The translations under genes were made by a program, and so were the position numbers. Source: Nocardioides sp. L-11A (GTDB taxonomy: Bacteria; Actinomycetota; Actinomycetes; Propionibacteriales; Nocardioidaceae). From it: DNA of 64,000 nt. Shown here piece after piece: positions 1-64,000 of the stretch (position 1 is the stretch's first letter; each line of letters begins with the position of its first letter). The notes under the pieces are model-generated. The model had not been told where the DNA came from. It saw only the letters and a program-made list of their open reading frames with translations, and did no database searches. The stretch covers positions 3,906,001-3,970,000 of the forward strand of contig CP124680.1 in assembly GCA_029961745.1 (NCBI GenBank), in the 5' to 3' direction.

Positions 1-120
1 CCGAGCAGGCGTCGTCGTCGCCGTAGCCGTGGCCGGGACGGCCGGGGTCGCGGTGGCGAGGACCCCCGCCACCAGTGCGGTCACGACCGCCAGCGGGATG
101 GAACGTGTTCTACGGGGCAC
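1..120 (-). CDS. Secreted protein, N-terminal part only
   Basis: Forty codons are visible, read from a GTG start at 118-120 to the window edge. The translation begins MPRRTRS, followed by a hydrophobic stretch (about residues 9-25) and an Ala/Thr/Pro-rich segment. This is a textbook Sec signal peptide with a likely cleavage near an A-V-P-A motif around residue 30. The mature protein lies outside the window, so its function cannot be judged. A perfect 14-nt palindrome sits 28-43 nt upstream of the start and may control it. The GTG was chosen because the ATG two bases upstream runs into a stop after 13 codons in its own frame. Confidence 0.7.
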   Translation of the reverse strand, partial: MPRRTRSIPLAVVTALVAGVLATATPAVPATATATTTPAR

Positions 121-147
121 ATCCCATCAACGAGAACGACTGCCGAA

Positions 148-163
148 AGTGACTCAGGTCACT
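148..163. promoter_or_regulatory. Palindrome AGTGACTCAGGTCACT, candidate operator
   Basis: The core GTGAC-TCAG-GTCAC is a perfect inverted repeat upstream of the partial secreted-protein gene and across the end of the methyltransferase gene. The same 14-nt core recurs at 58849-58862. The spacing fits both CRP/GlxR-type sites (TGTGA-N6-TCACA) and BldD-type sites (TNAC-N4-GTNA). Which factor binds is unknown. Confidence 0.45.
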
Positions 164-842
164 TCACGCGGCGCAGTCGGACCACGGTGTCGCGCACGAG
201 CAGCGGGCCGTCGGGCGTGACCTGCTCGCGGACCGGGGTGTCGGCGACCTCGACCTCCCACCCGCTCGCCGACCGGTCGGCGCCGAGGGTCTCGACGACG
301 CGCTCGGGCTCGAACATCAGGCCCGGGCCGTGGTCGTGGCGGGCGCCGGTGGCGACGTCGTCGGGGTGATGGGCGGTCACGAGGAGTCGGCCGCCCGGGG
401 CGACGGCGTCCGCGATGCCGCGGTAGACCGCGGCGAAGTCGGGCTGCGGGACGTGGAGGAAGCTGACGGAGACCAGGTCGAAGGTGTGCCGTCCCGCCGG
501 GCGCGGGTCGGCGAGCGCGTCGTAGAAGCCGACCTTCAGCCGGTCGCCGACCCCCTCGTCCTCCGCATGCCGCGCCACCCGGGACAGGGCGACCTGCGAC
601 ACGTCGACAGCGGTGACCTGCCAGCCCTGCTTCGCCAGCCACACGGCGTCGCCGCCCTCGCCGCAGGCCACGTCGAGCGCGGTCCCGGGGCTCAGGTCCG
701 CGGTCTGCTCGACCAGCCGCTGGTTGGGCCGGCCGCTCCAGACGCGGTCGCTGCCGCCGTACCGCTCGTCCCAGAAGCCGGCGGTCAGGGCGTCGCGGAG
801 CGCCTCGAGCGAGTGGTCGTGATCGTGGTCGTGACGGTGCAT
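159..842 (-). CDS. Class I SAM-dependent methyltransferase
   Basis: The 227-residue protein has a Rossmann-type methyltransferase core. Motif I (ALDVACGEGG) lies at about residues 55-64, an acidic motif II (VTAVDVS) about 22 residues later, and a motif IV-like FDLVSVSFLHV near residue 125. The start has a His/Asp-rich tag-like stretch (HRHDHDHDH) that may bind metal. The size and motif order resemble TehB/UbiE-like small-molecule methyltransferases. The substrate cannot be told. The gene is divergent from the ClpP pair with 127 nt between them. Its stop codon lies inside the palindrome at 148-163. Confidence 0.85.
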   Translation of the reverse strand: MHRHDHDHDHSLEALRDALTAGFWDERYGGSDRVWSGRPNQRLVEQTADLSPGTALDVACGEGGDAVWLAKQGWQVTAVDVSQVALSRVARHAEDEGVGDRLKVGFYDALADPRPAGRHTFDLVSVSFLHVPQPDFAAVYRGIADAVAPGGRLLVTAHHPDDVATGARHDHGPGLMFEPERVVETLGADRSASGWEVEVADTPVREQVTPDGPLLVRDTVVRLRRVK

Positions 843-901
843 GGCACCACTGTCCCGCTTCAGGTGGACCTGAAGTCAAGACCCGCCCGGCGCGCTGCTG
901 T

Positions 902-920
902 CGGCAGCGGCCCGCTGCCG
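902..920. promoter_or_regulatory. Inverted repeat upstream of the clpP pair
   Basis: CGGCAGCG-GCC-CGCTGCCG is a perfect 8-bp inverted repeat 50 nt before the first clpP start, in the divergent promoter region. It may be the operator of the PopR/ClgR-like regulator encoded downstream. It does not match a motif I can name with certainty. Confidence 0.3.
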
Positions 921-969
921 TCGGCGGATCCGCCTGGTCCGGTGCCGGGACCGCGCCGACAGTGGGGAC

Positions 970-1596
970 ATGAGCGATGACAACCGACCCCGCATGTTCG
1001 ACGACCGGGTACGACGCGAGCTGCTCCAGCAGCGCGTGCTCGTCCTCGACGGAGCCCTCGACGACGACAACGGCATGCTGCTGACCAGCCAGCTGGTCGG
1101 GCTCGCCGCCGAGGACCCGGGTGCCGACATCGCACTGTGGATCCACTCCCCCGGCGGCTCGGTGCCGGCCATGCTGGCGATCCGCGACGTGATGCGACTG
1201 GTGCCCTGCGACGTCGCGACCCTGGCGCTCGGCATCGCCTGCAGTGCCGGTCAGTTCCTGCTGTCGTCCGGAGCCCGCGGCAAGCGCCGGGCGCTTCCCC
1301 ACGCGCGGGTGCTGATGCACCAGGGCTCGGCCGGGATCGCGGGCACCGCCGTCGACATCGAGCTGCAGGCCCAGGACCTACGACACACCCGCGACACCGT
1401 CCTCGCCCTCATCGCCGAGGACACCGGGCAGCCGCTGGAGCGGATCTTCGAGGACTCGCTGCACGACCGGTGGTACTCCGCCCCGCAGGCACTGGAGTAC
1501 GGCTTCGTCGACGAGATCGTGGCGTCGTACGACGTCCTGGCGCCGCCCCGTCGCGCGCCGCTGGGCCTGGGACACGGGCTGGGGGCGGCCCGATGA
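970..1596 (+). CDS. Accessory ClpP-type serine peptidase, catalytic subunit
   Basis: This 208-residue member of the ClpP family (peptidase S14) would form a barrel that degrades proteins delivered by a Clp ATPase. The triad is intact: Ser92 in GIACSAG, His117 in VLMHQG and Asp166 in HDRWYSA. The oxyanion motif HSPGGS is at residues 59-64. The next gene overlaps by ATGA and encodes a second ClpP-like subunit, so the two probably form a mixed complex. No tig, clpX or clpC gene is nearby, so this is unlikely to be the main clpP1P2 locus. It resembles the clpP3-clpP4 pair of Streptomyces, which is controlled by PopR. A GGGGAC ribosome site precedes the ATG. Confidence 0.88.
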   Translation: MSDDNRPRMFDDRVRRELLQQRVLVLDGALDDDNGMLLTSQLVGLAAEDPGADIALWIHSPGGSVPAMLAIRDVMRLVPCDVATLALGIACSAGQFLLSSGARGKRRALPHARVLMHQGSAGIAGTAVDIELQAQDLRHTRDTVLALIAEDTGQPLERIFEDSLHDRWYSAPQALEYGFVDEIVASYDVLAPPRRAPLGLGHGLGAAR

Positions 1597-2204
1597 GCTC
1601 CTACCTGGTCCCGAACGTGATCGCCCAGCACCCGCGCGGCGAGCGGATCATGGACGTCTACTCCCACCTGCTCACCGAGCGCGTCGTCTACCTCGGCACC
1701 GCGATGGACGCAGGCGTCGCCAACGCGCTCGTCGCGCAGCTGCTGCATCTCGAGGCGGACAACCCGGACCGGGACATCCAGCTCTACATCAACTGCGAGG
1801 GCGGCGATCCGAGCGCGATGCTGGCCGTGCACGACACCATGCAGTTCATCCGGCCCGAGGTCGCCACGACCTGCGTCGGTCAGGCGATCGCCGTCGGCGC
1901 GGTGCTGCTCGCCGCCGGGGCGGCGGGCAAGCGGGCGGCGCTGCCCCACGCCCGGGTGGTCCTGCACCAGCCGGCCGCGCAGGGCCGCGGCGCGATCCCC
2001 GATCTGATCCTGCAGGCCGACGAGGTGGTCCGGGTGCGCTCCGACATCGAGCGGATCCTGTCGCGGCACACCGGCCAGGACACCGCCACCCTGCGGGCCG
2101 ACACGGACCACGACCGGGTCTTCACCGCGGTGGCCGCGCGGGAGTACGGCCTGATCGACCACGTGATCGAGGAGCGTGGGCCCGCCGTCGTGGCCGCGCG
2201 CTGA
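1593..2204 (+). CDS. ClpP-like protein lacking the catalytic serine
   Basis: The 203-residue protein keeps the ClpP fold: the family N-terminus RGERIMDVYSHLL, His125 in VVLHQP, and Asp174 in TDHDRVF. The nucleophile position reads GQAIAVG (96-102), so the catalytic Ser is Ala100. The oxyanion motif is INCEGG instead of INSPGG. It is therefore predicted to be proteolytically dead, as plant and cyanobacterial ClpR subunits are, and may shape the barrel or dock a partner. Its ATG overlaps the TGA of the active subunit gene. Its own TGA abuts the convergent regulator's stop (TGATCA). Confidence 0.88.
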   Translation: MSSYLVPNVIAQHPRGERIMDVYSHLLTERVVYLGTAMDAGVANALVAQLLHLEADNPDRDIQLYINCEGGDPSAMLAVHDTMQFIRPEVATTCVGQAIAVGAVLLAAGAAGKRAALPHARVVLHQPAAQGRGAIPDLILQADEVVRVRSDIERILSRHTGQDTATLRADTDHDRVFTAVAAREYGLIDHVIEERGPAVVAAR

Positions 2205-2534
2205 TCAGGCGGCCAGCGCGTACGCCGACACCGCGTGGGTCGATACGGCGGCCGACGCCCGGAGCGGGACGGGGACCGGCACCGGACGGAGATCGCCGGC
2301 GACCGACGTCGTGAGGTCGAGCAGGGTCGTGTCGAGCGCGCCGAGCACGGCCGCGATCATCTCGCTGCTCGGCTCCTTCACGCCGCGCTCGATCTCCGAG
2401 AGGTACTGCGGCGAGATGCCGGCCCGGCCGGCCGTCTCGGTCAGCGTCTCGCCGCGCTCGCGACGCAGGTCGCGCAGCCGTCGTCCCACCAGATCCCGCC
2501 ACAGCGGCTCGGCATCCCTCTGCTCCTCGGCCAT
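2205..2534 (-). CDS. PopR/ClgR-like XRE regulator with LAA C-terminus
   Basis: The 109-residue protein has an XRE helix-turn-helix at about residues 17-72 (RRLRDLRRERGETLTE, then ISPQYLSEIERG). This is the ClgR/PopR type that controls clp genes in actinobacteria. It ends in ALAA. Streptomyces PopR and ClgR also end in alanines that make them ClpP substrates, so this end is probably a degron. The gene is convergent with the ClpP pair and abuts it with no intergenic base. A likely loop is that the ClpP complex degrades its own regulator. Whether it activates or represses cannot be read from the sequence. Confidence 0.8.
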   Translation of the reverse strand: MAEEQRDAEPLWRDLVGRRLRDLRRERGETLTETAGRAGISPQYLSEIERGVKEPSSEMIAAVLGALDTTLLDLTTSVAGDLRPVPVPVPLRASAAVSTHAVSAYALAA

Positions 2535-2583
2535 GCCTCATCGTAGGTCGATCCCCCGGGCCGATCCGGGCCTCCGTGCGGAG

Positions 2584-2600
2584 TTCTGCTCTCAGCAGAA
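2584..2600. promoter_or_regulatory. Inverted repeat TTCTGCT-CTC-AGCAGAA
   Basis: This perfect 7-bp inverted repeat, with partly matching flanks, lies 50-66 nt upstream of the PopR/ClgR-like start and just downstream of the CGNR gene stop. It is well placed to be an operator for the regulator, possibly autoregulatory. The hairpin is followed by no T-run on either strand, so a terminator role is less likely. Confidence 0.35.
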
Positions 2601-2616
2601 GTCGGCGGTCCCGGAC

Positions 2617-3156
2617 TCAGGGCGCTCCCGGGGCAGCCGCGTCCCGGGAGCGGCGGTGGCGGCGTACCGCGTCCCGGTTGGCGCACGGGTGCGAGCAGTA
2701 GCGCTGGCGGCCGGGACGGCTGAGGTCGGCGAAGGCGCGGCGGCACTCCACCAGCGCGCACCGCCCGATCCGGTGCATCCCGTTGCGGGTGAGGTGCTCG
2801 GCGGTCGCGACGCTGACCGAGGCGGCAAGGGTCTCGCCGAGACTCGCGTCGTCGGGGCGGTAGTGGAGGTGCCAGCCGCTGCCGTCGTGGTCGGTGACGA
2901 GAGGGGCGCTGGAGAAGCGGAGCAGCAGCCCGTTGAGCAGCGCGACGCGGTCGGGCTCGCCGCTCTCGTCGACCAGCGCCTCCCAGGCGTCCAGGAACGC
3001 CCGCACCAGCTCGGCGTCCTCCGACCGCGGCGGGTTGTCGACCGGCATCCCGTGGGAGCGCCACCGCTCCTCCAGGGCGAGCAGGTCGGTGGGGCGGTCG
3101 TTCACGAGGGAGACGACGACGCCGAGCAGTTCCGAAACGTAAGGGTTTACCCGCAC
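2617..3156 (-). CDS. CGNR zinc-finger / ABATE-domain regulator
   Basis: The protein has 179 residues if it starts at the GTG at 3154-3156. The C-terminal end carries the CGNR-type finger: Cys-x4-Cys (RCALVEC), then YCSHPCANR, with CAN replacing the usual CGN. The N-terminal part (VSELLGVVVSLVNDR) matches the stress-induced ABATE half of this family. These proteins are predicted DNA-binding regulators. It is divergent from an MFS exporter with 25 nt between starts, so it most likely regulates that exporter. An ATG further upstream would overlap the exporter's start and was not chosen. Confidence 0.75.
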   Translation of the reverse strand: MRVNPYVSELLGVVVSLVNDRPTDLLALEERWRSHGMPVDNPPRSEDAELVRAFLDAWEALVDESGEPDRVALLNGLLLRFSSAPLVTDHDGSGWHLHYRPDDASLGETLAASVSVATAEHLTRNGMHRIGRCALVECRRAFADLSRPGRQRYCSHPCANRDAVRRHRRSRDAAAPGAP

Positions 3157-3181
3157 AAGAGCATTACAGCACCGTGATCCC

Positions 3182-4600
3182 ATGACCGCGACGCCCACGA
3201 CGACTGCCCCGGCCTCCCCGAGGTCCGCGACCGCCGACTGGCGACCGTTGGTCGCCTGCTGTCTCGGCACCTTCCTGCTGATGGCCTACGTCGCTGTCCT
3301 GACGGTCGCCCTCCCGGCGATCGGCGCCGACCTCGACGCGGGACCGGGCGCTCAGCAGTGGGTCGTCAACAGCTACTCGGTCGCGCTGGCCGGCCTCCTC
3401 CTCGGCGCCGGTTCCTTCGGCGATGCCTTCGGCACGCGGCGCGTGTACGTCGTCGGCGTGACCGCGTTCACCGGGGCGACGCTCCTCGCCGGGCTCGCAC
3501 CGGACGCGGGCTGGCTGATCGCCGGCCGCGGCGCGCAGGGGGTCGCGGGCGCGCTGATGCTGGGCTGCATCCCGGCGCTCATCGGCACGGCCTATCCCGA
3601 GGCGGGCCGGCGGGCACGTGCGTTCGCGATCTGGGGCGCCGTGGCCGGTGCCTCCTCGGCGGTCGGCACGGTCGCCGGCGGCGTCCTCACCGAGCTCCTG
3701 GGTTGGCGTTGGCTCTTCCTCGCCGCGCTCCCGTTCTGCGTGCTGTCCCTGCTCCTGATCCGCGGGCTCAGGCTCCCCGGAGCCGACCGCGGACGGGGGC
3801 CGGGCGCCTCCGCGCGGGTCGACTGGGCAGGCCTGGTGCTGGCGACGACCGCGGTCACGAGCCTGGCCTACGCCATCGCCCGCCTCGGTGACAGCACGGC
3901 GCGCGATCCCCAGGTGCTCGGATCCATCGGCATCGCGACCTTCGCGCTCGCCGGGTTCGTCGCCGTCGAGCGCGGCCGCGCGCATGCGGTGCTCCCGCGA
4001 GGGCTCCTGCGGTCGCGCCCGTTCGTGGCCGTGCTCATCACCTCGTTCGCCTACTACTTCGCGACCTTCGGAGCACTCCCCGGCATCGCCACCTGGCTGC
4101 AGGTCTCCTCCGGTCTCGGCGCGTTCGCCGTCTCGATGCTGCTCGTCGTCCAGCTCGTCGCGTTCATCGCCGCCTCGGGACTACTCAGCCCCCGGCTCCG
4201 CCACACCCGACCGTCGTGGACGCTCGGCGCGACGACCCTGACGATCGGAGTGGCCGCCGCCAGCGGGACCTGCGTCCTGCTCGGCCCCGGCGGGATCGGC
4301 CTGCTCCCCTTCCTCGTCCTGTCCGGCCTCGCAGCGGGAGTGATCTCGCCCGCCCTGCCGATGCTCACGCTCACGACGGCACCTCCGCAGGTGGCAGGTG
4401 CCGCGACGAGTGCGGTGAACGCCGTACGGCAGCTCGGCCTCGCGGTCGGCGTCGCGGTCTGCAGCAGCCTCACCGCGCACCCCGGCACCGCCGCGACGGC
4501 CCGGGCGTTCGGGGCCTGTGCCGTGGTCGCCACCCTCGCGGGCGGGACGGTCCTCGCGCTGCTGCGGGACCAGGACCCCGGCGTCCAGGTCGCTCCTTAG
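3182..4600 (+). CDS. MFS drug exporter, DHA2-like
   Basis: The 472-residue membrane protein has about 14 hydrophobic segments. After helix 1 (LVACCLGTFLLMAYVAVLTV) comes the exporter signature ALPAIGADL, then QWVVNSYSVALAGLLL and the loop motif GSFGDAFGTRR. This pattern belongs to the DHA2 (EmrB/QacA) proton-coupled exporters. The substrate is unknown. It is transcribed away from the CGNR regulator, which probably controls it. Its TAG stop overlaps the stop codon of the convergent small gene that follows. Confidence 0.85.
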   Translation: MTATPTTTAPASPRSATADWRPLVACCLGTFLLMAYVAVLTVALPAIGADLDAGPGAQQWVVNSYSVALAGLLLGAGSFGDAFGTRRVYVVGVTAFTGATLLAGLAPDAGWLIAGRGAQGVAGALMLGCIPALIGTAYPEAGRRARAFAIWGAVAGASSAVGTVAGGVLTELLGWRWLFLAALPFCVLSLLLIRGLRLPGADRGRGPGASARVDWAGLVLATTAVTSLAYAIARLGDSTARDPQVLGSIGIATFALAGFVAVERGRAHAVLPRGLLRSRPFVAVLITSFAYYFATFGALPGIATWLQVSSGLGAFAVSMLLVVQLVAFIAASGLLSPRLRHTRPSWTLGATTLTIGVAAASGTCVLLGPGGIGLLPFLVLSGLAAGVISPALPMLTLTTAPPQVAGAATSAVNAVRQLGLAVGVAVCSSLTAHPGTAATARAFGACAVVATLAGGTVLALLRDQDPGVQVAP

Positions 4601-4971
4601 CGGAGCAGGGCGCTCTCGACGGCGAACAGGGCGTCGAGCCGCCACCGCAGCGGGATGGTCGCGAGCAGGTCGCGGAGTCCGTCCAGGTCGTCGAACGGCG
4701 CCGACAGCAGACCGTCGGGCGCCGGCTGCTCCGCGAACAGGTCGTTGTCGATCTGGTCGCGGAGCCGCATCACCTCGGCCGGATCGAGCTCGTACATCTG
4801 CTCCTCGAGGTCGCTGACGAGAGTCGCGATCCTCCGGCGCCCACGGAACCGGCGAGCCAGTCGTTCGAGTGATCGCGCGAAGTCGGCGCTCATCACCGAC
4901 CGGGGGTCGGCGAAGGCGGCGGTATGGAACACCCCGTCCGCATCCAGCCACATGTCGACGTCCAGCTCCAT
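4597..4971 (-). CDS. Hypothetical protein, 124 residues
   Basis: I do not recognise this protein. With the ATG at 4969-4971 it begins MELDVDMWLDADG and has 124 mostly helical residues with no membrane segment or signal peptide. The centre (LVSDLEEQMYELDPAEVMRL) is amphipathic and acidic. A longer reading starts inside the tRNA gene and was rejected. It lies 33 nt downstream of the tRNA on the same strand and overlaps the exporter's stop codon tail to tail. Confidence 0.6.
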   Translation of the reverse strand: MELDVDMWLDADGVFHTAAFADPRSVMSADFARSLERLARRFRGRRRIATLVSDLEEQMYELDPAEVMRLRDQIDNDLFAEQPAPDGLLSAPFDDLDGLRDLLATIPLRWRLDALFAVESALLR

Positions 4972-5004
4972 CTCTCGTCCAGGTACCGCAGCGAGGCGGG
5001 TCGA

Positions 5005-5081
5005 TGGTGCCCCCGGTGGGACTCGAACCCACACCTAGCCGCTTTTAAGGCGGCGTCCTCTGCCAGTTGGGATACGGGGGC
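5005..5081 (-). tRNA. tRNA, anticodon UAA, short variable loop (leucine by anticodon)
   Basis: The 77-nt cloverleaf has a perfect acceptor stem GCCCCCG/CGGGGGC and an encoded 3' ACCA end. The D stem is 3 bp with an 11-nt D loop. The anticodon stem is GCCGC/GCGGC with loop CTTAAAA, giving UAA at 5045-5047. The variable loop is only 5 nt (TAGGT), and the T arm is GTGGG-TTCGAGT-CCCAC. UAA would read the rare UUA leucine codon, yet normal tRNA-Leu has a long variable arm. Acceptor and overall body resemble actinobacterial tRNA-Lys. The amino acid it receives is therefore uncertain. Confidence 0.8.
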
Positions 5082-5096
5082 GGAACGGGTGGATCC

Positions 5097-5663
5097 CTAT
5101 AAGTAGGTCTGGCGCGGGTAGATCGCGTGGGCACCGGCGACCCGGTCGAGGAAGAGGAACCCGTCGATGTGGTCGATCTCGTGCTGCAGCGCCCGGGCCT
5201 CGAAGGCGTCGGTGCTGAACTCGACCTCCTCGCCGGTGCCGGGCAGCCGGCCCCGGACGGTCAGCCGGGAGGCGCGCTTCACGTCGCCGGTGAGGTCGGG
5301 GACGCTCATGCAGCCCTCACGTGCCCGCTCGTTGCGGCTGGACGCGACGACCTCGGCGTTGCAGAGCACGAAGGTGCCGTGCCGGGTGCGGGTCTTGGGG
5401 TGCTCGGTGACGTCGACGCAGAAGACGCGGACGCCGACCCCGACCTGGTTGGCGGCGAGGCCCACGCAGCCCGGGCTGACCCGCATGGTCGCGACCAGGT
5501 CGGCGGCGAGCTGGACGGTCTCCGCGGAGGTCGGGTCGACGTCGTCGCCGCGCGCCGAGAGCACGCCCGCGGGCGCGCGGACGACCTCGAGGACCCGACC
5601 CTCGACGCCGAGCTCGGTCTCGGTCCAGGCCGCGACCCGCTCGCTGCCCGCATCGAGGCTCAC
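5097..5663 (-). CDS. def: Peptide deformylase
   Basis: This enzyme removes the formyl group from the first methionine of new proteins in the cytoplasm. All three family motifs are present in 188 residues: GLAANQ (68-73), EGCMS (116-120) and HEIDH (161-165). The metal ligands are Cys118, His161 and His165, with Glu162 catalytic. The GTG start overlaps the TGA of the ACT-protein gene (GTGA), so it appears translationally coupled to the end of the polysaccharide operon. It need not be the cell's only deformylase. Confidence 0.92.
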   Translation of the reverse strand: MSLDAGSERVAAWTETELGVEGRVLEVVRAPAGVLSARGDDVDPTSAETVQLAADLVATMRVSPGCVGLAANQVGVGVRVFCVDVTEHPKTRTRHGTFVLCNAEVVASSRNERAREGCMSVPDLTGDVKRASRLTVRGRLPGTGEEVEFSTDAFEARALQHEIDHIDGFLFLDRVAGAHAIYPRQTYL

Positions 5664-6184
5664 AGCTCGTCGGCCTCGGCCGGACGCAGGGTGGCGGTGA
5701 CGCCGACCCGCTCGGCCGCGGCCCGGATGGCGCCCTCGACCGCGGCGACGTCGGCACCGACCGGCAGGTCGAGCTCGGCGACCAGCAGGTAGAGGTCGCC
5801 CGCGAGGCGGGTGGTGAGGTCGGTGATATTGCCGCCGGCGGTGGCGACCTCGCTGACCACGGCCGAGACGATGCCGGGACGGTCGCCGCCGTGGACGGTG
5901 AGCACCCAGGCGCTGCCGCCGGCCGCGGGGGCGGAACCGGACGCGACCGGGCGGACCGCCACGTCCAGGTCGCCACCGGCCGCGAGCGGCGCGAGCGCCT
6001 GCTCGATCGCGGCGGCGTCGGACCCGCCCCGGCACAGCAGCATCATCGCGAAGTGACCGCGCAGCAGCGTCATGGTGGAGTCCTCGATGTTGAGCCCGAG
6101 CTCCGCGAGGCCGGCCGTGGTGGCGGCGATGATGCCGGGGCGGTCGTGGCCGAGGACGGTGACGGCGTACAGGTCGGTGCTCAC
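5660..6184 (-). CDS. Tandem ACT-domain protein, GcvR-like
   Basis: The 174-residue protein consists of two ACT domains, each starting with a GxDRPGI ligand-loop motif: VLGHDRPGIIAATTAGLAE near residue 11 and VHGGDRPGIVSAVVSEVAT near residue 98. The layout matches GcvR-type proteins that sense amino acids such as glycine. No DNA-binding or catalytic domain is present, so it would act by binding a partner. The GTG start overlaps the flippase stop (GTGA), and its stop overlaps the deformylase start. Confidence 0.85.
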   Translation of the reverse strand: MSTDLYAVTVLGHDRPGIIAATTAGLAELGLNIEDSTMTLLRGHFAMMLLCRGGSDAAAIEQALAPLAAGGDLDVAVRPVASGSAPAAGGSAWVLTVHGGDRPGIVSAVVSEVATAGGNITDLTTRLAGDLYLLVAELDLPVGADVAAVEGAIRAAAERVGVTATLRPAEADEL

Positions 6185-7644
6185 GCGCCCATCATCCCAG
6201 CCCCACGGGGCCGATGGCGCAGGAATGCCACGACGTTCCCGAAGAGGACCGGGTCGAGCACCCGCCCGGCGGCGGCCCAGGCCAGCAGGAACCCGAGAGC
6301 CCCGGCCGGTACGGCGAGCGCGACGTCGTCGACCAGCTCGACGACGATGCCGGCGACGACCGCTCCCGGGACCAAGGCGGCGAGCGGGCGCAACCGGCAG
6401 AACCGGCCGGCGATCCGGGACAGCGCGATCCCGAGGACGACCGACTCGACGAGGAAGGCGGTCGTCGTGGCCACGGCGGCGGCGGTGATGCCCCACCGCG
6501 GGACGAGGAGGAGGTTCATGGCGATGTTCACCGTCAGGGCGAGCACGCTCGCGACCAGGACGACGGGGTCGGGCCGCAGCGCGAGGAGCACGGAGGCGCA
6601 CACATGCGTGATGCCGAACAGGAGCGGGGCGGCGGCCAGGCCCAGCAGCACACCGGGGTGGACGTACTGCTCGCCGAAGAGCAGGGCCACCAGGTCGTCG
6701 CCCCGCAGCGCGATGACCACGCCGTAGGGCAGGTAGACCGCACAGGCCAGGACCAGGCCGCGCTCGGCCCAGTCGCGGAGGTGCCGGGCGTCGTCGGGTC
6801 GACTCGCGATGACCGGCACGAAGGCGCGCGAGAGGGTCCAGCTCACGAAGAGGATCGACTCGAAGACCCGGTAGCCGGCGCCGTAGATGCCCACGGCGGT
6901 CGTGCCGAGCAGGACACCGATCAGGGCCGCGTCGATCCGGAAGACACCCATCGCCGCGATGTCCCCGAGACCGGTGACGGGCGCGGCCCGCAGCACCAGG
7001 CGGGCCTCGGCCCCGCTGCCGCGGATCCGCATCCGCGCCCCGGCGCGGCGCGCGGCGACCTGCATCCCGAGGACGCCGATCGCGGTGCCGAGCAGGTAGC
7101 CGACCGCGCCGTCCACCGCGCTCCGGGTCGCCAGCAGCATCCCGGCACAGAGCACGAGCACCGAGAACCGCTGGAGCACCAGCACGAGTGCGGAGAGCTG
7201 CTGGCGCTGGCGGGCGGCACAGGCCGCCCGCGAGGCGTCGGTGACCGTGTCGAGCAGACAGCTCGCGACCAGCAGCGTGACGACCACCGCCTCGTGGGGC
7301 GTCATGGTGGCGGACAGGACCGCCGCCGTCGCCGCGAGCACCGCGCCCGAGACCGCGACCCGGATCCCGACCAGCGCGCCGTAGCACCGGTCGAGCAACG
7401 CGGGCCGCGCGCTGCCGAGCTGGATCACGCGCGCGTCCAGGCCCAGCCCGGACAGTACCGACAGCAGCAGCCCGAGGCTGAGGCCGAAGGAGAGCAGCCC
7501 GAAGTCGGCCACCCCGAGCAGGCGCGCCATCACCAGCACGGTGAGGAAGGTGGCGACCTTCCCCAGGAGCTCCGAGGCGCCGAGGGCGAGCACGGTCGCA
7601 CCGGTACGCCGCAGCGTCTCGGCCTGCTCCGCGACCTGGGTCAT
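6181..7644 (-). CDS. Wzx-type polysaccharide flippase
   Basis: The 487-residue membrane protein has 12-14 hydrophobic segments and the family N-terminus (GASELLGKVATFLTVLVMARLLG, here split by hydrophobic helices), followed by DFGLLSFGLS. It belongs to the MOP superfamily, which moves lipid-linked oligosaccharides across the membrane. It is the second flippase domain in the locus; the other is fused to a ligase (12748-15495). Its ATG overlaps the stop of the acetyltransferase gene. The two flippases may handle different products or act as a pair. Confidence 0.82.
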   Translation of the reverse strand: MTQVAEQAETLRRTGATVLALGASELLGKVATFLTVLVMARLLGVADFGLLSFGLSLGLLLSVLSGLGLDARVIQLGSARPALLDRCYGALVGIRVAVSGAVLAATAAVLSATMTPHEAVVVTLLVASCLLDTVTDASRAACAARQRQQLSALVLVLQRFSVLVLCAGMLLATRSAVDGAVGYLLGTAIGVLGMQVAARRAGARMRIRGSGAEARLVLRAAPVTGLGDIAAMGVFRIDAALIGVLLGTTAVGIYGAGYRVFESILFVSWTLSRAFVPVIASRPDDARHLRDWAERGLVLACAVYLPYGVVIALRGDDLVALLFGEQYVHPGVLLGLAAAPLLFGITHVCASVLLALRPDPVVLVASVLALTVNIAMNLLLVPRWGITAAAVATTTAFLVESVVLGIALSRIAGRFCRLRPLAALVPGAVVAGIVVELVDDVALAVPAGALGFLLAWAAAGRVLDPVLFGNVVAFLRHRPRGAGMMGA

Positions 7645-8756
7645 CGCGCGACGAGGGCGCGCGCGAGCGACGCCGGCACAGCACGGCGCGCCCCGCGCCG
7701 CACCGCGTCGGCCCAGGCGTCGAGGGTCGTGACCACCGTGCCGGAGGCGGCCCGCACGGCCACCCGCCGGGTCTCGTGGTCGCCGAACTTGGCCTCGGTG
7801 CGGCCGCGCAGCCAGTCGAAGGTGGTGACCCCGGGCGCCTCGGCGGCCCGCAGCACGGCGAGCATGTCGCAGACGATGCCGCCCTGGTAGCGCTGCCACT
7901 CCTCCGCGACCCGACCGTCCCACAGGCGGTAGGTGTCCCCGTCGACCATCGTCACCGCGTAGCCGGCGACGTCGTCGTCGACGAGCAGCACGTCGACGAC
8001 CACCCGGCCGCGGGCGGCCGCGTCGAGCAGGACGGTCTCGTGGAAGGCGCGCAGCCGCGGGTCGTCGAGGTGGCTGCGCCGGCCTGCGGCGTGGTCCCGG
8101 TGACGCCGGACCTCGACCAGCGCGGGCAGCCACCGGGCGACGTCGCCGGGCTCGCTCGCCGCCACCGTCCGCCAGGTCCGGCCCTCCGCGTCGAGGCGGG
8201 CGGTCGCCCGGCGCATGCTGCGCCGCCGGTTGCGGCTGATCCGGAAGCTGCCGCCGACGCCCTCGATCCGCGGCATCGGCGGCCCGGTCTCGATCCGGCA
8301 GCCGGGCAGTCGCGCCACGATCGCCCGCACCGCCGCGTCGTCGGGATCCACCTGGCCCAGGTGGAGGGACCACGAGCGACGCGTCCCCAGCCAGCCGACC
8401 AGGGCGTCGGCGAGCCCGGCCGCGGCGGCCTCGTCGTCGTGGAAGAGCCGGCCGTAGTCGTTGAGGTCGCCGCCCAGCAGCTCGATCCGGGGAACACCGC
8501 GACGCCGCGACGTGGTCAGCGCGGCCAGCGCCACCGGCGCCTCGGCCGGGCCGACGGTGAGCACGGCCGGGGCCCCGGGCAGATGCAGGGCCGCGGCCCG
8601 CAGCCACCCGGCGGAGGTGCAGAACTCAGCGCTGCGCCCGTCGATCCAGCCCGCCAGCCGCTCCAGCCGCGCGAGCGCGGCCGGGCCCGTCTCGACCCGG
8701 CCCCCCGCAGTCGTCCGTGCCGCCGCGGTCGTGTGTGCCGTCGGTGCCGCCGTCAT
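7641..8756 (-). CDS. CelD/BcsL-type GNAT acetyltransferase
   Basis: The 371-residue cytoplasmic protein belongs to the acetyltransferase group often found in polysaccharide loci. The second half carries the GNAT core, with the strands VDVLLVDDDVAGYAVTMVD and a region around YQGGIVCDMLAVLRAAE, then FDWLRGRTEAKFGDHET, which is typical of the CelD/FemAB-like group. It probably acylates a sugar or an intermediate of the polymer. The start was taken at the ATG overlapping the GalE stop (ATGA). The substrate is unknown. Confidence 0.72.
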   Translation of the reverse strand: MTAAPTAHTTAAARTTAGGRVETGPAALARLERLAGWIDGRSAEFCTSAGWLRAAALHLPGAPAVLTVGPAEAPVALAALTTSRRRGVPRIELLGGDLNDYGRLFHDDEAAAAGLADALVGWLGTRRSWSLHLGQVDPDDAAVRAIVARLPGCRIETGPPMPRIEGVGGSFRISRNRRRSMRRATARLDAEGRTWRTVAASEPGDVARWLPALVEVRRHRDHAAGRRSHLDDPRLRAFHETVLLDAAARGRVVVDVLLVDDDVAGYAVTMVDGDTYRLWDGRVAEEWQRYQGGIVCDMLAVLRAAEAPGVTTFDWLRGRTEAKFGDHETRRVAVRAASGTVVTTLDAWADAVRRGARRAVPASLARALVAR

Positions 8757-9760
8757 GATGCCTCCCGATCCGGGTGCCGTGCCCGGGACCAGGCCCGGGC
8801 GTCCTCGATGCCGTCCGCGAGGGTCCGCTCCGGCCGCCAGCCGAGCAGTCGTCGCGCCTTGGTGCTGCGGGTGAACGCGCCGACGGTGTCGCCGGCGCGG
8901 CGAGGCGCCTCGACCACCGGCAGCGGCCGGCCGGTGACGCGTTCGAAGGTCGTGACCAGCTCGCGCACCGTCGTACCGCTGCCTGTGCCGAGGTCGACCG
9001 CCTCATAGCGCGCGCCGCCGAGCGCGCGGTCGAAGTGACGGAGCGCGGCGACATGGGCGCGGGCGAGATCCCAGACGTGGACGTAGTCGCGTACGCCGCT
9101 CCCGTCGACCGTCGGGTAGTCGGTCCCGGTGAGCAGGAAGGGACGCCCGGTCCGGTGCGCGGCCAGGAGCCGGCCCAGCACGTGGCTGGGGTCCGGCTGG
9201 TGGGGGCCGGTCCGCAGCCACGGGTCGGCGCCGACCGGGTTGAAGTAGCGCAGCGACAGGACGCGCAGCGGCGTGGCCGCGACGAGGTCGCCCAGCAGGG
9301 TCTCGGCGACCGCCTTGGTGCGGGCGTACGGGCTGCGCGGGTCCCAGGGCGACGACTCGTCGACGCCCAGGTCGGGTCCGGGGGCGTAGATCGCGGCCGA
9401 GCCGCTGAACACCAGTCGGGTGACCCCGCAGTCCAGCAGTGTCTCGGCGAGCTCGCAGGTGCCCGTGACATTGGTGCGGTAGTAAGCGGCCGGCTCGCGC
9501 ACCGACTCGGGGACCACCACCCTCGCCGCGCAGTGCACGACGGTCCGCACGCCGGGGTTCTCGCGCAGCACCCGACGGAGCAGGTCGTGGTCGGCGATGT
9601 CGCCGACGTACGCCGCGCGCCCCCGCAGGAACGACCGCGGCCCGGCCGACAGGTCGTCGAGCACGACCGGGCGGTGCCCGGCGTCGAGGAGCGCCGAGAC
9701 GACGGTGCTGCCGATGTAGCCCGCCCCGCCGGTGACCAGGACGTCGGCGCCCGCGGTCAT
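8753..9760 (-). CDS. galE: UDP-glucose 4-epimerase-like (extended SDR)
   Basis: This 335-residue NAD-dependent epimerase interconverts UDP-glucose and UDP-galactose or related sugars. The NAD site GGAGYIG is at residues 11-17 and the catalytic Ser121, Tyr145 and Lys149 are present (SGSAAIY; SPYARTK). RYFNPVGA and the DYVHVWDLARAH segment are hallmark GalE motifs. In this locus it would supply a nucleotide sugar for the polymer. The substrate could be UDP-GlcNAc or UDP-xylose instead. Confidence 0.85.
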   Translation of the reverse strand: MTAGADVLVTGGAGYIGSTVVSALLDAGHRPVVLDDLSAGPRSFLRGRAAYVGDIADHDLLRRVLRENPGVRTVVHCAARVVVPESVREPAAYYRTNVTGTCELAETLLDCGVTRLVFSGSAAIYAPGPDLGVDESSPWDPRSPYARTKAVAETLLGDLVAATPLRVLSLRYFNPVGADPWLRTGPHQPDPSHVLGRLLAAHRTGRPFLLTGTDYPTVDGSGVRDYVHVWDLARAHVAALRHFDRALGGARYEAVDLGTGSGTTVRELVTTFERVTGRPLPVVEAPRRAGDTVGAFTRSTKARRLLGWRPERTLADGIEDARAWSRARHPDREAS

Positions 9761-10557
9761 CGACACCGCCCCGGGACGTGCGGGCGGACGCCGTCCGGGA
9801 TCGGGTACGCCAGCACCCGGTCGAGTCGGAGCCCAGGCGGCACCGCGTAGAAGAGGTGCAGGCGGACCGTGCGGGCGGCGCCGGGCCGGAAGCAGTAGAA
9901 GCGGCCCGAGATGACCTGGGCCAGCTCGCCCTCGCCGTCGACGAGCAGTGCCTGGACGGCGACATAGCCCGAGAGCCGGCCACGCGCCTTCAGCCGGACG
10001 GCGACGACCGTGTCGTCGTCGTCGCGGCGCAGGTCGGCGTCGCCGACCCGCACCGACGCGTCCGCGGCCGACGCGCCCGCCTCGGCGCTGAGCGTCTCCA
10101 CGTCGACGGCGCCGATCTCGCCGACCCCCGCGTCGAGCGGGACGAAGAGACCGAACTCCGCGCCCGGCGGCAGCCCGACGACCGTGCAGCACACGTCGGC
10201 GTCGGTGCCGCTCGTCGCGAGGAGCACGGCTCCGGTCGCGTCCCGGGCGGTCACCCGGACCCGGGCGCTCGCGATCGGCTCGGTCGACTCGTTGCCGACC
10301 ACGATCGCCAGCTGTCCGGCCGCGCGGCCCCAGGACCGCACGGCCAGCACGTCGCCCACCCCGGCCGGGGCCGCCGGCAGCGCGACCGGAGGGACCCGGC
10401 CGGCCGGGTACGGCGTCCGTGCCCGGCTGTCCTCGGCGCCGCCGATCGTCCCGGTCAGCAGCAGGCCGCCGGCGACCAGCCCTGCCAGCACGAGCAGCAC
10501 GCCGGCGTACAGCGGCCAACTGGGGCGCCTGCCTCGGCGCTTCGGGTGGCGGCTCAT
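9757..10557 (-). CDS. Membrane-anchored extracytoplasmic protein, unknown
   Basis: I do not recognise this 266-residue protein. A basic N-terminus (SRHPKRRGRRPSW) and one membrane segment (about residues 16-38) leave about 225 residues outside the cell. The outer part is beta-rich with a CC pair (ADVCCTVVG) and a YCFRPG segment, suggesting an immunoglobulin-like fold with disulfides. Both ends overlap neighbours by ATGA, so it belongs to the polysaccharide operon. A role in attaching or exporting the polymer is possible but not shown. Confidence 0.7.
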   Translation of the reverse strand: MSRHPKRRGRRPSWPLYAGVLLVLAGLVAGGLLLTGTIGGAEDSRARTPYPAGRVPPVALPAAPAGVGDVLAVRSWGRAAGQLAIVVGNESTEPIASARVRVTARDATGAVLLATSGTDADVCCTVVGLPPGAEFGLFVPLDAGVGEIGAVDVETLSAEAGASAADASVRVGDADLRRDDDDTVVAVRLKARGRLSGYVAVQALLVDGEGELAQVISGRFYCFRPGAARTVRLHLFYAVPPGLRLDRVLAYPIPDGVRPHVPGRCR

Positions 10558-11645
10558 CGGGTCACTCCTGTCCGCGGGCGGCGGCCGACGGGACGACCGG
10601 CCAGACGCAGGTAGATGTCGTCGTACTGCGCCACCATGCGGGCGCGCGAGAAGCGGTCGGCCACCAGCGCCCGCCCGCGCCACGCCAGGTCCGCGCGGAG
10701 GGCGGCGTCGTCGACCAGGTCGACCAGGCCCGCGGCGAGCGCGGCGGCCGATCCGGGCTCGGCGAGGCGGACCGCGCCGGCGAAGTGCTCGACGAGCCCG
10801 CTCACCCGGGAGGCGAGCACGGGAACCCCGGCGCCGAGCGCCTCCAGGACCGCCACCGGCAGTCCCTCCCAGTCGGTCGGCAGCACCAGGAAGTCGCTGG
10901 CCGCGAGCAGGCGGGGCACGTCCGCCCGCTCGCCGAGCGGACGGACGCCGGCGCCGATGCCGTGGCGGTCGATGTCGGCCAGGACCCGCCCACGCCCGGG
11001 TCCGTCGCCCGCGAGGAGCAGGACGGCGCGGTCGGCGACGGCGGGCCAGGCGGCGAGCAGCAGGTCGTGGCGCTTCTGCGGGACCAGCCGGGCCAGGCAC
11101 AGCCCGACCGGCACATCGGGCGGGAGGCCCAGCTCGGCACGCGCACGCTCGCGCGGGTACGACGGCAGCGGCTCGAGTGCGGTGGGGACGACGTCGATCC
11201 GGCTGCCCGGGTATCCCTCGTCCGCCAACGCCTCGGCCAGGTGGGGCGAGACCACGGCGACGCGATCGCTCACCCGGCGCAGGATCCGAGCGGCGCGGCG
11301 GCCGTCGGGGCCGGCCACTCCGTGCAGCGTGGTCAGCAGCGGCGCCCGGCCGCCCAGCGCGAGTCCGGCGACGAGGGATGCCTTGGGATTGTGGGCGTGC
11401 ACGAGGTCGGGCTGCGGCAGCGTGCGCAGCCGGTGCGCGGCGCGGACCAGTCCGGCCGGCCCCCGGCCGACGAGGGGCACCGGCACGTGCCGCACGCCAG
11501 CGGCCTCCAGCGCGGCGATCCGGTGGCCGGGCCCGCTCGCCACCCACACCTCGTGGCCCTCCGCGGCCGCGGCAGCGGCGAGGGTGACGGCGATGGTCTC
11601 GGCGCCGCCGATGCCGAGCTCGGCGATGACGGTCAGGATCCTCAT
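10554..11645 (-). CDS. Glycosyltransferase family 4
   Basis: The 363-residue GT-B enzyme opens with MRILTVIAELGIGGAET, the usual acceptor-side glycine loop. The C-terminal half holds the donor site with the EX7E motif: EGLPVAVLE, in DWEGLPVAVLEALGAGVPV. It would transfer one sugar from a nucleotide donor to the growing lipid-linked repeat unit on the cytoplasmic face. Sugar and linkage cannot be read from sequence. ATGA overlaps are present at both ends. Confidence 0.87.
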   Translation of the reverse strand: MRILTVIAELGIGGAETIAVTLAAAAAAEGHEVWVASGPGHRIAALEAAGVRHVPVPLVGRGPAGLVRAAHRLRTLPQPDLVHAHNPKASLVAGLALGGRAPLLTTLHGVAGPDGRRAARILRRVSDRVAVVSPHLAEALADEGYPGSRIDVVPTALEPLPSYPRERARAELGLPPDVPVGLCLARLVPQKRHDLLLAAWPAVADRAVLLLAGDGPGRGRVLADIDRHGIGAGVRPLGERADVPRLLAASDFLVLPTDWEGLPVAVLEALGAGVPVLASRVSGLVEHFAGAVRLAEPGSAAALAAGLVDLVDDAALRADLAWRGRALVADRFSRARMVAQYDDIYLRLAGRPVGRRPRTGVTR

Positions 11646-12751
11646 CCGACCTCCTCGTAGACGGCGAGCAGCGCACGCGCGCAGCGCTCGGCGGTGAACC
11701 TCTCGATGACCCGACGGCGGGCCGCCGCCCCCATCCGGGCGCGCAGCGCGGCGTCGGCGCTCAGCGTCCGCAGCGCCGTGACGAGCTGGTCCTCGGAGCC
11801 GGCATCGACGAGCAACCCGTCGATGCCGTCGCGGACGATCTCGGGTACCCCGCCGACGCGGGTGGCGACGACAGGCAGCCCGGAGGCCATCGCCTGGAGC
11901 AGGGCCATCGGACAGGCCTCGGCCGCGGAGGCCAGGACCAGCAGATCCGCGGCACGCAGGTGCGTCACGGGGTCCGGGCGGAACCCGAGGAGGCGCACGC
12001 GGTCGGCGCTGCCCGCGCCGGCCACCGCGGACTCGACCCGCGCGCGCTCGGGGCCGTCGCCGACCAGGTGGAGGTCGAGGTCCGGGACCCGGGCCGCGGC
12101 ACGGACCAGCTCGGGCACCCGCTTGACCGGCTCCATCACGCCGAGCCAGGCGGCAGCGACGCCGGTGCGCCGCGGGCCGGGAACGGGTGCGTCCAACCAG
12201 GCCCGGCCGACGCCGTTGGGGACCGTGCGGACCCGGGTCGGGGGCAGCCCGACCTCACGGCGTGCGTACGCCGAGAGCGCCTCGCACGGCGTGACGACGG
12301 CCGTGCGCGGGGTGGCGGCCAGCAGCCGCTCGCCCGTCAGATACGCCAGCCGGTCGCGGCGCCGGGCCGGGGCCATCGGCAGGTTGCCCGGCACCAGGCC
12401 GGCCAGCTGGTCCGGGACGCCGTGCAGCGTGTAGACCGCGGGCAGGCCACGCCACCGGGCGAGGGCCCGACCGACGAGCCCGGCGCGACGGTCCTGCAGG
12501 TGCAGCAGGTCGGGCCGCACGTCGCCGAGCAGCGCCGCCGCCGAGCGCAGACCGACGGCGTCGACGCCGCGGCGGACGACGAGACGATGCGTGCGCACGC
12601 CGCCGACCGCGGCCCGGTCGAGGTGGGGTCCCGGCGGACCGGCGAGGTGGCTGTCGTGCCCGAGCGCGGCGAGCTCGAGCGCGAGGTCGACGGCATGGTC
12701 GACCGGACCGCCGCGGGCCTGGGTCAGCAGCTGGAGGACGCGCAGGGTCAT
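11642..12751 (-). CDS. Glycosyltransferase family 4
   Basis: The 369-residue GT-B enzyme starts MTLRVLQLLTQARGGPVDHA. A linker with VRTVPNGVG marks the turn between domains. The donor domain has GDGPERARVE and an EX7E-like stretch (EACPMALLQAMASGLPVV, where the second Glu is Gln). The Glu-to-Gln change is seen in some active members, so activity is likely but not certain. It overlaps the flippase-ligase gene by ATGA. Confidence 0.85.
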   Translation of the reverse strand: MTLRVLQLLTQARGGPVDHAVDLALELAALGHDSHLAGPPGPHLDRAAVGGVRTHRLVVRRGVDAVGLRSAAALLGDVRPDLLHLQDRRAGLVGRALARWRGLPAVYTLHGVPDQLAGLVPGNLPMAPARRRDRLAYLTGERLLAATPRTAVVTPCEALSAYARREVGLPPTRVRTVPNGVGRAWLDAPVPGPRRTGVAAAWLGVMEPVKRVPELVRAAARVPDLDLHLVGDGPERARVESAVAGAGSADRVRLLGFRPDPVTHLRAADLLVLASAAEACPMALLQAMASGLPVVATRVGGVPEIVRDGIDGLLVDAGSEDQLVTALRTLSADAALRARMGAAARRRVIERFTAERCARALLAVYEEVG

Positions 12752-15495
12752 CGGCCCTCGCCTCCGGCGGCCGGGGGGCGGTCGCGCCGCGGCTCGATGC
12801 CGAGCCCGAGCGCGACGAGCAGCCAGATCGGCAGGAAGTACTGCTCGCTGAGGAAGCAGGCCGCGGCCGCGGCGCCGGCCAGCGCCACCAGGACGGCGTC
12901 GGCGGTGCGGCGGTCCTCCCGGGCGCGGGCCGCCCGGCGGGCCCGCAGGGCACCGCGGCCGGCGAGCGCCAGCACCGCGACGAAGGCGGCCAGACCGGCC
13001 AGACCGAGCTCGGCGGCGACGTCGAGATACATCTGGTGGGCGACGTCCTCGCGCACGGCGGTGCCGCCGGCCGGGACGAAGCGGCTCCGCTCGGCGGCGA
13101 ACCCTCCCGGTCCCTGGCCGAGCACCGGGTCGGCGGCAGTCATGTCGACGGCGACCGACGCCGCGGTGAGCCGCTGGTCGACGTTGCTGGCGGCGACATG
13201 CTCCTTCTCGGCCAGGGCCCGGGCGACCACGTCGCCGTGGGTCACTGTCATCACGCCCGCGCCGAGGACCGCGGCGAGCGCGATGCCGAGCAGGGCCGCC
13301 GGACGGACCGCGCGCAGCAGCACGGCCGCCACCACCATGGCGGACAGGCCGACCAGAGCGCCGCGGGAGAAGGTGGCGAGGGTCGCGACGACGAGGACCG
13401 CTCCACAGCCACTCCCCCAGGCAGCGGCTGTGGAGCGGTGGCGGGCGAGGCTGCGGTGGCCGGCGAGGACGGCGAAGGGCAGCGCTGTGATCATGAAGAA
13501 CGCCAGGTCGTTCGGGTCCGCCAGCGGTCCGACGGCCCGGCCGCCGTGGACCAGGAACGAGGCCACGCCCACCACGCCCGCCGCGGTGCAGGAGAGCACG
13601 TAGGCGGTCGCGAGCCGGCGCGCGAACGCCGCGGGCGTGGGCCGGCCGCGCCGCAGCAGGTCCACCAGCACCACGACGACCAGGGCATGGGCCGCGTAGC
13701 TCACGACGTGGTCGCCACCCGAGGCGACGTCCGCGCCGTTGGCCACGAAGGACGCCATCAGGACCACGACCAGGGCGCCCAGGGCGACCAGGCCGGGGTG
13801 TCGCAGCCCCTGCGGGCGCGGGTCGTGCAGCACCCGGACCGCCCAGGACACGAACAGCAGCGCGCCGACGGCCTTGAACGCCGCCGGGTGGATCTGCTCC
13901 TGGAGCAGGTGCGCGAACGGTGCGGCCACGACGAGCGCGATCGCCGTCCACTCGACGCGCAGGACGGCGGCCGTCAGCACCGTCAGGCCGACGACGAGCG
14001 CCAGCACGAGGTACGGCGCGCCCGCGGCGGCGAGCCCGGCGGCCACGGCGAGGCCCGTCACCAGCAGCACCGCCAGGATGGGCGCCACCGGCGCGGGGCC
14101 GGTGCCGAGCCGCGGCGGACGGAGCCGCGGCAGACGGCGGATCTCCACGACCGGGCTCGATCGCGGCAGCAGACGCGCCGGCAGGGACCGGCGCACCAGC
14201 AGCGACCAGCGGAAGCCCGGCACCCGGACACTCACCAGCACCGCGGCCGCGGCCAGGGTGACGGCGGCCGCGACCAGCTGCAGGACGGCGACGAGGGTGA
14301 TCCCGTGGTCGACGTACCGGCCGAGGAGCAGGACCAGCAGGACGACGTGCAGAGCGGCGACTCCGAGCGTGTCGGCCGTGCGGCCCACCGCCCGGAGCGC
14401 GACGAGCAGCGGCTCGAGCAGGCTCAGCACCAGGCCGTAGGCCGCGAGCCAGCGCAGTGCCGGTACGGCGACCGACCACTCCTCGCCGAGCAGTCCCAGC
14501 AGCGGCGCGAGGAGCGCCATCGCCGCGTAGACCGGCACCAGGAGGCGGTGGACGACGACCGCCGCCGCGATCGCGGACGCGCCCACGGCCTCGCCCCGCA
14601 GGCGGCACAGCCGCGGGAACACCGCGCCGCCGATCACCACCGCGACCAGCAGGTAGGGCATGAAGGCGATCCGGAACGCCATGGAGTAGGCGCCGAGGTC
14701 GCCGGCACCGAGCCGGTGCGCGACGAGGACGTAGTCGACGTTGAGCATGACGAGCGACAGGAGGGCGCCGCCGGCGAGGGCGCTGCCGTAGGACAGCAGC
14801 GTCGCGGCGTCGCGCCCCGACCAGCCCGGACGCACCGGCGGCCGCAGCACGCCGAGCAGGACCAGGGCGGTCGCGGCCTGTGCCAGCTGCCCCGGCACCA
14901 GCGCGAACGCACCGGCACCCGCCGCGAGGGCGGCCCCCGTGACGATCGCCCCGACGGCGCTGCCCACGACGTCGGGCAGGATCCGGCGGCGGAAGTCGAG
15001 GCGGCGGCGCAGCAGCTCGGCGCTGATCCCGGCCGCCGCGGCGAGCGGCACGCACAGCACGATGCCGCGGAACACCTCGGCGCCCGCCGTGCCGACCCGG
15101 AGCAGGCCGGCGAGCCACGGTGCCGCGACCCACACCACGGCCACCAGCGCCAGGGAGGTGACCAGCGCCAGCGTGAGCGCGGACCGGGCCGCGCGCTCGG
15201 CGTCGCCGCGGAAGTGGACGAGGGCGGTGGCGGTCCCGAGGTCCGCCAGGACGGTCGTCACGTTCAGCAGCGCGGCGCCCAGTGCCACGACCCCCAGGGC
15301 CGCGGGATCGAGCACGGCCGCCATGAGCAGCAGCACCAGGGTCTGCGACGCCTTCGACGCGACCGCCCCGAGCGCCAGCCAGCCCGTTCCGGGCGGTAGC
15401 GCCGGGAACCTGGACGACACCGCTCCCCCGGTGGCGCGGGCGCGCACCGGGGACGGCCCCACCTCGGGGGCCGCGCGGGAGACGATCACCGTCAT
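12748..15495 (-). CDS. Fusion of a Wzx-like flippase and an O-antigen-ligase-like domain
   Basis: The protein has 915 residues in one uninterrupted frame. Residues about 40-440 form a MOP-type flippase (GWLALGAVASKASQTLV, then the DxGTATALVHF region). After a basic linker (about 445-475), residues about 480-900 form a second multi-helix domain of the Wzy/WaaL ligase kind, with ADPNDLAFFMITALPF and GQGPGGF motifs and a large loop before the last helices. Flippase and polymerase/ligase are normally separate proteins, so this joins export and polymerisation or ligation. The promoter-like motif at 15500-15529 ends 4 nt from the ATG. Confidence 0.82.
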   Translation of the reverse strand: MTVIVSRAAPEVGPSPVRARATGGAVSSRFPALPPGTGWLALGAVASKASQTLVLLLMAAVLDPAALGVVALGAALLNVTTVLADLGTATALVHFRGDAERAARSALTLALVTSLALVAVVWVAAPWLAGLLRVGTAGAEVFRGIVLCVPLAAAAGISAELLRRRLDFRRRILPDVVGSAVGAIVTGAALAAGAGAFALVPGQLAQAATALVLLGVLRPPVRPGWSGRDAATLLSYGSALAGGALLSLVMLNVDYVLVAHRLGAGDLGAYSMAFRIAFMPYLLVAVVIGGAVFPRLCRLRGEAVGASAIAAAVVVHRLLVPVYAAMALLAPLLGLLGEEWSVAVPALRWLAAYGLVLSLLEPLLVALRAVGRTADTLGVAALHVVLLVLLLGRYVDHGITLVAVLQLVAAAVTLAAAAVLVSVRVPGFRWSLLVRRSLPARLLPRSSPVVEIRRLPRLRPPRLGTGPAPVAPILAVLLVTGLAVAAGLAAAGAPYLVLALVVGLTVLTAAVLRVEWTAIALVVAAPFAHLLQEQIHPAAFKAVGALLFVSWAVRVLHDPRPQGLRHPGLVALGALVVVLMASFVANGADVASGGDHVVSYAAHALVVVVLVDLLRRGRPTPAAFARRLATAYVLSCTAAGVVGVASFLVHGGRAVGPLADPNDLAFFMITALPFAVLAGHRSLARHRSTAAAWGSGCGAVLVVATLATFSRGALVGLSAMVVAAVLLRAVRPAALLGIALAAVLGAGVMTVTHGDVVARALAEKEHVAASNVDQRLTAASVAVDMTAADPVLGQGPGGFAAERSRFVPAGGTAVREDVAHQMYLDVAAELGLAGLAAFVAVLALAGRGALRARRAARAREDRRTADAVLVALAGAAAAACFLSEQYFLPIWLLVALGLGIEPRRDRPPAAGGEGR

Positions 15496-15499
15496 GTCA

Positions 15500-15529
15500 C
15501 TCCAGTGCCGGTCGGTTCGGGATTGATCC
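15500..15529 (-). promoter_or_regulatory. Promoter-like motif, copy A (internal to the polysaccharide locus)
   Basis: On the minus strand GGATCAA (15529-15523), 14 nt, then GCACTGGAG (15508-15500). The ATG of the flippase-ligase gene starts 13 nt after the first base of the GCAC box, so a transcript from here would be leaderless or nearly so. Three other exact-spacing copies lie within 14 kb. Confidence 0.5.
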
Positions 15530-15537
15530 GCGTCGCG

Positions 15538-16704
15538 TCAGCGGCGGCGGGCAGCGTCGCGCAGCGCGCGCAGGGCGGGCTTGGGCCGGAGGTCGGGGTG
15601 CAGCAGGCCGAAGCCGTCCTGGTAGGTGTCGCTCGGCCCGTCGATGTCGCGGTACCAGATGATCGGTCCGACATAGGGATAGCGCGCGCGGACCAGGCGG
15701 ACCGCGTCGCCGAGGTACGCCGCCTGCTGGCGCGGGGTGACCGACCGGTCCCACGGGTTGCCGGCGCTGTCGGGCCCCGAGGACCAGCCGAGCTCGGTGA
15801 TCCAGATCTGCTTGGCGCCGTCGCCCCACTCCTCCATCACGGCACGCACCGCCGGTGTGTGGGTGAGCCGCCAGACCGCACCGACCGCCGGCGTGTCCGG
15901 CGGCGCGTCGCTCGGGCCGACATAGGGATGGGTCGCGAGGACGTCGAAGCAGTCGCGGGCGCCGGCCTCGTAGGCCCGCCGGAGCCAGCCGTCGTCGTTG
16001 TACATCAGCCCGCCGAACACGACCGGCGCGTCGTCGTAGCGCTTGACCGCCGGGTAGGCCGCGCACAGCAGCCGGGTGTAGGTGGCGGGGTCCGCCCCCT
16101 CGAAGAAGACGGGGAAGTTCGGCTCGTTCCAGATCTCCCACGCGGCCACGTCCGCACCCCAGCGCCGGGCCGCGGCGGCGATCGCGTCGGCGTAGTCGCC
16201 GACGTCGTCCGGCGGCGCATAGGGGCTGCCGCCGTCCGTGGCCCAGGAGGGGGAGAGCCACAGGGACACGATGACCCGCAGCCCACGCTCCCGGGCGCCG
16301 GTGAAGACCTCGTCGAGCAGCTCGACGTACCACTGGTCGAAGGGACCGGGCCCCTGCGGCTGCAGGGTCTGCCAGCCCACGTCGACGCGGACCCAGCGCG
16401 CGCCGGCGCGCCGCAGGCGGTCCAGCACGGCGATCGCCTGGTCCGCGCGGTCGCTGTGGTGGGCGGAGAGCTGGAAGCCCAGGTCGACGTCGGCGCCGGT
16501 CCTCGGCGACGGCGCGGGCTGCCCGGTGGACTGCGGGGCGGGCTGCGAGGCGGGCTGCGGGGCGACCTCCCCCGACGGCGCTGCCGGGTCCGGCTGCGCG
16601 CCGATCGGCGAGGGCGCCGTGGAGCCGATGAGCAGGACGCCGACGATCCCGGCCACGGCCAGGATGGCGATCACCGCACTCGAGCGACGCAGCAGCCCGC
16701 TCAT
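15538..16704 (-). CDS. Membrane-anchored glycoside hydrolase, clan A type
   Basis: The 388-residue protein has an N-terminal signal anchor (residues about 9-27), a Pro/Gln-rich spacer with QPAPQ-like repeats (40-70), and a (beta/alpha)8 glycosidase domain. Acid/base Glu194 lies in WNEPN and nucleophile Glu304 in ITELGW, the pattern of clan GH-A families such as GH5 and GH39. It probably trims or cuts the exported polymer outside the cell. The stop is 42 nt upstream of the next gene's start. The start overlaps the deacetylase stop by ATGA. Confidence 0.82.
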   Translation of the reverse strand: MSGLLRRSSAVIAILAVAGIVGVLLIGSTAPSPIGAQPDPAAPSGEVAPQPASQPAPQSTGQPAPSPRTGADVDLGFQLSAHHSDRADQAIAVLDRLRRAGARWVRVDVGWQTLQPQGPGPFDQWYVELLDEVFTGARERGLRVIVSLWLSPSWATDGGSPYAPPDDVGDYADAIAAAARRWGADVAAWEIWNEPNFPVFFEGADPATYTRLLCAAYPAVKRYDDAPVVFGGLMYNDDGWLRRAYEAGARDCFDVLATHPYVGPSDAPPDTPAVGAVWRLTHTPAVRAVMEEWGDGAKQIWITELGWSSGPDSAGNPWDRSVTPRQQAAYLGDAVRLVRARYPYVGPIIWYRDIDGPSDTYQDGFGLLHPDLRPKPALRALRDAARRR

Positions 16705-17510
16705 CGCGCACCCGCCCGGCCGGCGAGCTCGACGCCCGGGTCGCGCGGGGCCCGGCCGAGGAGGTCGTGGACGACGCGGCGTACGGCGGGCACCCGGCCG
16801 GACACCCGCCGGGCGCGGGGGTAGAGCCGGTGGAGCTTCAGGCGGAAGGTCCGCATGGTGTCGATCGCGTTGACGTCGACCCGGCCGACGGCGAACCCGC
16901 CGGCCGCCTCGTGGACCGCGAAGGCCGTGTCGTAGCCGGCGTCGCGCACCGCCGTGCGCACCCGGGCGTCGTGGCTGCCGAAGGGGAAGGCGAAAGAGGT
17001 GACCGGCCGGCCGAGCAGCTCCCCCAGCGCCCGGCGGGCGCCCGTGGTCTGACGTCGCAGCTCGCCACCGGAGACCCGGGTGAGGTCCTGGTGGTCGGTC
17101 CCGTGCGCGCCGACCGCCATGCCACGCCGGTCGACGGAGCGCAGCTCCTCGCCGGTCATCAGCGGGTGGCGGTGGCGTGGCTCCAGCCAGTCCGAGCAGC
17201 CGCCCACCAGCGCGGCGGGCACGTAGAGCACGCTCGGCACGCCGAACGACTCCAGGACGGGCAGCGCGTGCTCACCCACGCCGACGTAGCCGTCGTCGAA
17301 GGTGATCAGCACCGACCGCGGAGGCAGCGAGCCCGAGCATCGGCCCTCGACGTACGCCCGCTCCGAGAGGGGGACGAAGCCCTCCTCCAGGAGATGCTCG
17401 ACCTGGTCGCGGAAGGCCTGCGGCGTCACGAACATCGCGTGCGGGTCGCGGTCGGCGGGGACGTGGTCGACGCCGTGGTACATGAGCACCAGCGGGGCAC
17501 GGCGGCTCAC
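16701..17510 (-). CDS. Polysaccharide deacetylase (NodB domain)
   Basis: This 269-residue carbohydrate esterase family 4 enzyme removes N- or O-acetyl groups from sugars. Motif 1 TFDDG is at 70-74 (Asp72 base, Asp73 metal), and motif 2 HGTDH gives metal ligands His136 and His140. FAFPFGSHD is a later active-site loop. There is no signal peptide, so it may act in the cytoplasm or be exported otherwise. The GTG start overlaps the upstream Wzz-like stop (GTGA). Confidence 0.87.
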   Translation of the reverse strand: MSRRAPLVLMYHGVDHVPADRDPHAMFVTPQAFRDQVEHLLEEGFVPLSERAYVEGRCSGSLPPRSVLITFDDGYVGVGEHALPVLESFGVPSVLYVPAALVGGCSDWLEPRHRHPLMTGEELRSVDRRGMAVGAHGTDHQDLTRVSGGELRRQTTGARRALGELLGRPVTSFAFPFGSHDARVRTAVRDAGYDTAFAVHEAAGGFAVGRVDVNAIDTMRTFRLKLHRLYPRARRVSGRVPAVRRVVHDLLGRAPRDPGVELAGRAGAR

Positions 17511-18070
17511 GGCGTCCGCTCCCGGATCCGGTACAGCCCGCCGGCCAGCAGCAGGGCCGCGAGGGCCACCAGGGCCGCGAAGTAGAGCCGGCGCGGCGGG
17601 CCGGAGGTCACGCCGGCCGCACCGGCCCGCACGGCCACGACGACCTGGGCCATCTGGTCGGTCCCGCCGAGCTCCTCGGCGCGCTCGGCGAGGCCGTTGG
17701 CGACGTCGACCGCGACGTCGCGGTTCGTGGAGGACACCGCGATCCTGATCGTCGCGGTGCCCGGGTCCCGGGTGGCGGTGACGGCGACCTGCGGCGGCCG
17801 GTCGGGCGCGACCTCGGCCAGGACCTCGGCGGCGGACTCCTTCGCGCCGAGCGTCACGCCGAACTCGTGCGCCTGCATCTCGATGCTGTCGGCGGACTGC
17901 TCGGCCGTCAGCGGTCGCAGGGCCACGGCGCTGGTCGCGGTGTAGGTCGTCGGCACCAGCAGGATCAGCTGCGCACCGAGGGTGACCACCAGCGCCAGCC
18001 CGCCGACGAGCAGGCCGATGGTCCGCCACCGGTCGCGGAGACGCTGCACCTCTTGTGTCGTGGTCAACAT
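17507..18070 (-). CDS. Wzz-like chain-length protein without kinase domain
   Basis: The 187-residue protein has two membrane helices, near residues 19-42 and 160-178. Between them is an extracytoplasmic domain with the Wzz-type opening PTTYTATSAVAL and a coiled segment (VDVANGLAERAEEL). This is the polysaccharide co-polymerase layout that sets chain length, shorter than usual. No ATPase domain follows. It overlaps the ligase gene by 7 nt. With the gene at 21452-22795 it gives this locus two co-polymerase proteins. Confidence 0.75.
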   Translation of the reverse strand: MLTTTQEVQRLRDRWRTIGLLVGGLALVVTLGAQLILLVPTTYTATSAVALRPLTAEQSADSIEMQAHEFGVTLGAKESAAEVLAEVAPDRPPQVAVTATRDPGTATIRIAVSSTNRDVAVDVANGLAERAEELGGTDQMAQVVVAVRAGAAGVTSGPPRRLYFAALVALAALLLAGGLYRIRERTP

Positions 18071-19359
18071 GTCACGGGGACCCACTTCCTCCGATTCGTC
18101 GTTGCGTGATGCTCCGCCGCGTAGCGCGCGAGCGGCACGGTCTCCGCCACCGCTGCGAGCCCGAGGAGCGTCCAGACCAGGCCGGACACGATCGGGTTGC
18201 GCAACGGCATGTCGAAGCCGCCGTGGACCGCCACGGCGGCCAGCCCGGCGATGACCGCGATGCTGCGGATCCGCACCGACCGGGCGGCCGGGTCGCCGGG
18301 CTCCGGCGCCAGCACGTGCCGGCGGACGGCGAGGACGCAGCCGGCGACGATCACCATCCCCAGCGCGGCTCCGACGACGCCGCGGTCGGCCAGCACGGTC
18401 AGCAGCAGGTTGTGCGGATGCTCCGGGGGCTGGGCCGCGACGGCGCTCGTCGACTCGGTGGCCGCCGACCGGAAGCCACCGGGCCCGACGCCCAGCCAGG
18501 GATGCTCGGCGGCCTGACGCCACGCCTCCGACCACACCAGCGGGCGGTCGTCGTACTGGTTCTGCGTGGGGTCGCCGAGCGTGCGGATCCGCGCGCCGAC
18601 CACCCCCAGGACCGGTACGCCGGCCGGCGCGACCAGCGCGGCGCCGCAGGTCGCGGCGGCGCCGAGCCCGATCGCCAGGAGGGCCCGCCGCAGGGCCGGC
18701 TCGCAGACCGCCAGGCAGGCGAAGGACGCCAGAGCGCCGATCCAGGCGCCGCGCGACATGCTGAGCACACAGGCCACGGCCAGGCTCGCGGCGGCCACGG
18801 ACAGCAGCGCGGCACGGCGCCGGGAGGAGCTCGTCACGATGCACGCCAGCGCGACGGGCAGCAGCGCGGCGCAGAAGATCCCCAGCTCGTTGGGCTGGGA
18901 GAAGGGGCCGGTCAGCCGGCCGTTGACGACATTGCCCGCCTCCGCCGCCTGCAGGCGGCCCACCGACACGAGGGCGGACGCCGCGGTCGCGCCGCCGACG
19001 AGCACCAGCAGGTCGAGGACCCCGAGCTCCGCGCCGGGCCGGCTGAGCACCACGGCCAGGGCGTAGCAGGTGGCGATCACCGAGCCGACGACCAGCGGCA
19101 CCGAGCGGGAGGGGTCGACGCCGTCGGCTCCGGAGACGATGCCGGACACCAGGCCCAGGCCGCACCCGACGAGGACGACGGAGGTCGGGATCCGGGCGCC
19201 GCGCACGATCACCAGGTGCAGGGCGAGGGTCGCCGGCACCAGCATCGCGACGTGGATCAGCCGCATCCCCAGCCCGGGCACCGCGACGTCACCGAAGGGC
19301 AGCAGCACGACGACGGCCACGACGCCCGCCCGGAGCGCCCCGTGCCGCTCCGCTCTCAT
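18064..19359 (-). CDS. O-antigen ligase/polymerase-like membrane protein
   Basis: The 431-residue protein has 10-12 membrane helices. It carries the Wzy/WaaL family signature: GPFSQPNELGIFCA in a helix, SRGAW, then a long outer loop with DDRPLVWSEAWR, GVGPGGF and the catalytic-type PHNLLL motif. It would join repeat units or ligate the polymer to an anchor. The locus also has a second such domain fused to a flippase. Overlaps exist at both ends (7 nt with the Wzz-like gene, ATGA with the glycosyltransferase). Confidence 0.82.
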   Translation of the reverse strand: MRAERHGALRAGVVAVVVLLPFGDVAVPGLGMRLIHVAMLVPATLALHLVIVRGARIPTSVVLVGCGLGLVSGIVSGADGVDPSRSVPLVVGSVIATCYALAVVLSRPGAELGVLDLLVLVGGATAASALVSVGRLQAAEAGNVVNGRLTGPFSQPNELGIFCAALLPVALACIVTSSSRRRAALLSVAAASLAVACVLSMSRGAWIGALASFACLAVCEPALRRALLAIGLGAAATCGAALVAPAGVPVLGVVGARIRTLGDPTQNQYDDRPLVWSEAWRQAAEHPWLGVGPGGFRSAATESTSAVAAQPPEHPHNLLLTVLADRGVVGAALGMVIVAGCVLAVRRHVLAPEPGDPAARSVRIRSIAVIAGLAAVAVHGGFDMPLRNPIVSGLVWTLLGLAAVAETVPLARYAAEHHATTNRRKWVPVTC

Positions 19360-21452
19360 CGCCGTCTCCGCACGCCGGCGGCGACGGCGGACAGCGCGCC
19401 CCAGGCCTTCGCCAGGTCGCGGGCCGCCGCGACGGGCGGCACCAGCGCGGTCGCGGCGAGGGGTCGCGGGCCACGCGCGGCACGGGCCACGGGCAGCGAC
19501 AGGTAGCCGGCCGCGCCGGCCAGGGCCACCGCCCGCGACGTCCGCCCGCCGCGCGCGAGGACCGCCGCCCCCACCGCGTACGACGCCGCGCGGGCCAGGT
19601 CGCGGCCCAGCAGCCGGGGGTCCAGCGAGTGCCCGCTGCCCTCGCCGTAGCGGCGCAGCATCCGCAGGTTCGCGAGGAGGGTCGGGCGCTGCGCCCAGGC
19701 GACCTCGGCGTCGCGGACCATCCGCGCCCGGTGCCCGGCCGCGACGATGCTCCGCCCGAAGAGCACGTCCTCGCCGGTCGCGAGGTGCTCGGGGAAGCCG
19801 CCCGCGTCGGCCCAGGCCCGGCGGGTGAAGGCCACCGAGCGGCCGGTGGGCATCGAGGGGTCGAAGCTGCGGCCGAACAGGCGGCCGTAGGCCCGGACCC
19901 CCGGCCCGGGGCGCGCCAGCTCGTCGATCGCGGGATAGCCCGCAGCCGCCAGGGCCAGCTCCCAGGGCCGCTCGGCGAGGACCCGGTAGGTGCCGGTCCA
20001 CAGGCCGACGTCCGGGTGCCGGTCGAACGCCCCGCGCAACGCGGCCAGCCAGCCGGGCGCGGGCACGCAGCCCGCGTCGGTGCAGGCGACGGCGTCGTGG
20101 CGGGCCAGCCCGATGCCGACATTGCGACCGCGGGAGATGCCCGCGCCGCGCTCGACGACCAGCCGCACGCGGGAGTCCGCCTCCGCGGCCCGCCGCGCCA
20201 CCTCCGTCGTCCCGTCCGTCGAGCCGCCGTCGACGACGACCAGCTCGTCGTCGGGGCCGAGCTGGGGTACGACGGCGGTCAGCAGCTCGGTGAGGCCCTG
20301 CTCGTCGTCGAGGACGGTGGTCACCACGCTCAGCGGTGGCGTCATGGTGCGGTGACCGGCGCCCGGCCGGTGCGCGAGCAGCGCCAGGTGGTCGGCCAGC
20401 CGCCGGCCGGCCGCACCCGCGTCGGGGAAGTCCAGCGCCCGTCGCCGGGCGGCGGCGCCGATCCGTCGGCGGGTGCCGGCGTCGGCGAGTGTCGCGAGGG
20501 CGGCGGCGACGTCGTCGGGCCGCGCGACGCGCACGGGCAGGCCGCCCGCGGCGGCGATCTCGTCGACCGGCGGCACCGCGACGACGGGCACGCCGCCGGT
20601 GAGCGCCTCCAGCGCGGACATCCCGAAGGCCTCGCGCAGCCAGGGCTCGGCCGCCGTGGGCTTGGTGAGGACCGCGAGGGCGTCGAACGCCGAGACGACG
20701 CGCGCCACGTCGGGGATCTCACCGAGGAAGCGGACCCGCTCGGCCACACCGAGATCGGCGGCCAGCTTCACCAGCCGGTCCTGCTCGTCCGGCTCCGCCG
20801 GGTCGGGGACCCCGGCGACGACCAGCTCCCAGGCGGCGGCGCCGGGCAGCGCCAGGGCGCGGACCGCGTCCTCGATGCCCTTGTGCCGGACCACCCGGGC
20901 CGCCATGCCGAGCACGAGCTCGCCGGGGGCGGGATCGATGCCGAGGAGCGCGCGGGCCTCCGCGGCCGGCACCGGGCCGGGTCTCCGGGGTGGGTTGAGG
21001 ACCACGCCGGCGCGCGGCGTGCGGCCTTCGAGCAGCCAGGAGCTGGTGGCGACCTGACCCTGGGTGAGCCGGTCGAGCAGCCGCACCGGCGCACCGGCGT
21101 ACGACGCGTCGTGGCGCACCCACACGACAGGGATCCCCGTGGGCCGGGCCGCGGCCGCCGCGACCAGCCCCGCCTTCACGCCGTGCGCCAGCACGATGTC
21201 GGGACGCTCCCGGGCCAGGAGCCGGCGCAGCCGCCGGGCGGCGGTCGCGAGCCGGGCGAGCGACCTGCCGGCCGGCACGGTCGCGACCGGCCAGCCGCGC
21301 CGCGCCCAGGCCGCGGTCGTCGCGCCGGCGCCCAGCCCGATCGCCGTCACGTCGAGCCGGTCCGTGGCGTCGGCGAGCTGCAGCTGCCAGCGTTCGGCGC
21401 CGCCGAGGACGCCGCCCTGCTGGACGACGGCGACCCGCAGCCCGGTCCGCAT
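19356..21452 (-). CDS. Two-domain glycosyltransferase, GT4 fused to GT2
   Basis: The 698-residue protein reads through without a stop. Residues 1-365 are a GT-B family 4 enzyme (VVQQGGVLGGAERWQLQ; donor motif EPWLREAFGMSALEAL). Residues 370-698 are a GT-A family 2 enzyme (PPLSVVTTVLDDEQG; VVVDGGSTDGT; the metal site is TDAG rather than plain DxD). The natural gene break would be at Met370, whose codon lies in frame. The fusion would let one polypeptide add two sugars in order. A separate start at that ATG (20345) is possible but has no clear ribosome site. Confidence 0.8.
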   Translation of the reverse strand: MRTGLRVAVVQQGGVLGGAERWQLQLADATDRLDVTAIGLGAGATTAAWARRGWPVATVPAGRSLARLATAARRLRRLLARERPDIVLAHGVKAGLVAAAAARPTGIPVVWVRHDASYAGAPVRLLDRLTQGQVATSSWLLEGRTPRAGVVLNPPRRPGPVPAAEARALLGIDPAPGELVLGMAARVVRHKGIEDAVRALALPGAAAWELVVAGVPDPAEPDEQDRLVKLAADLGVAERVRFLGEIPDVARVVSAFDALAVLTKPTAAEPWLREAFGMSALEALTGGVPVVAVPPVDEIAAAGGLPVRVARPDDVAAALATLADAGTRRRIGAAARRRALDFPDAGAAGRRLADHLALLAHRPGAGHRTMTPPLSVVTTVLDDEQGLTELLTAVVPQLGPDDELVVVDGGSTDGTTEVARRAAEADSRVRLVVERGAGISRGRNVGIGLARHDAVACTDAGCVPAPGWLAALRGAFDRHPDVGLWTGTYRVLAERPWELALAAAGYPAIDELARPGPGVRAYGRLFGRSFDPSMPTGRSVAFTRRAWADAGGFPEHLATGEDVLFGRSIVAAGHRARMVRDAEVAWAQRPTLLANLRMLRRYGEGSGHSLDPRLLGRDLARAASYAVGAAVLARGGRTSRAVALAGAAGYLSLPVARAARGPRPLAATALVPPVAAARDLAKAWGALSAVAAGVRRRR

Positions 21453-22795
21453 CAGGCCTCGCCGACCCGGCGCCGGCGTGGCGCGCGGACACCGACCAGG
21501 ATGCTGCCCAGGATCCGCAGCTGGATCTCCCTCAGGTGCTCGGCCGCCCGCTGCACCGTCCGGGGGTGGACCGAGCCGGACGGCACGGTGAGCAGCAGCG
21601 CGCCGTGGATCGCCATGATCCGGGCGTCCTCGGAGGAGGCGACGGGAGCGGCGTGGACGAGGACCACGTCGTAGCTGCCCTCGGTGCTCTCCAGCAGGCC
21701 GTCGAACCTCATCTCCAGCAGGCTCGGCGGCGCCAGGTGCGCCTGTCCCACGGCGAGGAGGTCGACGTCCTCCGTCGGTCCCTCCCGGACGGCGTCCACC
21801 AGGTCGACCTCGCCCGCCAGCACGTCGTACAGACCGGGTTCGCCGCTCGGCGCCCGCAGGGCGGGGTGGACGTCGGGGTCGCCGCTGGTGTCGACCACGA
21901 GGACCCGGTGGCCGACCTCGGCCAGGGCGACGGCGAGGTTGACCTCGATCCAGCCGGCCCAGGGGTCCGACGTACCGGCCGAGGTGACGACGAGAAGCCG
22001 GCTCGGGTCCTCGGCGCTCGCGAACTCGACGGCGATGCGCAGGGCGCGGATCGACTGGAACTCCGGTGCCCAGTAGTCGATGGCACTCGCCTGTCGGGGG
22101 TCGGCCGGCTTGGGGATCACGCCCAGGACCGGCGTGTCGGCGAGCTCGCCCATCTCCTCGGCGTCGCTCACGGTGCGGAACAGCCGGTCGACGACGATCG
22201 CGGCCACGATCGCGAGGAGGAACGCGAGCACCAGGCCGGCCAGGGCCGCCACCGGGACGTTCGGCGAGCTCGGCTCGTCGGGGACGACCGCGTCCTCGGT
22301 GACGTGGTAGGCGAAGGCGCCACCGGCGGGATCGTTGGCCGGCAGCAGCTCGAGGATCAGGTTCGCCGTCCGGGCGGCGCGCTCGGCGTCGGTGTCGGTC
22401 ACCGCCACCTGCACGATCACGGTGCCCTCGACGACCTTGCCCTCGACGTCGTCCCGCAGCTGGTCGGCCGACCGGCCCGGTACTCGGTCCGCGACCTCCT
22501 CGAGCAGCGGCCACGACCTGCCGACGTCGGCGACCGTGCCGAGCAGGTCGGTGTAGTCGACCGTCGACGGCGGCAGGTCGGCGCGCGGGGTCACGGCGAT
22601 CCGTGCCGACGCGGTGTACTCGCGGTCCGCGAGGACCAGGCCGGCGGCGACGCCGTTCGCCACCAGGATCACGACCAGGGCGACGATCCAGCGGCGGCGC
22701 CACAGCAGGGCGCCGAGGGCGCGGGCACTCCCCCGGACCGCGGACGGCTCCGGGCGGTCGACGTACTCCGCGGGGACAGCGTGGGTGGTGGACAT
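21452..22795 (-). CDS. Wzz/BY-kinase-like protein with degenerate ATP site
   Basis: The 447-residue protein has the tyrosine-kinase co-polymerase layout. Helix 1 (about 35-55), an outer Wzz domain and helix 2 (about 183-205) are followed by a cytoplasmic P-loop fold. In active BY-kinases the P-loop reads like GEGKST; here it is TSAGTSDPWAGW, with no Lys or Ser/Thr. Walker A' is VLVVDTSGDPD instead of VDADLRRP, and no C-terminal tyrosine cluster is visible. It is therefore probably a pseudokinase that regulates chain length by binding. The stop overlaps the next start by one base (TGATG). Confidence 0.8.
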   Translation of the reverse strand: MSTTHAVPAEYVDRPEPSAVRGSARALGALLWRRRWIVALVVILVANGVAAGLVLADREYTASARIAVTPRADLPPSTVDYTDLLGTVADVGRSWPLLEEVADRVPGRSADQLRDDVEGKVVEGTVIVQVAVTDTDAERAARTANLILELLPANDPAGGAFAYHVTEDAVVPDEPSSPNVPVAALAGLVLAFLLAIVAAIVVDRLFRTVSDAEEMGELADTPVLGVIPKPADPRQASAIDYWAPEFQSIRALRIAVEFASAEDPSRLLVVTSAGTSDPWAGWIEVNLAVALAEVGHRVLVVDTSGDPDVHPALRAPSGEPGLYDVLAGEVDLVDAVREGPTEDVDLLAVGQAHLAPPSLLEMRFDGLLESTEGSYDVVLVHAAPVASSEDARIMAIHGALLLTVPSGSVHPRTVQRAAEHLREIQLRILGSILVGVRAPRRRRVGEA

Positions 22796-22802
22796 GTGCT
22801 TC

Positions 22803-23840
22803 CTATCTGAGGACGAGATCCGGGGCGGCGAGCCCGTAGGCGGCGGTCAGGCGCTCGTGCTGGAGACGGCGGGTGTGGCCGGCCGCGACCTGCAGCGAGC
22901 GCTGCTGCTCGGCGGACCACCGCGCCGGGTCGCGGAGCCGGGCGATCCGGTCGGCGAGGTCGGCCGCGGTCCGCGCGGTGCCCGGCAGGTCGAGGCCGAG
23001 CAGGCCGGGGATGCCGCGGACCGCGAGCGGCAGGCCGAGGGCGGCGGCCTCGAGGATGCTGATCGGGGCGCCCTCCCAGGCGGCCGTGTGCACGTAGACC
23101 TGGGCCCGGCTCGCGCGCTGCAGGACCTCGGAGCGTGGGAGCCAGCCCGCGACGGCCACCCCGTGGGCGCGCAGCGCCTGCTCCGCGCCGGGGTCACCGC
23201 CGCCGAGCCACTCCCAGGAGACGTGGCAGCCGAGCACGTCCTCGAGGTAGCCCTTGGCGCGCAGCAGGTAGGGCCAGTCCTTCTGCGGCCCGATCCGGCC
23301 GACCGTGACCACGTGGAGATCCGGCGCGAACCGGGCGCGCAGGTCCGGGACGTGGAGCGGCCGGTTGGGCACGGTGACGACGCGGCGGTGCCCCAGGGCG
23401 CGGCCGAGGGCGGCCTCGCGGGGCGAGCAGGCCGCCAGGACGGCGGTGCGGGCGGCCAGCGACCGCTCGATCCGACGGACGCCGGCGCGGGCCGCGGGGC
23501 CGAGGTCCTGCCGCTCGAAGGCGAAGCAGTGCGGGCTGTAGACGACCTCCGCCGCGGGACGGGGGAACCGGGCCAGCAGCCCGGCGTACGACGAGTGCGC
23601 GTGGACCTGGTCGGGCGCGAGGCTGCGGACCAGCTCGTCCGCGGATCGGAGCGCCCGGGGCAGCCCGCGGGGCAGCTCGTGCACGCCGGCGAAGGCGTCG
23701 AGCCGGTCACCGGTGTCGGCGTGGGTCCGGCGCGGCCACACCGCGACGTGATGCTCCAGCCCGGGGGTCGCCTCGACCATGGCGAGCACCGAGGTCAGCA
23801 CTCCGCCGCCGAGCGACTCGATGAGATGGAGGACGCGCAT
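22803..23840 (-). CDS. Glycosyltransferase family 4
   Basis: The 345-residue GT-B enzyme opens with MRVLHLIESLGGGVLTS. It has an acceptor-domain VHAHSSYAG motif, a donor-domain start (VVTVGRIGPQKDW) and the EX7E motif in WEGAPISILEAAALG. It follows the sugar transferase and likely adds the second sugar of the repeat unit. An upstream in-frame ATG exists but the chosen one gives the conserved MRVLHL start. Confidence 0.86.
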   Translation of the reverse strand: MRVLHLIESLGGGVLTSVLAMVEATPGLEHHVAVWPRRTHADTGDRLDAFAGVHELPRGLPRALRSADELVRSLAPDQVHAHSSYAGLLARFPRPAAEVVYSPHCFAFERQDLGPAARAGVRRIERSLAARTAVLAACSPREAALGRALGHRRVVTVPNRPLHVPDLRARFAPDLHVVTVGRIGPQKDWPYLLRAKGYLEDVLGCHVSWEWLGGGDPGAEQALRAHGVAVAGWLPRSEVLQRASRAQVYVHTAAWEGAPISILEAAALGLPLAVRGIPGLLGLDLPGTARTAADLADRIARLRDPARWSAEQQRSLQVAAGHTRRLQHERLTAAYGLAAPDLVLR

Positions 23841-23856
23841 CGTCGGGCTCCCGTCG

Positions 23857-24549
23857 TCAGTAGGCGCCACGGCCGCGCAGGACCGCGGGCAGGGTGCGGA
23901 GGAGGATCAACAGATCGAGGCGCAGCGAGCGGGCGGCGACGTACTGCAGGTCGAGGGTGACGGCGTCCTCCCAGTCGAGGTCGCTGCGGCCGCTCACCTG
24001 GCTGATGCCGGTGATGCCGGGCCGGACCGCGTGCCGCCGGTGGTCGCGGTCGGCGAACCGGGCGACCTCCGTGGGCGTCGTCGGCCGGGGTCCGACCAGG
24101 GCCATGGTGCCGTTGAGCACGTTCCACAGCTGGGGCAGCTCGTCGAGCGAGAAGCGGCGGAGCACCCGGCCCACCCGTGTCACGCGCGGGTCGGCGTGGA
24201 TCTTCGTGAGTGGGCCGGAGCCGTCGTTACGCTGCGCGAAGAGCGCGGCGGCGTGGTCCTCCGCGTCGCGGCGCATGGTGCGGAACTTCACGATCTCGAA
24301 CGGCCGGCCGCCGACCCCCACCCGCCGTTGGCGGTAGAGCACCGGCCCCCGGCTGCTGCCCTTGACGAGGAGCGCCACGACCGCGAGCACCGGCGCCAGC
24401 GCCACCAGGAGCCCGGTCGCGACCGTCAGCTCGAGGAGACGCCGGGCCCGGCCGTGGGCGACGACCTCGACGAGTGCCTCGGTGGACACCTCCACAGGTG
24501 CCGGGACGGGTGCTCCCGGCAGGTCGAGCGGGACGCGCGCGACGCTCAT
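23857..24549 (-). CDS. Undecaprenyl-phosphate sugar-1-phosphate transferase
   Basis: This 230-residue member of the bacterial sugar transferase family (WbaP/WcaJ C-terminal domain) starts repeat-unit synthesis by moving a sugar-1-phosphate to undecaprenyl phosphate. One membrane helix lies near residues 38-62. Next come RQRRVGVGGRPFEIVKFRTM, the catalytic DPRVTRVGRVLRR and SLDELPQLWNVLNG segments, VGPRP and PGITGISQVSGR. It is the short monotopic type. As the first gene of the polysaccharide run, it sits about 30 nt downstream of promoter-like motif B. Confidence 0.9.
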   Translation of the reverse strand: MSVARVPLDLPGAPVPAPVEVSTEALVEVVAHGRARRLLELTVATGLLVALAPVLAVVALLVKGSSRGPVLYRQRRVGVGGRPFEIVKFRTMRRDAEDHAAALFAQRNDGSGPLTKIHADPRVTRVGRVLRRFSLDELPQLWNVLNGTMALVGPRPTTPTEVARFADRDHRRHAVRPGITGISQVSGRSDLDWEDAVTLDLQYVAARSLRLDLLILLRTLPAVLRGRGAY

Positions 24550-24585
24550 CGCGCGCTCCGTCCGTCACGGGTGGTCTTCACATCA

Positions 24586-24615
24586 CACTGGTGCGGTGAG
24601 CGGCCGGTTTGATCC
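24586..24615 (-). promoter_or_regulatory. Promoter-like motif, copy B (before the polysaccharide operon)
   Basis: On the minus strand GGATCAA (24615-24609), 14 nt, then GCACCAGTG (24594-24586). It points at the first gene of the locus, whose ATG is about 37 nt further. It has the same spacing as copies A, C and D. Confidence 0.55.
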
Positions 24616-24633
24616 ACCCCCTGCCGAAACCGG
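24604..24633 (-). terminator. Hairpin after the second GTPase gene
   Basis: CCGGTTT and AAACCGG form a 7-bp inverted repeat with a 16-nt loop, 22 nt downstream of the GTPase stop. No clear T-run follows, so termination may be weak. It overlaps the first half of promoter-like motif B. Confidence 0.35.
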
Positions 24634-24655
24634 GGAGGGAACCCCCAGCCGGAGC

Positions 24656-26050
24656 TCAGCCCGGAGCGCGGGCCGAGCGCAGACCGCGCTCGAAACGGGC
24701 GTACGACGCCAGCTCGCGCCGCGCGGGGACCAGCACGTGCTCGCGCACGACCCGGGCGACCACCTCGCGGCAGCCGTCGTCGACCTGGTGCGCCCGGTCC
24801 GCGGCGCGACGTGAGGCACGCCGGCCGAGCAGGCCGGCCGCCGCGGCGACGATCGCGAGGAAGGAGGCGGCGCCGAGGGCCACGGGCAGGGGAAGCAGGC
24901 CGGCTGCCCTGGCCCCGGCGACCGCGACCGTCAGGAGGGCGGCGACCGCGACGCCGGTGCGTGCGCCCACCGGCGTGGCGCGGCGGCCGGACGGGGCGGG
25001 GAGAGCGGCCAGCTCGGCGTCGAGTCGGTCGTCGGTGTCGCCGAGTCGCTGGGTGACGGCGGTCCGGACCGCCCGGCCCCAGCCGGGGGCGAGGTCACGG
25101 CAGATCCGGTCGACGAGGCCGCGGACGGCGTTGTCGACCGCGGGCCGGTCGACCGGTCCGCGGCGGGCCGGGGACGGGCCGGCGGCGTCGGCCACCCGGC
25201 GCTCGAGGTCGGCCACCCACACCTCCGGCACCGGGTACGCCGCGCGCCCGGCCGCCTCCTCGAGCCGGGCGACGGCCGCGCGGATGTCGGCGTCGATGCG
25301 CAGCACGGTGTTCTGCTTCTCCTGCACCCGGCGGGTGAGCGCGCGGCGCAACTCGTCGATCCCGGTGCCGTGCCGGGCGCTGGTCGCCAGGATCCGCGGG
25401 TCACGGATGCCGTCGACGACCAGCAGCCTCCTGAGGTCGGCGAGCATGCCCCGCCGCCGGTCCTCGGGCACGGTGTCGACCTGGTTGAGCACGACCATGG
25501 TCACCGCCCGGTGACCGGCCAGCGGCTGGAGGAACTCGCGGTGGATCGCCGCGTCGGCGTACTTCTGGGGATCGACGACCCAGACCAGCACGTCGGCGAG
25601 CTCGACGACTCGCCGCGCTTCGGCGTGGTGGGCGACCTCGATCGAGTCGTGGTCGGGCAGGTCGAGGAGGACCAGCCCCTCGGGGAGCCGGCCGGGCGAG
25701 GACACCGGCAGCGAGCCGCGTCCGTGGCGGTCGGTGGACCGGATGCCGAGCCAGGTGAGCAGCTCGTCCGCGTCGTCCTCGCCCCACACCAGCGCCTGCG
25801 CGGTCGAGGTGGTCGGACGACGGGCTCCGGAGATCGAGATCTCGGCACCGGCGAGGGCGTTGAAGAGCGAGGACTTCCCCGAACCGGTGGCCCCGGCGAT
25901 CGCCACGACGGTGTGTCGCTCAGAGAGCCGCAGCCGGCCGCTCGATCGGTCGGCCCCGGCCCGGATCTCCTCGAGGAGTGCCGGGTCGAGGCGGCCCTCC
26001 GCCGCGTCGGCGGCGCTGCGTAGGCCGTCGAGCCGTGCCTGGAGGTTCAT
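24656..26050 (-). CDS. Dynamin-like membrane GTPase (second of a pair)
   Basis: The 464-residue protein has an N-terminal GTPase domain: P-loop GATGSGKS (53-60), a G3-like LLDLPDHDS, and G4 NQVD. A helical region follows, with one or two membrane segments near 370-412 and a basic helical tail. This is the layout of bacterial dynamin-like proteins such as Streptomyces DynA/DynB, which stabilise division rings, and of YfjP-type GTPases. The ATG overlaps the stop of the other GTPase, so the two are coupled. G3 is DLPD rather than DxxG. Confidence 0.75.
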   Translation of the reverse strand: MNLQARLDGLRSAADAAEGRLDPALLEEIRAGADRSSGRLRLSERHTVVAIAGATGSGKSSLFNALAGAEISISGARRPTTSTAQALVWGEDDADELLTWLGIRSTDRHGRGSLPVSSPGRLPEGLVLLDLPDHDSIEVAHHAEARRVVELADVLVWVVDPQKYADAAIHREFLQPLAGHRAVTMVVLNQVDTVPEDRRRGMLADLRRLLVVDGIRDPRILATSARHGTGIDELRRALTRRVQEKQNTVLRIDADIRAAVARLEEAAGRAAYPVPEVWVADLERRVADAAGPSPARRGPVDRPAVDNAVRGLVDRICRDLAPGWGRAVRTAVTQRLGDTDDRLDAELAALPAPSGRRATPVGARTGVAVAALLTVAVAGARAAGLLPLPVALGAASFLAIVAAAAGLLGRRASRRAADRAHQVDDGCREVVARVVREHVLVPARRELASYARFERGLRSARAPG

Positions 26051-27531
26051 CGCAGCGGGCCTCTCGTCTCGTGGCGGGCCAGGGCCCGGGTGGCGTGGTC
26101 GGCGGCGGCGCGCAGCCGTGGCGCCGCGTCGGGTGCGAGGGTGCGGTCCAGGACGGGGCGCAGATAGCGGTCGCGGTCCTCGGTCAGCAGCGCGGCGAGC
26201 AGCTCGTCGACCGGGCGCGCGGCCTGGCGGGCGCTGCGGATCGCCCTGCGGGCGCGCGGGCCGAGCCCCTTGCCGGGCCGGCTGAGATCCTCGGCGCTCC
26301 AGTCGAGCAGCGCGCTGCCGTGGGCGGTGGCGCGCAGCTCCGTGCTGGCGCGCTCGGCCGCCCGCCAGGCGTGGTCGACGAGGAGTCGCTCCAGGGCGAG
26401 ATCGGCGGAGAGGTCGGGCGAGAGGACCGCGCCGCGGTCGACCCGGTCGGTGACCACGGACTGCGTGGCGAGGAGCTGCGGTACGGCCTGCTCCAGGGCG
26501 GCGAGCTCGTCGGCGTAGACCCGGTCGGCCACGCTCAGCAGCTCCGCGATCGCCTCGACCTGGCGTGCGGCCGCCTCGGCGACGGCGGCGGCGACCGTGA
26601 CGGCGTGGCGGACGGCGCCGGTGACGGTCCGCTCGGCGGCCGCCGTACGCGCCACGGGGTCGGCGGCGAGCGCGTCGATCCAGGTCCGCATCGGGCGCAC
26701 CAGGTCGGGCGGCAGCAGCGCCGGGTCGTCGAGGTCGGCCTGCTCGACGAGAAAGACGTGGTCGGCCGGCACCCTCCGCTCGGCGGCCATCCGGCGCAGG
26801 TCGGGGACCACGGTGGCGCGGTCGGCCGTCGGGATCCGGTTCAGCACGACGGCGATCGAGGCGCCCCGCTCCACGGCGAGGTCGAGGTGCCGCCAGGACA
26901 GCCGGTCGGAATAGCGCGCCGCGGAGGTCGCGAACAGCAGGACGTCGGCGGCCGCGATCAGCTTGCGCGCCAGGGCGCGGTTGTCGTCGTCGACCGAGTC
27001 GAAGTCGGGCGCGTCGAGGATCGCGATCCCGCGGGGCACGGTCGGCGCGGACACCAGCCGGACGCTGTCGTGGTCGCCGGTCGAGCCGGTGACGCGGCGC
27101 AGCCCGGGCAGGATCCGCTCGTCGCGGAACCAGGATCGGTCGGCGGGGTGATGCGCCAGCACCGGCGATCGGGTGGTCGGCCGGAGCAGGCCCGGTGTCG
27201 TCACGGTGTGACCGACCAGGCTGTTGACGAGGGTCGACTTGCCGGCGCCGGTCGGGCCGGCGACGACGACGAGGACCGGTGCTGTCCGCTCGGCCAGCCG
27301 GGGCAGCACCTGGTCGGCGAACCGGTCGATCGTGTGGCTGCGCTCGTCGCGCACCTCCGCCACGCCGGGGAGGTTCAGCGGCAGTCGGGCCTCGGTCAGT
27401 GCGCGCTGCAGTGCGGTCGCCGCTGCCAGGAGTCGGGGCTCCGGGCTCCCGGCGCCGGAGCCGCGGATCGCGTCGGTCCACTCGGCGCCATCGCGCGCCG
27501 GACGGGCCTCACTGACCGCTGCCGCGACCAT
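26047..27531 (-). CDS. Dynamin-like GTPase (first of a pair)
   Basis: The 494-residue protein has P-loop GPTGAGKST (92-100), G3-like ILDAPDFDS and a weak G4 (NRIP). The rest is a long helical stalk with no strong membrane segment, so it may need its partner for membrane binding. Paired dynamin-like proteins of unequal membrane character are known from Streptomyces sporulation division. Its ATG lies 23 nt inside the coiled-coil gene's end. A later start is possible. Confidence 0.72.
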   Translation of the reverse strand: MVAAAVSEARPARDGAEWTDAIRGSGAGSPEPRLLAAATALQRALTEARLPLNLPGVAEVRDERSHTIDRFADQVLPRLAERTAPVLVVVAGPTGAGKSTLVNSLVGHTVTTPGLLRPTTRSPVLAHHPADRSWFRDERILPGLRRVTGSTGDHDSVRLVSAPTVPRGIAILDAPDFDSVDDDNRALARKLIAAADVLLFATSAARYSDRLSWRHLDLAVERGASIAVVLNRIPTADRATVVPDLRRMAAERRVPADHVFLVEQADLDDPALLPPDLVRPMRTWIDALAADPVARTAAAERTVTGAVRHAVTVAAAVAEAAARQVEAIAELLSVADRVYADELAALEQAVPQLLATQSVVTDRVDRGAVLSPDLSADLALERLLVDHAWRAAERASTELRATAHGSALLDWSAEDLSRPGKGLGPRARRAIRSARQAARPVDELLAALLTEDRDRYLRPVLDRTLAPDAAPRLRAAADHATRALARHETRGPLR

Positions 27532-28513
27532 GGTGACCCTGGCGCCGGAACATGGAGCCGAGCTGCCGATCCTGCGGCTGGCCCGCGCCGCCCGGATCGT
27601 CCGGACCCTCCGGACCGCCCCGGTCGTCCGGCTCGTCCGGCTCGTCCGGGTCGTCCCGCTCGTCCGGGTCGTCCGGGTCGTCGACGCCGTCGGGATCGCC
27701 GGGGCCGTCGTCGCCCTGGTCGTCGCGGTCGTGGGCGTCATCGGTGAACACCTGGTCCTCCGGATCGCCGTCGGCCGCCGCGCCCACCTCGCCCGCGCCG
27801 TCCGCGCTGTCCGCGCCGTCCGAGCCGTCCGGCACCTCCGCGGCGGGGTTCTCGTCGAGCAACCGCCTCATGGCCGTGCCGGCGTCGTCGAGCCGCGTCC
27901 GGACGGCCGCCGCGGCGGCGGTCAGATCGGCGATGGCCTCACCCACCTCCTCGCCGAGCTCGGTCGCCCGGTCGAGGACCAGCCGGGCCTCGGTCCGGAT
28001 CGCCTCCGCGTCGCGCTGCGCGCCCTCCGCCGCCTCGGCGACATAGCTCCGGGCGGTCTCCTCCGCCTCGGCCATCGAGGTCCGCAGCGCCTCGGCCCGG
28101 ATGGTGTCGGCGTCGCGCCGCGCCGTGGCGGCCAGGTCGGCCGCGAGGGCGTCGACCTTGGCGCGCTGGGCGGCGGCCCAGCCGGCGATCTCCTGGCGGG
28201 TGCGCTCGGCGGCGTCGCGCGCCTCGAGCACGATCCGCTCGGCCTCCTCGCTCGCCTCCTCCCGCGCCTGGCTGGCGAGCGTGAGCATCGCCTGGGCCTC
28301 ACGATGGGCGCCGCGGGTGGCCCGCAGCGTCGCGGCATGCTCCTCCGCGTCGGCGGCCACCGCCGTGACGTCCGGCTCGGCGGCGGGCGAGCCGGGCGGC
28401 TGCAGGTCGGACAGCACCTGGTCGAAGGCGCGTGCGGCCTCGTCACCGGTGGACTCGGGAGACACATCCGCCTGCGGCTCACCCTCTGCTGCGGACCGGG
28501 ATCGACTGAACAT
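27509..28513 (-). CDS. Coiled-coil protein with acidic DP-rich tail
   Basis: The 334-residue protein begins MFSRSRSAAEGEP. Residues about 60-220 form a long coiled coil rich in Ala, Glu and Arg (AREEASEEAERIVLEARDAAE), as in DivIVA-like or stalk proteins. The last third is low-complexity acidic, with repeated DDPD/DEPD units, ending in FRRQGHHGRGSG. There is no membrane segment. It lies directly before the dynamin-like pair and may be their scaffold. The ATG was chosen over the TTG two codons upstream. Motif D places a leaderless start here. Confidence 0.7.
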   Translation of the reverse strand: MFSRSRSAAEGEPQADVSPESTGDEAARAFDQVLSDLQPPGSPAAEPDVTAVAADAEEHAATLRATRGAHREAQAMLTLASQAREEASEEAERIVLEARDAAERTRQEIAGWAAAQRAKVDALAADLAATARRDADTIRAEALRTSMAEAEETARSYVAEAAEGAQRDAEAIRTEARLVLDRATELGEEVGEAIADLTAAAAAVRTRLDDAGTAMRRLLDENPAAEVPDGSDGADSADGAGEVGAAADGDPEDQVFTDDAHDRDDQGDDGPGDPDGVDDPDDPDERDDPDEPDEPDDRGGPEGPDDPGGAGQPQDRQLGSMFRRQGHHGRGSGQ

Positions 28514-28517
28514 GTGC

Positions 28518-28547
28518 AACTAGTGCGCCGGGCCAGCCGATTGATCC
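28518..28547 (-). promoter_or_regulatory. Promoter-like motif, copy D (before the acidic coiled-coil gene)
   Basis: On the minus strand GGATCAA (28547-28541), 14 nt, then GCACTAGTT (28526-28518). The ATG at 28513 begins exactly 13 nt after the first base of GCAC, the same distance as in copy A. The box overlaps the stop codon of the upstream small coiled-coil gene. Confidence 0.5.
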
Positions 28548-28933
28548 GGTACGGCGCGAATCGGTTCCCGGCTCCCCGGCTGCTCCGCCCGGACCGACGC
28601 TCCGGCCCGGGTCTGCACCCGGATCGACTCCCGCGCGGCCGCCAGCAACTGCTCGCTCTCCTGGATCGCCGCGGCGACGATCCGCTGGGCTTCGCGATCG
28701 GCCTCGGACAGCCGTGCCGTCACGAGCCGGACCACCGTGCTGCGCAGCCGCTGCGCCTCCCCCGACACCAGGCCGAGCAGGCGGTGCGCCTCGGTCCGGT
28801 CGGCTGCTCCCCCGCGCTCGAGCCGGTCGATCAGCGCGTCGATCTCCCGGTGGGGGAAGCTCGGTGGCCAGCCGGCCCGCTCCTCGTCCCCCGCCCCCTC
28901 GCAGGCCGATCGCCCGCCCCCCTGCTGAACCAC
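28520..28933 (-). CDS. Small coiled-coil protein
   Basis: The 137-residue protein has a basic/acidic N-terminus and a central helix-loop-helix start (HREIDALIDRLERGG), then a coiled coil (about 55-110; EADREAQRIVAAAIQESEQLL). It resembles the DivIVA-type N-domain plus coil only loosely. I do not recognise a named family. It is the first gene of the coiled-coil/dynamin run, preceded by motif C. Confidence 0.65.
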   Translation of the reverse strand: MVQQGGGRSACEGAGDEERAGWPPSFPHREIDALIDRLERGGAADRTEAHRLLGLVSGEAQRLRSTVVRLVTARLSEADREAQRIVAAAIQESEQLLAAARESIRVQTRAGASVRAEQPGSREPIRAVPDQSAGPAH

Positions 28934-29009
28934 GTTCGAACCACTCCCTCGCGTGCCGGGGCACGGCCCCTCGACACCAGATCCGGACGCCGGTGACGGC
29001 GTCTCGGAT

Positions 29010-29039
29010 CACTGGTGCTCCCGGGACCGGGATTGATCC
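29010..29039 (-). promoter_or_regulatory. Promoter-like motif, copy C (before the coiled-coil/dynamin run)
   Basis: On the minus strand GGATCAA (29039-29033), 14 nt, then GCACCAGTG (29018-29010). The motif starts 3 nt after the CHAT gene's stop and points at the small coiled-coil gene, 77 nt away. GGATCA and TGATCC at its ends also form an inverted repeat. Confidence 0.55.
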
Positions 29040-29042
29040 GTG

Positions 29043-31664
29043 CTACCGGGCCGGGTCGGCGCGGCCCACGAAGCGGAACGCCCCCCAGTAGTAGGGATGC
29101 GGGTAGCGGCGGGCGACCTGGCGCCGGGCCCGGCGCAACGCGGCGGGCGGCTCGGCACCGCCGGCGAGGGCGGCGTAGAAGTGGGTCATCAGCTCCAGCG
29201 TCACCTCGTCGTCGACGACCCACAGCGCCGCCACCACGCCGCGGGCGCCCGCGGCGAGGCAGGCCGACACCAGACCCATCGGCGCACTGGTGTGGTCGGA
29301 CGAGCGCCCCGAGCTGCAGGCGCTCAGCACCACGACCGCGTCCTCGAGAGCGACCCGACCGGCCGCGATGTCACGGGCCCGCAGCCAGCCGTCGGCGAGT
29401 CGCAGACCGGAGGACAGCGGGTCGTCGTGGCGGAACACCCCGTGACAGGCGAGGTGGACGACGTCGACGCCCCGGGCGCGTGTCCCGAGCGCGGCCAGGG
29501 TCGCCTCCTCCGCGACGAGCACCTCCGCCGCCGGGAGGTGGCCCTGGATCATCGCCGCCTCCCGCTGGATGGAGGGCGCGTTCTCGTCGGGCACGGCCAG
29601 CACCAGCGCGGTCAGCTCGGGAGCCTTTGTGGGCGTCGGCTCGGGGGGCAGCAGCGGGCGGGCGAGGCTTGCGTACCACGGCCCCACCTCGTCGAGCAGA
29701 GCGTCGAAGGGGACGGCGTGCAGGTGCCGGTGCCCGACCACGGGGAGCTCGTCGTCGAGGTCGGCCAGCAGCTCCACCACGGGCGCCAGGAGCAGGTCGA
29801 AGAGCCCGTCCAGTGCGGCCGAGGAGGTGAACCCGGGCAGGACGCGGCCGCCGGGAGCCATCAGCGTGCACTCCTGCTGCCAGGCGTTGACCAGACGCCG
29901 ACTGCTCTCGGCGGTGCGCGGCAGCACCCGCGCGTCCACGTGACCGTCGCGCAGGACGAACACGACCACGTCGTCACCGGCGACGTAGTACTCGACGAGG
30001 GAGCCGCCCGGAAGACTCGGCAGCGTCTCCTCGGCATCGCCGGCGGCGACCGGGGCCGGAGCGATGGCGTCGGAGAGGAGGCGCTCCAGGCGGCGACGGC
30101 GGCCGTCGCCGGGGACGTCGGAGATCCCGGGCCCGGAGCCCGGGGAGCCGACCACCGGCGCGGCACGCGGCCGGTCGAGCGTCGCCGCCTTGGCCGCGCG
30201 GACACGGCGCAGCGCCTCCACCCGGCCGGCGTGGTCACCGCGCTGCAGGAGCAGCAGGATCAGCTCGTCGGTCGCCTCGGTGAGCGAGGGGCACCCGACG
30301 CTGGTGCGGTGCCCGAGGCGCTGGGCCCAGCCCCGGCCCACGCTCAGCACCCGGCGCAGGGAGGCCACCGCCTGCGCGACCTGGCCGGTACGACGCTCGT
30401 GGCGCGCCCGGGCGAGGAGGACGTCGGCCCGCAGCTCGGGCGTGCCCAGCCCGGCCGCCCGGGAGGCGGCGGCGTCCAGCAGGGCGGCGGCGGCGTCGGG
30501 CTCCGCGACCCGGGCCGCGAGCACCCGGGCCCGGACCACGACGAGCGGCGGCGTGTCGTCGACCTCCGCGGCGATCACCCGGTCGCAGGTGATCCGGCAG
30601 GACTCGGCGTCCCCGAGGGCCCACGCGACCTCGGCCCGGAGCAGCCAGGAGTGGATCCGCATCAGCCTGCTGCCGCAGTCGCCGAAGAGACGCTCCGCGA
30701 CGTCGAGCTCCGCGGCCGCGGCCCGATGCCGGCCCCAGGCCAGGGAGGCGCGGGCACACGCCAGAGCGGCGCGGGCGGAGCACTCGACCGCCCCGATCCG
30801 CATGAACACCTCCTCGGCGGCGCAGGCCTCCGCGTGCGCCTCGGCGGCGAACCCCGACCGCAGCAGCGCATCGGAGCGGACGAGGGCGTGCAGAGCCACG
30901 TGCCACTGCGTCTCGGGGAGCTCGGCGGCCAGGCAGTCGAGCACCTCGAGCGCCCGGGCGACCTGGCCCGTGGCGGAGAACGCCTCGGCCACGAGCGCGG
31001 CCGCGACGGTGGCCCGGTGCCCCTGGCCGGAGGCCTCGTAGGACACCCGGGCCCGGTTCAGCTCCAGCAGCGCGTTGTGGGGCAGCCCCGCGTCGAGGGC
31101 GGCCCGGCCCCGGCTGAGCTGCACCTGGGCGATGCTGTCGGCGTCGCCCAGGGCGCCGTACAGGTTCTCGGCGGCGTCGTACTGCCGCAGCGCCGCGGCG
31201 ACCTGACCGCGGCCGGCACGGGCGTCGGCGAGCTGACGCTGGACCAGCGCGCCGAGCGCGGTGACCCGGGTGTCCTCGTGGGGGATCCGCCCCAGGTCGG
31301 CCTGGAGCCGCAGCAGCCCGGCCTCGGCGGCCTCGAACTCCCCCACGAGCAACTGCACCTCGCTCGCCCCGGCGGCGGCGCGGACCGCCTCGACGGACTG
31401 GTCGGCGGCGAGCCAGTTGCGGCGCGCGCTGCGATAGGCGGCGGCCGCGGTGCCGAGCTCGCCGCCGGCGACGGCGAGGTCGCCACGGACCATGTCGATC
31501 GCCGCCAGCCGGGCGGCATCGCGCTGGCCGTCGAGGCCGTCCTCGGCACACTCGATCAGCTCGCGGCATCGCGCGACGTCGCGGTTCAGCCAGCGCCCGG
31601 CCTCCCTGATCAGCTCGTCGATCTCCGCCCCGGCCCCTGCCGCGGCGTGTCTCGCGATGCTCAT
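29043..31664 (-). CDS. TPR-CHAT protein, putative caspase-like protease
   Basis: The 873-residue protein. Residues about 10-560 are alpha-helical TPR-like repeats (many A-x-G/A-x-Y pairs, e.g. AALRQYDAAENLYGALGD). The C-terminal part (about 590-870) is a CHAT domain. The catalytic His741 is in HLACHGVF and Cys783 in LSACSSG; the supporting GHRHLHAVPFDAL loop is present. CHAT proteases cut protein targets after activation through the repeats, as in separase, bacterial gasdermin loci and type III-E Craspase. The gene ends an ECF sigma - small protein - CHAT set. The start was taken at MSIARHAAAG, 10 nt after the previous stop. Target unknown. Confidence 0.85.
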   Translation of the reverse strand: MSIARHAAAGAGAEIDELIREAGRWLNRDVARCRELIECAEDGLDGQRDAARLAAIDMVRGDLAVAGGELGTAAAAYRSARRNWLAADQSVEAVRAAAGASEVQLLVGEFEAAEAGLLRLQADLGRIPHEDTRVTALGALVQRQLADARAGRGQVAAALRQYDAAENLYGALGDADSIAQVQLSRGRAALDAGLPHNALLELNRARVSYEASGQGHRATVAAALVAEAFSATGQVARALEVLDCLAAELPETQWHVALHALVRSDALLRSGFAAEAHAEACAAEEVFMRIGAVECSARAALACARASLAWGRHRAAAAELDVAERLFGDCGSRLMRIHSWLLRAEVAWALGDAESCRITCDRVIAAEVDDTPPLVVVRARVLAARVAEPDAAAALLDAAASRAAGLGTPELRADVLLARARHERRTGQVAQAVASLRRVLSVGRGWAQRLGHRTSVGCPSLTEATDELILLLLQRGDHAGRVEALRRVRAAKAATLDRPRAAPVVGSPGSGPGISDVPGDGRRRRLERLLSDAIAPAPVAAGDAEETLPSLPGGSLVEYYVAGDDVVVFVLRDGHVDARVLPRTAESSRRLVNAWQQECTLMAPGGRVLPGFTSSAALDGLFDLLLAPVVELLADLDDELPVVGHRHLHAVPFDALLDEVGPWYASLARPLLPPEPTPTKAPELTALVLAVPDENAPSIQREAAMIQGHLPAAEVLVAEEATLAALGTRARGVDVVHLACHGVFRHDDPLSSGLRLADGWLRARDIAAGRVALEDAVVVLSACSSGRSSDHTSAPMGLVSACLAAGARGVVAALWVVDDEVTLELMTHFYAALAGGAEPPAALRRARRQVARRYPHPYYWGAFRFVGRADPAR

Positions 31665-31674
31665 GTCCGGGCGC

Positions 31675-32271
31675 TCAGCGACGCAGGTCGAGGGTCGCCC
31701 GCACCCGGGTCGCCCCGGCCGTGAGCCACAGCTCGTCGACGTCGACCGGCACCCCGCGGGCATCGAACCTGCCGTCGGGCGTGGTCCGGACCGCGCGGCG
31801 CAGGTCGCCGTGGGCGAGGAACGCGAGGTCCACGCCGCCCGTCCCCGGAGTCGGCATGACCAGGCCCTGGACATCGACCTCGCCGACGCCTGCCCCGGTG
31901 GCGTCGAGGACGAACCGGCCGAGCTCGCTGTCGAAGGCCAGGTGGACACCGCCGTCGTCACCGGATCTCACGCCGGCAGCGAGACCCGAGCGCGCGTCGT
32001 GCAGCAGCCACGCGTCGGACCAGCCGTCGGTGTGCGTCGGGCGGTGCAGCTGGTCGAAGACGCCACGCAGCCGGGCACTGAGGTCGGCCGGCGGCTGGCT
32101 CAACGGCATCGAGCCGGCCGCGGCGAGGAAGTCGCGGATCCACGCGACGCTGGCGGAGGTGGCCGGATCGCCGGAGTCGACGTACGCCGCGACCGCGGCG
32201 GCGGCCTCGTCGGAGAGGCGGCCCTCGACCCAGTCGAGCAGCTCGGCGAAGGTCGGCCGGGCGGTCATCAT
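31675..32271 (-). CDS. Small protein between sigma factor and TPR-CHAT, anti-sigma-like N-terminus
   Basis: The 198-residue protein has no named family that I can assign. The first 55 residues (FAELLDWVEGRLSDEAAAAV) look like the helical anti-sigma domain seen in zinc-binding anti-sigma factors, but the His/Cys zinc ligands are missing. The remainder (about 90-198) is beta-rich, with VDVQGLVMPTPG and DARGVPVDVDELWL. It overlaps the sigma gene by ATGA and is directly followed by the CHAT gene. The position suggests an anti-sigma or a CHAT substrate. Two adjacent ATG codons could serve as start. Confidence 0.7.
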   Translation of the reverse strand: MMTARPTFAELLDWVEGRLSDEAAAAVAAYVDSGDPATSASVAWIRDFLAAAGSMPLSQPPADLSARLRGVFDQLHRPTHTDGWSDAWLLHDARSGLAAGVRSGDDGGVHLAFDSELGRFVLDATGAGVGEVDVQGLVMPTPGTGGVDLAFLAHGDLRRAVRTTPDGRFDARGVPVDVDELWLTAGATRVRATLDLRR

Positions 32272-32885
32272 GCCTCCTCCCCCATGATCGCGCGCAGCTT
32301 GTCGAGGCACCGGCCGCGCAGCGGCCCGATGCCTCCGATGGACCGGCCGAAGCGCTGGGCGATCTCCGCGTAGCTCGGTGCGTCCGGCTCGAAGTAGAGG
32401 GCGACGAGGAGGTCCCGGCAGGTCCCGCCGAGAGTGGCGAGGGCGTCGTGCAGGGCGGTCGTCGTGGCCCAGTCGGCGAAGGGATCGGTGGCGCCCTCGG
32501 GCGCGGCCTCGAGCGTCGTGGTGCGTCGACTGAGGTTGCGGGTGCGCCAGGCCTGGCGACGAGCCACGGTCATCAGCCAGGAGGCGATCTTCTCGTCGTC
32601 GCGGAGCCGGTCGAGCGCGTCGACCAGCGCCACGAAGGTGGCCTGGGTGACGTCCGCAGCGTCCTCCGCGCTGAGGCCGTTGCGCAGGGCCACCGTGTAG
32701 ACGAGCCGCTCGTAGCGGCCGACGAGCTGGTTCCATGCCTCCCCGTCGCGGCGTCGGCAGCGGCGCAGCAGATCGGTGTCGGTGACCACCTCGCCGCGGC
32801 GGCGATCCGCGCGATCAGGATGCGCGGACCGGCCGGGTGGTCGCAGCTCGGTGACGCGAGACGGGCGCTCGCTCAGTGACGTCAT
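32268..32885 (-). CDS. ECF-type RNA polymerase sigma factor
   Basis: The 205-residue protein. Region 2 is at about 50-115 (WNQLVGRYERLVYTVALRN, then the DVTQATFVALVDAL core) and region 4 at about 145-200 (YAEIAQRFGRSIGGIGPLRGR). A 35-residue basic N-terminal extension precedes region 2. The ATG at 32883-32885 was chosen; a GTG near residue 33 would give a more typical ECF length. It would direct RNA polymerase to its own promoter set, and motifs A-E are candidates. The two downstream genes overlap or abut it, forming one unit. Confidence 0.88.
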   Translation of the reverse strand: MTSLSERPSRVTELRPPGRSAHPDRADRRRGEVVTDTDLLRRCRRRDGEAWNQLVGRYERLVYTVALRNGLSAEDAADVTQATFVALVDALDRLRDDEKIASWLMTVARRQAWRTRNLSRRTTTLEAAPEGATDPFADWATTTALHDALATLGGTCRDLLVALYFEPDAPSYAEIAQRFGRSIGGIGPLRGRCLDKLRAIMGEEA

Positions 32886-33081
32886 GTCGGGTCCCCAGGA
32901 GAAAGTCGTGGAACGCACCCACATGCGTTCCGGGAAGGGAGAGCCCACGCCAGATACTGCTGCGATCCGCCCGAGAGAGCTGTCGGTTGGACCCGGCCGG
33001 CGCTGGCCCTCGGGTCGCTTTCGACCCTAAGCGGCGGATCGCGACGCCCACAAGCCTCCCGCCGGCTGTCCACAGCGCGCC

Positions 33082-33112
33082 GGATCAGACCGGTGCCCCG
33101 CGTGCACCAGTG
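33082..33112 (+). promoter_or_regulatory. Promoter-like motif, near copy E
   Basis: Plus strand GGATCAG (33082-33088), 15 nt, then GCACCAGTG (33104-33112). It differs from A-D by one base in the first box and by one extra spacer base. It lies between the sigma gene and the secreted-peptide gene and points to the latter, 300 nt away. An ATG at 33117 again lies 13 nt after GCAC, but its 74-codon frame does not look coding. Confidence 0.4.
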
Positions 33113-33324
33113 CTGCATGACCGTCTCCGCGCCCCGTCCCGGTCGGCCCCACGGAGCGGTCCGGTCCGGTCCACCCGGCTCCGGGCGACCGGTTCGACCC
33201 CGCTCCGGATCCGACCTCGGGCGCGAGCGCGCCGGCACGAGCACGGCTCCCGATTGCCGTGGCTCTTCTCGTGCCGGCGTCCGAGACAGGACCTTAGCAC
33301 CGGATTGCCCCCTCAGCATTCCGT

Positions 33325-33346
33325 GGTTGACCAAGATGTGACAACC
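33325..33346 (+). promoter_or_regulatory. Imperfect inverted repeat before the secreted-peptide gene
   Basis: GGTTGAC and GTGACAACC face each other across about 6 nt in an AT-richer stretch 65-86 nt upstream of the peptide ATG. A TTGACC hexamer inside it could be a -35 element. It is a candidate operator for the neighbouring XRE-TPR regulator. It is not known from any family that I can name. Confidence 0.35.
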
Positions 33347-33410
33347 TCGTTGGCAAATCCCGCGGTCGAGCACCCCGCCCGGTCGCACCTCCCCCCCGAA
33401 GGAGAACCCC

Positions 33411-33539
33411 ATGTTGAAGACCCGCAAGATCATCGCCGCCACCGCCGCCGCCCTCGCCGCCACGCTGGCGGTCGCGCTGGGCACGCCCTCCCAGGGCGCG
33501 TCGGTCGTGATGGCCGACCGGCCGTCCGGCTGCTGCTAG
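33411..33539 (+). CDS. Short secreted-peptide precursor, candidate signal peptide pheromone
   Basis: The 42-residue protein starts MLKTRKII after a strong ribosome site (GAAGGAGAACCCC then ATG). A positively charged start and a hydrophobic Ala-rich core (7-24) form a Sec signal peptide. The end reads SVVMADRPSGCC. Signal peptidase could cut after V-M-A at residue 35, leaving the seven residues DRPSGCC, or earlier at QGA. The stop is 8 nt from the stop of the convergent XRE-TPR regulator. Size, export and neighbour all fit a pheromone precursor read by a TPR-type receptor. No function has been shown. Confidence 0.72.
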   Translation: MLKTRKIIAATAAALAATLAVALGTPSQGASVVMADRPSGCC

Positions 33540-33547
33540 AGCACGCC

Positions 33548-34927
33548 CTACGAGACGTCCTGGCGGACCCGGCTCGTCCGCCGGTCCCCGCCGCGCAGCC
33601 GAAGGCCGCTGGCGCTCGCCGCCGACTTGAAGGCGGCGTGCGCCGCGGCCGTCTCGCCGAGGAGGTCGAACAGCTCCGCGAGCTCGCACCAGGCCTGGGC
33701 GACCCAGCGATCGGCGCCGGGCAGGGCGGTCAGCAGCGCGGCGGCCTCCCGGCAGACGCCGATGGCCTCGTCGGTGCGGCCGAGCTCCGCCAGTGCCTCA
33801 CCATGCGCGGTCGCGGCCTCGGCCGCGCCGAGGGACGCCTGTCCGGGCGTCGCGTCGCGGGCCGCCACCACCACCTCGAGCGCCTGCTCCGGACGGCCGT
33901 CGACGATGAGCGCATGCGCCAGCACGACCTGCGCCTGCGCGATCTCGGCGCGCGATGCGCTCGTGCTGCGCAGCTCCTCGTTCGCCCGCTCCAGCTGGAC
34001 GAGCGCCTGCTCGGCGTCCGGCGGGTCGAGCGCGAGCTGGAGACGGCCGAGCTCGAGCCGGAGTCGGGCGAGGTTGCGGGCGTCCTGTCCTTCGCCGAGC
34101 AGGCCGAGGGCCCGGGTCGCGAGGGCCAGCGCCGCCTGCGTCTCGCCCCGCTCGGAGTAGACGATGCTCGCGTTCCAGTACGCCGCGCTGCGTGCGGTGG
34201 GCGAGGCCACCTCCTCGGCCATCGCGATGGCCTCGGTGCAGATCCGGGCCGCGCGGTGGAGGTCACCGCGCTCGATGTAGGCGAGCGCGACGGTCATCGC
34301 CAGCTGCACCGCCTCGTCGCTGCGCTCCAGCCCACCCTCGGCGATGACGGGGCGGATCCGCTCACCGACCTCGATGGCGAGGTTGAGATCGCCCGCCTCG
34401 CGGTAGCACCGGCTCAGCGCGATGCCGCAGCGGAGTGCCGGGAGGCCGTCGATGTCGGCGAACAGCGACTCGAGCTCCATGATCGCGTCGTCCAGCTGGC
34501 CCATCGCCTCCAGCGCCCGGGCGACGACGAACCGACCCCGGGTGGTGAGGTCCGGCACGGAGGCGCCCTCGGCGCGCGCCAGCGTCTGGCGGGCCTGGTG
34601 CTCGGCGTCGACCGCCTCGCCGTTCTCGAGCGCGAGCTCGGCGTAGCTGAAGCCGAGCCGGATCTCGTCGAGCTGCTGCTCCGAGGCGCCGGCCACGAGC
34701 TCGCCGACCGAGGTGCCGAGGCGCTCGCTGATGACCGTGAGCGCCGCGAGGGTCGGGCGGCGGGTCCCCGACTCGATGCGCGAGATGTAGCCGACGGAGT
34801 ACGCGTCGCCGGTGAGGTCCGCCTGGTTGAGTCCCTGCGCCAGCCGCGCGGAGCGCACGCGCGCGCCCAGGACGACCGGGTCGACCGTCCCCAAGAGCTG
34901 CGCCCAGCGCGCGTCGACTTGACTCAC
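33548..34927 (-). CDS. XRE-family regulator with TPR repeats, RRNPP-like
   Basis: The 459-residue protein. Residues 20-75 are an XRE helix-turn-helix (LGARVRSARLAQGLNQADL, then VGYISRIESGTRRPTL). From about 90 to 440 it is helical TPR repeats (e.g. RGDLHRAARICTEAIAMAEE). This is the architecture of peptide-sensing RRNPP regulators (Rap, NprR, PlcR, PrgX). The GTG at 34925-34927 was chosen because a TAACAT -10 box ends 8 nt upstream, which would make the mRNA leaderless; a TTG further up is less likely. It converges on a small secreted-peptide gene. Targets unknown. Confidence 0.82.
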   Translation of the reverse strand: MSQVDARWAQLLGTVDPVVLGARVRSARLAQGLNQADLTGDAYSVGYISRIESGTRRPTLAALTVISERLGTSVGELVAGASEQQLDEIRLGFSYAELALENGEAVDAEHQARQTLARAEGASVPDLTTRGRFVVARALEAMGQLDDAIMELESLFADIDGLPALRCGIALSRCYREAGDLNLAIEVGERIRPVIAEGGLERSDEAVQLAMTVALAYIERGDLHRAARICTEAIAMAEEVASPTARSAAYWNASIVYSERGETQAALALATRALGLLGEGQDARNLARLRLELGRLQLALDPPDAEQALVQLERANEELRSTSASRAEIAQAQVVLAHALIVDGRPEQALEVVVAARDATPGQASLGAAEAATAHGEALAELGRTDEAIGVCREAAALLTALPGADRWVAQAWCELAELFDLLGETAAAHAAFKSAASASGLRLRGGDRRTSRVRQDVS

Positions 34928-34935
34928 GAGGATGC

Positions 34936-34941
34936 ATGTTA
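34936..34941 (-). promoter_or_regulatory. -10 element TAACAT for a leaderless regulator mRNA
   Basis: TAACAT on the minus strand ends 8 nt before the GTG of the XRE-TPR gene, the usual spacing for a leaderless transcript. No convincing -35 box lies 17 nt further; TTGACA occurs 32 nt away. Confidence 0.4.
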
Positions 34942-35228
34942 GGCGAGCCCTGTTCACTTCCGCTGACAAATCGTGTCAAGGAGCTCCGTCCGAGGGGTCG
35001 GCCGTCCCGTCGCCGACGGTCCTGTCCCCTCAGGTACAGCGCGTGCCGGAGGCCTCCCGGAGGACCCGTCCGGTCCGCCCTCCCCACCGTCTCCCGGCCT
35101 CGCGTGGCGGGGGTCCGGCGGTGCCCCACGGCGGGGCCGGCACCCCGGCCGCCGAGGGCGCGACACGCCGACGAACGAGCGAAAGTAAAATCTTTCGGAA
35201 AGGTCCACGGGCTGACGCCGGATGTGGC
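34942..35228. other. Stretch without a recognisable gene
   Basis: About 290 nt between the regulator promoter and the exopolyphosphatase terminator. Short frames exist on both strands but none has a ribosome site or protein-like composition. One AT-rich island (35181-35196) forms a small hairpin GAAAG-TAAAAT-CTTTC, whose loop also reads as a plus-strand -10 box. A small RNA is possible but not supported further. Confidence 0.4.
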
Positions 35229-35282
35229 AACACGCCCGCCGGGAGCACCGCGACCGGCGCGCGACCGACCGGCGGGCGTGTT
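35229..35282 (-). terminator. Long inverted repeat after the exopolyphosphatase gene
   Basis: AACACGCCCGCCGG and CCGGCGGGCGTGTT form a perfect 14-bp stem with a 26-nt loop directly at the stop codon of the exopolyphosphatase gene. There is no T-run, so it would act as a hairpin terminator or stabilise the 3' end. Confidence 0.5.
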
Positions 35283-36214
35283 CAGCGCACCAGCGACCAG
35301 GCGATCCCGTCGAGGATGTCGGTCTCGGCCACCGTGACCGACGCGACCGCGAGCCGGTCCAGGACCCGGACGACGATCAGCGCACCCGCGTCGATCACAT
35401 CGGCGCGCCCGGGGTGCATCCAGCCGAGCCCGCGCCGCTCGGCGACCCTCATCGCGAGCAGCCGCTCGACCTGCGCCCGGATGTCGGCCACGGCGAGCGG
35501 GCGGCCGTGGATCAGCGCCCGGTCGTAGGCGGCGAGACCGAGCGTGCCGGCGGCGATCGTGGTGTTGGTGCCGGCGACGAGGACCACGGAGCGCGCGGCG
35601 GGGGGGTCGACGGGGCAGGCGTCGAGGGCGGCGTCGATGTCGGCGACCACGGCCGCGACCTCCTCGGCGGTGATCGGGTCGTGTCGGACATGGCGCTCGT
35701 GGAGCCGGACCGAGCCGATGTCCATCGAGTGCGCGGCGCTCGGCCCGGTCGCCGGGGCACCGAGGATGAGCTCGGTCGAGCCGCCGCCGATGTCGACCAC
35801 GAGGATCGGTCCGGGCACCACCACCTGTGCGGCGACGAGGCCGCGCACAGCGCCGTCGAAGGCCAGACGCGCCTCGTCCGCCCCCGACAGCACCTCGGGA
35901 TCGATGCCCAGCCGGGCTCGCACCCCGGCGGTGAACTCCGCGGCGTTCGCGGCGTCCCGGGTGGCCGAGGTCGCGCAGAACCGGATCCGGTCCGGGCCGA
36001 CGCCCGCGTCGCGGATCAGCACGGCGTACTCGTCGAGCGCCGCCCAGGCTCGCTCCAGCGCCTCGGGCGCCAGCCGGCCGGTCGCGTCGACGCCCTGGCC
36101 GAGCCGGATCATCCGGCTCTCGCGGCGCACTCCGTCGGGATCGCCCGCGGGGTCGCCCACCAGCAGCTTGACCGTGTTGGTGCCGCAGTCAACTGCGGCG
36201 ACCGGGTCACCCAC
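35282..36214 (-). CDS. ppx: Exopolyphosphatase / guanosine pentaphosphatase family
   Basis: The 310-residue protein of the ASKHA fold removes terminal phosphates from polyphosphate or acts on pppGpp. Motifs are AAVDCGTNTVKLLV at the start, the catalytic-region AVRGLV with an upstream EAR (residues near 122-132), and the second phosphate loop VVDIGGGSTELI. It is the short Ppx1-like actinobacterial form without a C-terminal domain. The GTG start overlaps the DUF501 stop by 8 nt. The eno - ftsB - DUF501 - ppx order is typical for the phylum. Confidence 0.87.
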   Translation of the reverse strand: MGDPVAAVDCGTNTVKLLVGDPAGDPDGVRRESRMIRLGQGVDATGRLAPEALERAWAALDEYAVLIRDAGVGPDRIRFCATSATRDAANAAEFTAGVRARLGIDPEVLSGADEARLAFDGAVRGLVAAQVVVPGPILVVDIGGGSTELILGAPATGPSAAHSMDIGSVRLHERHVRHDPITAEEVAAVVADIDAALDACPVDPPAARSVVLVAGTNTTIAAGTLGLAAYDRALIHGRPLAVADIRAQVERLLAMRVAERRGLGWMHPGRADVIDAGALIVVRVLDRLAVASVTVAETDILDGIAWSLVR

Positions 36215-36722
36215 CCGCGGGATCCGCCGGAGCCACACAGGGGCCCTTGGCCCACCAGTCGCCGAGGATCTCCAGCACCTCGTCGCCCAGCGGATTGACC
36301 CCTGGCCCGGCCGCCAGGGCGTGGCCGGCCAGCACGTGCAGGCACTTCACCCGGTCGGGCATGCCGCCGGCCGAGATGCCCTCGATCTCGGGGACCTCGA
36401 AGCCGCCCGCGGCGCCGACGGCCGCACGGTCGGCGAGATAGGCCTCGTGCGCCGCCCGGTACGCCGCGGCCAGCTCGGGGTCGGTGCCGAGCCGCTCCTG
36501 CATCTGCTTCATCAGCCCGGACGCCTCGAGCGTGCCGATCCGGGAGTTCACCCGTGGGCAGGTGAGGTAGTAGGTCGTCGGGAACGGCGTCCCGTTGGGC
36601 AGCCGCGGCTGGGTCGCGACCACGTCGGGGTTGCCGCACGGACAGCGGTGCCCGATCGCGTGCACCCCGCGCGGCGGGCGGCCGAGCTGGGCCGCGATGA
36701 CCGCCTCGTCGCTGCTGGTCAT
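36207..36722 (-). CDS. DUF501 protein
   Basis: The 171-residue cytoplasmic protein carries the family features RCPCGNPDVVATQPRLPNG, PFPTTYYLTCP and IGTLEASGLM. Three cysteines in the first third suggest metal binding. Function is unknown. It almost always lies between the FtsB-like gene and ppx in actinobacteria, as here, and starts 9 nt after the FtsB-like stop. Confidence 0.88.
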   Translation of the reverse strand: MTSSDEAVIAAQLGRPPRGVHAIGHRCPCGNPDVVATQPRLPNGTPFPTTYYLTCPRVNSRIGTLEASGLMKQMQERLGTDPELAAAYRAAHEAYLADRAAVGAAGGFEVPEIEGISAGGMPDRVKCLHVLAGHALAAGPGVNPLGDEVLEILGDWWAKGPCVAPADPAGG

Positions 36723-36730
36723 GGCCTCGG

Positions 36731-37330
36731 TCACTCCGACAGGTCCTCCTGGGGCGCCTGGATGTCGTTCTTGGGGGCGCGCACCTTGGTCGGTGGGTCG
36801 CCCGCGATCTTCATCGAGTCCCACGCGTCCTCGTACCAGGTCCGCTCGTCGGGGTCGGCCACCTCGGCCGGGTCACCGAGCTCGGCGGCCGTGTCGAGCG
36901 GGTTGCCGAACTCGTCGACCACGACGAAGGGCGTCTCGCCCTGCGCGACGTACCCGAACCGGGCACGCGCCTGCTGCGCGACGTACGCCGGGTCCTCCCA
37001 GCGTCGCTTCTCGTCCTTGAGATCGTCGATCTTCGCCTCGCGCTCGGCGATCTGGGCCTGCAGCGCGGTGATATTGCCCCGTTGCTGGAGGTAGGCGCGC
37101 AGCGAGGAGGCGTAGGAGACCGCGAGCACGGCGAGCACGAGCACCAGGATCGCGGCGCGGCTGGTCAGCCGGGCCTTGTGCTGGTGCTCGGCCCGCGCCC
37201 GGACCAGGGCCGCCTCGCGCTCGCGCGCGGCCTTCTTGCGCTCGGCCTTGAGCCGCTCGGCGTACCGCGGCCCGGACCGCCCCGAGACGGGGCGCCCGGG
37301 CTTGCGGGAGGTACGGCGGTCGTCGGCCAT
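36731..37330 (-). CDS. FtsB/DivIC-family septum protein
   Basis: The 199-residue single-pass protein has a long basic N-tail (about 1-55), a helix at about 58-78, then a coiled coil (YLQQRGNITALQAQIAER) with the family ending RARFGYVAQGETPFVV. FtsB-like proteins link FtsL and FtsQ in the divisome. The C-terminal tail (about 140-199) is acidic and longer than in E. coli. It lies 16 nt downstream of enolase. Confidence 0.85.
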   Translation of the reverse strand: MADDRRTSRKPGRPVSGRSGPRYAERLKAERKKAAREREAALVRARAEHQHKARLTSRAAILVLVLAVLAVSYASSLRAYLQQRGNITALQAQIAEREAKIDDLKDEKRRWEDPAYVAQQARARFGYVAQGETPFVVVDEFGNPLDTAAELGDPAEVADPDERTWYEDAWDSMKIAGDPPTKVRAPKNDIQAPQEDLSE

Positions 37331-37346
37331 CGGCTGCTCCGGTCGA

Positions 37347-38669
<1,323 letters not shown>

Positions 38670-38727
38670 CTAGACCGCGGCGGGTGTGGTTCCGGGCAGC
38701 ACCCACCGGGCGTGGGACTCTGTGTCC

Positions 38728-39123
38728 GTGGCTCCTCCCGATCACCCCGAGGCGACACCCCGGCCACGCCGGCGCCCGCACCGCGTGTACGACGTCGGAC
38801 AGAACCCCGAGCCGCGCGACTCCCTCGCCAACGAGCGGACCTTCCTGGCCTGGGTGCGCACGTCGCTGGCGCTGGTGGCGGGCGCGGTCGCGGTCAGCTC
38901 GCCGGCCCTGGAGTTCCCGCTGACCGCACGGCTGCTGCTGTCCCTGGGGCTGGTCCTGGTGGCGGCGGTGGCCCTCGGCGTCGGGTGGCACCGGTGGACC
39001 CGGACGGAGGTCGCGATGCGCACCGGCGGGCCACCGCCCGGCTTCACCGGCGGCATGGTCGTGCTCGGCGCCGTCGGGCTGCTGATGGCCGGCGCGCTGG
39101 CGGCCACCCTGATCGGTCACTGA
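38728..39123 (+). CDS. DUF202 (YidH-like) membrane protein
   Basis: The 131-residue protein has three membrane helices after the family signature NERTFLAWVRTSLALVA. The N-tail is Pro/Arg-rich. Family members are small membrane proteins of unknown role. The GTG start was preferred because an earlier GTG lies in a Pro/Gly-poor context without ribosome site. It is divergent from enolase. Confidence 0.78.
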   Translation: MAPPDHPEATPRPRRRPHRVYDVGQNPEPRDSLANERTFLAWVRTSLALVAGAVAVSSPALEFPLTARLLLSLGLVLVAAVALGVGWHRWTRTEVAMRTGGPPPGFTGGMVVLGAVGLLMAGALAATLIGH

Positions 39124-39160
39124 GCCTCACGCGACCGACCCACGGGGCGGCGGAGGTGGC

Positions 39161-39862
39161 TCAGGCCTCGAGCCCGAGCTCCGCCATCCGGGCCATGTGC
39201 CGCTCGGTGAGCCGGGTGAACATCCGGCCCATCGCGGCCAGGTCGAGGCCGGGACGATCCACGCCGCCCGCGAGGAGCGCGGTGAGGGCGTCGCGGTCGG
39301 CGGCGACCCGCTGCGCCTGGGTGAGCGCCTCCCCCATCAGCCGGCGGCCCCAGAGCGCGAGGCGGCCGCCGAGGCGGGCGTCCTGCGCGATGGCGGCCCG
39401 GACCCGGTCGACGACGAAGGTGGCGTGGCTGCCCTCCTCCATCGAGGAGACGACGAGGTCGCGGGTCTCGGGGTCGAGATAGGCCGCGATCTCACGGTAG
39501 AAGTCGTTGGCGAGCCCATCGCCGACGTAGGCCTTGACCAGGCCCTCGTACCAGTCCGCCGGCGCGGTGTGGCGGTGGAACTCGTCGAGCGGCGCCCGGA
39601 ACGGGAGCATCGCCGCGAACGGGTCGGCGCCGAACGCCCGGATCCGGTCGTGGAGGGCGTGCACCTTGGTCAGCTCGCCGCTCGCCATGGTCGCGAGGTC
39701 GACCTTGTCGGCCAGGGTCGGCGCCAGCTTGGCGTCCTCCGCGAGCCGCTCGAACGCCGAGATCTCGCCGTAGGCGATCGCCGCCAGCAGGTCGATCACA
39801 GCCTCGCGGTAGGCCGGGTCGGAGTCTGCGAAGTCGGGGCTCGCGGCGGCGGATTCAGCCAT
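39161..39862 (-). CDS. Ferritin-like-fold protein
   Basis: The 233-residue helical protein matches the four-helix ferritin-like group of actinobacteria (AAIAYGEISAFERLAEDAK; ASGELTKVHALHDRI; YVGDGLANDFYREIA; SSMEEGSHATFVVDRV). Glu and His pairs in the helices could bind a di-iron centre. The reaction is unknown; the closest known fold member is tRNA hydroxylase MiaE. The start at MAESAAASP was chosen; the longer reading crosses the promoter region. It is divergent from the DEAD-box helicase. Confidence 0.7.
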   Translation of the reverse strand: MAESAAASPDFADSDPAYREAVIDLLAAIAYGEISAFERLAEDAKLAPTLADKVDLATMASGELTKVHALHDRIRAFGADPFAAMLPFRAPLDEFHRHTAPADWYEGLVKAYVGDGLANDFYREIAAYLDPETRDLVVSSMEEGSHATFVVDRVRAAIAQDARLGGRLALWGRRLMGEALTQAQRVAADRDALTALLAGGVDRPGLDLAAMGRMFTRLTERHMARMAELGLEA

Positions 39863-40038
39863 GCGCTGAGCGTACAAGTACGATAGTGCGTGGCGAGAGC
39901 CAGTCCGAGCCCCTGAACAGGACCGCGACCGGCCCGCCTGGGCACCCGCCCACGTATGTGCGCGGCTGAGTGTGAACAGCCGCATCGATCTGGCGCCATG
40001 CCGACCGGCTGACGACACTCACGAAAGCGAACAGAACA

Positions 40039-41592
40039 CTGACTTCCAACGACACCACCGCTGCGTCCACCACCGAGACCGCGGCGGAGGCTCCGACCTT
40101 CCGCGACCTCGGCGTGATGCCGCTGATCTGCGACGCGCTCGAGCGCGCCGGCATCACCCACCCGTTCGCCATCCAGGAGATGACCCTCTCCGTCGCGCTG
40201 ATGGGCACCGACCTCATCGGCCAGGCCCGCACGGGCACCGGCAAGACGCTCGCCTTCGGCATCCCGGTGATCCAGCGCAGCGTCGCGCCGACCGACCCCG
40301 ACTACGCCGAGATCCCCCAGGGCAAGCCGCAGGCGCTGATCGTCGCGCCGACCCGCGAGCTCGCCCTCCAGGTGTCCAGCGACCTCGAGATCGCCAGCCG
40401 CGACCGCGGCCTGCGCGTCCTCACCATCTACGGCGGCGTCGGCTACGAGCCCCAGATCGAGGCGCTCGAGAGCGGCGTCGACATCGTCATCGGTACGCCG
40501 GGGCGGCTGATCGACCTCGCCAACCGCAGGGTCCTCGACCTGTCCCACGTCCACGCCCTGGTCCTCGACGAGGCCGACGAGATGCTCGACCTCGGATTCC
40601 TGCCCGACGTGGAGAAGCTGCTCCGGATGACCCCGGAGACCCGGCAGACCATGCTGTTCTCGGCGACCATGCCCTCGGCGATCGTGTCGCTGGCCCGGAT
40701 GCACATGCGGCACCCGATGAACATCCGCGCCGAGTCGTCGTACGAGAACGCGACGGTGCCGGCTACCGCGCAGTTCATCTACCTGGCCCACGACCTCGAC
40801 AAGCCGGAGATCATCGGCCGGCTGCTGCAGGCCGAGGACGCCGACAAGATGATCGTCTTCACCCGCACCAAGCGGCAGGCGCAGCGGGTCGCCGACGACC
40901 TCGTCGAGCGCGGCTTCAAGGCCAGTCCGCTGCACGGCGACATGGCCCAGGTGGCGCGCGAGAAGGCGCTCACGAAGTTCCGTGAGGACAAGATCAAGGT
41001 CCTGGTCGCCACCGATGTCGCGGCCCGCGGCATCGACGTGTCGGGCGTGAGCCACGTGGTCAACTACACCTGCCCCGAGGACGACAAGACCTACGTCCAC
41101 CGGATCGGCCGCACCGGCCGCGCGGGTGCCTCCGGCATCGCGATCACGCTGGTCGACGCGACCGACGTGCACCGCTGGAAGATGATCAACAAGGCACTCG
41201 ACCTGCCCTTCGACGAGCCGGTCGAGACCTACTCCACCTCCGAGCACCTCTTCCACGACCAAGGCATCGCCCCCGGCACCAAGGGCCGGATCGCGCCGCC
41301 GGCGCCGCCGGCGCCCCGGGGCGAGCGGTCGGGCGAGCGGTCGGGCGAGCGCGGGGAGCGCGGCGGACGCTCCGGTGAGCGACGCTCCGGCGAGCGCAAC
41401 CGGACCCGGACCCGCACCCGGACCCGCGGTGGCAAGCCGGTCGAGGGCGGCGCCGAGGGGTCGACCCCCTCCGCAGGGCCGGCCGAGGGCGGCGGCGACG
41501 GTGCGCCCGGCCGCAACCGTCGCCGGCGGCGCCGCGGCAGCGGCGGCGGCTCCGCGCCTGCCGCCGACTCGGCGCCCACCCCCTCGGCCTGA
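40039..41592 (+). CDS. DEAD-box RNA helicase with Arg/Gly-rich tail
   Basis: The 517-residue protein (counting from a CTG start) has all helicase motifs: Q motif with FRDLG, ARTGTGKT (63-70), PTRELA, DEAD (177-180), SAT, ARGIDV and HRIGRTGR. The tail (about 425-517) is Arg/Gly/Ser-rich and probably binds RNA. The frame is open back to 39976 with no ATG, GTG or TTG before residue 26, yet the conserved FRDLG lies at residues 21-25. So a CTG start at 40039 is the best guess; a GTG start at 40114 would cut the Q motif. Confidence 0.9.
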   Translation: MTSNDTTAASTTETAAEAPTFRDLGVMPLICDALERAGITHPFAIQEMTLSVALMGTDLIGQARTGTGKTLAFGIPVIQRSVAPTDPDYAEIPQGKPQALIVAPTRELALQVSSDLEIASRDRGLRVLTIYGGVGYEPQIEALESGVDIVIGTPGRLIDLANRRVLDLSHVHALVLDEADEMLDLGFLPDVEKLLRMTPETRQTMLFSATMPSAIVSLARMHMRHPMNIRAESSYENATVPATAQFIYLAHDLDKPEIIGRLLQAEDADKMIVFTRTKRQAQRVADDLVERGFKASPLHGDMAQVAREKALTKFREDKIKVLVATDVAARGIDVSGVSHVVNYTCPEDDKTYVHRIGRTGRAGASGIAITLVDATDVHRWKMINKALDLPFDEPVETYSTSEHLFHDQGIAPGTKGRIAPPAPPAPRGERSGERSGERGERGGRSGERRSGERNRTRTRTRTRGGKPVEGGAEGSTPSAGPAEGGGDGAPGRNRRRRRRGSGGGSAPAADSAPTPSA

Positions 41593-41623
41593 GCACGACC
41601 GGACGACGGTCCGAGAAATGCGA

Positions 41624-41652
41624 ACGGAGCCCGGGCACAGCCCGGGCTCCGT
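41624..41652. terminator. Strong bidirectional terminator hairpin
   Basis: ACGGAGCCCGGGC, loop ACA, GCCCGGGCTCCGT: a perfect 13-bp stem between the convergent helicase and nuclease genes. T-containing sequence (CTCGTCTCTC) follows on the plus strand. It would serve both genes. Confidence 0.8.
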
Positions 41653-41690
41653 CTCGTCTCTCGCCGGTCGTGAGGCCTCCGAACGTGTTC

Positions 41691-42557
41691 TCAGACCTTC
41701 GGCGGCAGCGGCTCCACCCACACGTTGCCGACCAGCATCGGGTGGTCGCTGATGCCGTTGTAGACCTTGCGGTAGTCGCTGAACCGGGTGCCGGTCCAGG
41801 TCGCGAGCATCCAGTCGGGGCCGGCCTTGGGCGGCACCGGGCACGGGTTGCGCTTGGTGCCGCCGAGCGAGACCAGGTCGGTCGCCTTGGCCACGCGCTG
41901 GCAGAACTCGACACGCTCGTTCATGTCGCCCATCACCACGACCGGCTTGCCCTTGGCGCCGAGTCGCTTGATCAGCTTGATCTCGCGCACGGTGGAGATG
42001 TCCCGCTCGGCCTCGAGGCCGCCGGGCGCGTTGTGGATCGCGATGACGTAGAAGGAGCGCTTGGTGACGCGGTGCTTGAGCTTGACCCACGGGATCGCCC
42101 GCATCTTGCCCATCGACGGCCGGTAGATCTCGCCCTTGTCGCGGACGTCGTACTCGCCGGTGTGCCAGGCGATCTGGATCGCGCCGCTGAAGTTGTCGAG
42201 GGTGCGGCGCGGGTAGAACTTGAAGCGCGGCAGGCGGTTGCGCAGCACCTTCAGCTGGGACTGGTGCACCTCCTGGAAGGCAGCGACGGTGCGCTTGTTG
42301 TTCTGCACCTCGGTGGCCGCCCGGTGTGCCCGGGTCGCGCCGCCGGGGGCCATCGAGGCGGTGAGGATGTTGAAGGACATCGCCCGGATCTCGAAGCCGC
42401 CGCCCTTCTGCGAGGTGGCCGGGTCCGGGACCGCGGCCGGCTCGGGGTTCGAGGGCGCCGCGGCGACGCCCTGGGCGGGCGCGAAGGTCACGGCGAGGGT
42501 CAGGATCGTCAGGGCGGCGACGGTCGCGGCGAGGTGCTTTCCGAGGTGGGCGAGCAT
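41691..42557 (-). CDS. Secreted endonuclease/exonuclease/phosphatase-family protein
   Basis: The 288-residue protein has a signal peptide (residues 1-34) and the EEP fold. Motifs in order: MSFNIL near residue 60, FQEVHQS (catalytic Glu), IHNAPGG, VVMGDMNE (Asp and Asn), and ISDHPML (Asp-His). It would cut nucleic acid or phosphoesters outside the cell. Substrate unknown. It is convergent with the helicase gene across the terminator. Confidence 0.85.
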   Translation of the reverse strand: MLAHLGKHLAATVAALTILTLAVTFAPAQGVAAAPSNPEPAAVPDPATSQKGGGFEIRAMSFNILTASMAPGGATRAHRAATEVQNNKRTVAAFQEVHQSQLKVLRNRLPRFKFYPRRTLDNFSGAIQIAWHTGEYDVRDKGEIYRPSMGKMRAIPWVKLKHRVTKRSFYVIAIHNAPGGLEAERDISTVREIKLIKRLGAKGKPVVVMGDMNERVEFCQRVAKATDLVSLGGTKRNPCPVPPKAGPDWMLATWTGTRFSDYRKVYNGISDHPMLVGNVWVEPLPPKV

Positions 42558-42654
42558 CCGGGCACCCTAGACAGACGCCCCCCGAGCAGGGCAAATCGTG
42601 CTCGCCCCGGGCTGGGGCTGCCGAGGCCCCTGGGGCCGGTGGGGCCGGCGTCGA

Positions 42655-43368
42655 TCAGGCGGTGACGACGACGGAGGTGCCGACGGGCGCGAACTCCCAC
42701 AGCGCGATCGCGTTCGGCCGCGCCTGGCGGATGCAGCCGTGCGAGAGCGGCGTGCCCAGCTGGGCGATCGTCTGCACCGGCCGACCCCGGTCGACCGGGA
42801 TCGTGTGGAACCCGATCGCGGCGCCCTGTGTGCCCTGGGTGAACCGGACGAAGTACTCCATCGTGCCGGAGTCGTCGATGCCGATCGCGTGCCGGCTGCG
42901 GGAGTAGACGGCGTACGTGCCGGGCTCCAGGTTGTCGTAGACGCTGCCGGAGACGGGATAGGTCCGCTCGACCGATCCCCCGCTGCCGACCAGCCAGACC
43001 CGCTGGCGCCCTTCGCTGAACACCACCCGACGGCCGGTGCCCGACGCCGCCGGCAGCTCGGTCGAGTCCGAGTCGGCGGCGATGGGCGTGCTCACGTCGG
43101 CGAGCTCGCCGTTGACGGCGCCGGCGGACGGGTCGGCCGCCGGATCGGTGGCGGGATCGGTGGCCGGATCGGTGGCCGGGTCGGCCCGCGCACCCGCCGA
43201 GCTGGCCGCGGCCGGCCCGCCGCCACCGGTCGGCAACAGCCCGAAGCCGCCCGCGAGCGCCACGGCGGTCACCGTCAGCGCCGCCACGACCGCGCCGATC
43301 CGGCCGTAGCGGGGTCGGGCCGGAGCCCGATGCCGGCCGCTCCCCCGGCGTACCGCGTGCTTGCCCAC
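42655..43368 (-). CDS. L,D-transpeptidase (YkuD) with TDPA repeats
   Basis: The 237-residue envelope enzyme makes 3-3 cross-links in peptidoglycan or anchors proteins. A basic N-tail, one membrane/signal segment (about 23-42) and a spacer of repeated TDPA units precede the YkuD domain. The catalytic motif is SHGCIR with His210 and Cys212. The GTG start follows the ParA stop by 6 nt, so the two genes are probably co-transcribed. Confidence 0.87.
   Translation of the reverse strand: MGKHAVRRGSGRHRAPARPRYGRIGAVVAALTVTAVALAGGFGLLPTGGGGPAAASSAGARADPATDPATDPATDPAADPSAGAVNGELADVSTPIAADSDSTELPAASGTGRRVVFSEGRQRVWLVGSGGSVERTYPVSGSVYDNLEPGTYAVYSRSRHAIGIDDSGTMEYFVRFTQGTQGAAIGFHTIPVDRGRPVQTIAQLGTPLSHGCIRQARPNAIALWEFAPVGTSVVVTA
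43131..43186. repeat. 12-bp tandem repeat in the transpeptidase spacer
   Basis: About four copies of a 12-bp unit related to GGATCGGTGGCC encode the repeated Thr-Asp-Pro-Ala spacer of the L,D-transpeptidase. Copy number is likely to vary between strains. Confidence 0.75.
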
Positions 43369-43374
43369 GGCGGC

Positions 43375-44166
43375 TCAGCGCCCCGCGCGGGTGAGCAGGG
43401 CCCCGGCGACCTCGCGGTAGGCCTCGGCGCCCTTGCTCGTGCGGCTGGTCGCGAGGATCGAACGGCCCGCGGCGGGCGCCTCGGCGAACTTGATCGTCTT
43501 GGGGATCGGTGGCCCGACGACCACGAGGTCGTAGGTCTCCGCGATGGTGTCGAGCACGGCCCGTGCATGGTTGGTCCGGCCGTCGTACAGCGTCGGCAGC
43601 ACGCCCCACACGGCGAGCTCGCGGTTGGTGAAGCGGCGTACGTCGTGCACGGTGTCGAGGAGCTGGCCCACCCCGCGGTGCGACAGGGTCTCGCACTGGA
43701 GCGGGATGAGGACGCCCTCGGCCGCGGTGAGCGCGGCGACGGTGAGCACGCCGAGCGACGGCGGGCAGTCGAGCAGCACCCAGTCGTAGCTCCGGCCGCT
43801 CCCGCGCAGGTCCTCCAGCACCCCGCGCAGGACGTGCTCGCGACCGGTGCGCGTCAGCAGGTCCGCCTCCGCGCGGGCGAGCTCGATCGTGGCGGGCAGC
43901 AGGTCGACCCCGTCGTCGGTCTCGAGGATCACCTCCGCGACCGCGGTGCCCTTGGTCAGCACGTGGTGGACCGACAGCTCGAGGTCCTCGGGGTCGATGC
44001 CCAGCGAGAAGGTCAGGCAGGCCTGCGGGTCGAGGTCGACCAGCAGCACCGACTGCTCCCGCTCCGCGAGGGCCGCGCCGATCGAGGCGACGCTGGTGGT
44101 CTTCGCGACGCCGCCCTTCTGGTTGGCGACAGCGAGGATCGTGGGGGGAGCGGGCACGCTGTTCAT
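43375..44166 (-). CDS. ParA-family ATPase
   Basis: The 263-residue protein has the deviant Walker A KGGVAKTT near residue 17 and Walker A' VLLVDLDPQACLT, then WVLLDCPPSLG (Walker B). It lacks an N-terminal helix-turn-helix and has no ParB partner here, so it is not the main chromosomal ParA. Orphan ParA proteins position cargo such as cell-pole or envelope complexes. It is divergent from the SDR gene and upstream of the transpeptidase. The start at MNSVPAPP follows a GGGGG ribosome site. Confidence 0.85.
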   Translation of the reverse strand: MNSVPAPPTILAVANQKGGVAKTTSVASIGAALAEREQSVLLVDLDPQACLTFSLGIDPEDLELSVHHVLTKGTAVAEVILETDDGVDLLPATIELARAEADLLTRTGREHVLRGVLEDLRGSGRSYDWVLLDCPPSLGVLTVAALTAAEGVLIPLQCETLSHRGVGQLLDTVHDVRRFTNRELAVWGVLPTLYDGRTNHARAVLDTIAETYDLVVVGPPIPKTIKFAEAPAAGRSILATSRTSKGAEAYREVAGALLTRAGR

Positions 44167-44235
44167 CGCCCCCATCATGCCGGATGGGCCACGGCGCGTC
44201 CCCGCGCCGGGCCCGCGGTTCCCTAGTCTTGCGGC

Positions 44236-44997
44236 ATGCCCACCGCCCTCGTCACCGGCGCGACCGCCGGCATCGGCCTGGAGTTCGCCCGCCAGCTCGC
44301 CGCCCGTGGCCAGGACCTGGTCCTCGTGGCCCGCGACGAGACGCGGCTCGCGTCCGTCGCCGCGCAGCTCCGGTCGTCGTACGGCGTGGGGGTGGAGGTG
44401 CTCCCCGCCGACCTGACCGCGCCCGACGCGCTGGCCCGGGTCGAGGCCCGGCTGGCCGACCGCGGCGCGCCGATCGACCTGCTCGTCAACAACGCCGGGT
44501 TCGGGCTGAAGGAGCGCTTCCTCGACAACCCGGTCGACGTCGAGCAGGCCCAGCAGGACGTCCTGGTCCGGGCCGTGCTCCGGCTCTCCCACGCGGCGCT
44601 CGGCGGCATGGTCGAGCGCGGCCGGGGCGGGGTGATCAACGTGTCGAGCGTGGCCGCCTTCCTCCCCCGCGGCACCTACAGCGCGGCGAAGGCGTGGGTG
44701 AACTCGTTCAGCGCCTGGGCCCACCAGGAGTACGCCGGGCGGGGTGTCACCGTGATGGCACTGTGCCCCGGCTTCGTGCGGACCGAGTTCCACCAGCGCC
44801 TCGGCATCGACCGCGACGCCTCCGCCCCCCGGCTGCTCTGGCTCGAGGCCGACCGGCTGGTCCGCGACGCCCTCGCCGACTTCGACCGCGGCCGCGCGAT
44901 GTCGATCCCGTCGAAGCGCTACAAGACCATCGTCACCGCCAGCCGCCTGGCACCCCGCCCGCTCCTCCAGCGCCTCCAGTCCCTCGGTCGCAAGTGA
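44236..44997 (+). CDS. Short-chain dehydrogenase/reductase
   Basis: The 253-residue classical SDR has cofactor loop TGATAGIG (7-14), NNAG (85-88), catalytic Ser138, Tyr148 and Lys152 (VSSVAAF; TYSAAK), and LCPGFVRTEFH after. Arg at the end of strand 2 (VARDE) favours NADPH. Substrate unknown. Its stop is 1 nt upstream of a repeat-rich intergenic stretch. Confidence 0.87.
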   Translation: MPTALVTGATAGIGLEFARQLAARGQDLVLVARDETRLASVAAQLRSSYGVGVEVLPADLTAPDALARVEARLADRGAPIDLLVNNAGFGLKERFLDNPVDVEQAQQDVLVRAVLRLSHAALGGMVERGRGGVINVSSVAAFLPRGTYSAAKAWVNSFSAWAHQEYAGRGVTVMALCPGFVRTEFHQRLGIDRDASAPRLLWLEADRLVRDALADFDRGRAMSIPSKRYKTIVTASRLAPRPLLQRLQSLGRK

Positions 44998-44998
44998 C

Positions 44999-45116
44999 GT
45001 TGAGTTGCCGCTTCCTCACCATCGAGTTGCCCCGTCCTCGTAGTCGAGATGCCACCTGAGCGACAACTCAACAGTCGGAAAGCGGCAAGTCAACGGCGAG
45101 GAAGCGGCAACTCAAC
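44999..45116. repeat. REP-like inverted repeats GTTGAGTTGCCGCTTCCTC
   Basis: A perfect 19-bp inverted repeat (44999-45017 and 45098-45116) encloses further partial copies: GAGTTGCC at 45024, CAACTCAAC at 45064 and AGCGGCAAGTCAAC at 45081. The cluster fills the gap between the convergent SDR and MarC genes. It resembles REP/BIME-type intergenic elements and could also fold into a transcript-end structure. Confidence 0.7.
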
Positions 45117-45118
45117 AC

Positions 45119-45727
45119 TCAGCCCTCACCGGCGATGAACGCCCGCACGGCGTCGGCGACCAACTGGACGGCGATGGCGGAGAGCAGAAGTCCCGCGATC
45201 CGGGTGACGAGCAGGACGCCACCCTCACGGATCAGGCGCAGGATGGGCAGCGAGTACCGCATCGCGGCCCACAGCGCGAGGTGGACACCGATGACGCCGA
45301 GCGCGACCGCGACGCCGTCGCCCCAGGTGTCGATGTCCTGGACGAAGAGCATGGTGGCGACGATGGCGCCGGGACCGGCGAGCAGCGGGGTGCCGAGCGG
45401 CACCAGGGCGATATTGGCGTCGGTGGAGGCCGTCATCGCCTCCTCCTTGCCGGTCAGCAGCTCGAGGGCGACCAGGAGCAGCAGCAGGCCGCCGGCGCAC
45501 TGCAGGGCGGGCAGCGAGATGTGCAGGTAGTTGAGGATCTGCTGGCCGAAGAACGCGAACAGCGTGATCACCAGGAAGGACACCGCCACGGCCTGCCAGG
45601 CGGCGCGGCGGGCGGTGGCGGGGCTGCGTCCCGCGGTCAGGGACAGGAAGATCGGCACGGTGCCGACCGGGTCCATGATCACGAAGAGGGTCACGAAGAC
45701 CTCGACGAGCAGGACGTACTCGATCAC
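45119..45727 (-). CDS. MarC-family integral membrane protein
   Basis: The 202-residue protein has six membrane helices. Family signatures are VIMDPVGTVPIFLSLT in helix 1 and its echo VPLGTPLLAGPGAI in the second half. Function of the family is unresolved (the link to multidrug resistance was withdrawn). The GTG start overlaps the PHP gene's stop (GTGA). Confidence 0.85.
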   Translation of the reverse strand: MIEYVLLVEVFVTLFVIMDPVGTVPIFLSLTAGRSPATARRAAWQAVAVSFLVITLFAFFGQQILNYLHISLPALQCAGGLLLLLVALELLTGKEEAMTASTDANIALVPLGTPLLAGPGAIVATMLFVQDIDTWGDGVAVALGVIGVHLALWAAMRYSLPILRLIREGGVLLVTRIAGLLLSAIAVQLVADAVRAFIAGEG

Positions 45728-46596
45728 CGGCGCCGCCCTCCGACCAGGGCCGTCGGGGAGCCGAGGGCGGCGGCCCGTTCGAGGATCCGGTCCAGCTGGG
45801 CCGGGGCGGTCGTCTCGCTGCCGAGGTCGTGACCGGTCTTGCCGGTGCCGTGGTGGTCGCTGGAGCCGGTGACGACCAGACCGAGCCGGCCGGCGATCGC
45901 CCGCAGCCCGGACCGGGCCTGCCGGTCGTGGTCGAGATGGTCGACCTCGATGCCGCCGAGCCCGGCGTCGGCCAGCTCCGCGAAGGCCGTCTCGTCGAGC
46001 ACCCCCGCGGAGGCCCGACCCCACGGGTGGGCGACGACGGCGACCCCGCCGGCCCCGGCGACCAGGCCGAGCATCGCGACCAGGTCGGCGGCGTACCTGT
46101 CGACGAAGGCCGGGCCGCCGTCGTACAGGTAGCGGGCGAAGGCCTCGTCGCGGTCGCGGACGGCGCCGAGCCGCACCAGCAGGTCGGCGACATGGGGCCG
46201 GCCGGTCACCTGGTTGTCCGGGCTGACCTCGGCCAGCGCCTCCTGCGTGACCGGGATGCCGAGCTCGCGCAGCCGGGCGAGCATGGCCGGGACCCGGTCC
46301 TCACGGCCCGCCACGATCCGGCCGAGCTCGGCCCGCAGCGCCGGCTCGTCGGGGTCGGGGAGATAGGCCAGCAGATGCACGCCGGCGCCGCGGTAGCGGG
46401 TGCTGACCTCGATCCCGCGCACCAGGCCGACCCCGGCCTCCTCGGCCGCGGTGGCGGCCTCGGCCCAACCCGCGGTGGTGTCGTGGTCGGTGAGGGCGAG
46501 GACCTCGAGCCCGGCCGCCGCCGCGGCGCGCACCAGGTCGGCGGGCGACGCGGTGCCGTCGCTGACGCTGGAGTGGGTGTGGAGGTCGATCGTCAC
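45724..46596 (-). CDS. PHP-domain phosphoesterase
   Basis: The 290-residue metal-dependent phosphatase begins MTIDLHTHSSVSDG, with metal ligands HTH and later TDHDT, GIEVS, VVAHPWG and SSDHHG. The type matches YciV/TrpH-like enzymes acting on nucleoside 3',5'-bisphosphates and short 5'-phosphate oligonucleotides. It is coupled to MarC by GTGA. The PHP - MarC - DUF6758 neighbourhood recurs in actinobacteria. Confidence 0.87.
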   Translation of the reverse strand: MTIDLHTHSSVSDGTASPADLVRAAAAAGLEVLALTDHDTTAGWAEAATAAEEAGVGLVRGIEVSTRYRGAGVHLLAYLPDPDEPALRAELGRIVAGREDRVPAMLARLRELGIPVTQEALAEVSPDNQVTGRPHVADLLVRLGAVRDRDEAFARYLYDGGPAFVDRYAADLVAMLGLVAGAGGVAVVAHPWGRASAGVLDETAFAELADAGLGGIEVDHLDHDRQARSGLRAIAGRLGLVVTGSSDHHGTGKTGHDLGSETTAPAQLDRILERAAALGSPTALVGGRRR

Positions 46597-46631
46597 CGTA
46601 CGAGGTTAGTGCCCGCGGCGGCCCCGCCCGG

Positions 46632-48332
46632 TCAGGCCGCGACCTCGACCTGCTCGGCCGACCGGTCCGCGGCGGCCGCCGTGACGGGCGGCAGCGGACG
46701 GGCCACCGGTACGCCGACCTCGCGGGTCTTCGGCGTGACCAGATAGGCGACCAGCACGGCCGCACCGATCCGGGGCAGGTCGGCCAGCGAGCGGTAGGTC
46801 AGGTGCAGGGGCTCGCAGCGCGGGGAGAACTTGGCCTTGAAGGCGTGCAGCGAGGCGAACCCGTAGAGCGGCTCCAGGATCCGCGCCGAGCGCTCCAGGC
46901 CGCGCTGCAGCCGGCCCTCCGGCTCACCCGTGCTGCGGGCCAGCGGCGCCGCCGACAGCGACACGACCCGCGCTCCCTCCTCCTTGAAGGCCAGGCACGA
47001 CTCGGCGATGAGGAACTCGATGACCGGCCGGAAGCCGTCCTCCGGGCGGCGCATGAGGTCCAGGGTCCAGCCGTCCACCCGGCCCTCGCCGCCGTGGACC
47101 GGCAGCCAGGAGAGGAAGCCGTGCACCCGGTCGTCGGCGTCCAGGGCCAGCGCGACCCGCACCCGCGGGTCCATCGCGTGGTCGACGCCACCGAGCGTGA
47201 AGCCGAGCTCGGGCGTCCGCTGGCGCCGCAGCCACCCGTCGCTGATCGCGCGGACCTGCGCGACGACGTCCGGGGCGGCATCGGCGAGGACGACGAGCTC
47301 GAAGCGGATGCCGTCGCGGGTGGCACGGTTGCGCGCCGTACGGATGTCCTGCCAGCGCTTGCCGCGGAACTCCAGCTCGGGCAGGTCGAGCAGGGTGTCC
47401 TCCCCGACCTGCAGGCTGCGCCCGCCGATGGCCCGGGCGAGCGGCCCGCTGACCGCGAAGTGGCTGGGGATGAGGTGCTCGTCGGCGCAGAAGGCGGCGA
47501 ACGCGGACGGGGCGCGGTCGCGCCAGCCGGCGGTGCCGACCGGGTCGCCGAGGGCGAGCGCGACGCCGAGATGGCGGCGGTAGGCGACATAGCCCTCGCC
47601 CCGCGGGTCGTAGAGATAGCGCACTCCGGGCCACGTGGTCATCCAGGAGAGGGAGCCGCCGCCCTCGCGCTGCAGGTGGGCGACCGCGCGGTCGCGGTTG
47701 ACGACGGGACGGCGCCGGGGGCCGATCAGGGAGCCGATCAGCAGGCCGCCGGCGACCGCGACCAGGTGGACGACGTCGGCGAGGTGCCCGACGACGAGGA
47801 GCGAGAGGACGGCGTAGCCGACCAGTCCGGCCCGCAGGATGCGGCGCGGGGCGGTGCTCAGGAAGGCCGTCATGGCCGCACCGACGGCCAGCGCGCCACC
47901 GGAGGGACCCACGTCCATCGCCTGCCGGAGGGAGGCCGGCCCGGCGGCCAGGATCAGCGCGCTGGCGACGACCACGCTGCCGACCTGGGTGCCCAGCCAG
48001 AGCAGGGCGGTGCGCAGGGTGCCGAGACGGGTCTCGGCATAGCCGACGCAGAGCCCGAAGCTGAGCAGGACGGGGAGATAGCACCAGGGCTCGATCGCCA
48101 GCAGCGGTCCGGTGAACAGCGTCCACCAGTGGCCGGCCTGCAGCGCTCCCGGCCCGTAGGCGAGGGAGCGCCCCCACCCGTGGTCGAGGGCGCCGCTGGT
48201 GAGGGCGCCGGTGCCGATGCCCATGGCGACGATGAGGAGCAGACCGGCGACGGTGAACGGCCGCCGGCGGACCGCGGCGAAGCGACGCGGTGCGGGGTAC
48301 GACGCGCGGGCGGTGGCTTCGTTGGCTGACAT
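46632..48332 (-). CDS. Rhomboid-like membrane domain fused to a lysyltransferase-like (DUF2156) domain
   Basis: The 566-residue protein. Residues about 25-205 form a six-helix rhomboid-like domain: GHWWTLFTGP, Ser144 in VGPSGGAL and His189 in VVHLVAVAGG, positions that match the rhomboid Ser-His pair. Residues about 225-530 are the DUF2156/MprF-C acyltransferase (GGSLSWMTTWPG; FRGKRWQDIRTARNRA; DLMRRPEDGFRPV; FASLHAFKAKF), which adds an amino acid to phosphatidylglycerol in relatives. A longer paralogue lies at 59465-61558. Whether the Ser-His pair is proteolytic is unproven. Confidence 0.8.
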   Translation of the reverse strand: MSANEATARASYPAPRRFAAVRRRPFTVAGLLLIVAMGIGTGALTSGALDHGWGRSLAYGPGALQAGHWWTLFTGPLLAIEPWCYLPVLLSFGLCVGYAETRLGTLRTALLWLGTQVGSVVVASALILAAGPASLRQAMDVGPSGGALAVGAAMTAFLSTAPRRILRAGLVGYAVLSLLVVGHLADVVHLVAVAGGLLIGSLIGPRRRPVVNRDRAVAHLQREGGGSLSWMTTWPGVRYLYDPRGEGYVAYRRHLGVALALGDPVGTAGWRDRAPSAFAAFCADEHLIPSHFAVSGPLARAIGGRSLQVGEDTLLDLPELEFRGKRWQDIRTARNRATRDGIRFELVVLADAAPDVVAQVRAISDGWLRRQRTPELGFTLGGVDHAMDPRVRVALALDADDRVHGFLSWLPVHGGEGRVDGWTLDLMRRPEDGFRPVIEFLIAESCLAFKEEGARVVSLSAAPLARSTGEPEGRLQRGLERSARILEPLYGFASLHAFKAKFSPRCEPLHLTYRSLADLPRIGAAVLVAYLVTPKTREVGVPVARPLPPVTAAAADRSAEQVEVAA

Positions 48333-48407
48333 GCCTCCAGCCTCGCCGCGCACGGCGGCCGGGTCAGTAGCGCACCGACCCGACCTGGGGTAGTGCGTGC
48401 ACCACCC

Positions 48408-49103
48408 TCACCAGGAGGGCGCGGGCCCCCCGAACGGCAGCGCGACCAGCTGTGGGCCGGTGGCGGAGATGTCGCGGAGGATCCAGTCGTCGCGCAGCAG
48501 CAGGATCGCGGAGGCGGGACGCAGGATCAGCCACAGCCACCGGCCGCCCGCCTCGCCGGCGAGCACCGACCGGTCCCACTCCCCCGGCGCGGCGCTCACC
48601 GAGACCGGCCACAGCCCGACGGGGTACTGGTCGACGCGCACCCGGACCGGCGCCGGGCCGTCACCGACCTCGTGGCCGGGGTCGAGGCGCCCGTCGTCGG
48701 GGGCCGACAGGCCGGCGACCCGCGCCCCGAAACCGGTGCCGGGCTCCTCGCTGATCACCATCACGTCGACCGGTCCGTCGAGCTGGCTGGTCCCGGAGAC
48801 GCAGGCCATCGTGGCGTGCGCGGTGTCGCCCTCCGCGACCACGGCAGCGAAGTCGCTCACCGTCCAGCCCGGCCCGAGCGGCCAGGGCAGGAAGGTGGGG
48901 AAGAGCGGCCCGACCCGGAGCAGGTGGGCCGCGAACTCGTCGTACGACGACGCGACCGGACGCCAGAGCGGGACGACGATCCCGTGGTCGGGGCACGACC
49001 AGCGTCCGTCGCCGACCTCGGCCACCGGCGCCGGGCAGCGCGGGCACTCCACGCGCACCCCGTCGGGGCCGCGGCGTGGCGCTCCGGGCTGATCGGTCGG
49101 CAT
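48408..49103 (-). CDS. DUF6758-type protein
   Basis: The 231-residue protein. The N-terminus has two CxxC-like pairs (VECPRCPAP; WSCPDHGIV) suggesting a small zinc ribbon. The rest holds family segments FLPWPLGPGWTV, SEEPGTGFGARVAGL and GGRWLWLILRPASAILLL. Function unknown. The ATG was preferred to the GTG three codons upstream. Confidence 0.7.
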   Translation of the reverse strand: MPTDQPGAPRRGPDGVRVECPRCPAPVAEVGDGRWSCPDHGIVVPLWRPVASSYDEFAAHLLRVGPLFPTFLPWPLGPGWTVSDFAAVVAEGDTAHATMACVSGTSQLDGPVDVMVISEEPGTGFGARVAGLSAPDDGRLDPGHEVGDGPAPVRVRVDQYPVGLWPVSVSAAPGEWDRSVLAGEAGGRWLWLILRPASAILLLRDDWILRDISATGPQLVALPFGGPAPSW

Positions 49104-49167
49104 GTCCGACACCGTCCTGCGCCACCGGCCGGTTCGTCAAGCACCCGCGGCGGGACGGGCGGACGAC

Positions 49168-49728
49168 TCAGCTGTTCCAGCGCAGCAGGACGGGCGTCTC
49201 CCGCTCGTGTCCGAGCTCGGAGAGCGTGGCGGTGTCGAGACGGAACAGCCGCCCGTCGGCCACGGGCAGGCCGAGCCACCGGGCGGCCAGCGCCCGCAGC
49301 ACGTGCCCGTGGGCGACCACCAGGACCGGGCCGGTGGCGGCCCGGATCCGGGCCACGACCCGGTCGCAGCGCGCGGCGACGGCCGTGGCCGGCTCGCCGC
49401 CCGGCGCGGGATGCGTCCAGACCGTCCAGCCGGGCACCTGCTCGCGGATCTCCGCGGTGGTGCGGCCCTCGTAGTCGCCGTACCCCCACTCCCGGAGGTC
49501 GTCGCAGACCTCCGCGTCGGGGAAGCCCGCGAGCTCGGCGGTGCGCCGCGCACGCCGCAGAGGGCTGGTGAGCACCTCGGCGACGTCGGTCCCGGCGAGC
49601 CGGGCGGCGAGCCCGCGCGCCACCTCCTCACCCTCGGGGAGCAGCGGCAGGTCGGTCCGGGAGGTGTGCCGTCCCGCGATGCTCCACTCCGTCGCGCCGT
49701 GGCGGGCCAGGAACGCGGAGTCGGCCAT
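49168..49728 (-). CDS. Histidine phosphatase family protein
   Basis: The 186-residue enzyme of the phosphoglycerate mutase-like fold has RHG at 9-11 with catalytic His10, the second catalytic region VVAHGHVLRALAARWL, and DLREWGYGDYEG. It probably dephosphorylates a small molecule or phosphosugar; members are called acid phosphatase, CobC or Gpm-like. It is divergent from the MFS gene. Confidence 0.85.
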   Translation of the reverse strand: MADSAFLARHGATEWSIAGRHTSRTDLPLLPEGEEVARGLAARLAGTDVAEVLTSPLRRARRTAELAGFPDAEVCDDLREWGYGDYEGRTTAEIREQVPGWTVWTHPAPGGEPATAVAARCDRVVARIRAATGPVLVVAHGHVLRALAARWLGLPVADGRLFRLDTATLSELGHERETPVLLRWNS

Positions 49729-49783
49729 GGGGACATCCTGCCAGTCGCGCCCGCGTCGACCTCGGCGGTGGCAGGATCCCGCC

Positions 49784-50962
49784 ATGCCCCCGACCGACTC
49801 CCTGACCCGGTACCGGCTCGCCGTCGCGCTCGGCTTCGCCACCCAGGGCTTCGTCTTCATCGGACTCACCACCCGCCTGCCCGACCTCAAGGACCGGTGG
49901 GACCTGTCCGAGCTGGCCATCTCGGGGGTGCTGCTGGCGATCGTGCTGCTCGCCGGGGCCGGGTCCGTGCTCGCGGAGCGGCTCGCGGCCCGTACCGCGA
50001 GCGCGCGGGTGCTGCGGACCGGGCTGGTCCTCGTCGCCGGCGGCTCGGCCCTGATGCTCGCCGCACCGGTGTGGGCGGCGTTCCTCCTCGGCATCGCCGG
50101 GTACGGCGTCGGGCTGGGCATGGTCGACGCGACCTCCAACATGCAGGCGGTCGCCCTGGAGCGGCGCTACGGCCGCACCATCCTGCCGAGCTTCCACGGC
50201 GGCTGGACCTTCGGCGGTCTCCTGGGAGCGGCGGTCACCCTCGCGACCGCGGACCTCGACCTGTCCTGGACCGCCCTGGTCGCACTGGTGCCCCTGCTCG
50301 CCGCGGCCGCCGCCTTCCTGCCCCGCGACCCCGGTACCGACGGCTCGGGTGGCGCTGCCGGCACCACGGGGCCGGCGATCCCCTGGCGGCCGATCCTGAT
50401 GGTCGGCCTCGGGATGGTCGTCTTCTACATGGTCGACACCGCCGCGCAGACCTGGGGCGCGGTCTACCTCGACGAGGTGGTCGACGCGCCGTCGCGCTGG
50501 GTGGCACTGGCGACGCTGCCCTACCTCCTGGCGAGCCTGGTGGTGCGCCTGGCCGGCGACACGCTCGTCGAGCGGTACGGCGTCACGCCGGTCCTGCGCA
50601 TCGGCGCGGTGGTCGCGTGCGGCGGCCTGGTCGTGGTCACGGCCGCCCCCACCTGGCCGGTCGCCGTCCTGGGCTTCACCCTGACCGGCGCGGGCATCTC
50701 CGTAGTGGCGCCACTGAGCTTCTCCGCCGCGGCCCGGATCGCCGGCGGCTCGGTCGAGCGGGTGGACGCGGTGATCGCGCGGTTCAACCAGTTCAACTAC
50801 GTCGGCGGCCTGCTCGGCGCGGTGCTGACCGGGGTCGTCGGGCACGACGAGCTGCGGTTCGGCTTCGTGGTCCCGATGGTGCTGGTGCTGACCCTGCTCC
50901 CCCTGGCCCGCTGGTTCGCCGTCCGCGACGTCGCGGTGATCCGTCAGGACGACCCGACGTAG
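49784..50962 (+). CDS. MFS transporter, 12 helices
   Basis: The 392-residue protein has two six-helix halves and a Gly/Ser-rich central loop (about 186-202). Helix 4-5 motif GIAGYGVGLGMVDATSNMQAV and FHGGWTFGGLLGAA match the fucose/YbjJ-like MFS branch. Substrate unknown. Confidence 0.82.
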   Translation: MPPTDSLTRYRLAVALGFATQGFVFIGLTTRLPDLKDRWDLSELAISGVLLAIVLLAGAGSVLAERLAARTASARVLRTGLVLVAGGSALMLAAPVWAAFLLGIAGYGVGLGMVDATSNMQAVALERRYGRTILPSFHGGWTFGGLLGAAVTLATADLDLSWTALVALVPLLAAAAAFLPRDPGTDGSGGAAGTTGPAIPWRPILMVGLGMVVFYMVDTAAQTWGAVYLDEVVDAPSRWVALATLPYLLASLVVRLAGDTLVERYGVTPVLRIGAVVACGGLVVVTAAPTWPVAVLGFTLTGAGISVVAPLSFSAAARIAGGSVERVDAVIARFNQFNYVGGLLGAVLTGVVGHDELRFGFVVPMVLVLTLLPLARWFAVRDVAVIRQDDPT

Positions 50963-51048
50963 CGACCCATGGTCCACAGGCCGGGGGTTTCCTCTGGATC
51001 AGGACGGACGATCGTGCTCTCATGGAGGCGCGGGCCCGGAAGCCGCCC

Positions 51049-51396
51049 CTAGGGACGCTTAGCGGGGCCCGTTCTTCGTGTCCGCGTCGAGATCGGCGAC
51101 GACCGGATCTGCCACCGTAGGTCGCCAACCGTCCCCACTGCTGGGTGACGATCCGCGGATCGCGCGACGACGACCGGGACATCCAAGCTGGCGATGACCT
51201 GGACGACCCGCGCCCGCTGGCGATCCGTCAACGTGAAGTGCACCCGACGGTGGCCGGTCGACACCAAGGCCCGCATGGCCTGTCGAGCAGCAGAAGGCTC
51301 CGACGGTGCGATCGCAACGGCGACCAGCAGGAACGAGCGCGCCTTGGTCTCGTCGACGAAGACGTGCGCTCCCGACGGAAGAGGTGGCTGCACCAC
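51049..51396 (-). pseudogene. Truncated DUF3800-like protein remnant
   Basis: A 115-codon frame. Residues about 10-75 (HVFVDETKARSFLLVAVAI; STGHRRVHFTLTDRQRAR; LDVPVVVAR) match the start of a common actinobacterial protein of about 200 residues with a nuclease-like DUF3800 fold. After VVVAR the similarity ends and the translation becomes Arg/Ser/Pro-rich with no family features. This is most likely a gene remnant broken by a frameshift or deletion. It fills much of the 500-nt gap between the MFS and the next membrane-protein gene. Confidence 0.5.
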
Positions 51397-51464
51397 TCCA
51401 GCCGAGCAGCAGCGACCGACCTCCGCGTCCAGCTATCCACAGCGCCGCTGGGACGAGGCCGAGG

Positions 51465-52043
51465 TCAGTGCCGCACGGTCGGGCGGCACACCCGGCACGT
51501 GGCGAGGTGCGCGTTGTCCTCGCCGACCGGGGCGAGGTCGTCGCGGTGCGCGATCAGCGCGCAGTCGCGCCGGTGCATGGTGGTGCCGCCGCCGGCGACC
51601 ACCGGGATCGCCCCCACGTCGAGGCCCTGGGCATCGGTGCGGGCCGTCGTCGCGGTGACCTCGGCCAGCACGAGCAGGGTGTCGGCGAGCCGTTTGGACG
51701 ACTCGCGCCCGTCGGCGGCGATCCGGGCCAGCCACGCGCCGAAGTAGAGGAAGCCGCCGACGAAGGTCAGGCCCAGCCCGAGCATGCCGCCGGAGACGAC
51801 ATAGGACATCTGGTCCCACTGGTAGGGCGTGTTGGCGGCGCCGTACCAGCCCAGGATGATGACCACGATCCCGAGCGGCAGCATGATCGCGCCCGCCCAG
51901 AACAGCACGACCTGGAGCAGGGCGTAGTGGTTGTCCTTCAGGGGCGCGACACCGGAGCGGCCGGCGCCGGTCAGTTCTCCGGCCCGGGGCAGCCCCAAGG
52001 ACCGGGCGGAGCGGCTGCTCGGGGGCGTGGCGGCTGTGGTCAT
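51465..52043 (-). CDS. Membrane protein with two helices, unknown
   Basis: The 192-residue protein has a cytoplasmic Pro/Arg-rich N-tail, two helices (about 42-66 and 82-104), and a C-terminal region with His/Cys pairs (MHRRDCALIAHRDDL; HLATCRVCRPTVRH) that could bind zinc. I do not recognise the family. It follows a large envelope protein by 3 nt and probably belongs to the same operon as the ABC importer. Confidence 0.7.
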   Translation of the reverse strand: MTTAATPPSSRSARSLGLPRAGELTGAGRSGVAPLKDNHYALLQVVLFWAGAIMLPLGIVVIILGWYGAANTPYQWDQMSYVVSGGMLGLGLTFVGGFLYFGAWLARIAADGRESSKRLADTLLVLAEVTATTARTDAQGLDVGAIPVVAGGGTTMHRRDCALIAHRDDLAPVGEDNAHLATCRVCRPTVRH

Positions 52044-52046
52044 GGC

Positions 52047-53668
52047 TCAGGCCTTTCGGAGGTCGGGGAGGCCGCTGTCGAGGCCGTGGGGACAGGGGGC
52101 GCCGATGCCGAGCGCCGCGGCTCCGAGCCGGCGGAACCACGACCCGGCGACCGCCGCGAGGGCGAAGGCGCCGACGAGGAGCATCCCGGGGATCGAGAAC
52201 AGCTCGGGCAGGCCCGCGCTGGCCGGGGCGGCGTCGGTGAGACTGCCCGACGGGGTTCCGCCCGCGGTCGGTATCCCGCTCGCGGGCGGCGGCACCGGCG
52301 CGACGGCCGACGGTACGCCGACCCCGCCTGCCGCGGGAGCGGGCGCCGCCTCGGGCGCGGCTGCCGGCGGGGCCGCCGCGTCCGGGGGCGGCGGCGCGAG
52401 GATCTCGATCGGCGGGACCGTGTCCACCTCGGCCTCGGCGATGCCGAGGGTGACGACCACCTTCGGGGCGAGGTTGGACAGTCCGGACACCACGCCCTTG
52501 AGCGGGCCGGCCTGGGCCGGGATCAGCTCGGCGAGCAGGTTGGTCGGCAATGCCTTGAGCAACGGGGCGAGCAGGTGGGTGTCGATGGTGATCCGCAGGC
52601 CCTCCGAGACGCTGGTGCCGGCATCGCCGTCGACGGTGCGGACCTGCTGGGGCACCTCGATGCTGACACCGAGGGCCTCGAGGGCGTCGAGCGGCAGCTT
52701 GTCGAGGCCGGGGATCGGCATGGTCTTGCCCATCGTGATCGCCCCGTCCGGGCCGATCCCGAACTCCTGGCCGGCGATCGCGAGCTTGCCCCACGTGGCC
52801 GAGCCGGTGGCCGTGCCGGTGGCGCCGTCCGAGGTCGACTTCGCGACCGTCTCGACGCCGCCGAGGGTGATCAGCCCGCCGAGGAGGCGGATCTCGCCGA
52901 GCGTGGCCCGGGAGACGCCGACGACCTTGCCCCGGGTGGCGTCCATCCGGCTGGTCGACACGTAGCCGTCGATGTCGACCAGCGCGGCGAGCTGCGGCGG
53001 CAGGCCGGGCGCGGCCGCGCGCGTCGTCCCGGCGGCCGAGCCGCCGCCGAGCCCACCGCCGAGCCCACCGCCGAGCCCACCGGTGAGCAGGCCGGTGACG
53101 CCGTTGAGCAGGTCCATCAGGCCGCTCTTCGTCCCCGGGTCCGCGACGGCGCCCTCGGGTCCGAGCACGGTGCCGTCGGGCGAGAAGCCGGTCTCGGCCG
53201 TCGCGGTCCTGTCGCCCGACGTCGTCGTCATGATCGCGCCCGGGATCGACTCGTCCTTCTGGGTCGGGGTGTCCCCGGGGAACTGGGAGTTGACCTGCAT
53301 CGGGTAGCCGCCGTCGGTGAGCGGGTTCGGCGGCAGCCCGAGCTGCTCGGCGAAGGTCTTCAGGCCCTCGCCGACCGGGTCGCCCGGCCAGAACAGGCTG
53401 GCCCGGCCGCGCGACTCTCCCGAGTCCGCCTTGACCTTGCTGTAGCCCATGTCGAACTCCAGTTGGGCCACGCCGGCGTCGACCGGGATCGGCAGGCTCG
53501 GCTCGAAGACCTCGACCCGGATCGGGGCCGACCAGGCCTGGGCCGTGTAGCCGCCGTACGCCGCCGCGGCACCGTCGTCGGCCGCGGCCGGTGACGCGAC
53601 GGGCCCGGTCGCCAGGAGGGCGAGGGAGCCGATCATGCCGCCGGTGACGAGGACCTTCGTGGGTTGTC

Positions 53669-53672
<4 letters not shown>
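52047..53672 (-). CDS. Large secreted/anchored envelope protein
   Basis: The 541-residue protein has a signal peptide (residues 1-31, ending SPAAA-DDG). A beta-rich body contains a GLGGG repeat (about 198-212). A Pro/Ala-rich linker (about 420-485) leads to a C-terminal membrane helix (about 496-515) with a basic tail. The body resembles the choice-of-anchor proteins that end in Pro-rich spacer plus helix. It overlaps the ATPase gene by ATGA, so it is co-expressed with the importer. Ligand unknown. Confidence 0.72.
53041..53080. repeat. 12-bp tandem repeat in the envelope protein
   Basis: About three copies of CCGAGCCCACCG encode the GLGGG repeat of the envelope protein. Copy number may vary. 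Confidence 0.65.
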
Positions 53673-54372
<700 letters not shown>

Positions 54373-54376
<4 letters not shown>

Positions 54377-55164
54377 CCGGGGCTCACCTCCTCCGCGACG
54401 GCCTGCATCGTGGTCGTGTCGCCGTCGCCCTCCGCGTAGCCCAGGTAGGCCCGCTGGACGTCGGGATCGGTCCGGATGTCGGCAGGGGTGCCCGAGGCGA
54501 TGATCTCGCCGAAGTCGAGCACGTGGATGTCGTGGCACACGCTCATCACCAGGTCCATGTCGTGCTCGACCATGAGGATCGAGCAGCCCTCCGCCGCGAG
54601 GTCGACGAGCAGTGCGCCGAAGGCGTCGGTCTCGGTCTCGTCGAGGCCCGACGACGGCTCGTCGAGGAGCAGCAGCTGGGGGTCGCCGGCCAGGCACCGG
54701 GCCAGCTCCAGCAGCCGCGCGGTCCCGGTCGGGATCGAGTCGGCCCGCTCGTCGGCGTACTCCGCGATGCCGACGCGGTCGAGCAGCACGTCGACGCCGA
54801 GGGTTCCGCGTCGGCCGCCGAACCAGGTGAGCGGCCCCCCGTGGATCTCGTGGGCGACCCGGACGTTGTCGCGCACCGACAGCGACCCGAACGCCTCGAG
54901 CCGCTGGAAGGTGCGCCCCACCCCGTGCCGGGCGCGGCGGTGCACCGGCCAGGAGGTCACGTCGCGGTCGCGGTAGTGGACCCGCCCCCTGGTGGGCCGC
55001 TGCAGGCCGGTGATCACGTTGAAGCAGGTCGTCTTGCCGGCGCCGTTGGGCCCGATCAGGCCGGTGATCACGCCCCGGTCCGCGGTGAAGGTCGCCCGGT
55101 TGACGGCGGTGACGCCGCCGAACCGGACGACGACGTCGTCGACCTCGAGGAGGGCCATGCTCAT
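54373..55164 (-). CDS. livG: ABC importer ATPase, LivG type
   Basis: The 263-residue ATPase has Walker A IGPNGAGKTT, Walker B LLLLDEPSSGL and the LivG markers GVGRTFQRLEAF and VEHDMDLVMSVC. Its signature motif is IPTGTARLLELARCL, where the first residues deviate from LSGGQ. Start chosen at MSMALLE, overlapping the permease stop (ATGA). Confidence 0.9.
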
Positions 55165-57194
55165 CTCACCTTCTCGATGACGATGGTGTCGGAGGTGTCG
55201 GAGGTGTCGGAGGTGTCGGAGGTGTCGGAGGCGTCGGAGGCGTCGGAGGCCGGGCGGCCCGGGACCTCGACCAGCGGTACGTCGACCGAGCCGTCCGTGC
55301 CGGCGACCGTCCCGCCGCGGGGCAGCAGTCCCTGCAGCCACGGCAGGTCCGGGGCGATCCGCTCCCGCAGCCAGCGGCCCACGCGGAACAGGTGGTTGGC
55401 GATCCCGTTGGGATCGCGGCCCAGCAGCACCGCCCCGAAGCCGATCACCGCGAACAGCAGCCCGGCCATGCCCGGCGACGCGGCCTGGAACTCGGGCAGC
55501 AGCATCAGCGCGACACCACCCAGCAGAGCGCCGGTGACCGAGGTGGCACCGAAGACGACGGCCAGCAGGAGCACCAGCAGGGACTGGAAGTAGAGGAAGT
55601 CGGCGGCACCGACCGTGCCGCGCAGGCCGGCGAAGAGCCCGCCCGCCAGGCCGGCGATGCCCGCCGACAGCGCGAACAGGCCGACCCGGAACCAGCGCAT
55701 GTCGAGCCCGAGGGTGCCGCAGGCCGAGGGGCTGTCGCGCATCGCGATCAGCAGTCGGCCCAGCGCGCCGCGGCGCAGCACGAGCAGGCCCAGCGAGAGC
55801 AGCACGAACGCCAGCACCATGAACCAGACGTAGGAGGTGTCCGACCCGATCCGCAGCCCGAGGATCGAGAGCCGCTCGGCGGCCAGGGTGCCGTTGAACT
55901 TGAACGCGAAGTCGGCGTTGAAGATCACCTTGTCCATGAGGACGGCGAACGCCATCGTCGACAGCGCGAGGTAGAGCCCGGTCAGCCGCAGCACCGGCAG
56001 CGCCACGAGCGCGCCGACCGCGGCGGCGATCAGCGCGGAGACGAGCAGCCCGAAGAGGTTCGGCTCGTCGAGCTTGGCGTAGGCGAGCGCGCCGACCCCC
56101 GCGAAGGTGAACTGCGCGAGCGAGACGTGACCGCCGTACCCGGTGAGCAGCACCAGCGAGAGCATCACCATCGCGTACGTCGCCGCGACGCCGATCAGCA
56201 GCACCTGGTTGGGCGCGACCACGTTGACGAGCAGCAGTGCCACCACCAGCAGGCCGGCGCCGGAGCCGATCGAGGTGCGCATCGTGGGGACGGGCGCGGT
56301 GACGATGCCCTTGACCTGGCCGATCCGCAGCTGCGCCTGCGGCATCAGCACCACGATCGCGAACAGGAAGAGCGCCGGGATCACCGCGCGGAAGGAGTTG
56401 AGGAAGCCGTCCTTGGGGAGGTAGGCGACCGCGAGCGACTCCAGCACGCCGAGGAACATGGCGCCGGCGAAGGTCATCGGCAGGCTCTTGAGCCGGCCGA
56501 GCATGGCGGCGGCGTAGGCGTTGATGACGAGCAGGGTCAGGCCGTAGTAGTCGAGCAGCACGACCGGCGCCAGCAGGATGCCGCCGAGGGCCGCGAGCGA
56601 CATCCCGATCGCCCAGGACATCGCGGCCACCCGGTCGGGCTTGCCGCCGAACAGCTTGAGCAGCTCGGGGTTGTCGACCGAGGCGCGCATCGCCGTCCCG
56701 ATCCGGGTGCGGCCGAGCAGCAGGTAGAGGCCGAAGGCCACCGCGATCGCGCAGAGGAGGGTGACCAGTTGGTGGGCGGTGACATAGGTGCCGCCGACGT
56801 TCCAGCTGGTGTCGGGCCAGAACGGCAGCAGCGCGCGCGGCTCCGGCGGCCAGATCTGCTGGGCCAGCCCGATCAGCCCGACCAGCAGGCCGACCGTCAC
56901 GACGAGCGCCACCGACACCGGTCCCTCGCCGAGGCCGCGGGTCACGAAGCGCTGGATGAACCAGCCGATCGCCGGCGCCACGACGCCGAGCACCAGGATC
57001 AGCGACAGCACGGTCGGCATGCCCTGGCGCTGGGTGAAGTCCCAGAACACGAAGGACAGGAACATCCCGAACGCGCCGTGGGCGATGTTGAACACCCGGG
57101 TGGTCGTGTAGGTCAGCACCAGGCCGCTCGCCATGATCGCGTACGCCGCGCCCGTGAACAGGCCCAGCAGCACGTAGGCGAAGAGGGAGCCCAC
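55161..57194 (-). CDS. Fused LivH-LivM permease with SDT-repeat tail
   Basis: The 677-residue membrane protein. Residues 1-290 are LivH-like (SLFAYVLLGLFTGAAYAIMASGLVL; NIAHGAFGMF) and about 305-620 LivM-like (LLTGYGGHVSLAQFTFAGVGA; GLYLALSTMAFAV). These are normally two proteins. The tail ends with seven SDT/SDA repeats and IVIEKVR. The GTG start lies 2 nt after the binding-protein stop. An importer of branched-chain amino acids, urea or similar. Confidence 0.85.
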   Translation of the reverse strand: MGSLFAYVLLGLFTGAAYAIMASGLVLTYTTTRVFNIAHGAFGMFLSFVFWDFTQRQGMPTVLSLILVLGVVAPAIGWFIQRFVTRGLGEGPVSVALVVTVGLLVGLIGLAQQIWPPEPRALLPFWPDTSWNVGGTYVTAHQLVTLLCAIAVAFGLYLLLGRTRIGTAMRASVDNPELLKLFGGKPDRVAAMSWAIGMSLAALGGILLAPVVLLDYYGLTLLVINAYAAAMLGRLKSLPMTFAGAMFLGVLESLAVAYLPKDGFLNSFRAVIPALFLFAIVVLMPQAQLRIGQVKGIVTAPVPTMRTSIGSGAGLLVVALLLVNVVAPNQVLLIGVAATYAMVMLSLVLLTGYGGHVSLAQFTFAGVGALAYAKLDEPNLFGLLVSALIAAAVGALVALPVLRLTGLYLALSTMAFAVLMDKVIFNADFAFKFNGTLAAERLSILGLRIGSDTSYVWFMVLAFVLLSLGLLVLRRGALGRLLIAMRDSPSACGTLGLDMRWFRVGLFALSAGIAGLAGGLFAGLRGTVGAADFLYFQSLLVLLLAVVFGATSVTGALLGGVALMLLPEFQAASPGMAGLLFAVIGFGAVLLGRDPNGIANHLFRVGRWLRERIAPDLPWLQGLLPRGGTVAGTDGSVDVPLVEVPGRPASDASDASDTSDTSDTSDTSDTIVIEKVR
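55186..55248. repeat. Seven 9-bp repeats at the permease C-terminus
   Basis: Five GTGTCGGAG and two GCGTCGGAG units in a row encode the Ser-Asp-Thr/Ala tail of the fused permease. The near-identical DNA units suggest recent slippage. Confidence 0.85.
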
Positions 57195-57196
57195 GA

Positions 57197-58684
57197 TCAG
57201 CCTCCGACGCCGGAGTCGACGACGCCGCCGCACATGTAGTCGCCCGGCGAGACCTGCTGCCACCGGCCTCCGGTGTACTGGATGACCTTCAGGCACGGCG
57301 GCGAGCTCGGCGTCGAGAGGTTCATCGCGGTGTGCGCGCCGTTGCCCGTCCAGGCGGTCGTCGCCTTGAACGCCCCGACCAGGGACTCCCGGCTCAGCTT
57401 GCCGCCCAGCGAGATCGCCTTCTCCACGAACAGCCGGGCCGCCGACCAGGCGTAGAGCCCGTAGTAGTTGGGGATGGCGCCCGGCTTCACCTGCTGCAGC
57501 CAGGACAGGTACAGCTGCACCTCGGCGTTCTTGGTGTTCTCGAAGAGGTCGTTGGCCGCGTAGACGTAGGTGCCCTCCGCCGCGGCCCCCGCCTGCTGGA
57601 CGTACCGCTTGTCGTAGATGGTCGGGTCCTGCAGGAAGAAGTCCGGCTTGAAGCCCTGCTGGGCCATGGCCTGCTGCAGCTTGACCGTGTTCTGGTAGGG
57701 CCCCTGGTAGGCGACCGCCCGCACGCCCTTGTCCTTCATCTGCTGGACGTACGGCGCGAAGTTGAACTCCGCGACGTCGATGCCCTGCAGGTAGGTGACC
57801 TTCCAGCCGGCGCCCTTCTCGTAGCCGGCGGCCATGCTCTTGGAGTTGACCGGCGCGGCGCCGGCGTTGATGTAGAGGACGGCGGCGTTCTTGACGGCGT
57901 CGGGGAACTTCTGCGCCAGCCACTTCGAGGCCGCGTCGGGGATCAGGTTGGTGCGGATCGAGTACGCGCCGAAGCACGACTTGCACGACTGGCGCTCCGG
58001 GTTGACGATCGTCGAGCGGATGTCGGGCAGCCCGCAGGAGTCGGCCGTGGCCGCGCCGCCGGAGTCGAAGGCCGACATCGAGCCGACGGCCGCGAAGGCA
58101 TCGCTGCAGGCCTTGACGTAGGCCTGCTGGTCGGCGCCGGCGTCGGCCCGGCTGTCGAGGTTGACCAGGGACAGCTTGCGGCCGCAGATGGTGTTCTGCG
58201 AGTTGAAGTACTCCACATAGGCCCGTGTCGCCTGCTGCGCCGACTCGAAGATGCCGGGCACCGGGCCGGAGATGTCCGAGACGTTCGCCAGCGTGATCGT
58301 GCTGTCGGTGATGCCGGTCTGGTTCTTGAAGCCCTCACAGGAGGCGGCCTTGGTGCCGCCCGTCGGCGAGCCCTTGCCCTTGGACTTGCCCCCGCCGCCG
58401 GCCGCGGCGCCGGGGTCGGCGGCCCCGTCCCCGGTCGGCGCACCGGGGTCGCCCACCGCGCCGGGCACGGGCGCGTCTCCCCCGGCCGGTACGTCGCCCG
58501 CGATCGGGGCATCGCCGGCCGGCAGCCCGGTGTCGCCGGTCGTGCCGGAGCCGGCCCCCGTCGTACCGCCCTGGCCGCTGGCCTTCGCGACGGTCGCCGG
58601 GTCGAGTTGGGAACCGCAGGCCGTCAGCGCCACCAGGACCAGGGCGACGCCCGCGGTCCGGCGCAAGCGGGTGCGCGTGCTCAT
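57197..58684 (-). CDS. Substrate-binding lipoprotein, Leu/Ile/Val-type
   Basis: The 495-residue lipoprotein has lipobox LTAC with Cys23, then a Gly/Pro/Asp-rich spacer (about 35-105) and a periplasmic-binding-type-1 domain (ITLANVSDISGPVPGIFES at its start). The last part has CLKVIQYTGGRWQQV and two Cys near the end. It would deliver a ligand to the LivHM-LivGF importer. Substrate class not certain; relatives bind amino acids or small carboxylates. The ATG was preferred over two GTGs just upstream. Confidence 0.85.
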   Translation of the reverse strand: MSTRTRLRRTAGVALVLVALTACGSQLDPATVAKASGQGGTTGAGSGTTGDTGLPAGDAPIAGDVPAGGDAPVPGAVGDPGAPTGDGAADPGAAAGGGGKSKGKGSPTGGTKAASCEGFKNQTGITDSTITLANVSDISGPVPGIFESAQQATRAYVEYFNSQNTICGRKLSLVNLDSRADAGADQQAYVKACSDAFAAVGSMSAFDSGGAATADSCGLPDIRSTIVNPERQSCKSCFGAYSIRTNLIPDAASKWLAQKFPDAVKNAAVLYINAGAAPVNSKSMAAGYEKGAGWKVTYLQGIDVAEFNFAPYVQQMKDKGVRAVAYQGPYQNTVKLQQAMAQQGFKPDFFLQDPTIYDKRYVQQAGAAAEGTYVYAANDLFENTKNAEVQLYLSWLQQVKPGAIPNYYGLYAWSAARLFVEKAISLGGKLSRESLVGAFKATTAWTGNGAHTAMNLSTPSSPPCLKVIQYTGGRWQQVSPGDYMCGGVVDSGVGG

Positions 58685-58847
58685 CACCACTGGTCAGCCA
58701 CCTACTCCTGAGTTGACGACCGGGTTCGTCACGCCGACCGGTCGACGCGGCCGTCGCGCACGTGCGGATCGGGGCATGCGTCGCCTCTCGGGGTGAGCAC
58801 CACGGGTCGCCGGCCCGGGCGGGCCGTTGCGGGACCAACGAGCCGCC

Positions 58848-58863
58848 TGTGACTCAGGTCACG
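58848..58863. promoter_or_regulatory. Palindrome TGTGACTCAGGTCACG, second copy
   Basis: This is the same perfect 14-nt core as at 149-162, in the divergent gap between the binding-protein gene and the DUF6174 lipoprotein gene (100 nt before its ATG). TGTGA-N6-TCAC fits CRP/GlxR; TGAC-N4-GTCA fits BldD. Confidence 0.5.
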
Positions 58864-58962
58864 GCCGGAACTGCAACTTGTTCCAGTTCCGCGCGGCGGA
58901 CCCGCCAGCCCGACCCGGGTGGGTGGGGGAACCGATCGGCGTGGTGGGACGTCCCAGGCATC

Positions 58963-59481
58963 ATGAGCACCATGCGTTCCACCGCCGCCCTCGCCGCCCT
59001 GGTCGTCCCCCTGCTGCTGACCGCCGCGGCCTGCAGCAAGGAGTCCGACCGCGCCGCGGACCGGACGACGGCCTCGGCGAGCCCCAGCTCCGACGCGACC
59101 GCGCCGACGACGCCGACGACCGGCTCACCCGGCACCGCGTCCTTCCCCGGCTACGGCCCGCGGGACTACAGCTACCACCTCGAGGTGCTCTGCTACTGCC
59201 CCCAGGTCGGGACGGTCGAGGTCGTCGTGCGCGACGGCGAGGTCACCGAGGCGACCTCCCTCGACGGTCCCACCGCCGGCCGCGCGGCGCCCGACTTCGC
59301 CCGGCTCACCATCGACGAGATCATCGCCATGGCCAACGACCCGCAGGTCGCCAAGGCGAAGGTGGACTGGCCCGAGGGCCAGGACCACCCCAGCTCGGTG
59401 ATGCTCGACCGGATCGCCCAGGCCGTCGACGACGAGGTGACCTACACGATCAAGGACGTGGTGGTCAGCCCCGCCGGGTGA
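58963..59481 (+). CDS. DUF6174-type lipoprotein
   Basis: The 172-residue protein has lipobox TAAAC with Cys24, then a Thr/Ser/Pro spacer (about 30-60). The domain begins with DYSYHLEVLCYCP, where the CYC pair is a family mark, and ends DDEVTYTIKDVVV. Function unknown. Its 3' end overlaps the convergent rhomboid-like/lysyltransferase-like gene by 17 nt. Confidence 0.8.
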   Translation: MSTMRSTAALAALVVPLLLTAAACSKESDRAADRTTASASPSSDATAPTTPTTGSPGTASFPGYGPRDYSYHLEVLCYCPQVGTVEVVVRDGEVTEATSLDGPTAGRAAPDFARLTIDEIIAMANDPQVAKAKVDWPEGQDHPSSVMLDRIAQAVDDEVTYTIKDVVVSPAG

Positions 59482-61558
59482 ACGACAGCGACAGCAGCTG
59501 GCCCAGCGTGGCGTCGGCGAGGTACGCGCGGCCGATGGCCAGGCCCGCGAACGGCAGCATCCCCTCGTCCTCGACGAGCAGGTAGAGCGGCTCGTAGCGC
59601 GGCTGGAACTTCGCCTTGAATGCCTGGAGCGAGCGGAAGCCGTAGTACGGCTCGAGCATCTCCCCCATCCGGTCGAGCATGGTGTCGACCACGCCCTGGT
59701 CGGCCGACTCGTCCTCGCGGGCGTTGGCCAGCGGCGCCCCCGACAGCGACACCACGGCGTACCCCTGCTCCTGGAACTGCAGGCACGACCCGGCGATGAG
59801 CAGCTCCATCGCGTAGCGGAAGCCGCCCGGCAACCGGCGCATCAGGTCGAGGGTCCACCCCGCGACCCCGCCGCCGGGGCCGTGGATCGGCATCCAGCTG
59901 GTCACGCCGTGCACGGTCATGTCGGGGTCGACGGCGACGGCGATCCACACGTCGGGGTCGGCCGCCTCCTCGAGTCCACCGAGGGTGAAGCCCATCTCCG
60001 GCAGGCTCTTCTCGTGCACCCACTCGTCGCAGATCGCGGCCACCTGCACCCGGATGCTGCGCGGGGCGTCCGCGAGCCGGTACAGACTCACGCCGATGCC
60101 GTTCTTCTCCGCCTGGTTGAAGGCCGAGCGGACGTCCTGCCACTTCTTCCCGCGGAACGTGAGCTCCGGCAGGTCGATGATCGCCTCCTCGGCCACCTGG
60201 ACCGCCATCCAGCCGCGGTCCCGGGCCCAGGCGGCGAGGTCGGGGCTGCTGCTGAACAGGCAGGGGGTGGCGCCGCCTTCGCGGACGGCGGCGACGAACT
60301 CGTCGGCGACCGTGGTCGGCGCGGCCGAGCCGGCGATCGGGTCGCACAGTCCGATGGCGACGCCGGAGGTCAGGCGGTAGGCGACGGCGCCGTCGGTGCT
60401 GCCGAACCACCAGGAGTTCTGCGGCCAGGTCGTCATCCACGACAGCCGGTTGGCCGAGCCGTGGCCGACCAGCAGGTCCCGGGCACGCTGGCGGTGGGCG
60501 TCGGTCGGCAGCGCCCCGATCCGGCGCGGACTCGCCGTCCGCAGGCCGCGGCGGCCCGGGTTGCGGAAGGCGTGCCGGCCCCACACCAGGATGCCGAGAC
60601 CGGTCGAGTCGAGGACCACGCTCAGCCAGAGCAGGCCGCTGCTGTCGGCCTGACCGGCGAGCACGAAGCCGATCGTGACGACCTCGCCCAGCCAGGTCAG
60701 GCCGGTGAGGACCACCGCCACCCGCCACCAGGTACGCCGGCCGCGGCCCAGCCCCTGCGCGATGACGAGGTCCGTCGCGACCAGGACGAGCACCCACCAC
60801 CACGACTGCGGATCACCGCCGACCCGGCCGAAGGGCCCCTCCCGGTCCGAGAGCTGGGCGATCAGGGTCACCACCGCGCTCAACCAGAAGAAGCCGGCGG
60901 CGCCCAGCCGCAGGTCCTGGCGGGTCAGGGCGGGACGCAGCAGGCCCCGCAGCGGAGCGGGGCGGCGGCCGACGACCCACGGACCGGCGAGGAGACCGGC
61001 GACGACGGCGACCAGGTGCTCGACGTCGTACAGGAAGCCGAGGAAGGTCAGCGAGGTCAGCGTGTAGGCGAGCAGCGCGCCACGGACCCGTCCACGCCAG
61101 GGCCGGCGCAGGCCGGCACTGGCCACCATGGCCGCGAACATCCCACCGGCACTGAACCCCAGGTCGAGATCGTCGGCGATCTCGCGCGCCCAGACCCAGT
61201 CCGTCGTCGCCAGCGCCCGCACCGACAGGCAGCCCACCGTGACACCGACGAGCTGCCCGGCGACCACGCAGAGTCCCGCGACCCTCGTGCCCAGGCGCCA
61301 TTCGGCGAGCCCGGACAGCAGCACGAAGAAGCCGACGACCACCGGGTACTGCCACGGCGCGAGCGCGAAGAAGGGACCCGTCAGCAGCGTCCACCAGCGG
61401 CCCTCTGCCAGCGCCTGCGGACCATAGGCGACGTCGGCGAGCCAGTCCTTCGACTCCAGGGGCGACCACAGCGATCCGGTCACCAGCCCGAGCGCCAGGA
61501 TCGCGCCGGCGACCGCGAGCGTGAACGGGATCCGCCGCACCGCAGCACTCAGCGTCAT
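59465..61558 (-). CDS. Rhomboid-like/lysyltransferase-like protein, longer paralogue
   Basis: The 697-residue paralogue of 46632-48332. The N-terminal rhomboid-like domain keeps GRWWTLLTGP, the Ser motif GFSAGGM and the His motif VEHLVAVVAG. An extra block of about four membrane helices (about 215-335) is inserted before the DUF2156 domain (NRLSWMTTWPQ; FRGKKWQDVRSAFNQA; DLMRRLPGGFRYA; FRSLQAFKAKF). The insertion makes it resemble full MprF more closely. It probably adds an amino acid to a membrane lipid. Confidence 0.8.
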   Translation of the reverse strand: MTLSAAVRRIPFTLAVAGAILALGLVTGSLWSPLESKDWLADVAYGPQALAEGRWWTLLTGPFFALAPWQYPVVVGFFVLLSGLAEWRLGTRVAGLCVVAGQLVGVTVGCLSVRALATTDWVWAREIADDLDLGFSAGGMFAAMVASAGLRRPWRGRVRGALLAYTLTSLTFLGFLYDVEHLVAVVAGLLAGPWVVGRRPAPLRGLLRPALTRQDLRLGAAGFFWLSAVVTLIAQLSDREGPFGRVGGDPQSWWWVLVLVATDLVIAQGLGRGRRTWWRVAVVLTGLTWLGEVVTIGFVLAGQADSSGLLWLSVVLDSTGLGILVWGRHAFRNPGRRGLRTASPRRIGALPTDAHRQRARDLLVGHGSANRLSWMTTWPQNSWWFGSTDGAVAYRLTSGVAIGLCDPIAGSAAPTTVADEFVAAVREGGATPCLFSSSPDLAAWARDRGWMAVQVAEEAIIDLPELTFRGKKWQDVRSAFNQAEKNGIGVSLYRLADAPRSIRVQVAAICDEWVHEKSLPEMGFTLGGLEEAADPDVWIAVAVDPDMTVHGVTSWMPIHGPGGGVAGWTLDLMRRLPGGFRYAMELLIAGSCLQFQEQGYAVVSLSGAPLANAREDESADQGVVDTMLDRMGEMLEPYYGFRSLQAFKAKFQPRYEPLYLLVEDEGMLPFAGLAIGRAYLADATLGQLLSLSFTRRG

Positions 61559-61577
61559 GAGCGGAGGGTACGGCGGA

Positions 61578-62630
61578 TCAGCGCGGGACGAGCGTCCAGT
61601 AGTCCAGGTCGAGCAGGACGCCGGGGGCGTACTTGCCGTCCTCGCCGCGCAGCGTCATCGAGGTGTCGCGGCCCGTGGTCGCGACCAGCCGCAGCCGCAG
61701 CGCACCCACTCCCGGGGCACCGGTCTCGGCCTTCTCGAGGACCTCGGACCAGGCATAGACCGTGTCGCCCGCGAACGCCGGCGCCGTGTGCGCGCCTGCG
61801 TTGATGGCCGCGATCAGCTGCGCGTTGGCGAGTCCGTTGAACGACAGCGCCCGGGCCATCGAGATGATGTGGCCGCCGTACACGAGGTTGCGGCCGTCGG
61901 GGCGCGCCTCCTTGTTGAAGTGCACCTTGGCGGTGTTCTGCCACAGCCGGGTGGCCTGCTGGTGCTCGGACTCGGTCAGCGTGACGCCGTCGACGTGGTC
62001 GATCCGCTCCCCCACGACATAGTCGTCGAAGCGGTGCGGCTCGCCCGCCGCCGCGAAGTCGTACGCCGAGAAGTCGAGTCCGTCGGGCACCACGAGGTCG
62101 GCCGCAGCGACCGCCGGGGCCAACTCGGGCACGACGGTCTCCGGCGCGGGCGACTCGACATCGCGCTTGTGCACCATCACCCAGCGGGCCCAGTCCAGGG
62201 CGACCTCGCCGCGCTGGTTGGTGGCGGTCGAGCGGACGTAGACCACGCCGCTCCTGCCGTTGGAGTTCTGCTTGAGGCCGATCACCTCGGAGCTGGTGCT
62301 GAGCGTGTCGCCCGGAACCACCGCACGGTGGAAGCGGCACTCGGCGTACCCGAGGTTGGCGACGGCGTTGAGCGAGACGTCGGGGACGGTCTTGCCGAAC
62401 GCGATGTGGAAGGCGACCAGCTCCTCGACCGGGTGCCCTGTCCCGTCCGCCGCGGCGAGGCCGACCGAGGCCGCGAACACCGCCGACGAGGGCACCGCGA
62501 ACCGGGTCGGGTAGAGCGAGCCGTAGACGGCCCGGTCCCCCTCGGTCACCGTGCGCGGGGTGGCGTGCCGGATAACCTGCCCGACGGCGAAGTCCTCGAA
62601 GAAGTTCCCGGGGTTGGTCTTGTCGGTCAC
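61578..62630 (-). CDS. MaoC-family hydratase, mesaconyl-CoA hydratase-like
   Basis: The 350-residue double hot-dog enzyme. Motifs NPGNFFEDF, HATPRTVTEGD, VFAASVGL, FGKTVPDVSLNAVANLGYAE, PGDTLSTSSEVIGLKQNSN and VVYVRST closely follow mesaconyl-CoA hydratases of the ethylmalonyl-CoA pathway. GHI near residue 254 is the second-domain counterpart. The neighbouring acyl-CoA dehydrogenase fits the preceding step. The GTG start overlaps its stop. Other MaoC hydratase roles cannot be excluded. Confidence 0.7.
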   Translation of the reverse strand: MTDKTNPGNFFEDFAVGQVIRHATPRTVTEGDRAVYGSLYPTRFAVPSSAVFAASVGLAAADGTGHPVEELVAFHIAFGKTVPDVSLNAVANLGYAECRFHRAVVPGDTLSTSSEVIGLKQNSNGRSGVVYVRSTATNQRGEVALDWARWVMVHKRDVESPAPETVVPELAPAVAAADLVVPDGLDFSAYDFAAAGEPHRFDDYVVGERIDHVDGVTLTESEHQQATRLWQNTAKVHFNKEARPDGRNLVYGGHIISMARALSFNGLANAQLIAAINAGAHTAPAFAGDTVYAWSEVLEKAETGAPGVGALRLRLVATTGRDTSMTLRGEDGKYAPGVLLDLDYWTLVPR

Positions 62631-63823
62631 TTGAGCTTGTAGTCCTTCAGGAGGGACCGGCCGATGATCATCTTCTGGATGTCGGAGGTGCCCTCGCCGA
62701 TGAGCATGAACTTGACCTCGCGCATCAGCCGCTCGATCTCGTACTCCTTGGAGTAGCCGTAGCCGCCATGGATCCGGAAGGAGTCCTCGACGACCTCGTT
62801 GGCGTACTCCGAGGCGACCATCTTGGCCATGCCGGCCTCGACGTCCATCCGCCGGCCGGTGTCCTTGAGACGCGCGGCGCGGACCATCATGTTGTGGGCG
62901 GTCTCGACCTTGGTCGCCATCTCCGCGATCCGGAAGAGCACCGCCTGGTGCTCGGCGATGACCTTGCCGAAGGTCTTGCGCTGCTGGGCGTAGGCGACCC
63001 CGAGCTCGAAGCCGCGCCAGGCCAGGCCGCAGGCGCGGGCGGCGACGTTGACCCGGCCGACCTCGACACCGTCCATCATCTGGAAGAAGCCCTTGCCCGG
63101 CTCGCCGCCGAGGATCGCCTCGGCGCCGATCCGGTGGCCCTCGAGGATGAGCTCGGTCGTCTCGACGCCCTTGTAGCCCATCTTGTCGATCTTGCCGGGG
63201 ACGGTGACGCCCTGGGCGGTCTCGCCGAACCCGGCCTCCTTCTCGACGAGGAAGGTCGTCATGTTCTTGTAGACCGACTCAGCACCCTCATCGGTCTTGA
63301 CGAGCAGCGCGACCAGCGTGGAGGACGCACCGTTGGTCAGCCACATCTTCTGGCCGGTGATGGAGTACGACCCGTCGTCCTGCTTCGTGGCCTTCGTCGA
63401 GACGGCCGACACGTCCGAGCCCAGTCCCGGTTCGGACATCGAGAACGCGCCGCGGACCTCGCCGGTCGCCATCCGCGGCAGGTACTTCTGCTTCTGCTCC
63501 TCGGTGCCGTGCTGCATGAGCAGGTAGGCCACGATGAAGTGGGTGTTGATGACACCCGACACGCTCATCCAGCCGCGGGCGATCTCCTCGACCACGAGCG
63601 CGTAGGTCAGCAGCGACTCGCCCAGGCCGCCGAACTCCTCGGGGATGGTCAGGCCGAAGACGCCGAGCTCCTTGAGGCCGTCGACGATCTCCTGCGGGTA
63701 GGTGTCGGAGTGCTCGAGCTCCTGGGCCACCGGGATGATCTGCTCGTCCACGAAGACGCGCACGGCCTTCAGGATCTCGGACTGGTCCTCGGAGAGGCCT
63801 TCGGTCTGACAAAGCCGGGTCAT
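62627..63823 (-). CDS. Acyl-CoA dehydrogenase, possible methylsuccinyl-CoA dehydrogenase
   Basis: The 398-residue FAD enzyme has the family motifs AFSMSEPGLGSDVSAV, KMWLTNGASST, QQRKTFGKVIAEHQAV and the C-terminal YGYSKEYEIERLMREVKFMLIGEGTSDIQ (here quoted in parts). The catalytic Glu would lie in this last region. Adjacent mesaconyl-CoA hydratase-like gene (GTGA overlap) suggests oxidation of methylsuccinyl-CoA, the step before hydration. A GGGAGC ribosome site precedes the ATG. Other substrates are possible. Confidence 0.72.
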   Translation of the reverse strand: MTRLCQTEGLSEDQSEILKAVRVFVDEQIIPVAQELEHSDTYPQEIVDGLKELGVFGLTIPEEFGGLGESLLTYALVVEEIARGWMSVSGVINTHFIVAYLLMQHGTEEQKQKYLPRMATGEVRGAFSMSEPGLGSDVSAVSTKATKQDDGSYSITGQKMWLTNGASSTLVALLVKTDEGAESVYKNMTTFLVEKEAGFGETAQGVTVPGKIDKMGYKGVETTELILEGHRIGAEAILGGEPGKGFFQMMDGVEVGRVNVAARACGLAWRGFELGVAYAQQRKTFGKVIAEHQAVLFRIAEMATKVETAHNMMVRAARLKDTGRRMDVEAGMAKMVASEYANEVVEDSFRIHGGYGYSKEYEIERLMREVKFMLIGEGTSDIQKMIIGRSLLKDYKLK

Positions 63824-63900
63824 TCAGCTCCCTTTCGCTGGTCGTGCCGGAGCGCACTGTACCCGCGAACCGACCGCCCAGGGCCCCCCGAACGGCGCCC

Positions 63901-63933
63901 GAGACCGGTGACGTGAGACATGTCACCGGTCTC
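63901..63933. terminator. Perfect 12-bp hairpin between two genes
   Basis: GAGACCGGTGAC, 9 nt, GTCACCGGTCTC. It lies 10 nt downstream of the stop of the partial gene at the window end and 78 nt upstream of the dehydrogenase start. No T-run is present. It may end the upstream transcript or be an operator. Confidence 0.5.
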
Positions 63934-63942
63934 GGGACCCGC

Positions 63943-64000
63943 TCAGATGGTGCGTCCCACCGCCGCGAAGAAGCGGATGAACATCTCGTCGTACCCGAGC
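63943..64000 (-). CDS. C-terminal end of an unidentified protein
   Basis: The last 18 residues (ending DEMFIRFFAAVGRTI) and a TGA at 63943-63945 are visible, in a frame that stays open to the window edge. The gene lies upstream of the acyl-CoA dehydrogenase and is read in the same direction. I do not recognise the family from so few residues. Confidence 0.5.
   Translation of the reverse strand, partial: LGYDEMFIRFFAAVGRTI

What the first reader, a model, noticed from the sequence alone, without database searches (positions are those of the whole stretch)
33411..34927. Secreted 42-residue peptide facing an XRE-TPR regulator
Seen: a signal-peptide gene with strong ribosome site ending in ADRPSGCC, tail to tail and 8 nt from an XRE-TPR regulator. 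Known: RRNPP receptors (PlcR, NprR, Rap) share this architecture and bind short processed peptides. Inference: an RRNPP-like peptide signalling pair in an actinobacterium, with a possible seven-residue signal ending in two cysteines. The gene is too short for usual callers and may be unannotated.
Basis: partly seen in the sequence, partly recalled or inferred. Interest (0 to 1): 0.85.

Follow-up and report, generated by a model that had tools for sequence, protein, structure and literature searches.

The report
Actinobacterial secreted-peptide and receptor gene pair
A soil actinobacterium and many of its relatives carry a tiny gene for a secreted-type peptide ending in two cysteines next to a regulator that appears to have co-evolved with that ending, which suggests a peptide-based chemical language in a group of bacteria usually thought to talk with small molecules.

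Summary
ORF 33411-33539 (+) encodes a 42-aa signal-peptide-like protein ending ADRPSGCC. It converges, 8 nt apart, on an XRE-TPR regulator (33548-34927, -). In the same genus (Nocardioides), 100 of 122 full-length homologous regulators have a linked short secreted-type ORF ending in CC: 93 convergent, 6 divergent, 1 same-strand. Peptide-model hits reaching the CC end: 98 of 98 listed rows lie in regulator-bearing genomes (79 of 100); none is listed for the 115 genomes without a regulator. In Jiangellaceae and some Streptosporangiales-type loci the peptide is mostly divergent; in 16 Actinomadura/Thermomonospora loci none was found.

The regulator has HTH plus nine TPRs, with sequence similarity to PlcR and fold similarity to Rap/NprR. 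Regulator columns covarying with the peptide tail are enriched at TPR ligand-contact positions. Residue 215 is bulky in 13 of 13 pairs with Gly before CC and A/S/G in 69 of 69 others; later pairs gave 1 of 1 and 13 of 14.

Best reading: an RRNPP-type propeptide-receptor system in Actinomycetota. Export, re-import, binding and outputs are inferred. My ten literature searches found no such pair.

The parts
33411..33539 (+). 42-aa propeptide gene: basic N-region, hydrophobic core, variable linker, C-terminal tail ADRPSGCC
33513..33536 (+). codons of the conserved tail ADRPSGCC (presumed receptor ligand; exact mature ends unknown)
   Evidence: tail alignments; covariation
33398..33404 (+). ribosome-binding site GAAGGAG, 6 nt before the ATG
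33332..33357 (+). putative operator/promoter element CAAGATGTGACAACCTCGTTGGCAAA of the peptide gene; only copy in the genome at up to 3 mismatches (reversed control 0); similar element in clade members
33548..34927 (-). XRE-TPR regulator (459 aa), HTH + nine TPRs, presumed intracellular receptor
34697..34858 (-). HTH_3 DNA-binding domain of the regulator (residues 24-77)
34283..34285 (-). codon of Leu215 (inner helix 204-220), the residue that matches the peptide's third-last residue in size
34964..34978 (.). palindrome TGACAAATCGTGTCA upstream of the regulator; only exact TGACA-N5-TGTCA in the genome; possible autoregulatory site
32268..32948 (-). ECF sigma factor, divergent from the peptide gene; conserved neighbour only in part of this clade; candidate output
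31675..32190 (-). 171-aa protein downstream of the sigma factor (start uncertain)
29043..31580 (-). CHAT-domain protein (Pfam CHAT 147 bits) beyond it on the same strand (start uncertain)

Best explanation
This is a propeptide-receptor signalling pair of the RRNPP type in Actinomycetota. The small gene makes a Sec-exported propeptide. Its C-terminal tail (here about 8-14 residues ending ...PSGCC) is released, re-enters the cell and lies in the inner groove of the regulator's nine TPRs. The C-terminal carboxylate and the two cysteines sit near TPR3, where the invariant Arg173 and the near-invariant Arg176 could clamp the carboxylate. The third-last residue sits in TPR4 (residues 215/218), the fifth-last in TPR5 (259) and the sixth-last in TPR6 (295). 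Tail binding changes the HTH domain's grip on DNA. The first target is the peptide gene's own promoter, giving an autoinducing or auto-repressing loop. In this clade the adjacent ECF sigma-CHAT genes are a candidate output. Shown here: the conserved gene pair, co-occurrence, pN/pS below 1 in the frame, RRNPP-like architecture, tail-groove covariation, and a peptide-promoter element unique in the genome. Inferred: export, processing, re-import, binding, that the regulator binds that element, direction of regulation, and outputs.
Against: No direct evidence of transcription, secretion, processing, import, binding or DNA contact. No SignalP; the cleavage site is unclear in this clade. 22 of 122 same-genus full-length regulators, 26 of 70 wider rows and 16 of 16 Actinomadura/Thermomonospora loci have no CC-tailed ORF found; one of the 22 is a one-codon tail extension and one lies at a contig end. 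The best fold matches are LGN TPR domains, above Rap/NprR, so fold alone does not prove function. The independent-pairs sign test rests on 3 pairs (p 0.25) and column 215 was picked after the fact; exceptions are L240 (Pro tail, Phe215), L338 (Thr tail, Val215) and L080 (Arg tail, Asn215). Tests of tail -6 with residues 292 and 295, and of tail Trp with residue 218, were not upheld by independent pairs. Covarying columns also include HTH, loop and outer-helix positions. The promoter-box pattern was taken from the same peptide upstream regions it was counted in. No target gene other than the peptide promoter is identified. Rows are related and not independent.
Confidence: 0.78

Rival explanations
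1. The peptide is the output, not the input: a secreted CC-ended effector (redox, metal-binding or antimicrobial) whose gene the TPR regulator controls in response to another ligand.
For: The only copy of the promoter element found in each genome is at the peptide gene; two adjacent cysteines could bind metal or form a disulphide (recalled chemistry); no general further target found.
Against: It does not predict that receptor groove positions track tail residues. Tandem copies keep the last four residues alike, though recent duplication could also explain that.
Confidence: 0.12
2. An intracellular secretion monitor: unexported or newly made propeptide binds the regulator inside the producing cell and reports Sec capacity or envelope stress, without cell-to-cell exchange.
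For: Free C-terminus available before export; neighbouring ECF sigma factor in this clade; re-import not shown.
Against: Signal-type N-termini, mostly with AxA-like sites by my own rule; tandem copies look like signal amplification; importer families are present. None of these excludes it.
Confidence: 0.08
3. A toxin-antitoxin-like pair: the small hydrophobic peptide is toxic and the XRE regulator represses it.
For: XRE regulator beside a small hydrophobic ORF; weak HTH-level matches of the regulator to antitoxin and defence models, all below cut-off or without one (couple_hipB 25.3 bits against 71.65; HTH_VI and capH).
Against: Nine-TPR regulator, up to three tandem peptide genes, tail-groove covariation; the window peptide matches no Pfam or NCBIfam family (it was not run against PADLOC).
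Confidence: 0.02

Closest known systems
NprR-NprX and Rap-Phr (RRNPP, Bacillales)
   Different: Actinomycetota, not Bacilli; ligand ends in two cysteines at the propeptide's very C-terminus; peptide gene convergent or divergent.
PlcR-PapR
   Same: Best natural protein in the PDB by sequence (2qfc, E 2.4e-15, query 13-205); HTH-TPR activator of its own peptide gene (recalled).
   Different: Shorter receptor (chain of 293 aa); PapR7 is ADLPFEF (PMC6568020, start of abstract in the listing); no Cys-Cys.
Rgg-SHP / ComR-ComS (Streptococcus)
   Same: Short peptide gene convergent or divergent to the receptor and a main target of it (recalled).
   Different: SHPs leave by PptAB rather than Sec (PMC10075063 passages); only the HTH region of ComR and Rgg matches by sequence.
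NsdA family of Streptomyces
   Same: Weak NCBIfam similarity of the TPR region.
   Different: 20.8 bits against a cut-off of 75; no peptide partner known to me (recalled).

Membership tests
RRNPP (five-point signature of PMC10075063) | propeptide of 10-100 aa | tested here: met
   42 aa; 87 unique same-genus peptides of 38-52 aa
RRNPP (five-point signature of PMC10075063) | propeptide exported by Sec (SignalP) | tested here: inconclusive
   basic N-region and hydrophobic core by own script; no SignalP on hand
RRNPP (five-point signature of PMC10075063) | receptor of 250-500 aa | tested here: met
   459 aa
RRNPP (five-point signature of PMC10075063) | receptor carries TPRs | tested here: met
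   TPR_12 65.2 bits; nine helix pairs after the HTH in the model
RRNPP (five-point signature of PMC10075063) | receptor and propeptide genes adjacent (from the figure legend; the text of the fifth point was cut in the passages I saw) | tested here: met
   8 nt apart here; 100 of 122 same-genus full-length regulators linked to a CC peptide
RRNPP | receptor binds the mature C-terminal peptide in its TPR groove | tested here: inconclusive
   indirect only: tail covaries with TPR contact positions
RRNPP | peptide re-imported by an oligopeptide permease | not testable with these tools
   23 SBP_bac_5 genes in the genome show only that importers exist
RRNPPA, one of its seven subfamilies (PMC9765709) | falls within Rap, NprR, PlcR, Rgg, ComR, PrgX or AimR by phylogeny | not tested
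   only profile similarity to PlcR; no tree with the seven subfamilies was built
NsdA family (NF053720) | score over the curated cut-off | tested here: not met
   20.8 bits against 75
FxSxx-COOH system TPR protein (NF040586) | score over the curated cut-off | tested here: not met
   25 bits against 300

The most novel reading that the evidence does not exclude
A widespread peptide-pheromone family in Actinomycetota, unreported in the papers searched. A nine-TPR regulator reads the extreme C-terminus (X-Cys-Cys-COOH) of an exported peptide, with a readable specificity code: a size swap at receptor residue 215 against the third-last peptide residue, and arginines 173/176 as a possible carboxylate clamp. 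Another class of the phylum uses the same layout with 28-34-aa peptides ending YPWPK, FPWPK, WPHVP or the like, so the cysteines are one dialect of a broader system.
Probability: 0.68. Interest if true: 0.92.

Novelty: new variant of a known kind. Interest (0 to 1): 0.88.

Why it matters
In Actinomycetota the known communication signals are typically enzyme-made small molecules (PMC10075063, passages), and a search of 13,513 complete bacterial genomes with models of the seven RRNPPA subfamilies reports RRNPPA genes in Firmicutes (PMC9765709, section 5). A receptor-propeptide family found in Nocardioides, Pimelobacter, Jiangellaceae and some Streptosporangiales-type genomes would give this phylum a genetically encoded, evolvable peptide language. 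It comes with a direct test: synthesise short tails and swap one receptor residue. The peptide genes are about 40 codons long, and where a source names them at all it is nearly always as 'hypothetical' or 'uncharacterized' protein, so the system is easy to miss.

Tried and rejected
Peptide search by single sequence in 39 relatives found the own copy and G014 as clear hits; the rest (E above 0.03) was treated as noise, and the wider family emerged from the regulator side. A genome-wide regulon by the palindrome TGACA-N5-TGTCA (1 exact site; 20 sites with up to 1 mismatch against 10 in the reversed control) or by the peptide-promoter elements (reversed control 0, and 1 in one of 10 genomes) gave no second target. 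A conserved neighbour as general output was rejected: the commonest neighbour cluster covers 19 of 78 loci within about 4 kb, and the sigma-CHAT module is clade-restricted. An apparent internal stop in homologues ('1 TGA/TAG') was the gene's own C-terminal stop in the two loci printed (L240, L248). Pairing of tail -6 with residues 292 or 295, and tail Trp with F/Y at 218, was not upheld by independent pairs. The phage record MT836207 (47% identity over 74%) is an unannotated UNVERIFIED faecal scaffold and is not used as evidence for phage carriage. Streptomyces plasmid homologues were looked at in two of 32 records: one has a same-strand CC-ended hypothetical protein, one has none. Literature: ten searches listed no paper that I recognised as describing an actinobacterial RRNPP pair; the library holds only open-licence papers and no bioRxiv. 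Papers seen: PMC10075063 (passages), PMC9765709 (outline with abstract, passages, section 5), PMC4748050 and PMC13220807 (passages); all others in search listings only.

Limits of counts: locus L133 was dropped because its match start gave no usable frame (79 of 80 loci used). One search gave 136 match rows (sum of its matches column) in 100 of 215 genomes. 90 loci were examined, and 32 more stretches covering nearly all remaining rows, including G008:C25 (627 bits, no CC peptide); G170:C1:2137542 (HTH only) was not fetched. One search lists rows only down to E 4.1e-4, and I copied the 98 rows by hand into. Three of the 42 class-level pairs (L226, L228, L229) repeat same-genus loci. Notebook figures '12 and 70' and '40 of 41' were hand counts, corrected. 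TPR contact positions (2, 5, 9, 12, 13) and the carboxylate-clamp idea are recalled, not from a call.

Full report
What is there. One search shows a 42-codon ORF at 33411-33539 (+) with a GAAGGAG ribosome site 6 nt before its ATG. It faces, tail to tail, the gene of a 459-aa XRE-TPR regulator at 33548-34927 (-); 8 nt lie between the stop codons. The product, MLKTRKIIAATAAALAATLAVALGTPSQGASVVMADRPSGCC, has a basic start, a hydrophobic stretch, a short linker and the tail ADRPSGCC. Pfam finds HTH_3 and several TPR families in the regulator and nothing in the peptide; NCBIfam has no match over a cut-off for either. The window lies in a 5.68-Mb one-contig genome; the nearest named loci are Nocardioides sp. 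LHD-245 (95% in the regulator) and N. carbamazepini (89%).

Is the peptide gene real? The window and eight relatives, picked because they carry the ..GCC peptide, give a pooled pN/pS of 0.44; against the two nearest, dN is 0.011 and 0.035 with dS 0.057 and 0.228. Few sites are involved and no test was made. Loci of 80 homologous regulators were pulled from named genomes. In 79 usable loci, 54 of 58 signal-like short ORFs in the convergent slot end in CC, against 5 of 80 such ORFs elsewhere in the same stretches; 48 of the 79 loci have the convergent CC ORF. With slightly different thresholds, one search lists five outliers: one at +1.6 kb (L091) and four divergent ones with tails GPRVHCC (L112, L115, L116, L126; titles Streptosporangiaceae MAG, Actinocorallia and two Actinomycetes MAGs). 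None of the 16 Actinomadura and Thermomonospora loci has such an ORF.

Systematic survey of the genus. The regulator model finds 100 of 215 same-genus genomes (136 match rows). Of 90 full-length regulators in the first 90 loci, 80 have a convergent CC-tailed secreted-type ORF, 2 a divergent one, 1 a same-strand one and 7 none. The remaining, mostly lower-scoring rows were fetched as a check: of 32 full-length regulators 13 have a convergent, 4 a divergent and 15 no CC ORF; two of the 13 are inner members of tandem regulator arrays about 1.4 kb from the peptide. Together 100 of 122 are linked and 22 are not; one of the 22 has the tail HRWCCL, a stop shifted by one codon, and another (L146) lies at a contig end. 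In the converse test, a 30-peptide model over the same 215 genomes gives 98 listed rows that reach the CC end; all 98 fall in 79 of the 100 regulator genomes and none in the 115 others (the list stops at E 4.1e-4). Weaker rows, most of which stop before the tail, occur in most genomes (200 of 215 have some match at E up to 0.01) and look like ordinary signal peptides.

Beyond the genus. In 394 genomes of the class 74 have a homologue. Of 70 regulator rows examined (including a few same-genus repeats and two Streptomyces plasmids), 33 have a divergent CC peptide, 5 a convergent one, 4 both, 2 a same-strand one and 26 none. One family is Jiangellaceae, judged by the names of near-identical proteins; there the peptide is divergent (tails WPGMCC, DPGMYCC, SPGDFCC and the like), and the four loci with both (L273, L275, L277, L281) carry a second, convergent CC peptide on the other side of the same regulator. 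In 396 genomes of the phylum 8 besides the own one have a homologue at E up to 1e-40. In 9 such loci of another class and one further MAG, 8 have a 28-34-aa signal-like ORF with a purine-rich ribosome site beside the regulator, seven divergent and one convergent, ending YPWPK, FPWPK, FPWGGT, FPGP, NWPHH, WPHVP or FPGCCG. If these are real partners, the pairing is broader than the CC tail; they were not tested against chance.

Does the tail belong in the groove? If so, groove residues should track tail residues. Over 82 same-genus pairs, mutual information with average-product correction was computed between regulator columns and tail positions -3 to -8. The four best columns are I218 and L215 (tail -3), R295 (tail -6) and E259 (tail -5). 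By the TPR register they are positions 12, 9, 9 and 13, which are ligand-contact positions of TPRs (recalled). Contact positions make up 4 of the top 10 (1.0 expected, p 0.012), 6 of the top 20 (2.0, p 0.0098) and 10 of the top 40 (4.0, p 0.0034). The same analysis with N-terminal peptide residues gives 0, 1 and 1. The best contact columns run in order (tail -3 with TPR4, -5 with TPR5, -6 with TPR6), but L291 in TPR6 goes with -4, and several other columns, HTH and loops included, are off this line. In TPR3, Arg173 (82 of 82) and Arg176 (79 of 82, Lys in 3) stand at contact positions, fit to hold a C-terminal carboxylate; this is inference.

The clearest single signal is residue 215. It is L, M or N in all 13 pairs with Gly before CC and A, S or G in all 69 others: phi 1.00, first of 264 columns, with four changes on the tree for each trait; all 3 well-supported independent pairs agree, too few for significance (p 0.25). 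Pairs seen afterwards: in the class set 41 of 42 regulators with a non-Gly tail have A, S or G (the exception, L240, has Pro before CC and Phe at 215; three of the 42 repeat same-genus loci); among 15 new adjacent same-genus pairs the single Gly tail (L329, EGGCC) has Trp215 and 13 of 14 others have A, S or G (the exception, L338, has Thr before CC and Val215). A same-strand peptide ending PGCC (L276) goes with Met215, and a MAG with tail TRCC (L080) has Asn215. A small ligand residue with a bulky receptor residue, and the reverse, is what a binding pocket would show. The column was found by search, related rows are not independent, and linked genes share history; the N-terminal control, the repeated changes and the later pairs answer this only in part.

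Regulation. TTTGNCA-type boxes stand upstream of 46 of 79 distinct peptide genes (3.5 in shuffles; the pattern was taken from these regions) and 33 of 89 regulators (4.2). In this clade the peptide promoter carries a related element, here at 33332-33357, found once in the whole genome at up to 3 mismatches. The equivalent of another clade occurs once in each of 9 of 10 genomes, in all nine 95-106 bp upstream of the peptide hit. The main predicted target is thus the peptide gene itself, if the regulator binds there. The outputs are open. Only in this clade (and L188, L198, but not L057 within 4 kb) do genes for an ECF sigma factor, a 171-aa protein and a CHAT protein stand divergent to the peptide gene (in L062 and L197 the CHAT part was not found in the stretch held); no neighbour is general.

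Comparison with what is known. PMC10075063 (passages) gives a five-point RRNPP signature: small propeptide, Sec export, receptor of 250-500 aa, TPRs, adjacency. Four points are met here and Sec export is inconclusive. That study examined Firmicutes and viruses only. PMC9765709 (section 5) searched 13,513 complete bacterial genomes with seven subfamily models and reports RRNPPA genes in Firmicutes. I therefore say that the system works like an RRNPP pair and meets the genomic signature as far as tested; membership in a named subfamily was not tested. Ten literature searches listed no report of it, in an open-licence library without bioRxiv.

Verdict. Ordinary explanations (chance ORF, unrelated neighbour) are made very unlikely by conservation and co-occurrence. 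A peptide that is only an output, or an internal secretion monitor, remains possible. I hold the receptor-ligand reading at 0.78; the corrected counts did not move it, since the lower link rate among distant regulators and the confirming new pairs pull in opposite directions.

Noticed in passing
window 29043-32948 (-): ECF sigma factor, 171-aa protein and CHAT-domain protein, divergent from the peptide gene and found (whole or in part) with the pair in most GCC-tail relatives plus L188 and L198; possible output.
   Followed up: partly
L273, L275, L277, L281 (Jiangellaceae): One regulator flanked by two CC peptides, a divergent (..PGDFCC type) and a convergent one (..GGSDFCC type): two ligands for one receptor, perhaps agonist and antagonist.
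   Followed up: partly
L305-L310, L312, L313: In another class of the phylum and one further MAG the regulator has 28-34-aa signal-like ORFs with tails YPWPK, FPWPK, FPWGGT, FPGP, WPHVP, NWPHH, FPGCCG instead of a terminal CC.
   Followed up: partly
L337 (G170) and L338 (G129): Arrays of four tandem regulator homologues with one CC peptide (tails DKNYCC, DRGTCC) at the end of the array: several receptors for one peptide?
   Followed up: partly
L110, L113, L114, L118-L121, L123-L125, L127-L131, L133: Actinomadura and Thermomonospora homologues (37-41% identity) without any CC-ended secreted-type ORF in the stretch: lost partner, another tail, or listeners only.
   Followed up: partly
L301 4586-4801 (Streptomyces goshikiensis plasmid NZ_CP115937): Annotated hypothetical protein WP_008741297.1, which by coordinates is the ORF ending KDIPLCC, same strand, just downstream of a 34% regulator homologue and near a BTAD regulator.
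   Followed up: no
L193 2320-2451: Peptide tail HRWCCL: the stop lies one codon past the CC; a natural test of whether the free CC end matters.
   Followed up: no
genome C1:3971622-3971798 (-), 1.6 kb beyond the window's right end: Another XRE-type HTH in an open frame of 476 aa close to this pair; not compared with the family here.
   Followed up: no
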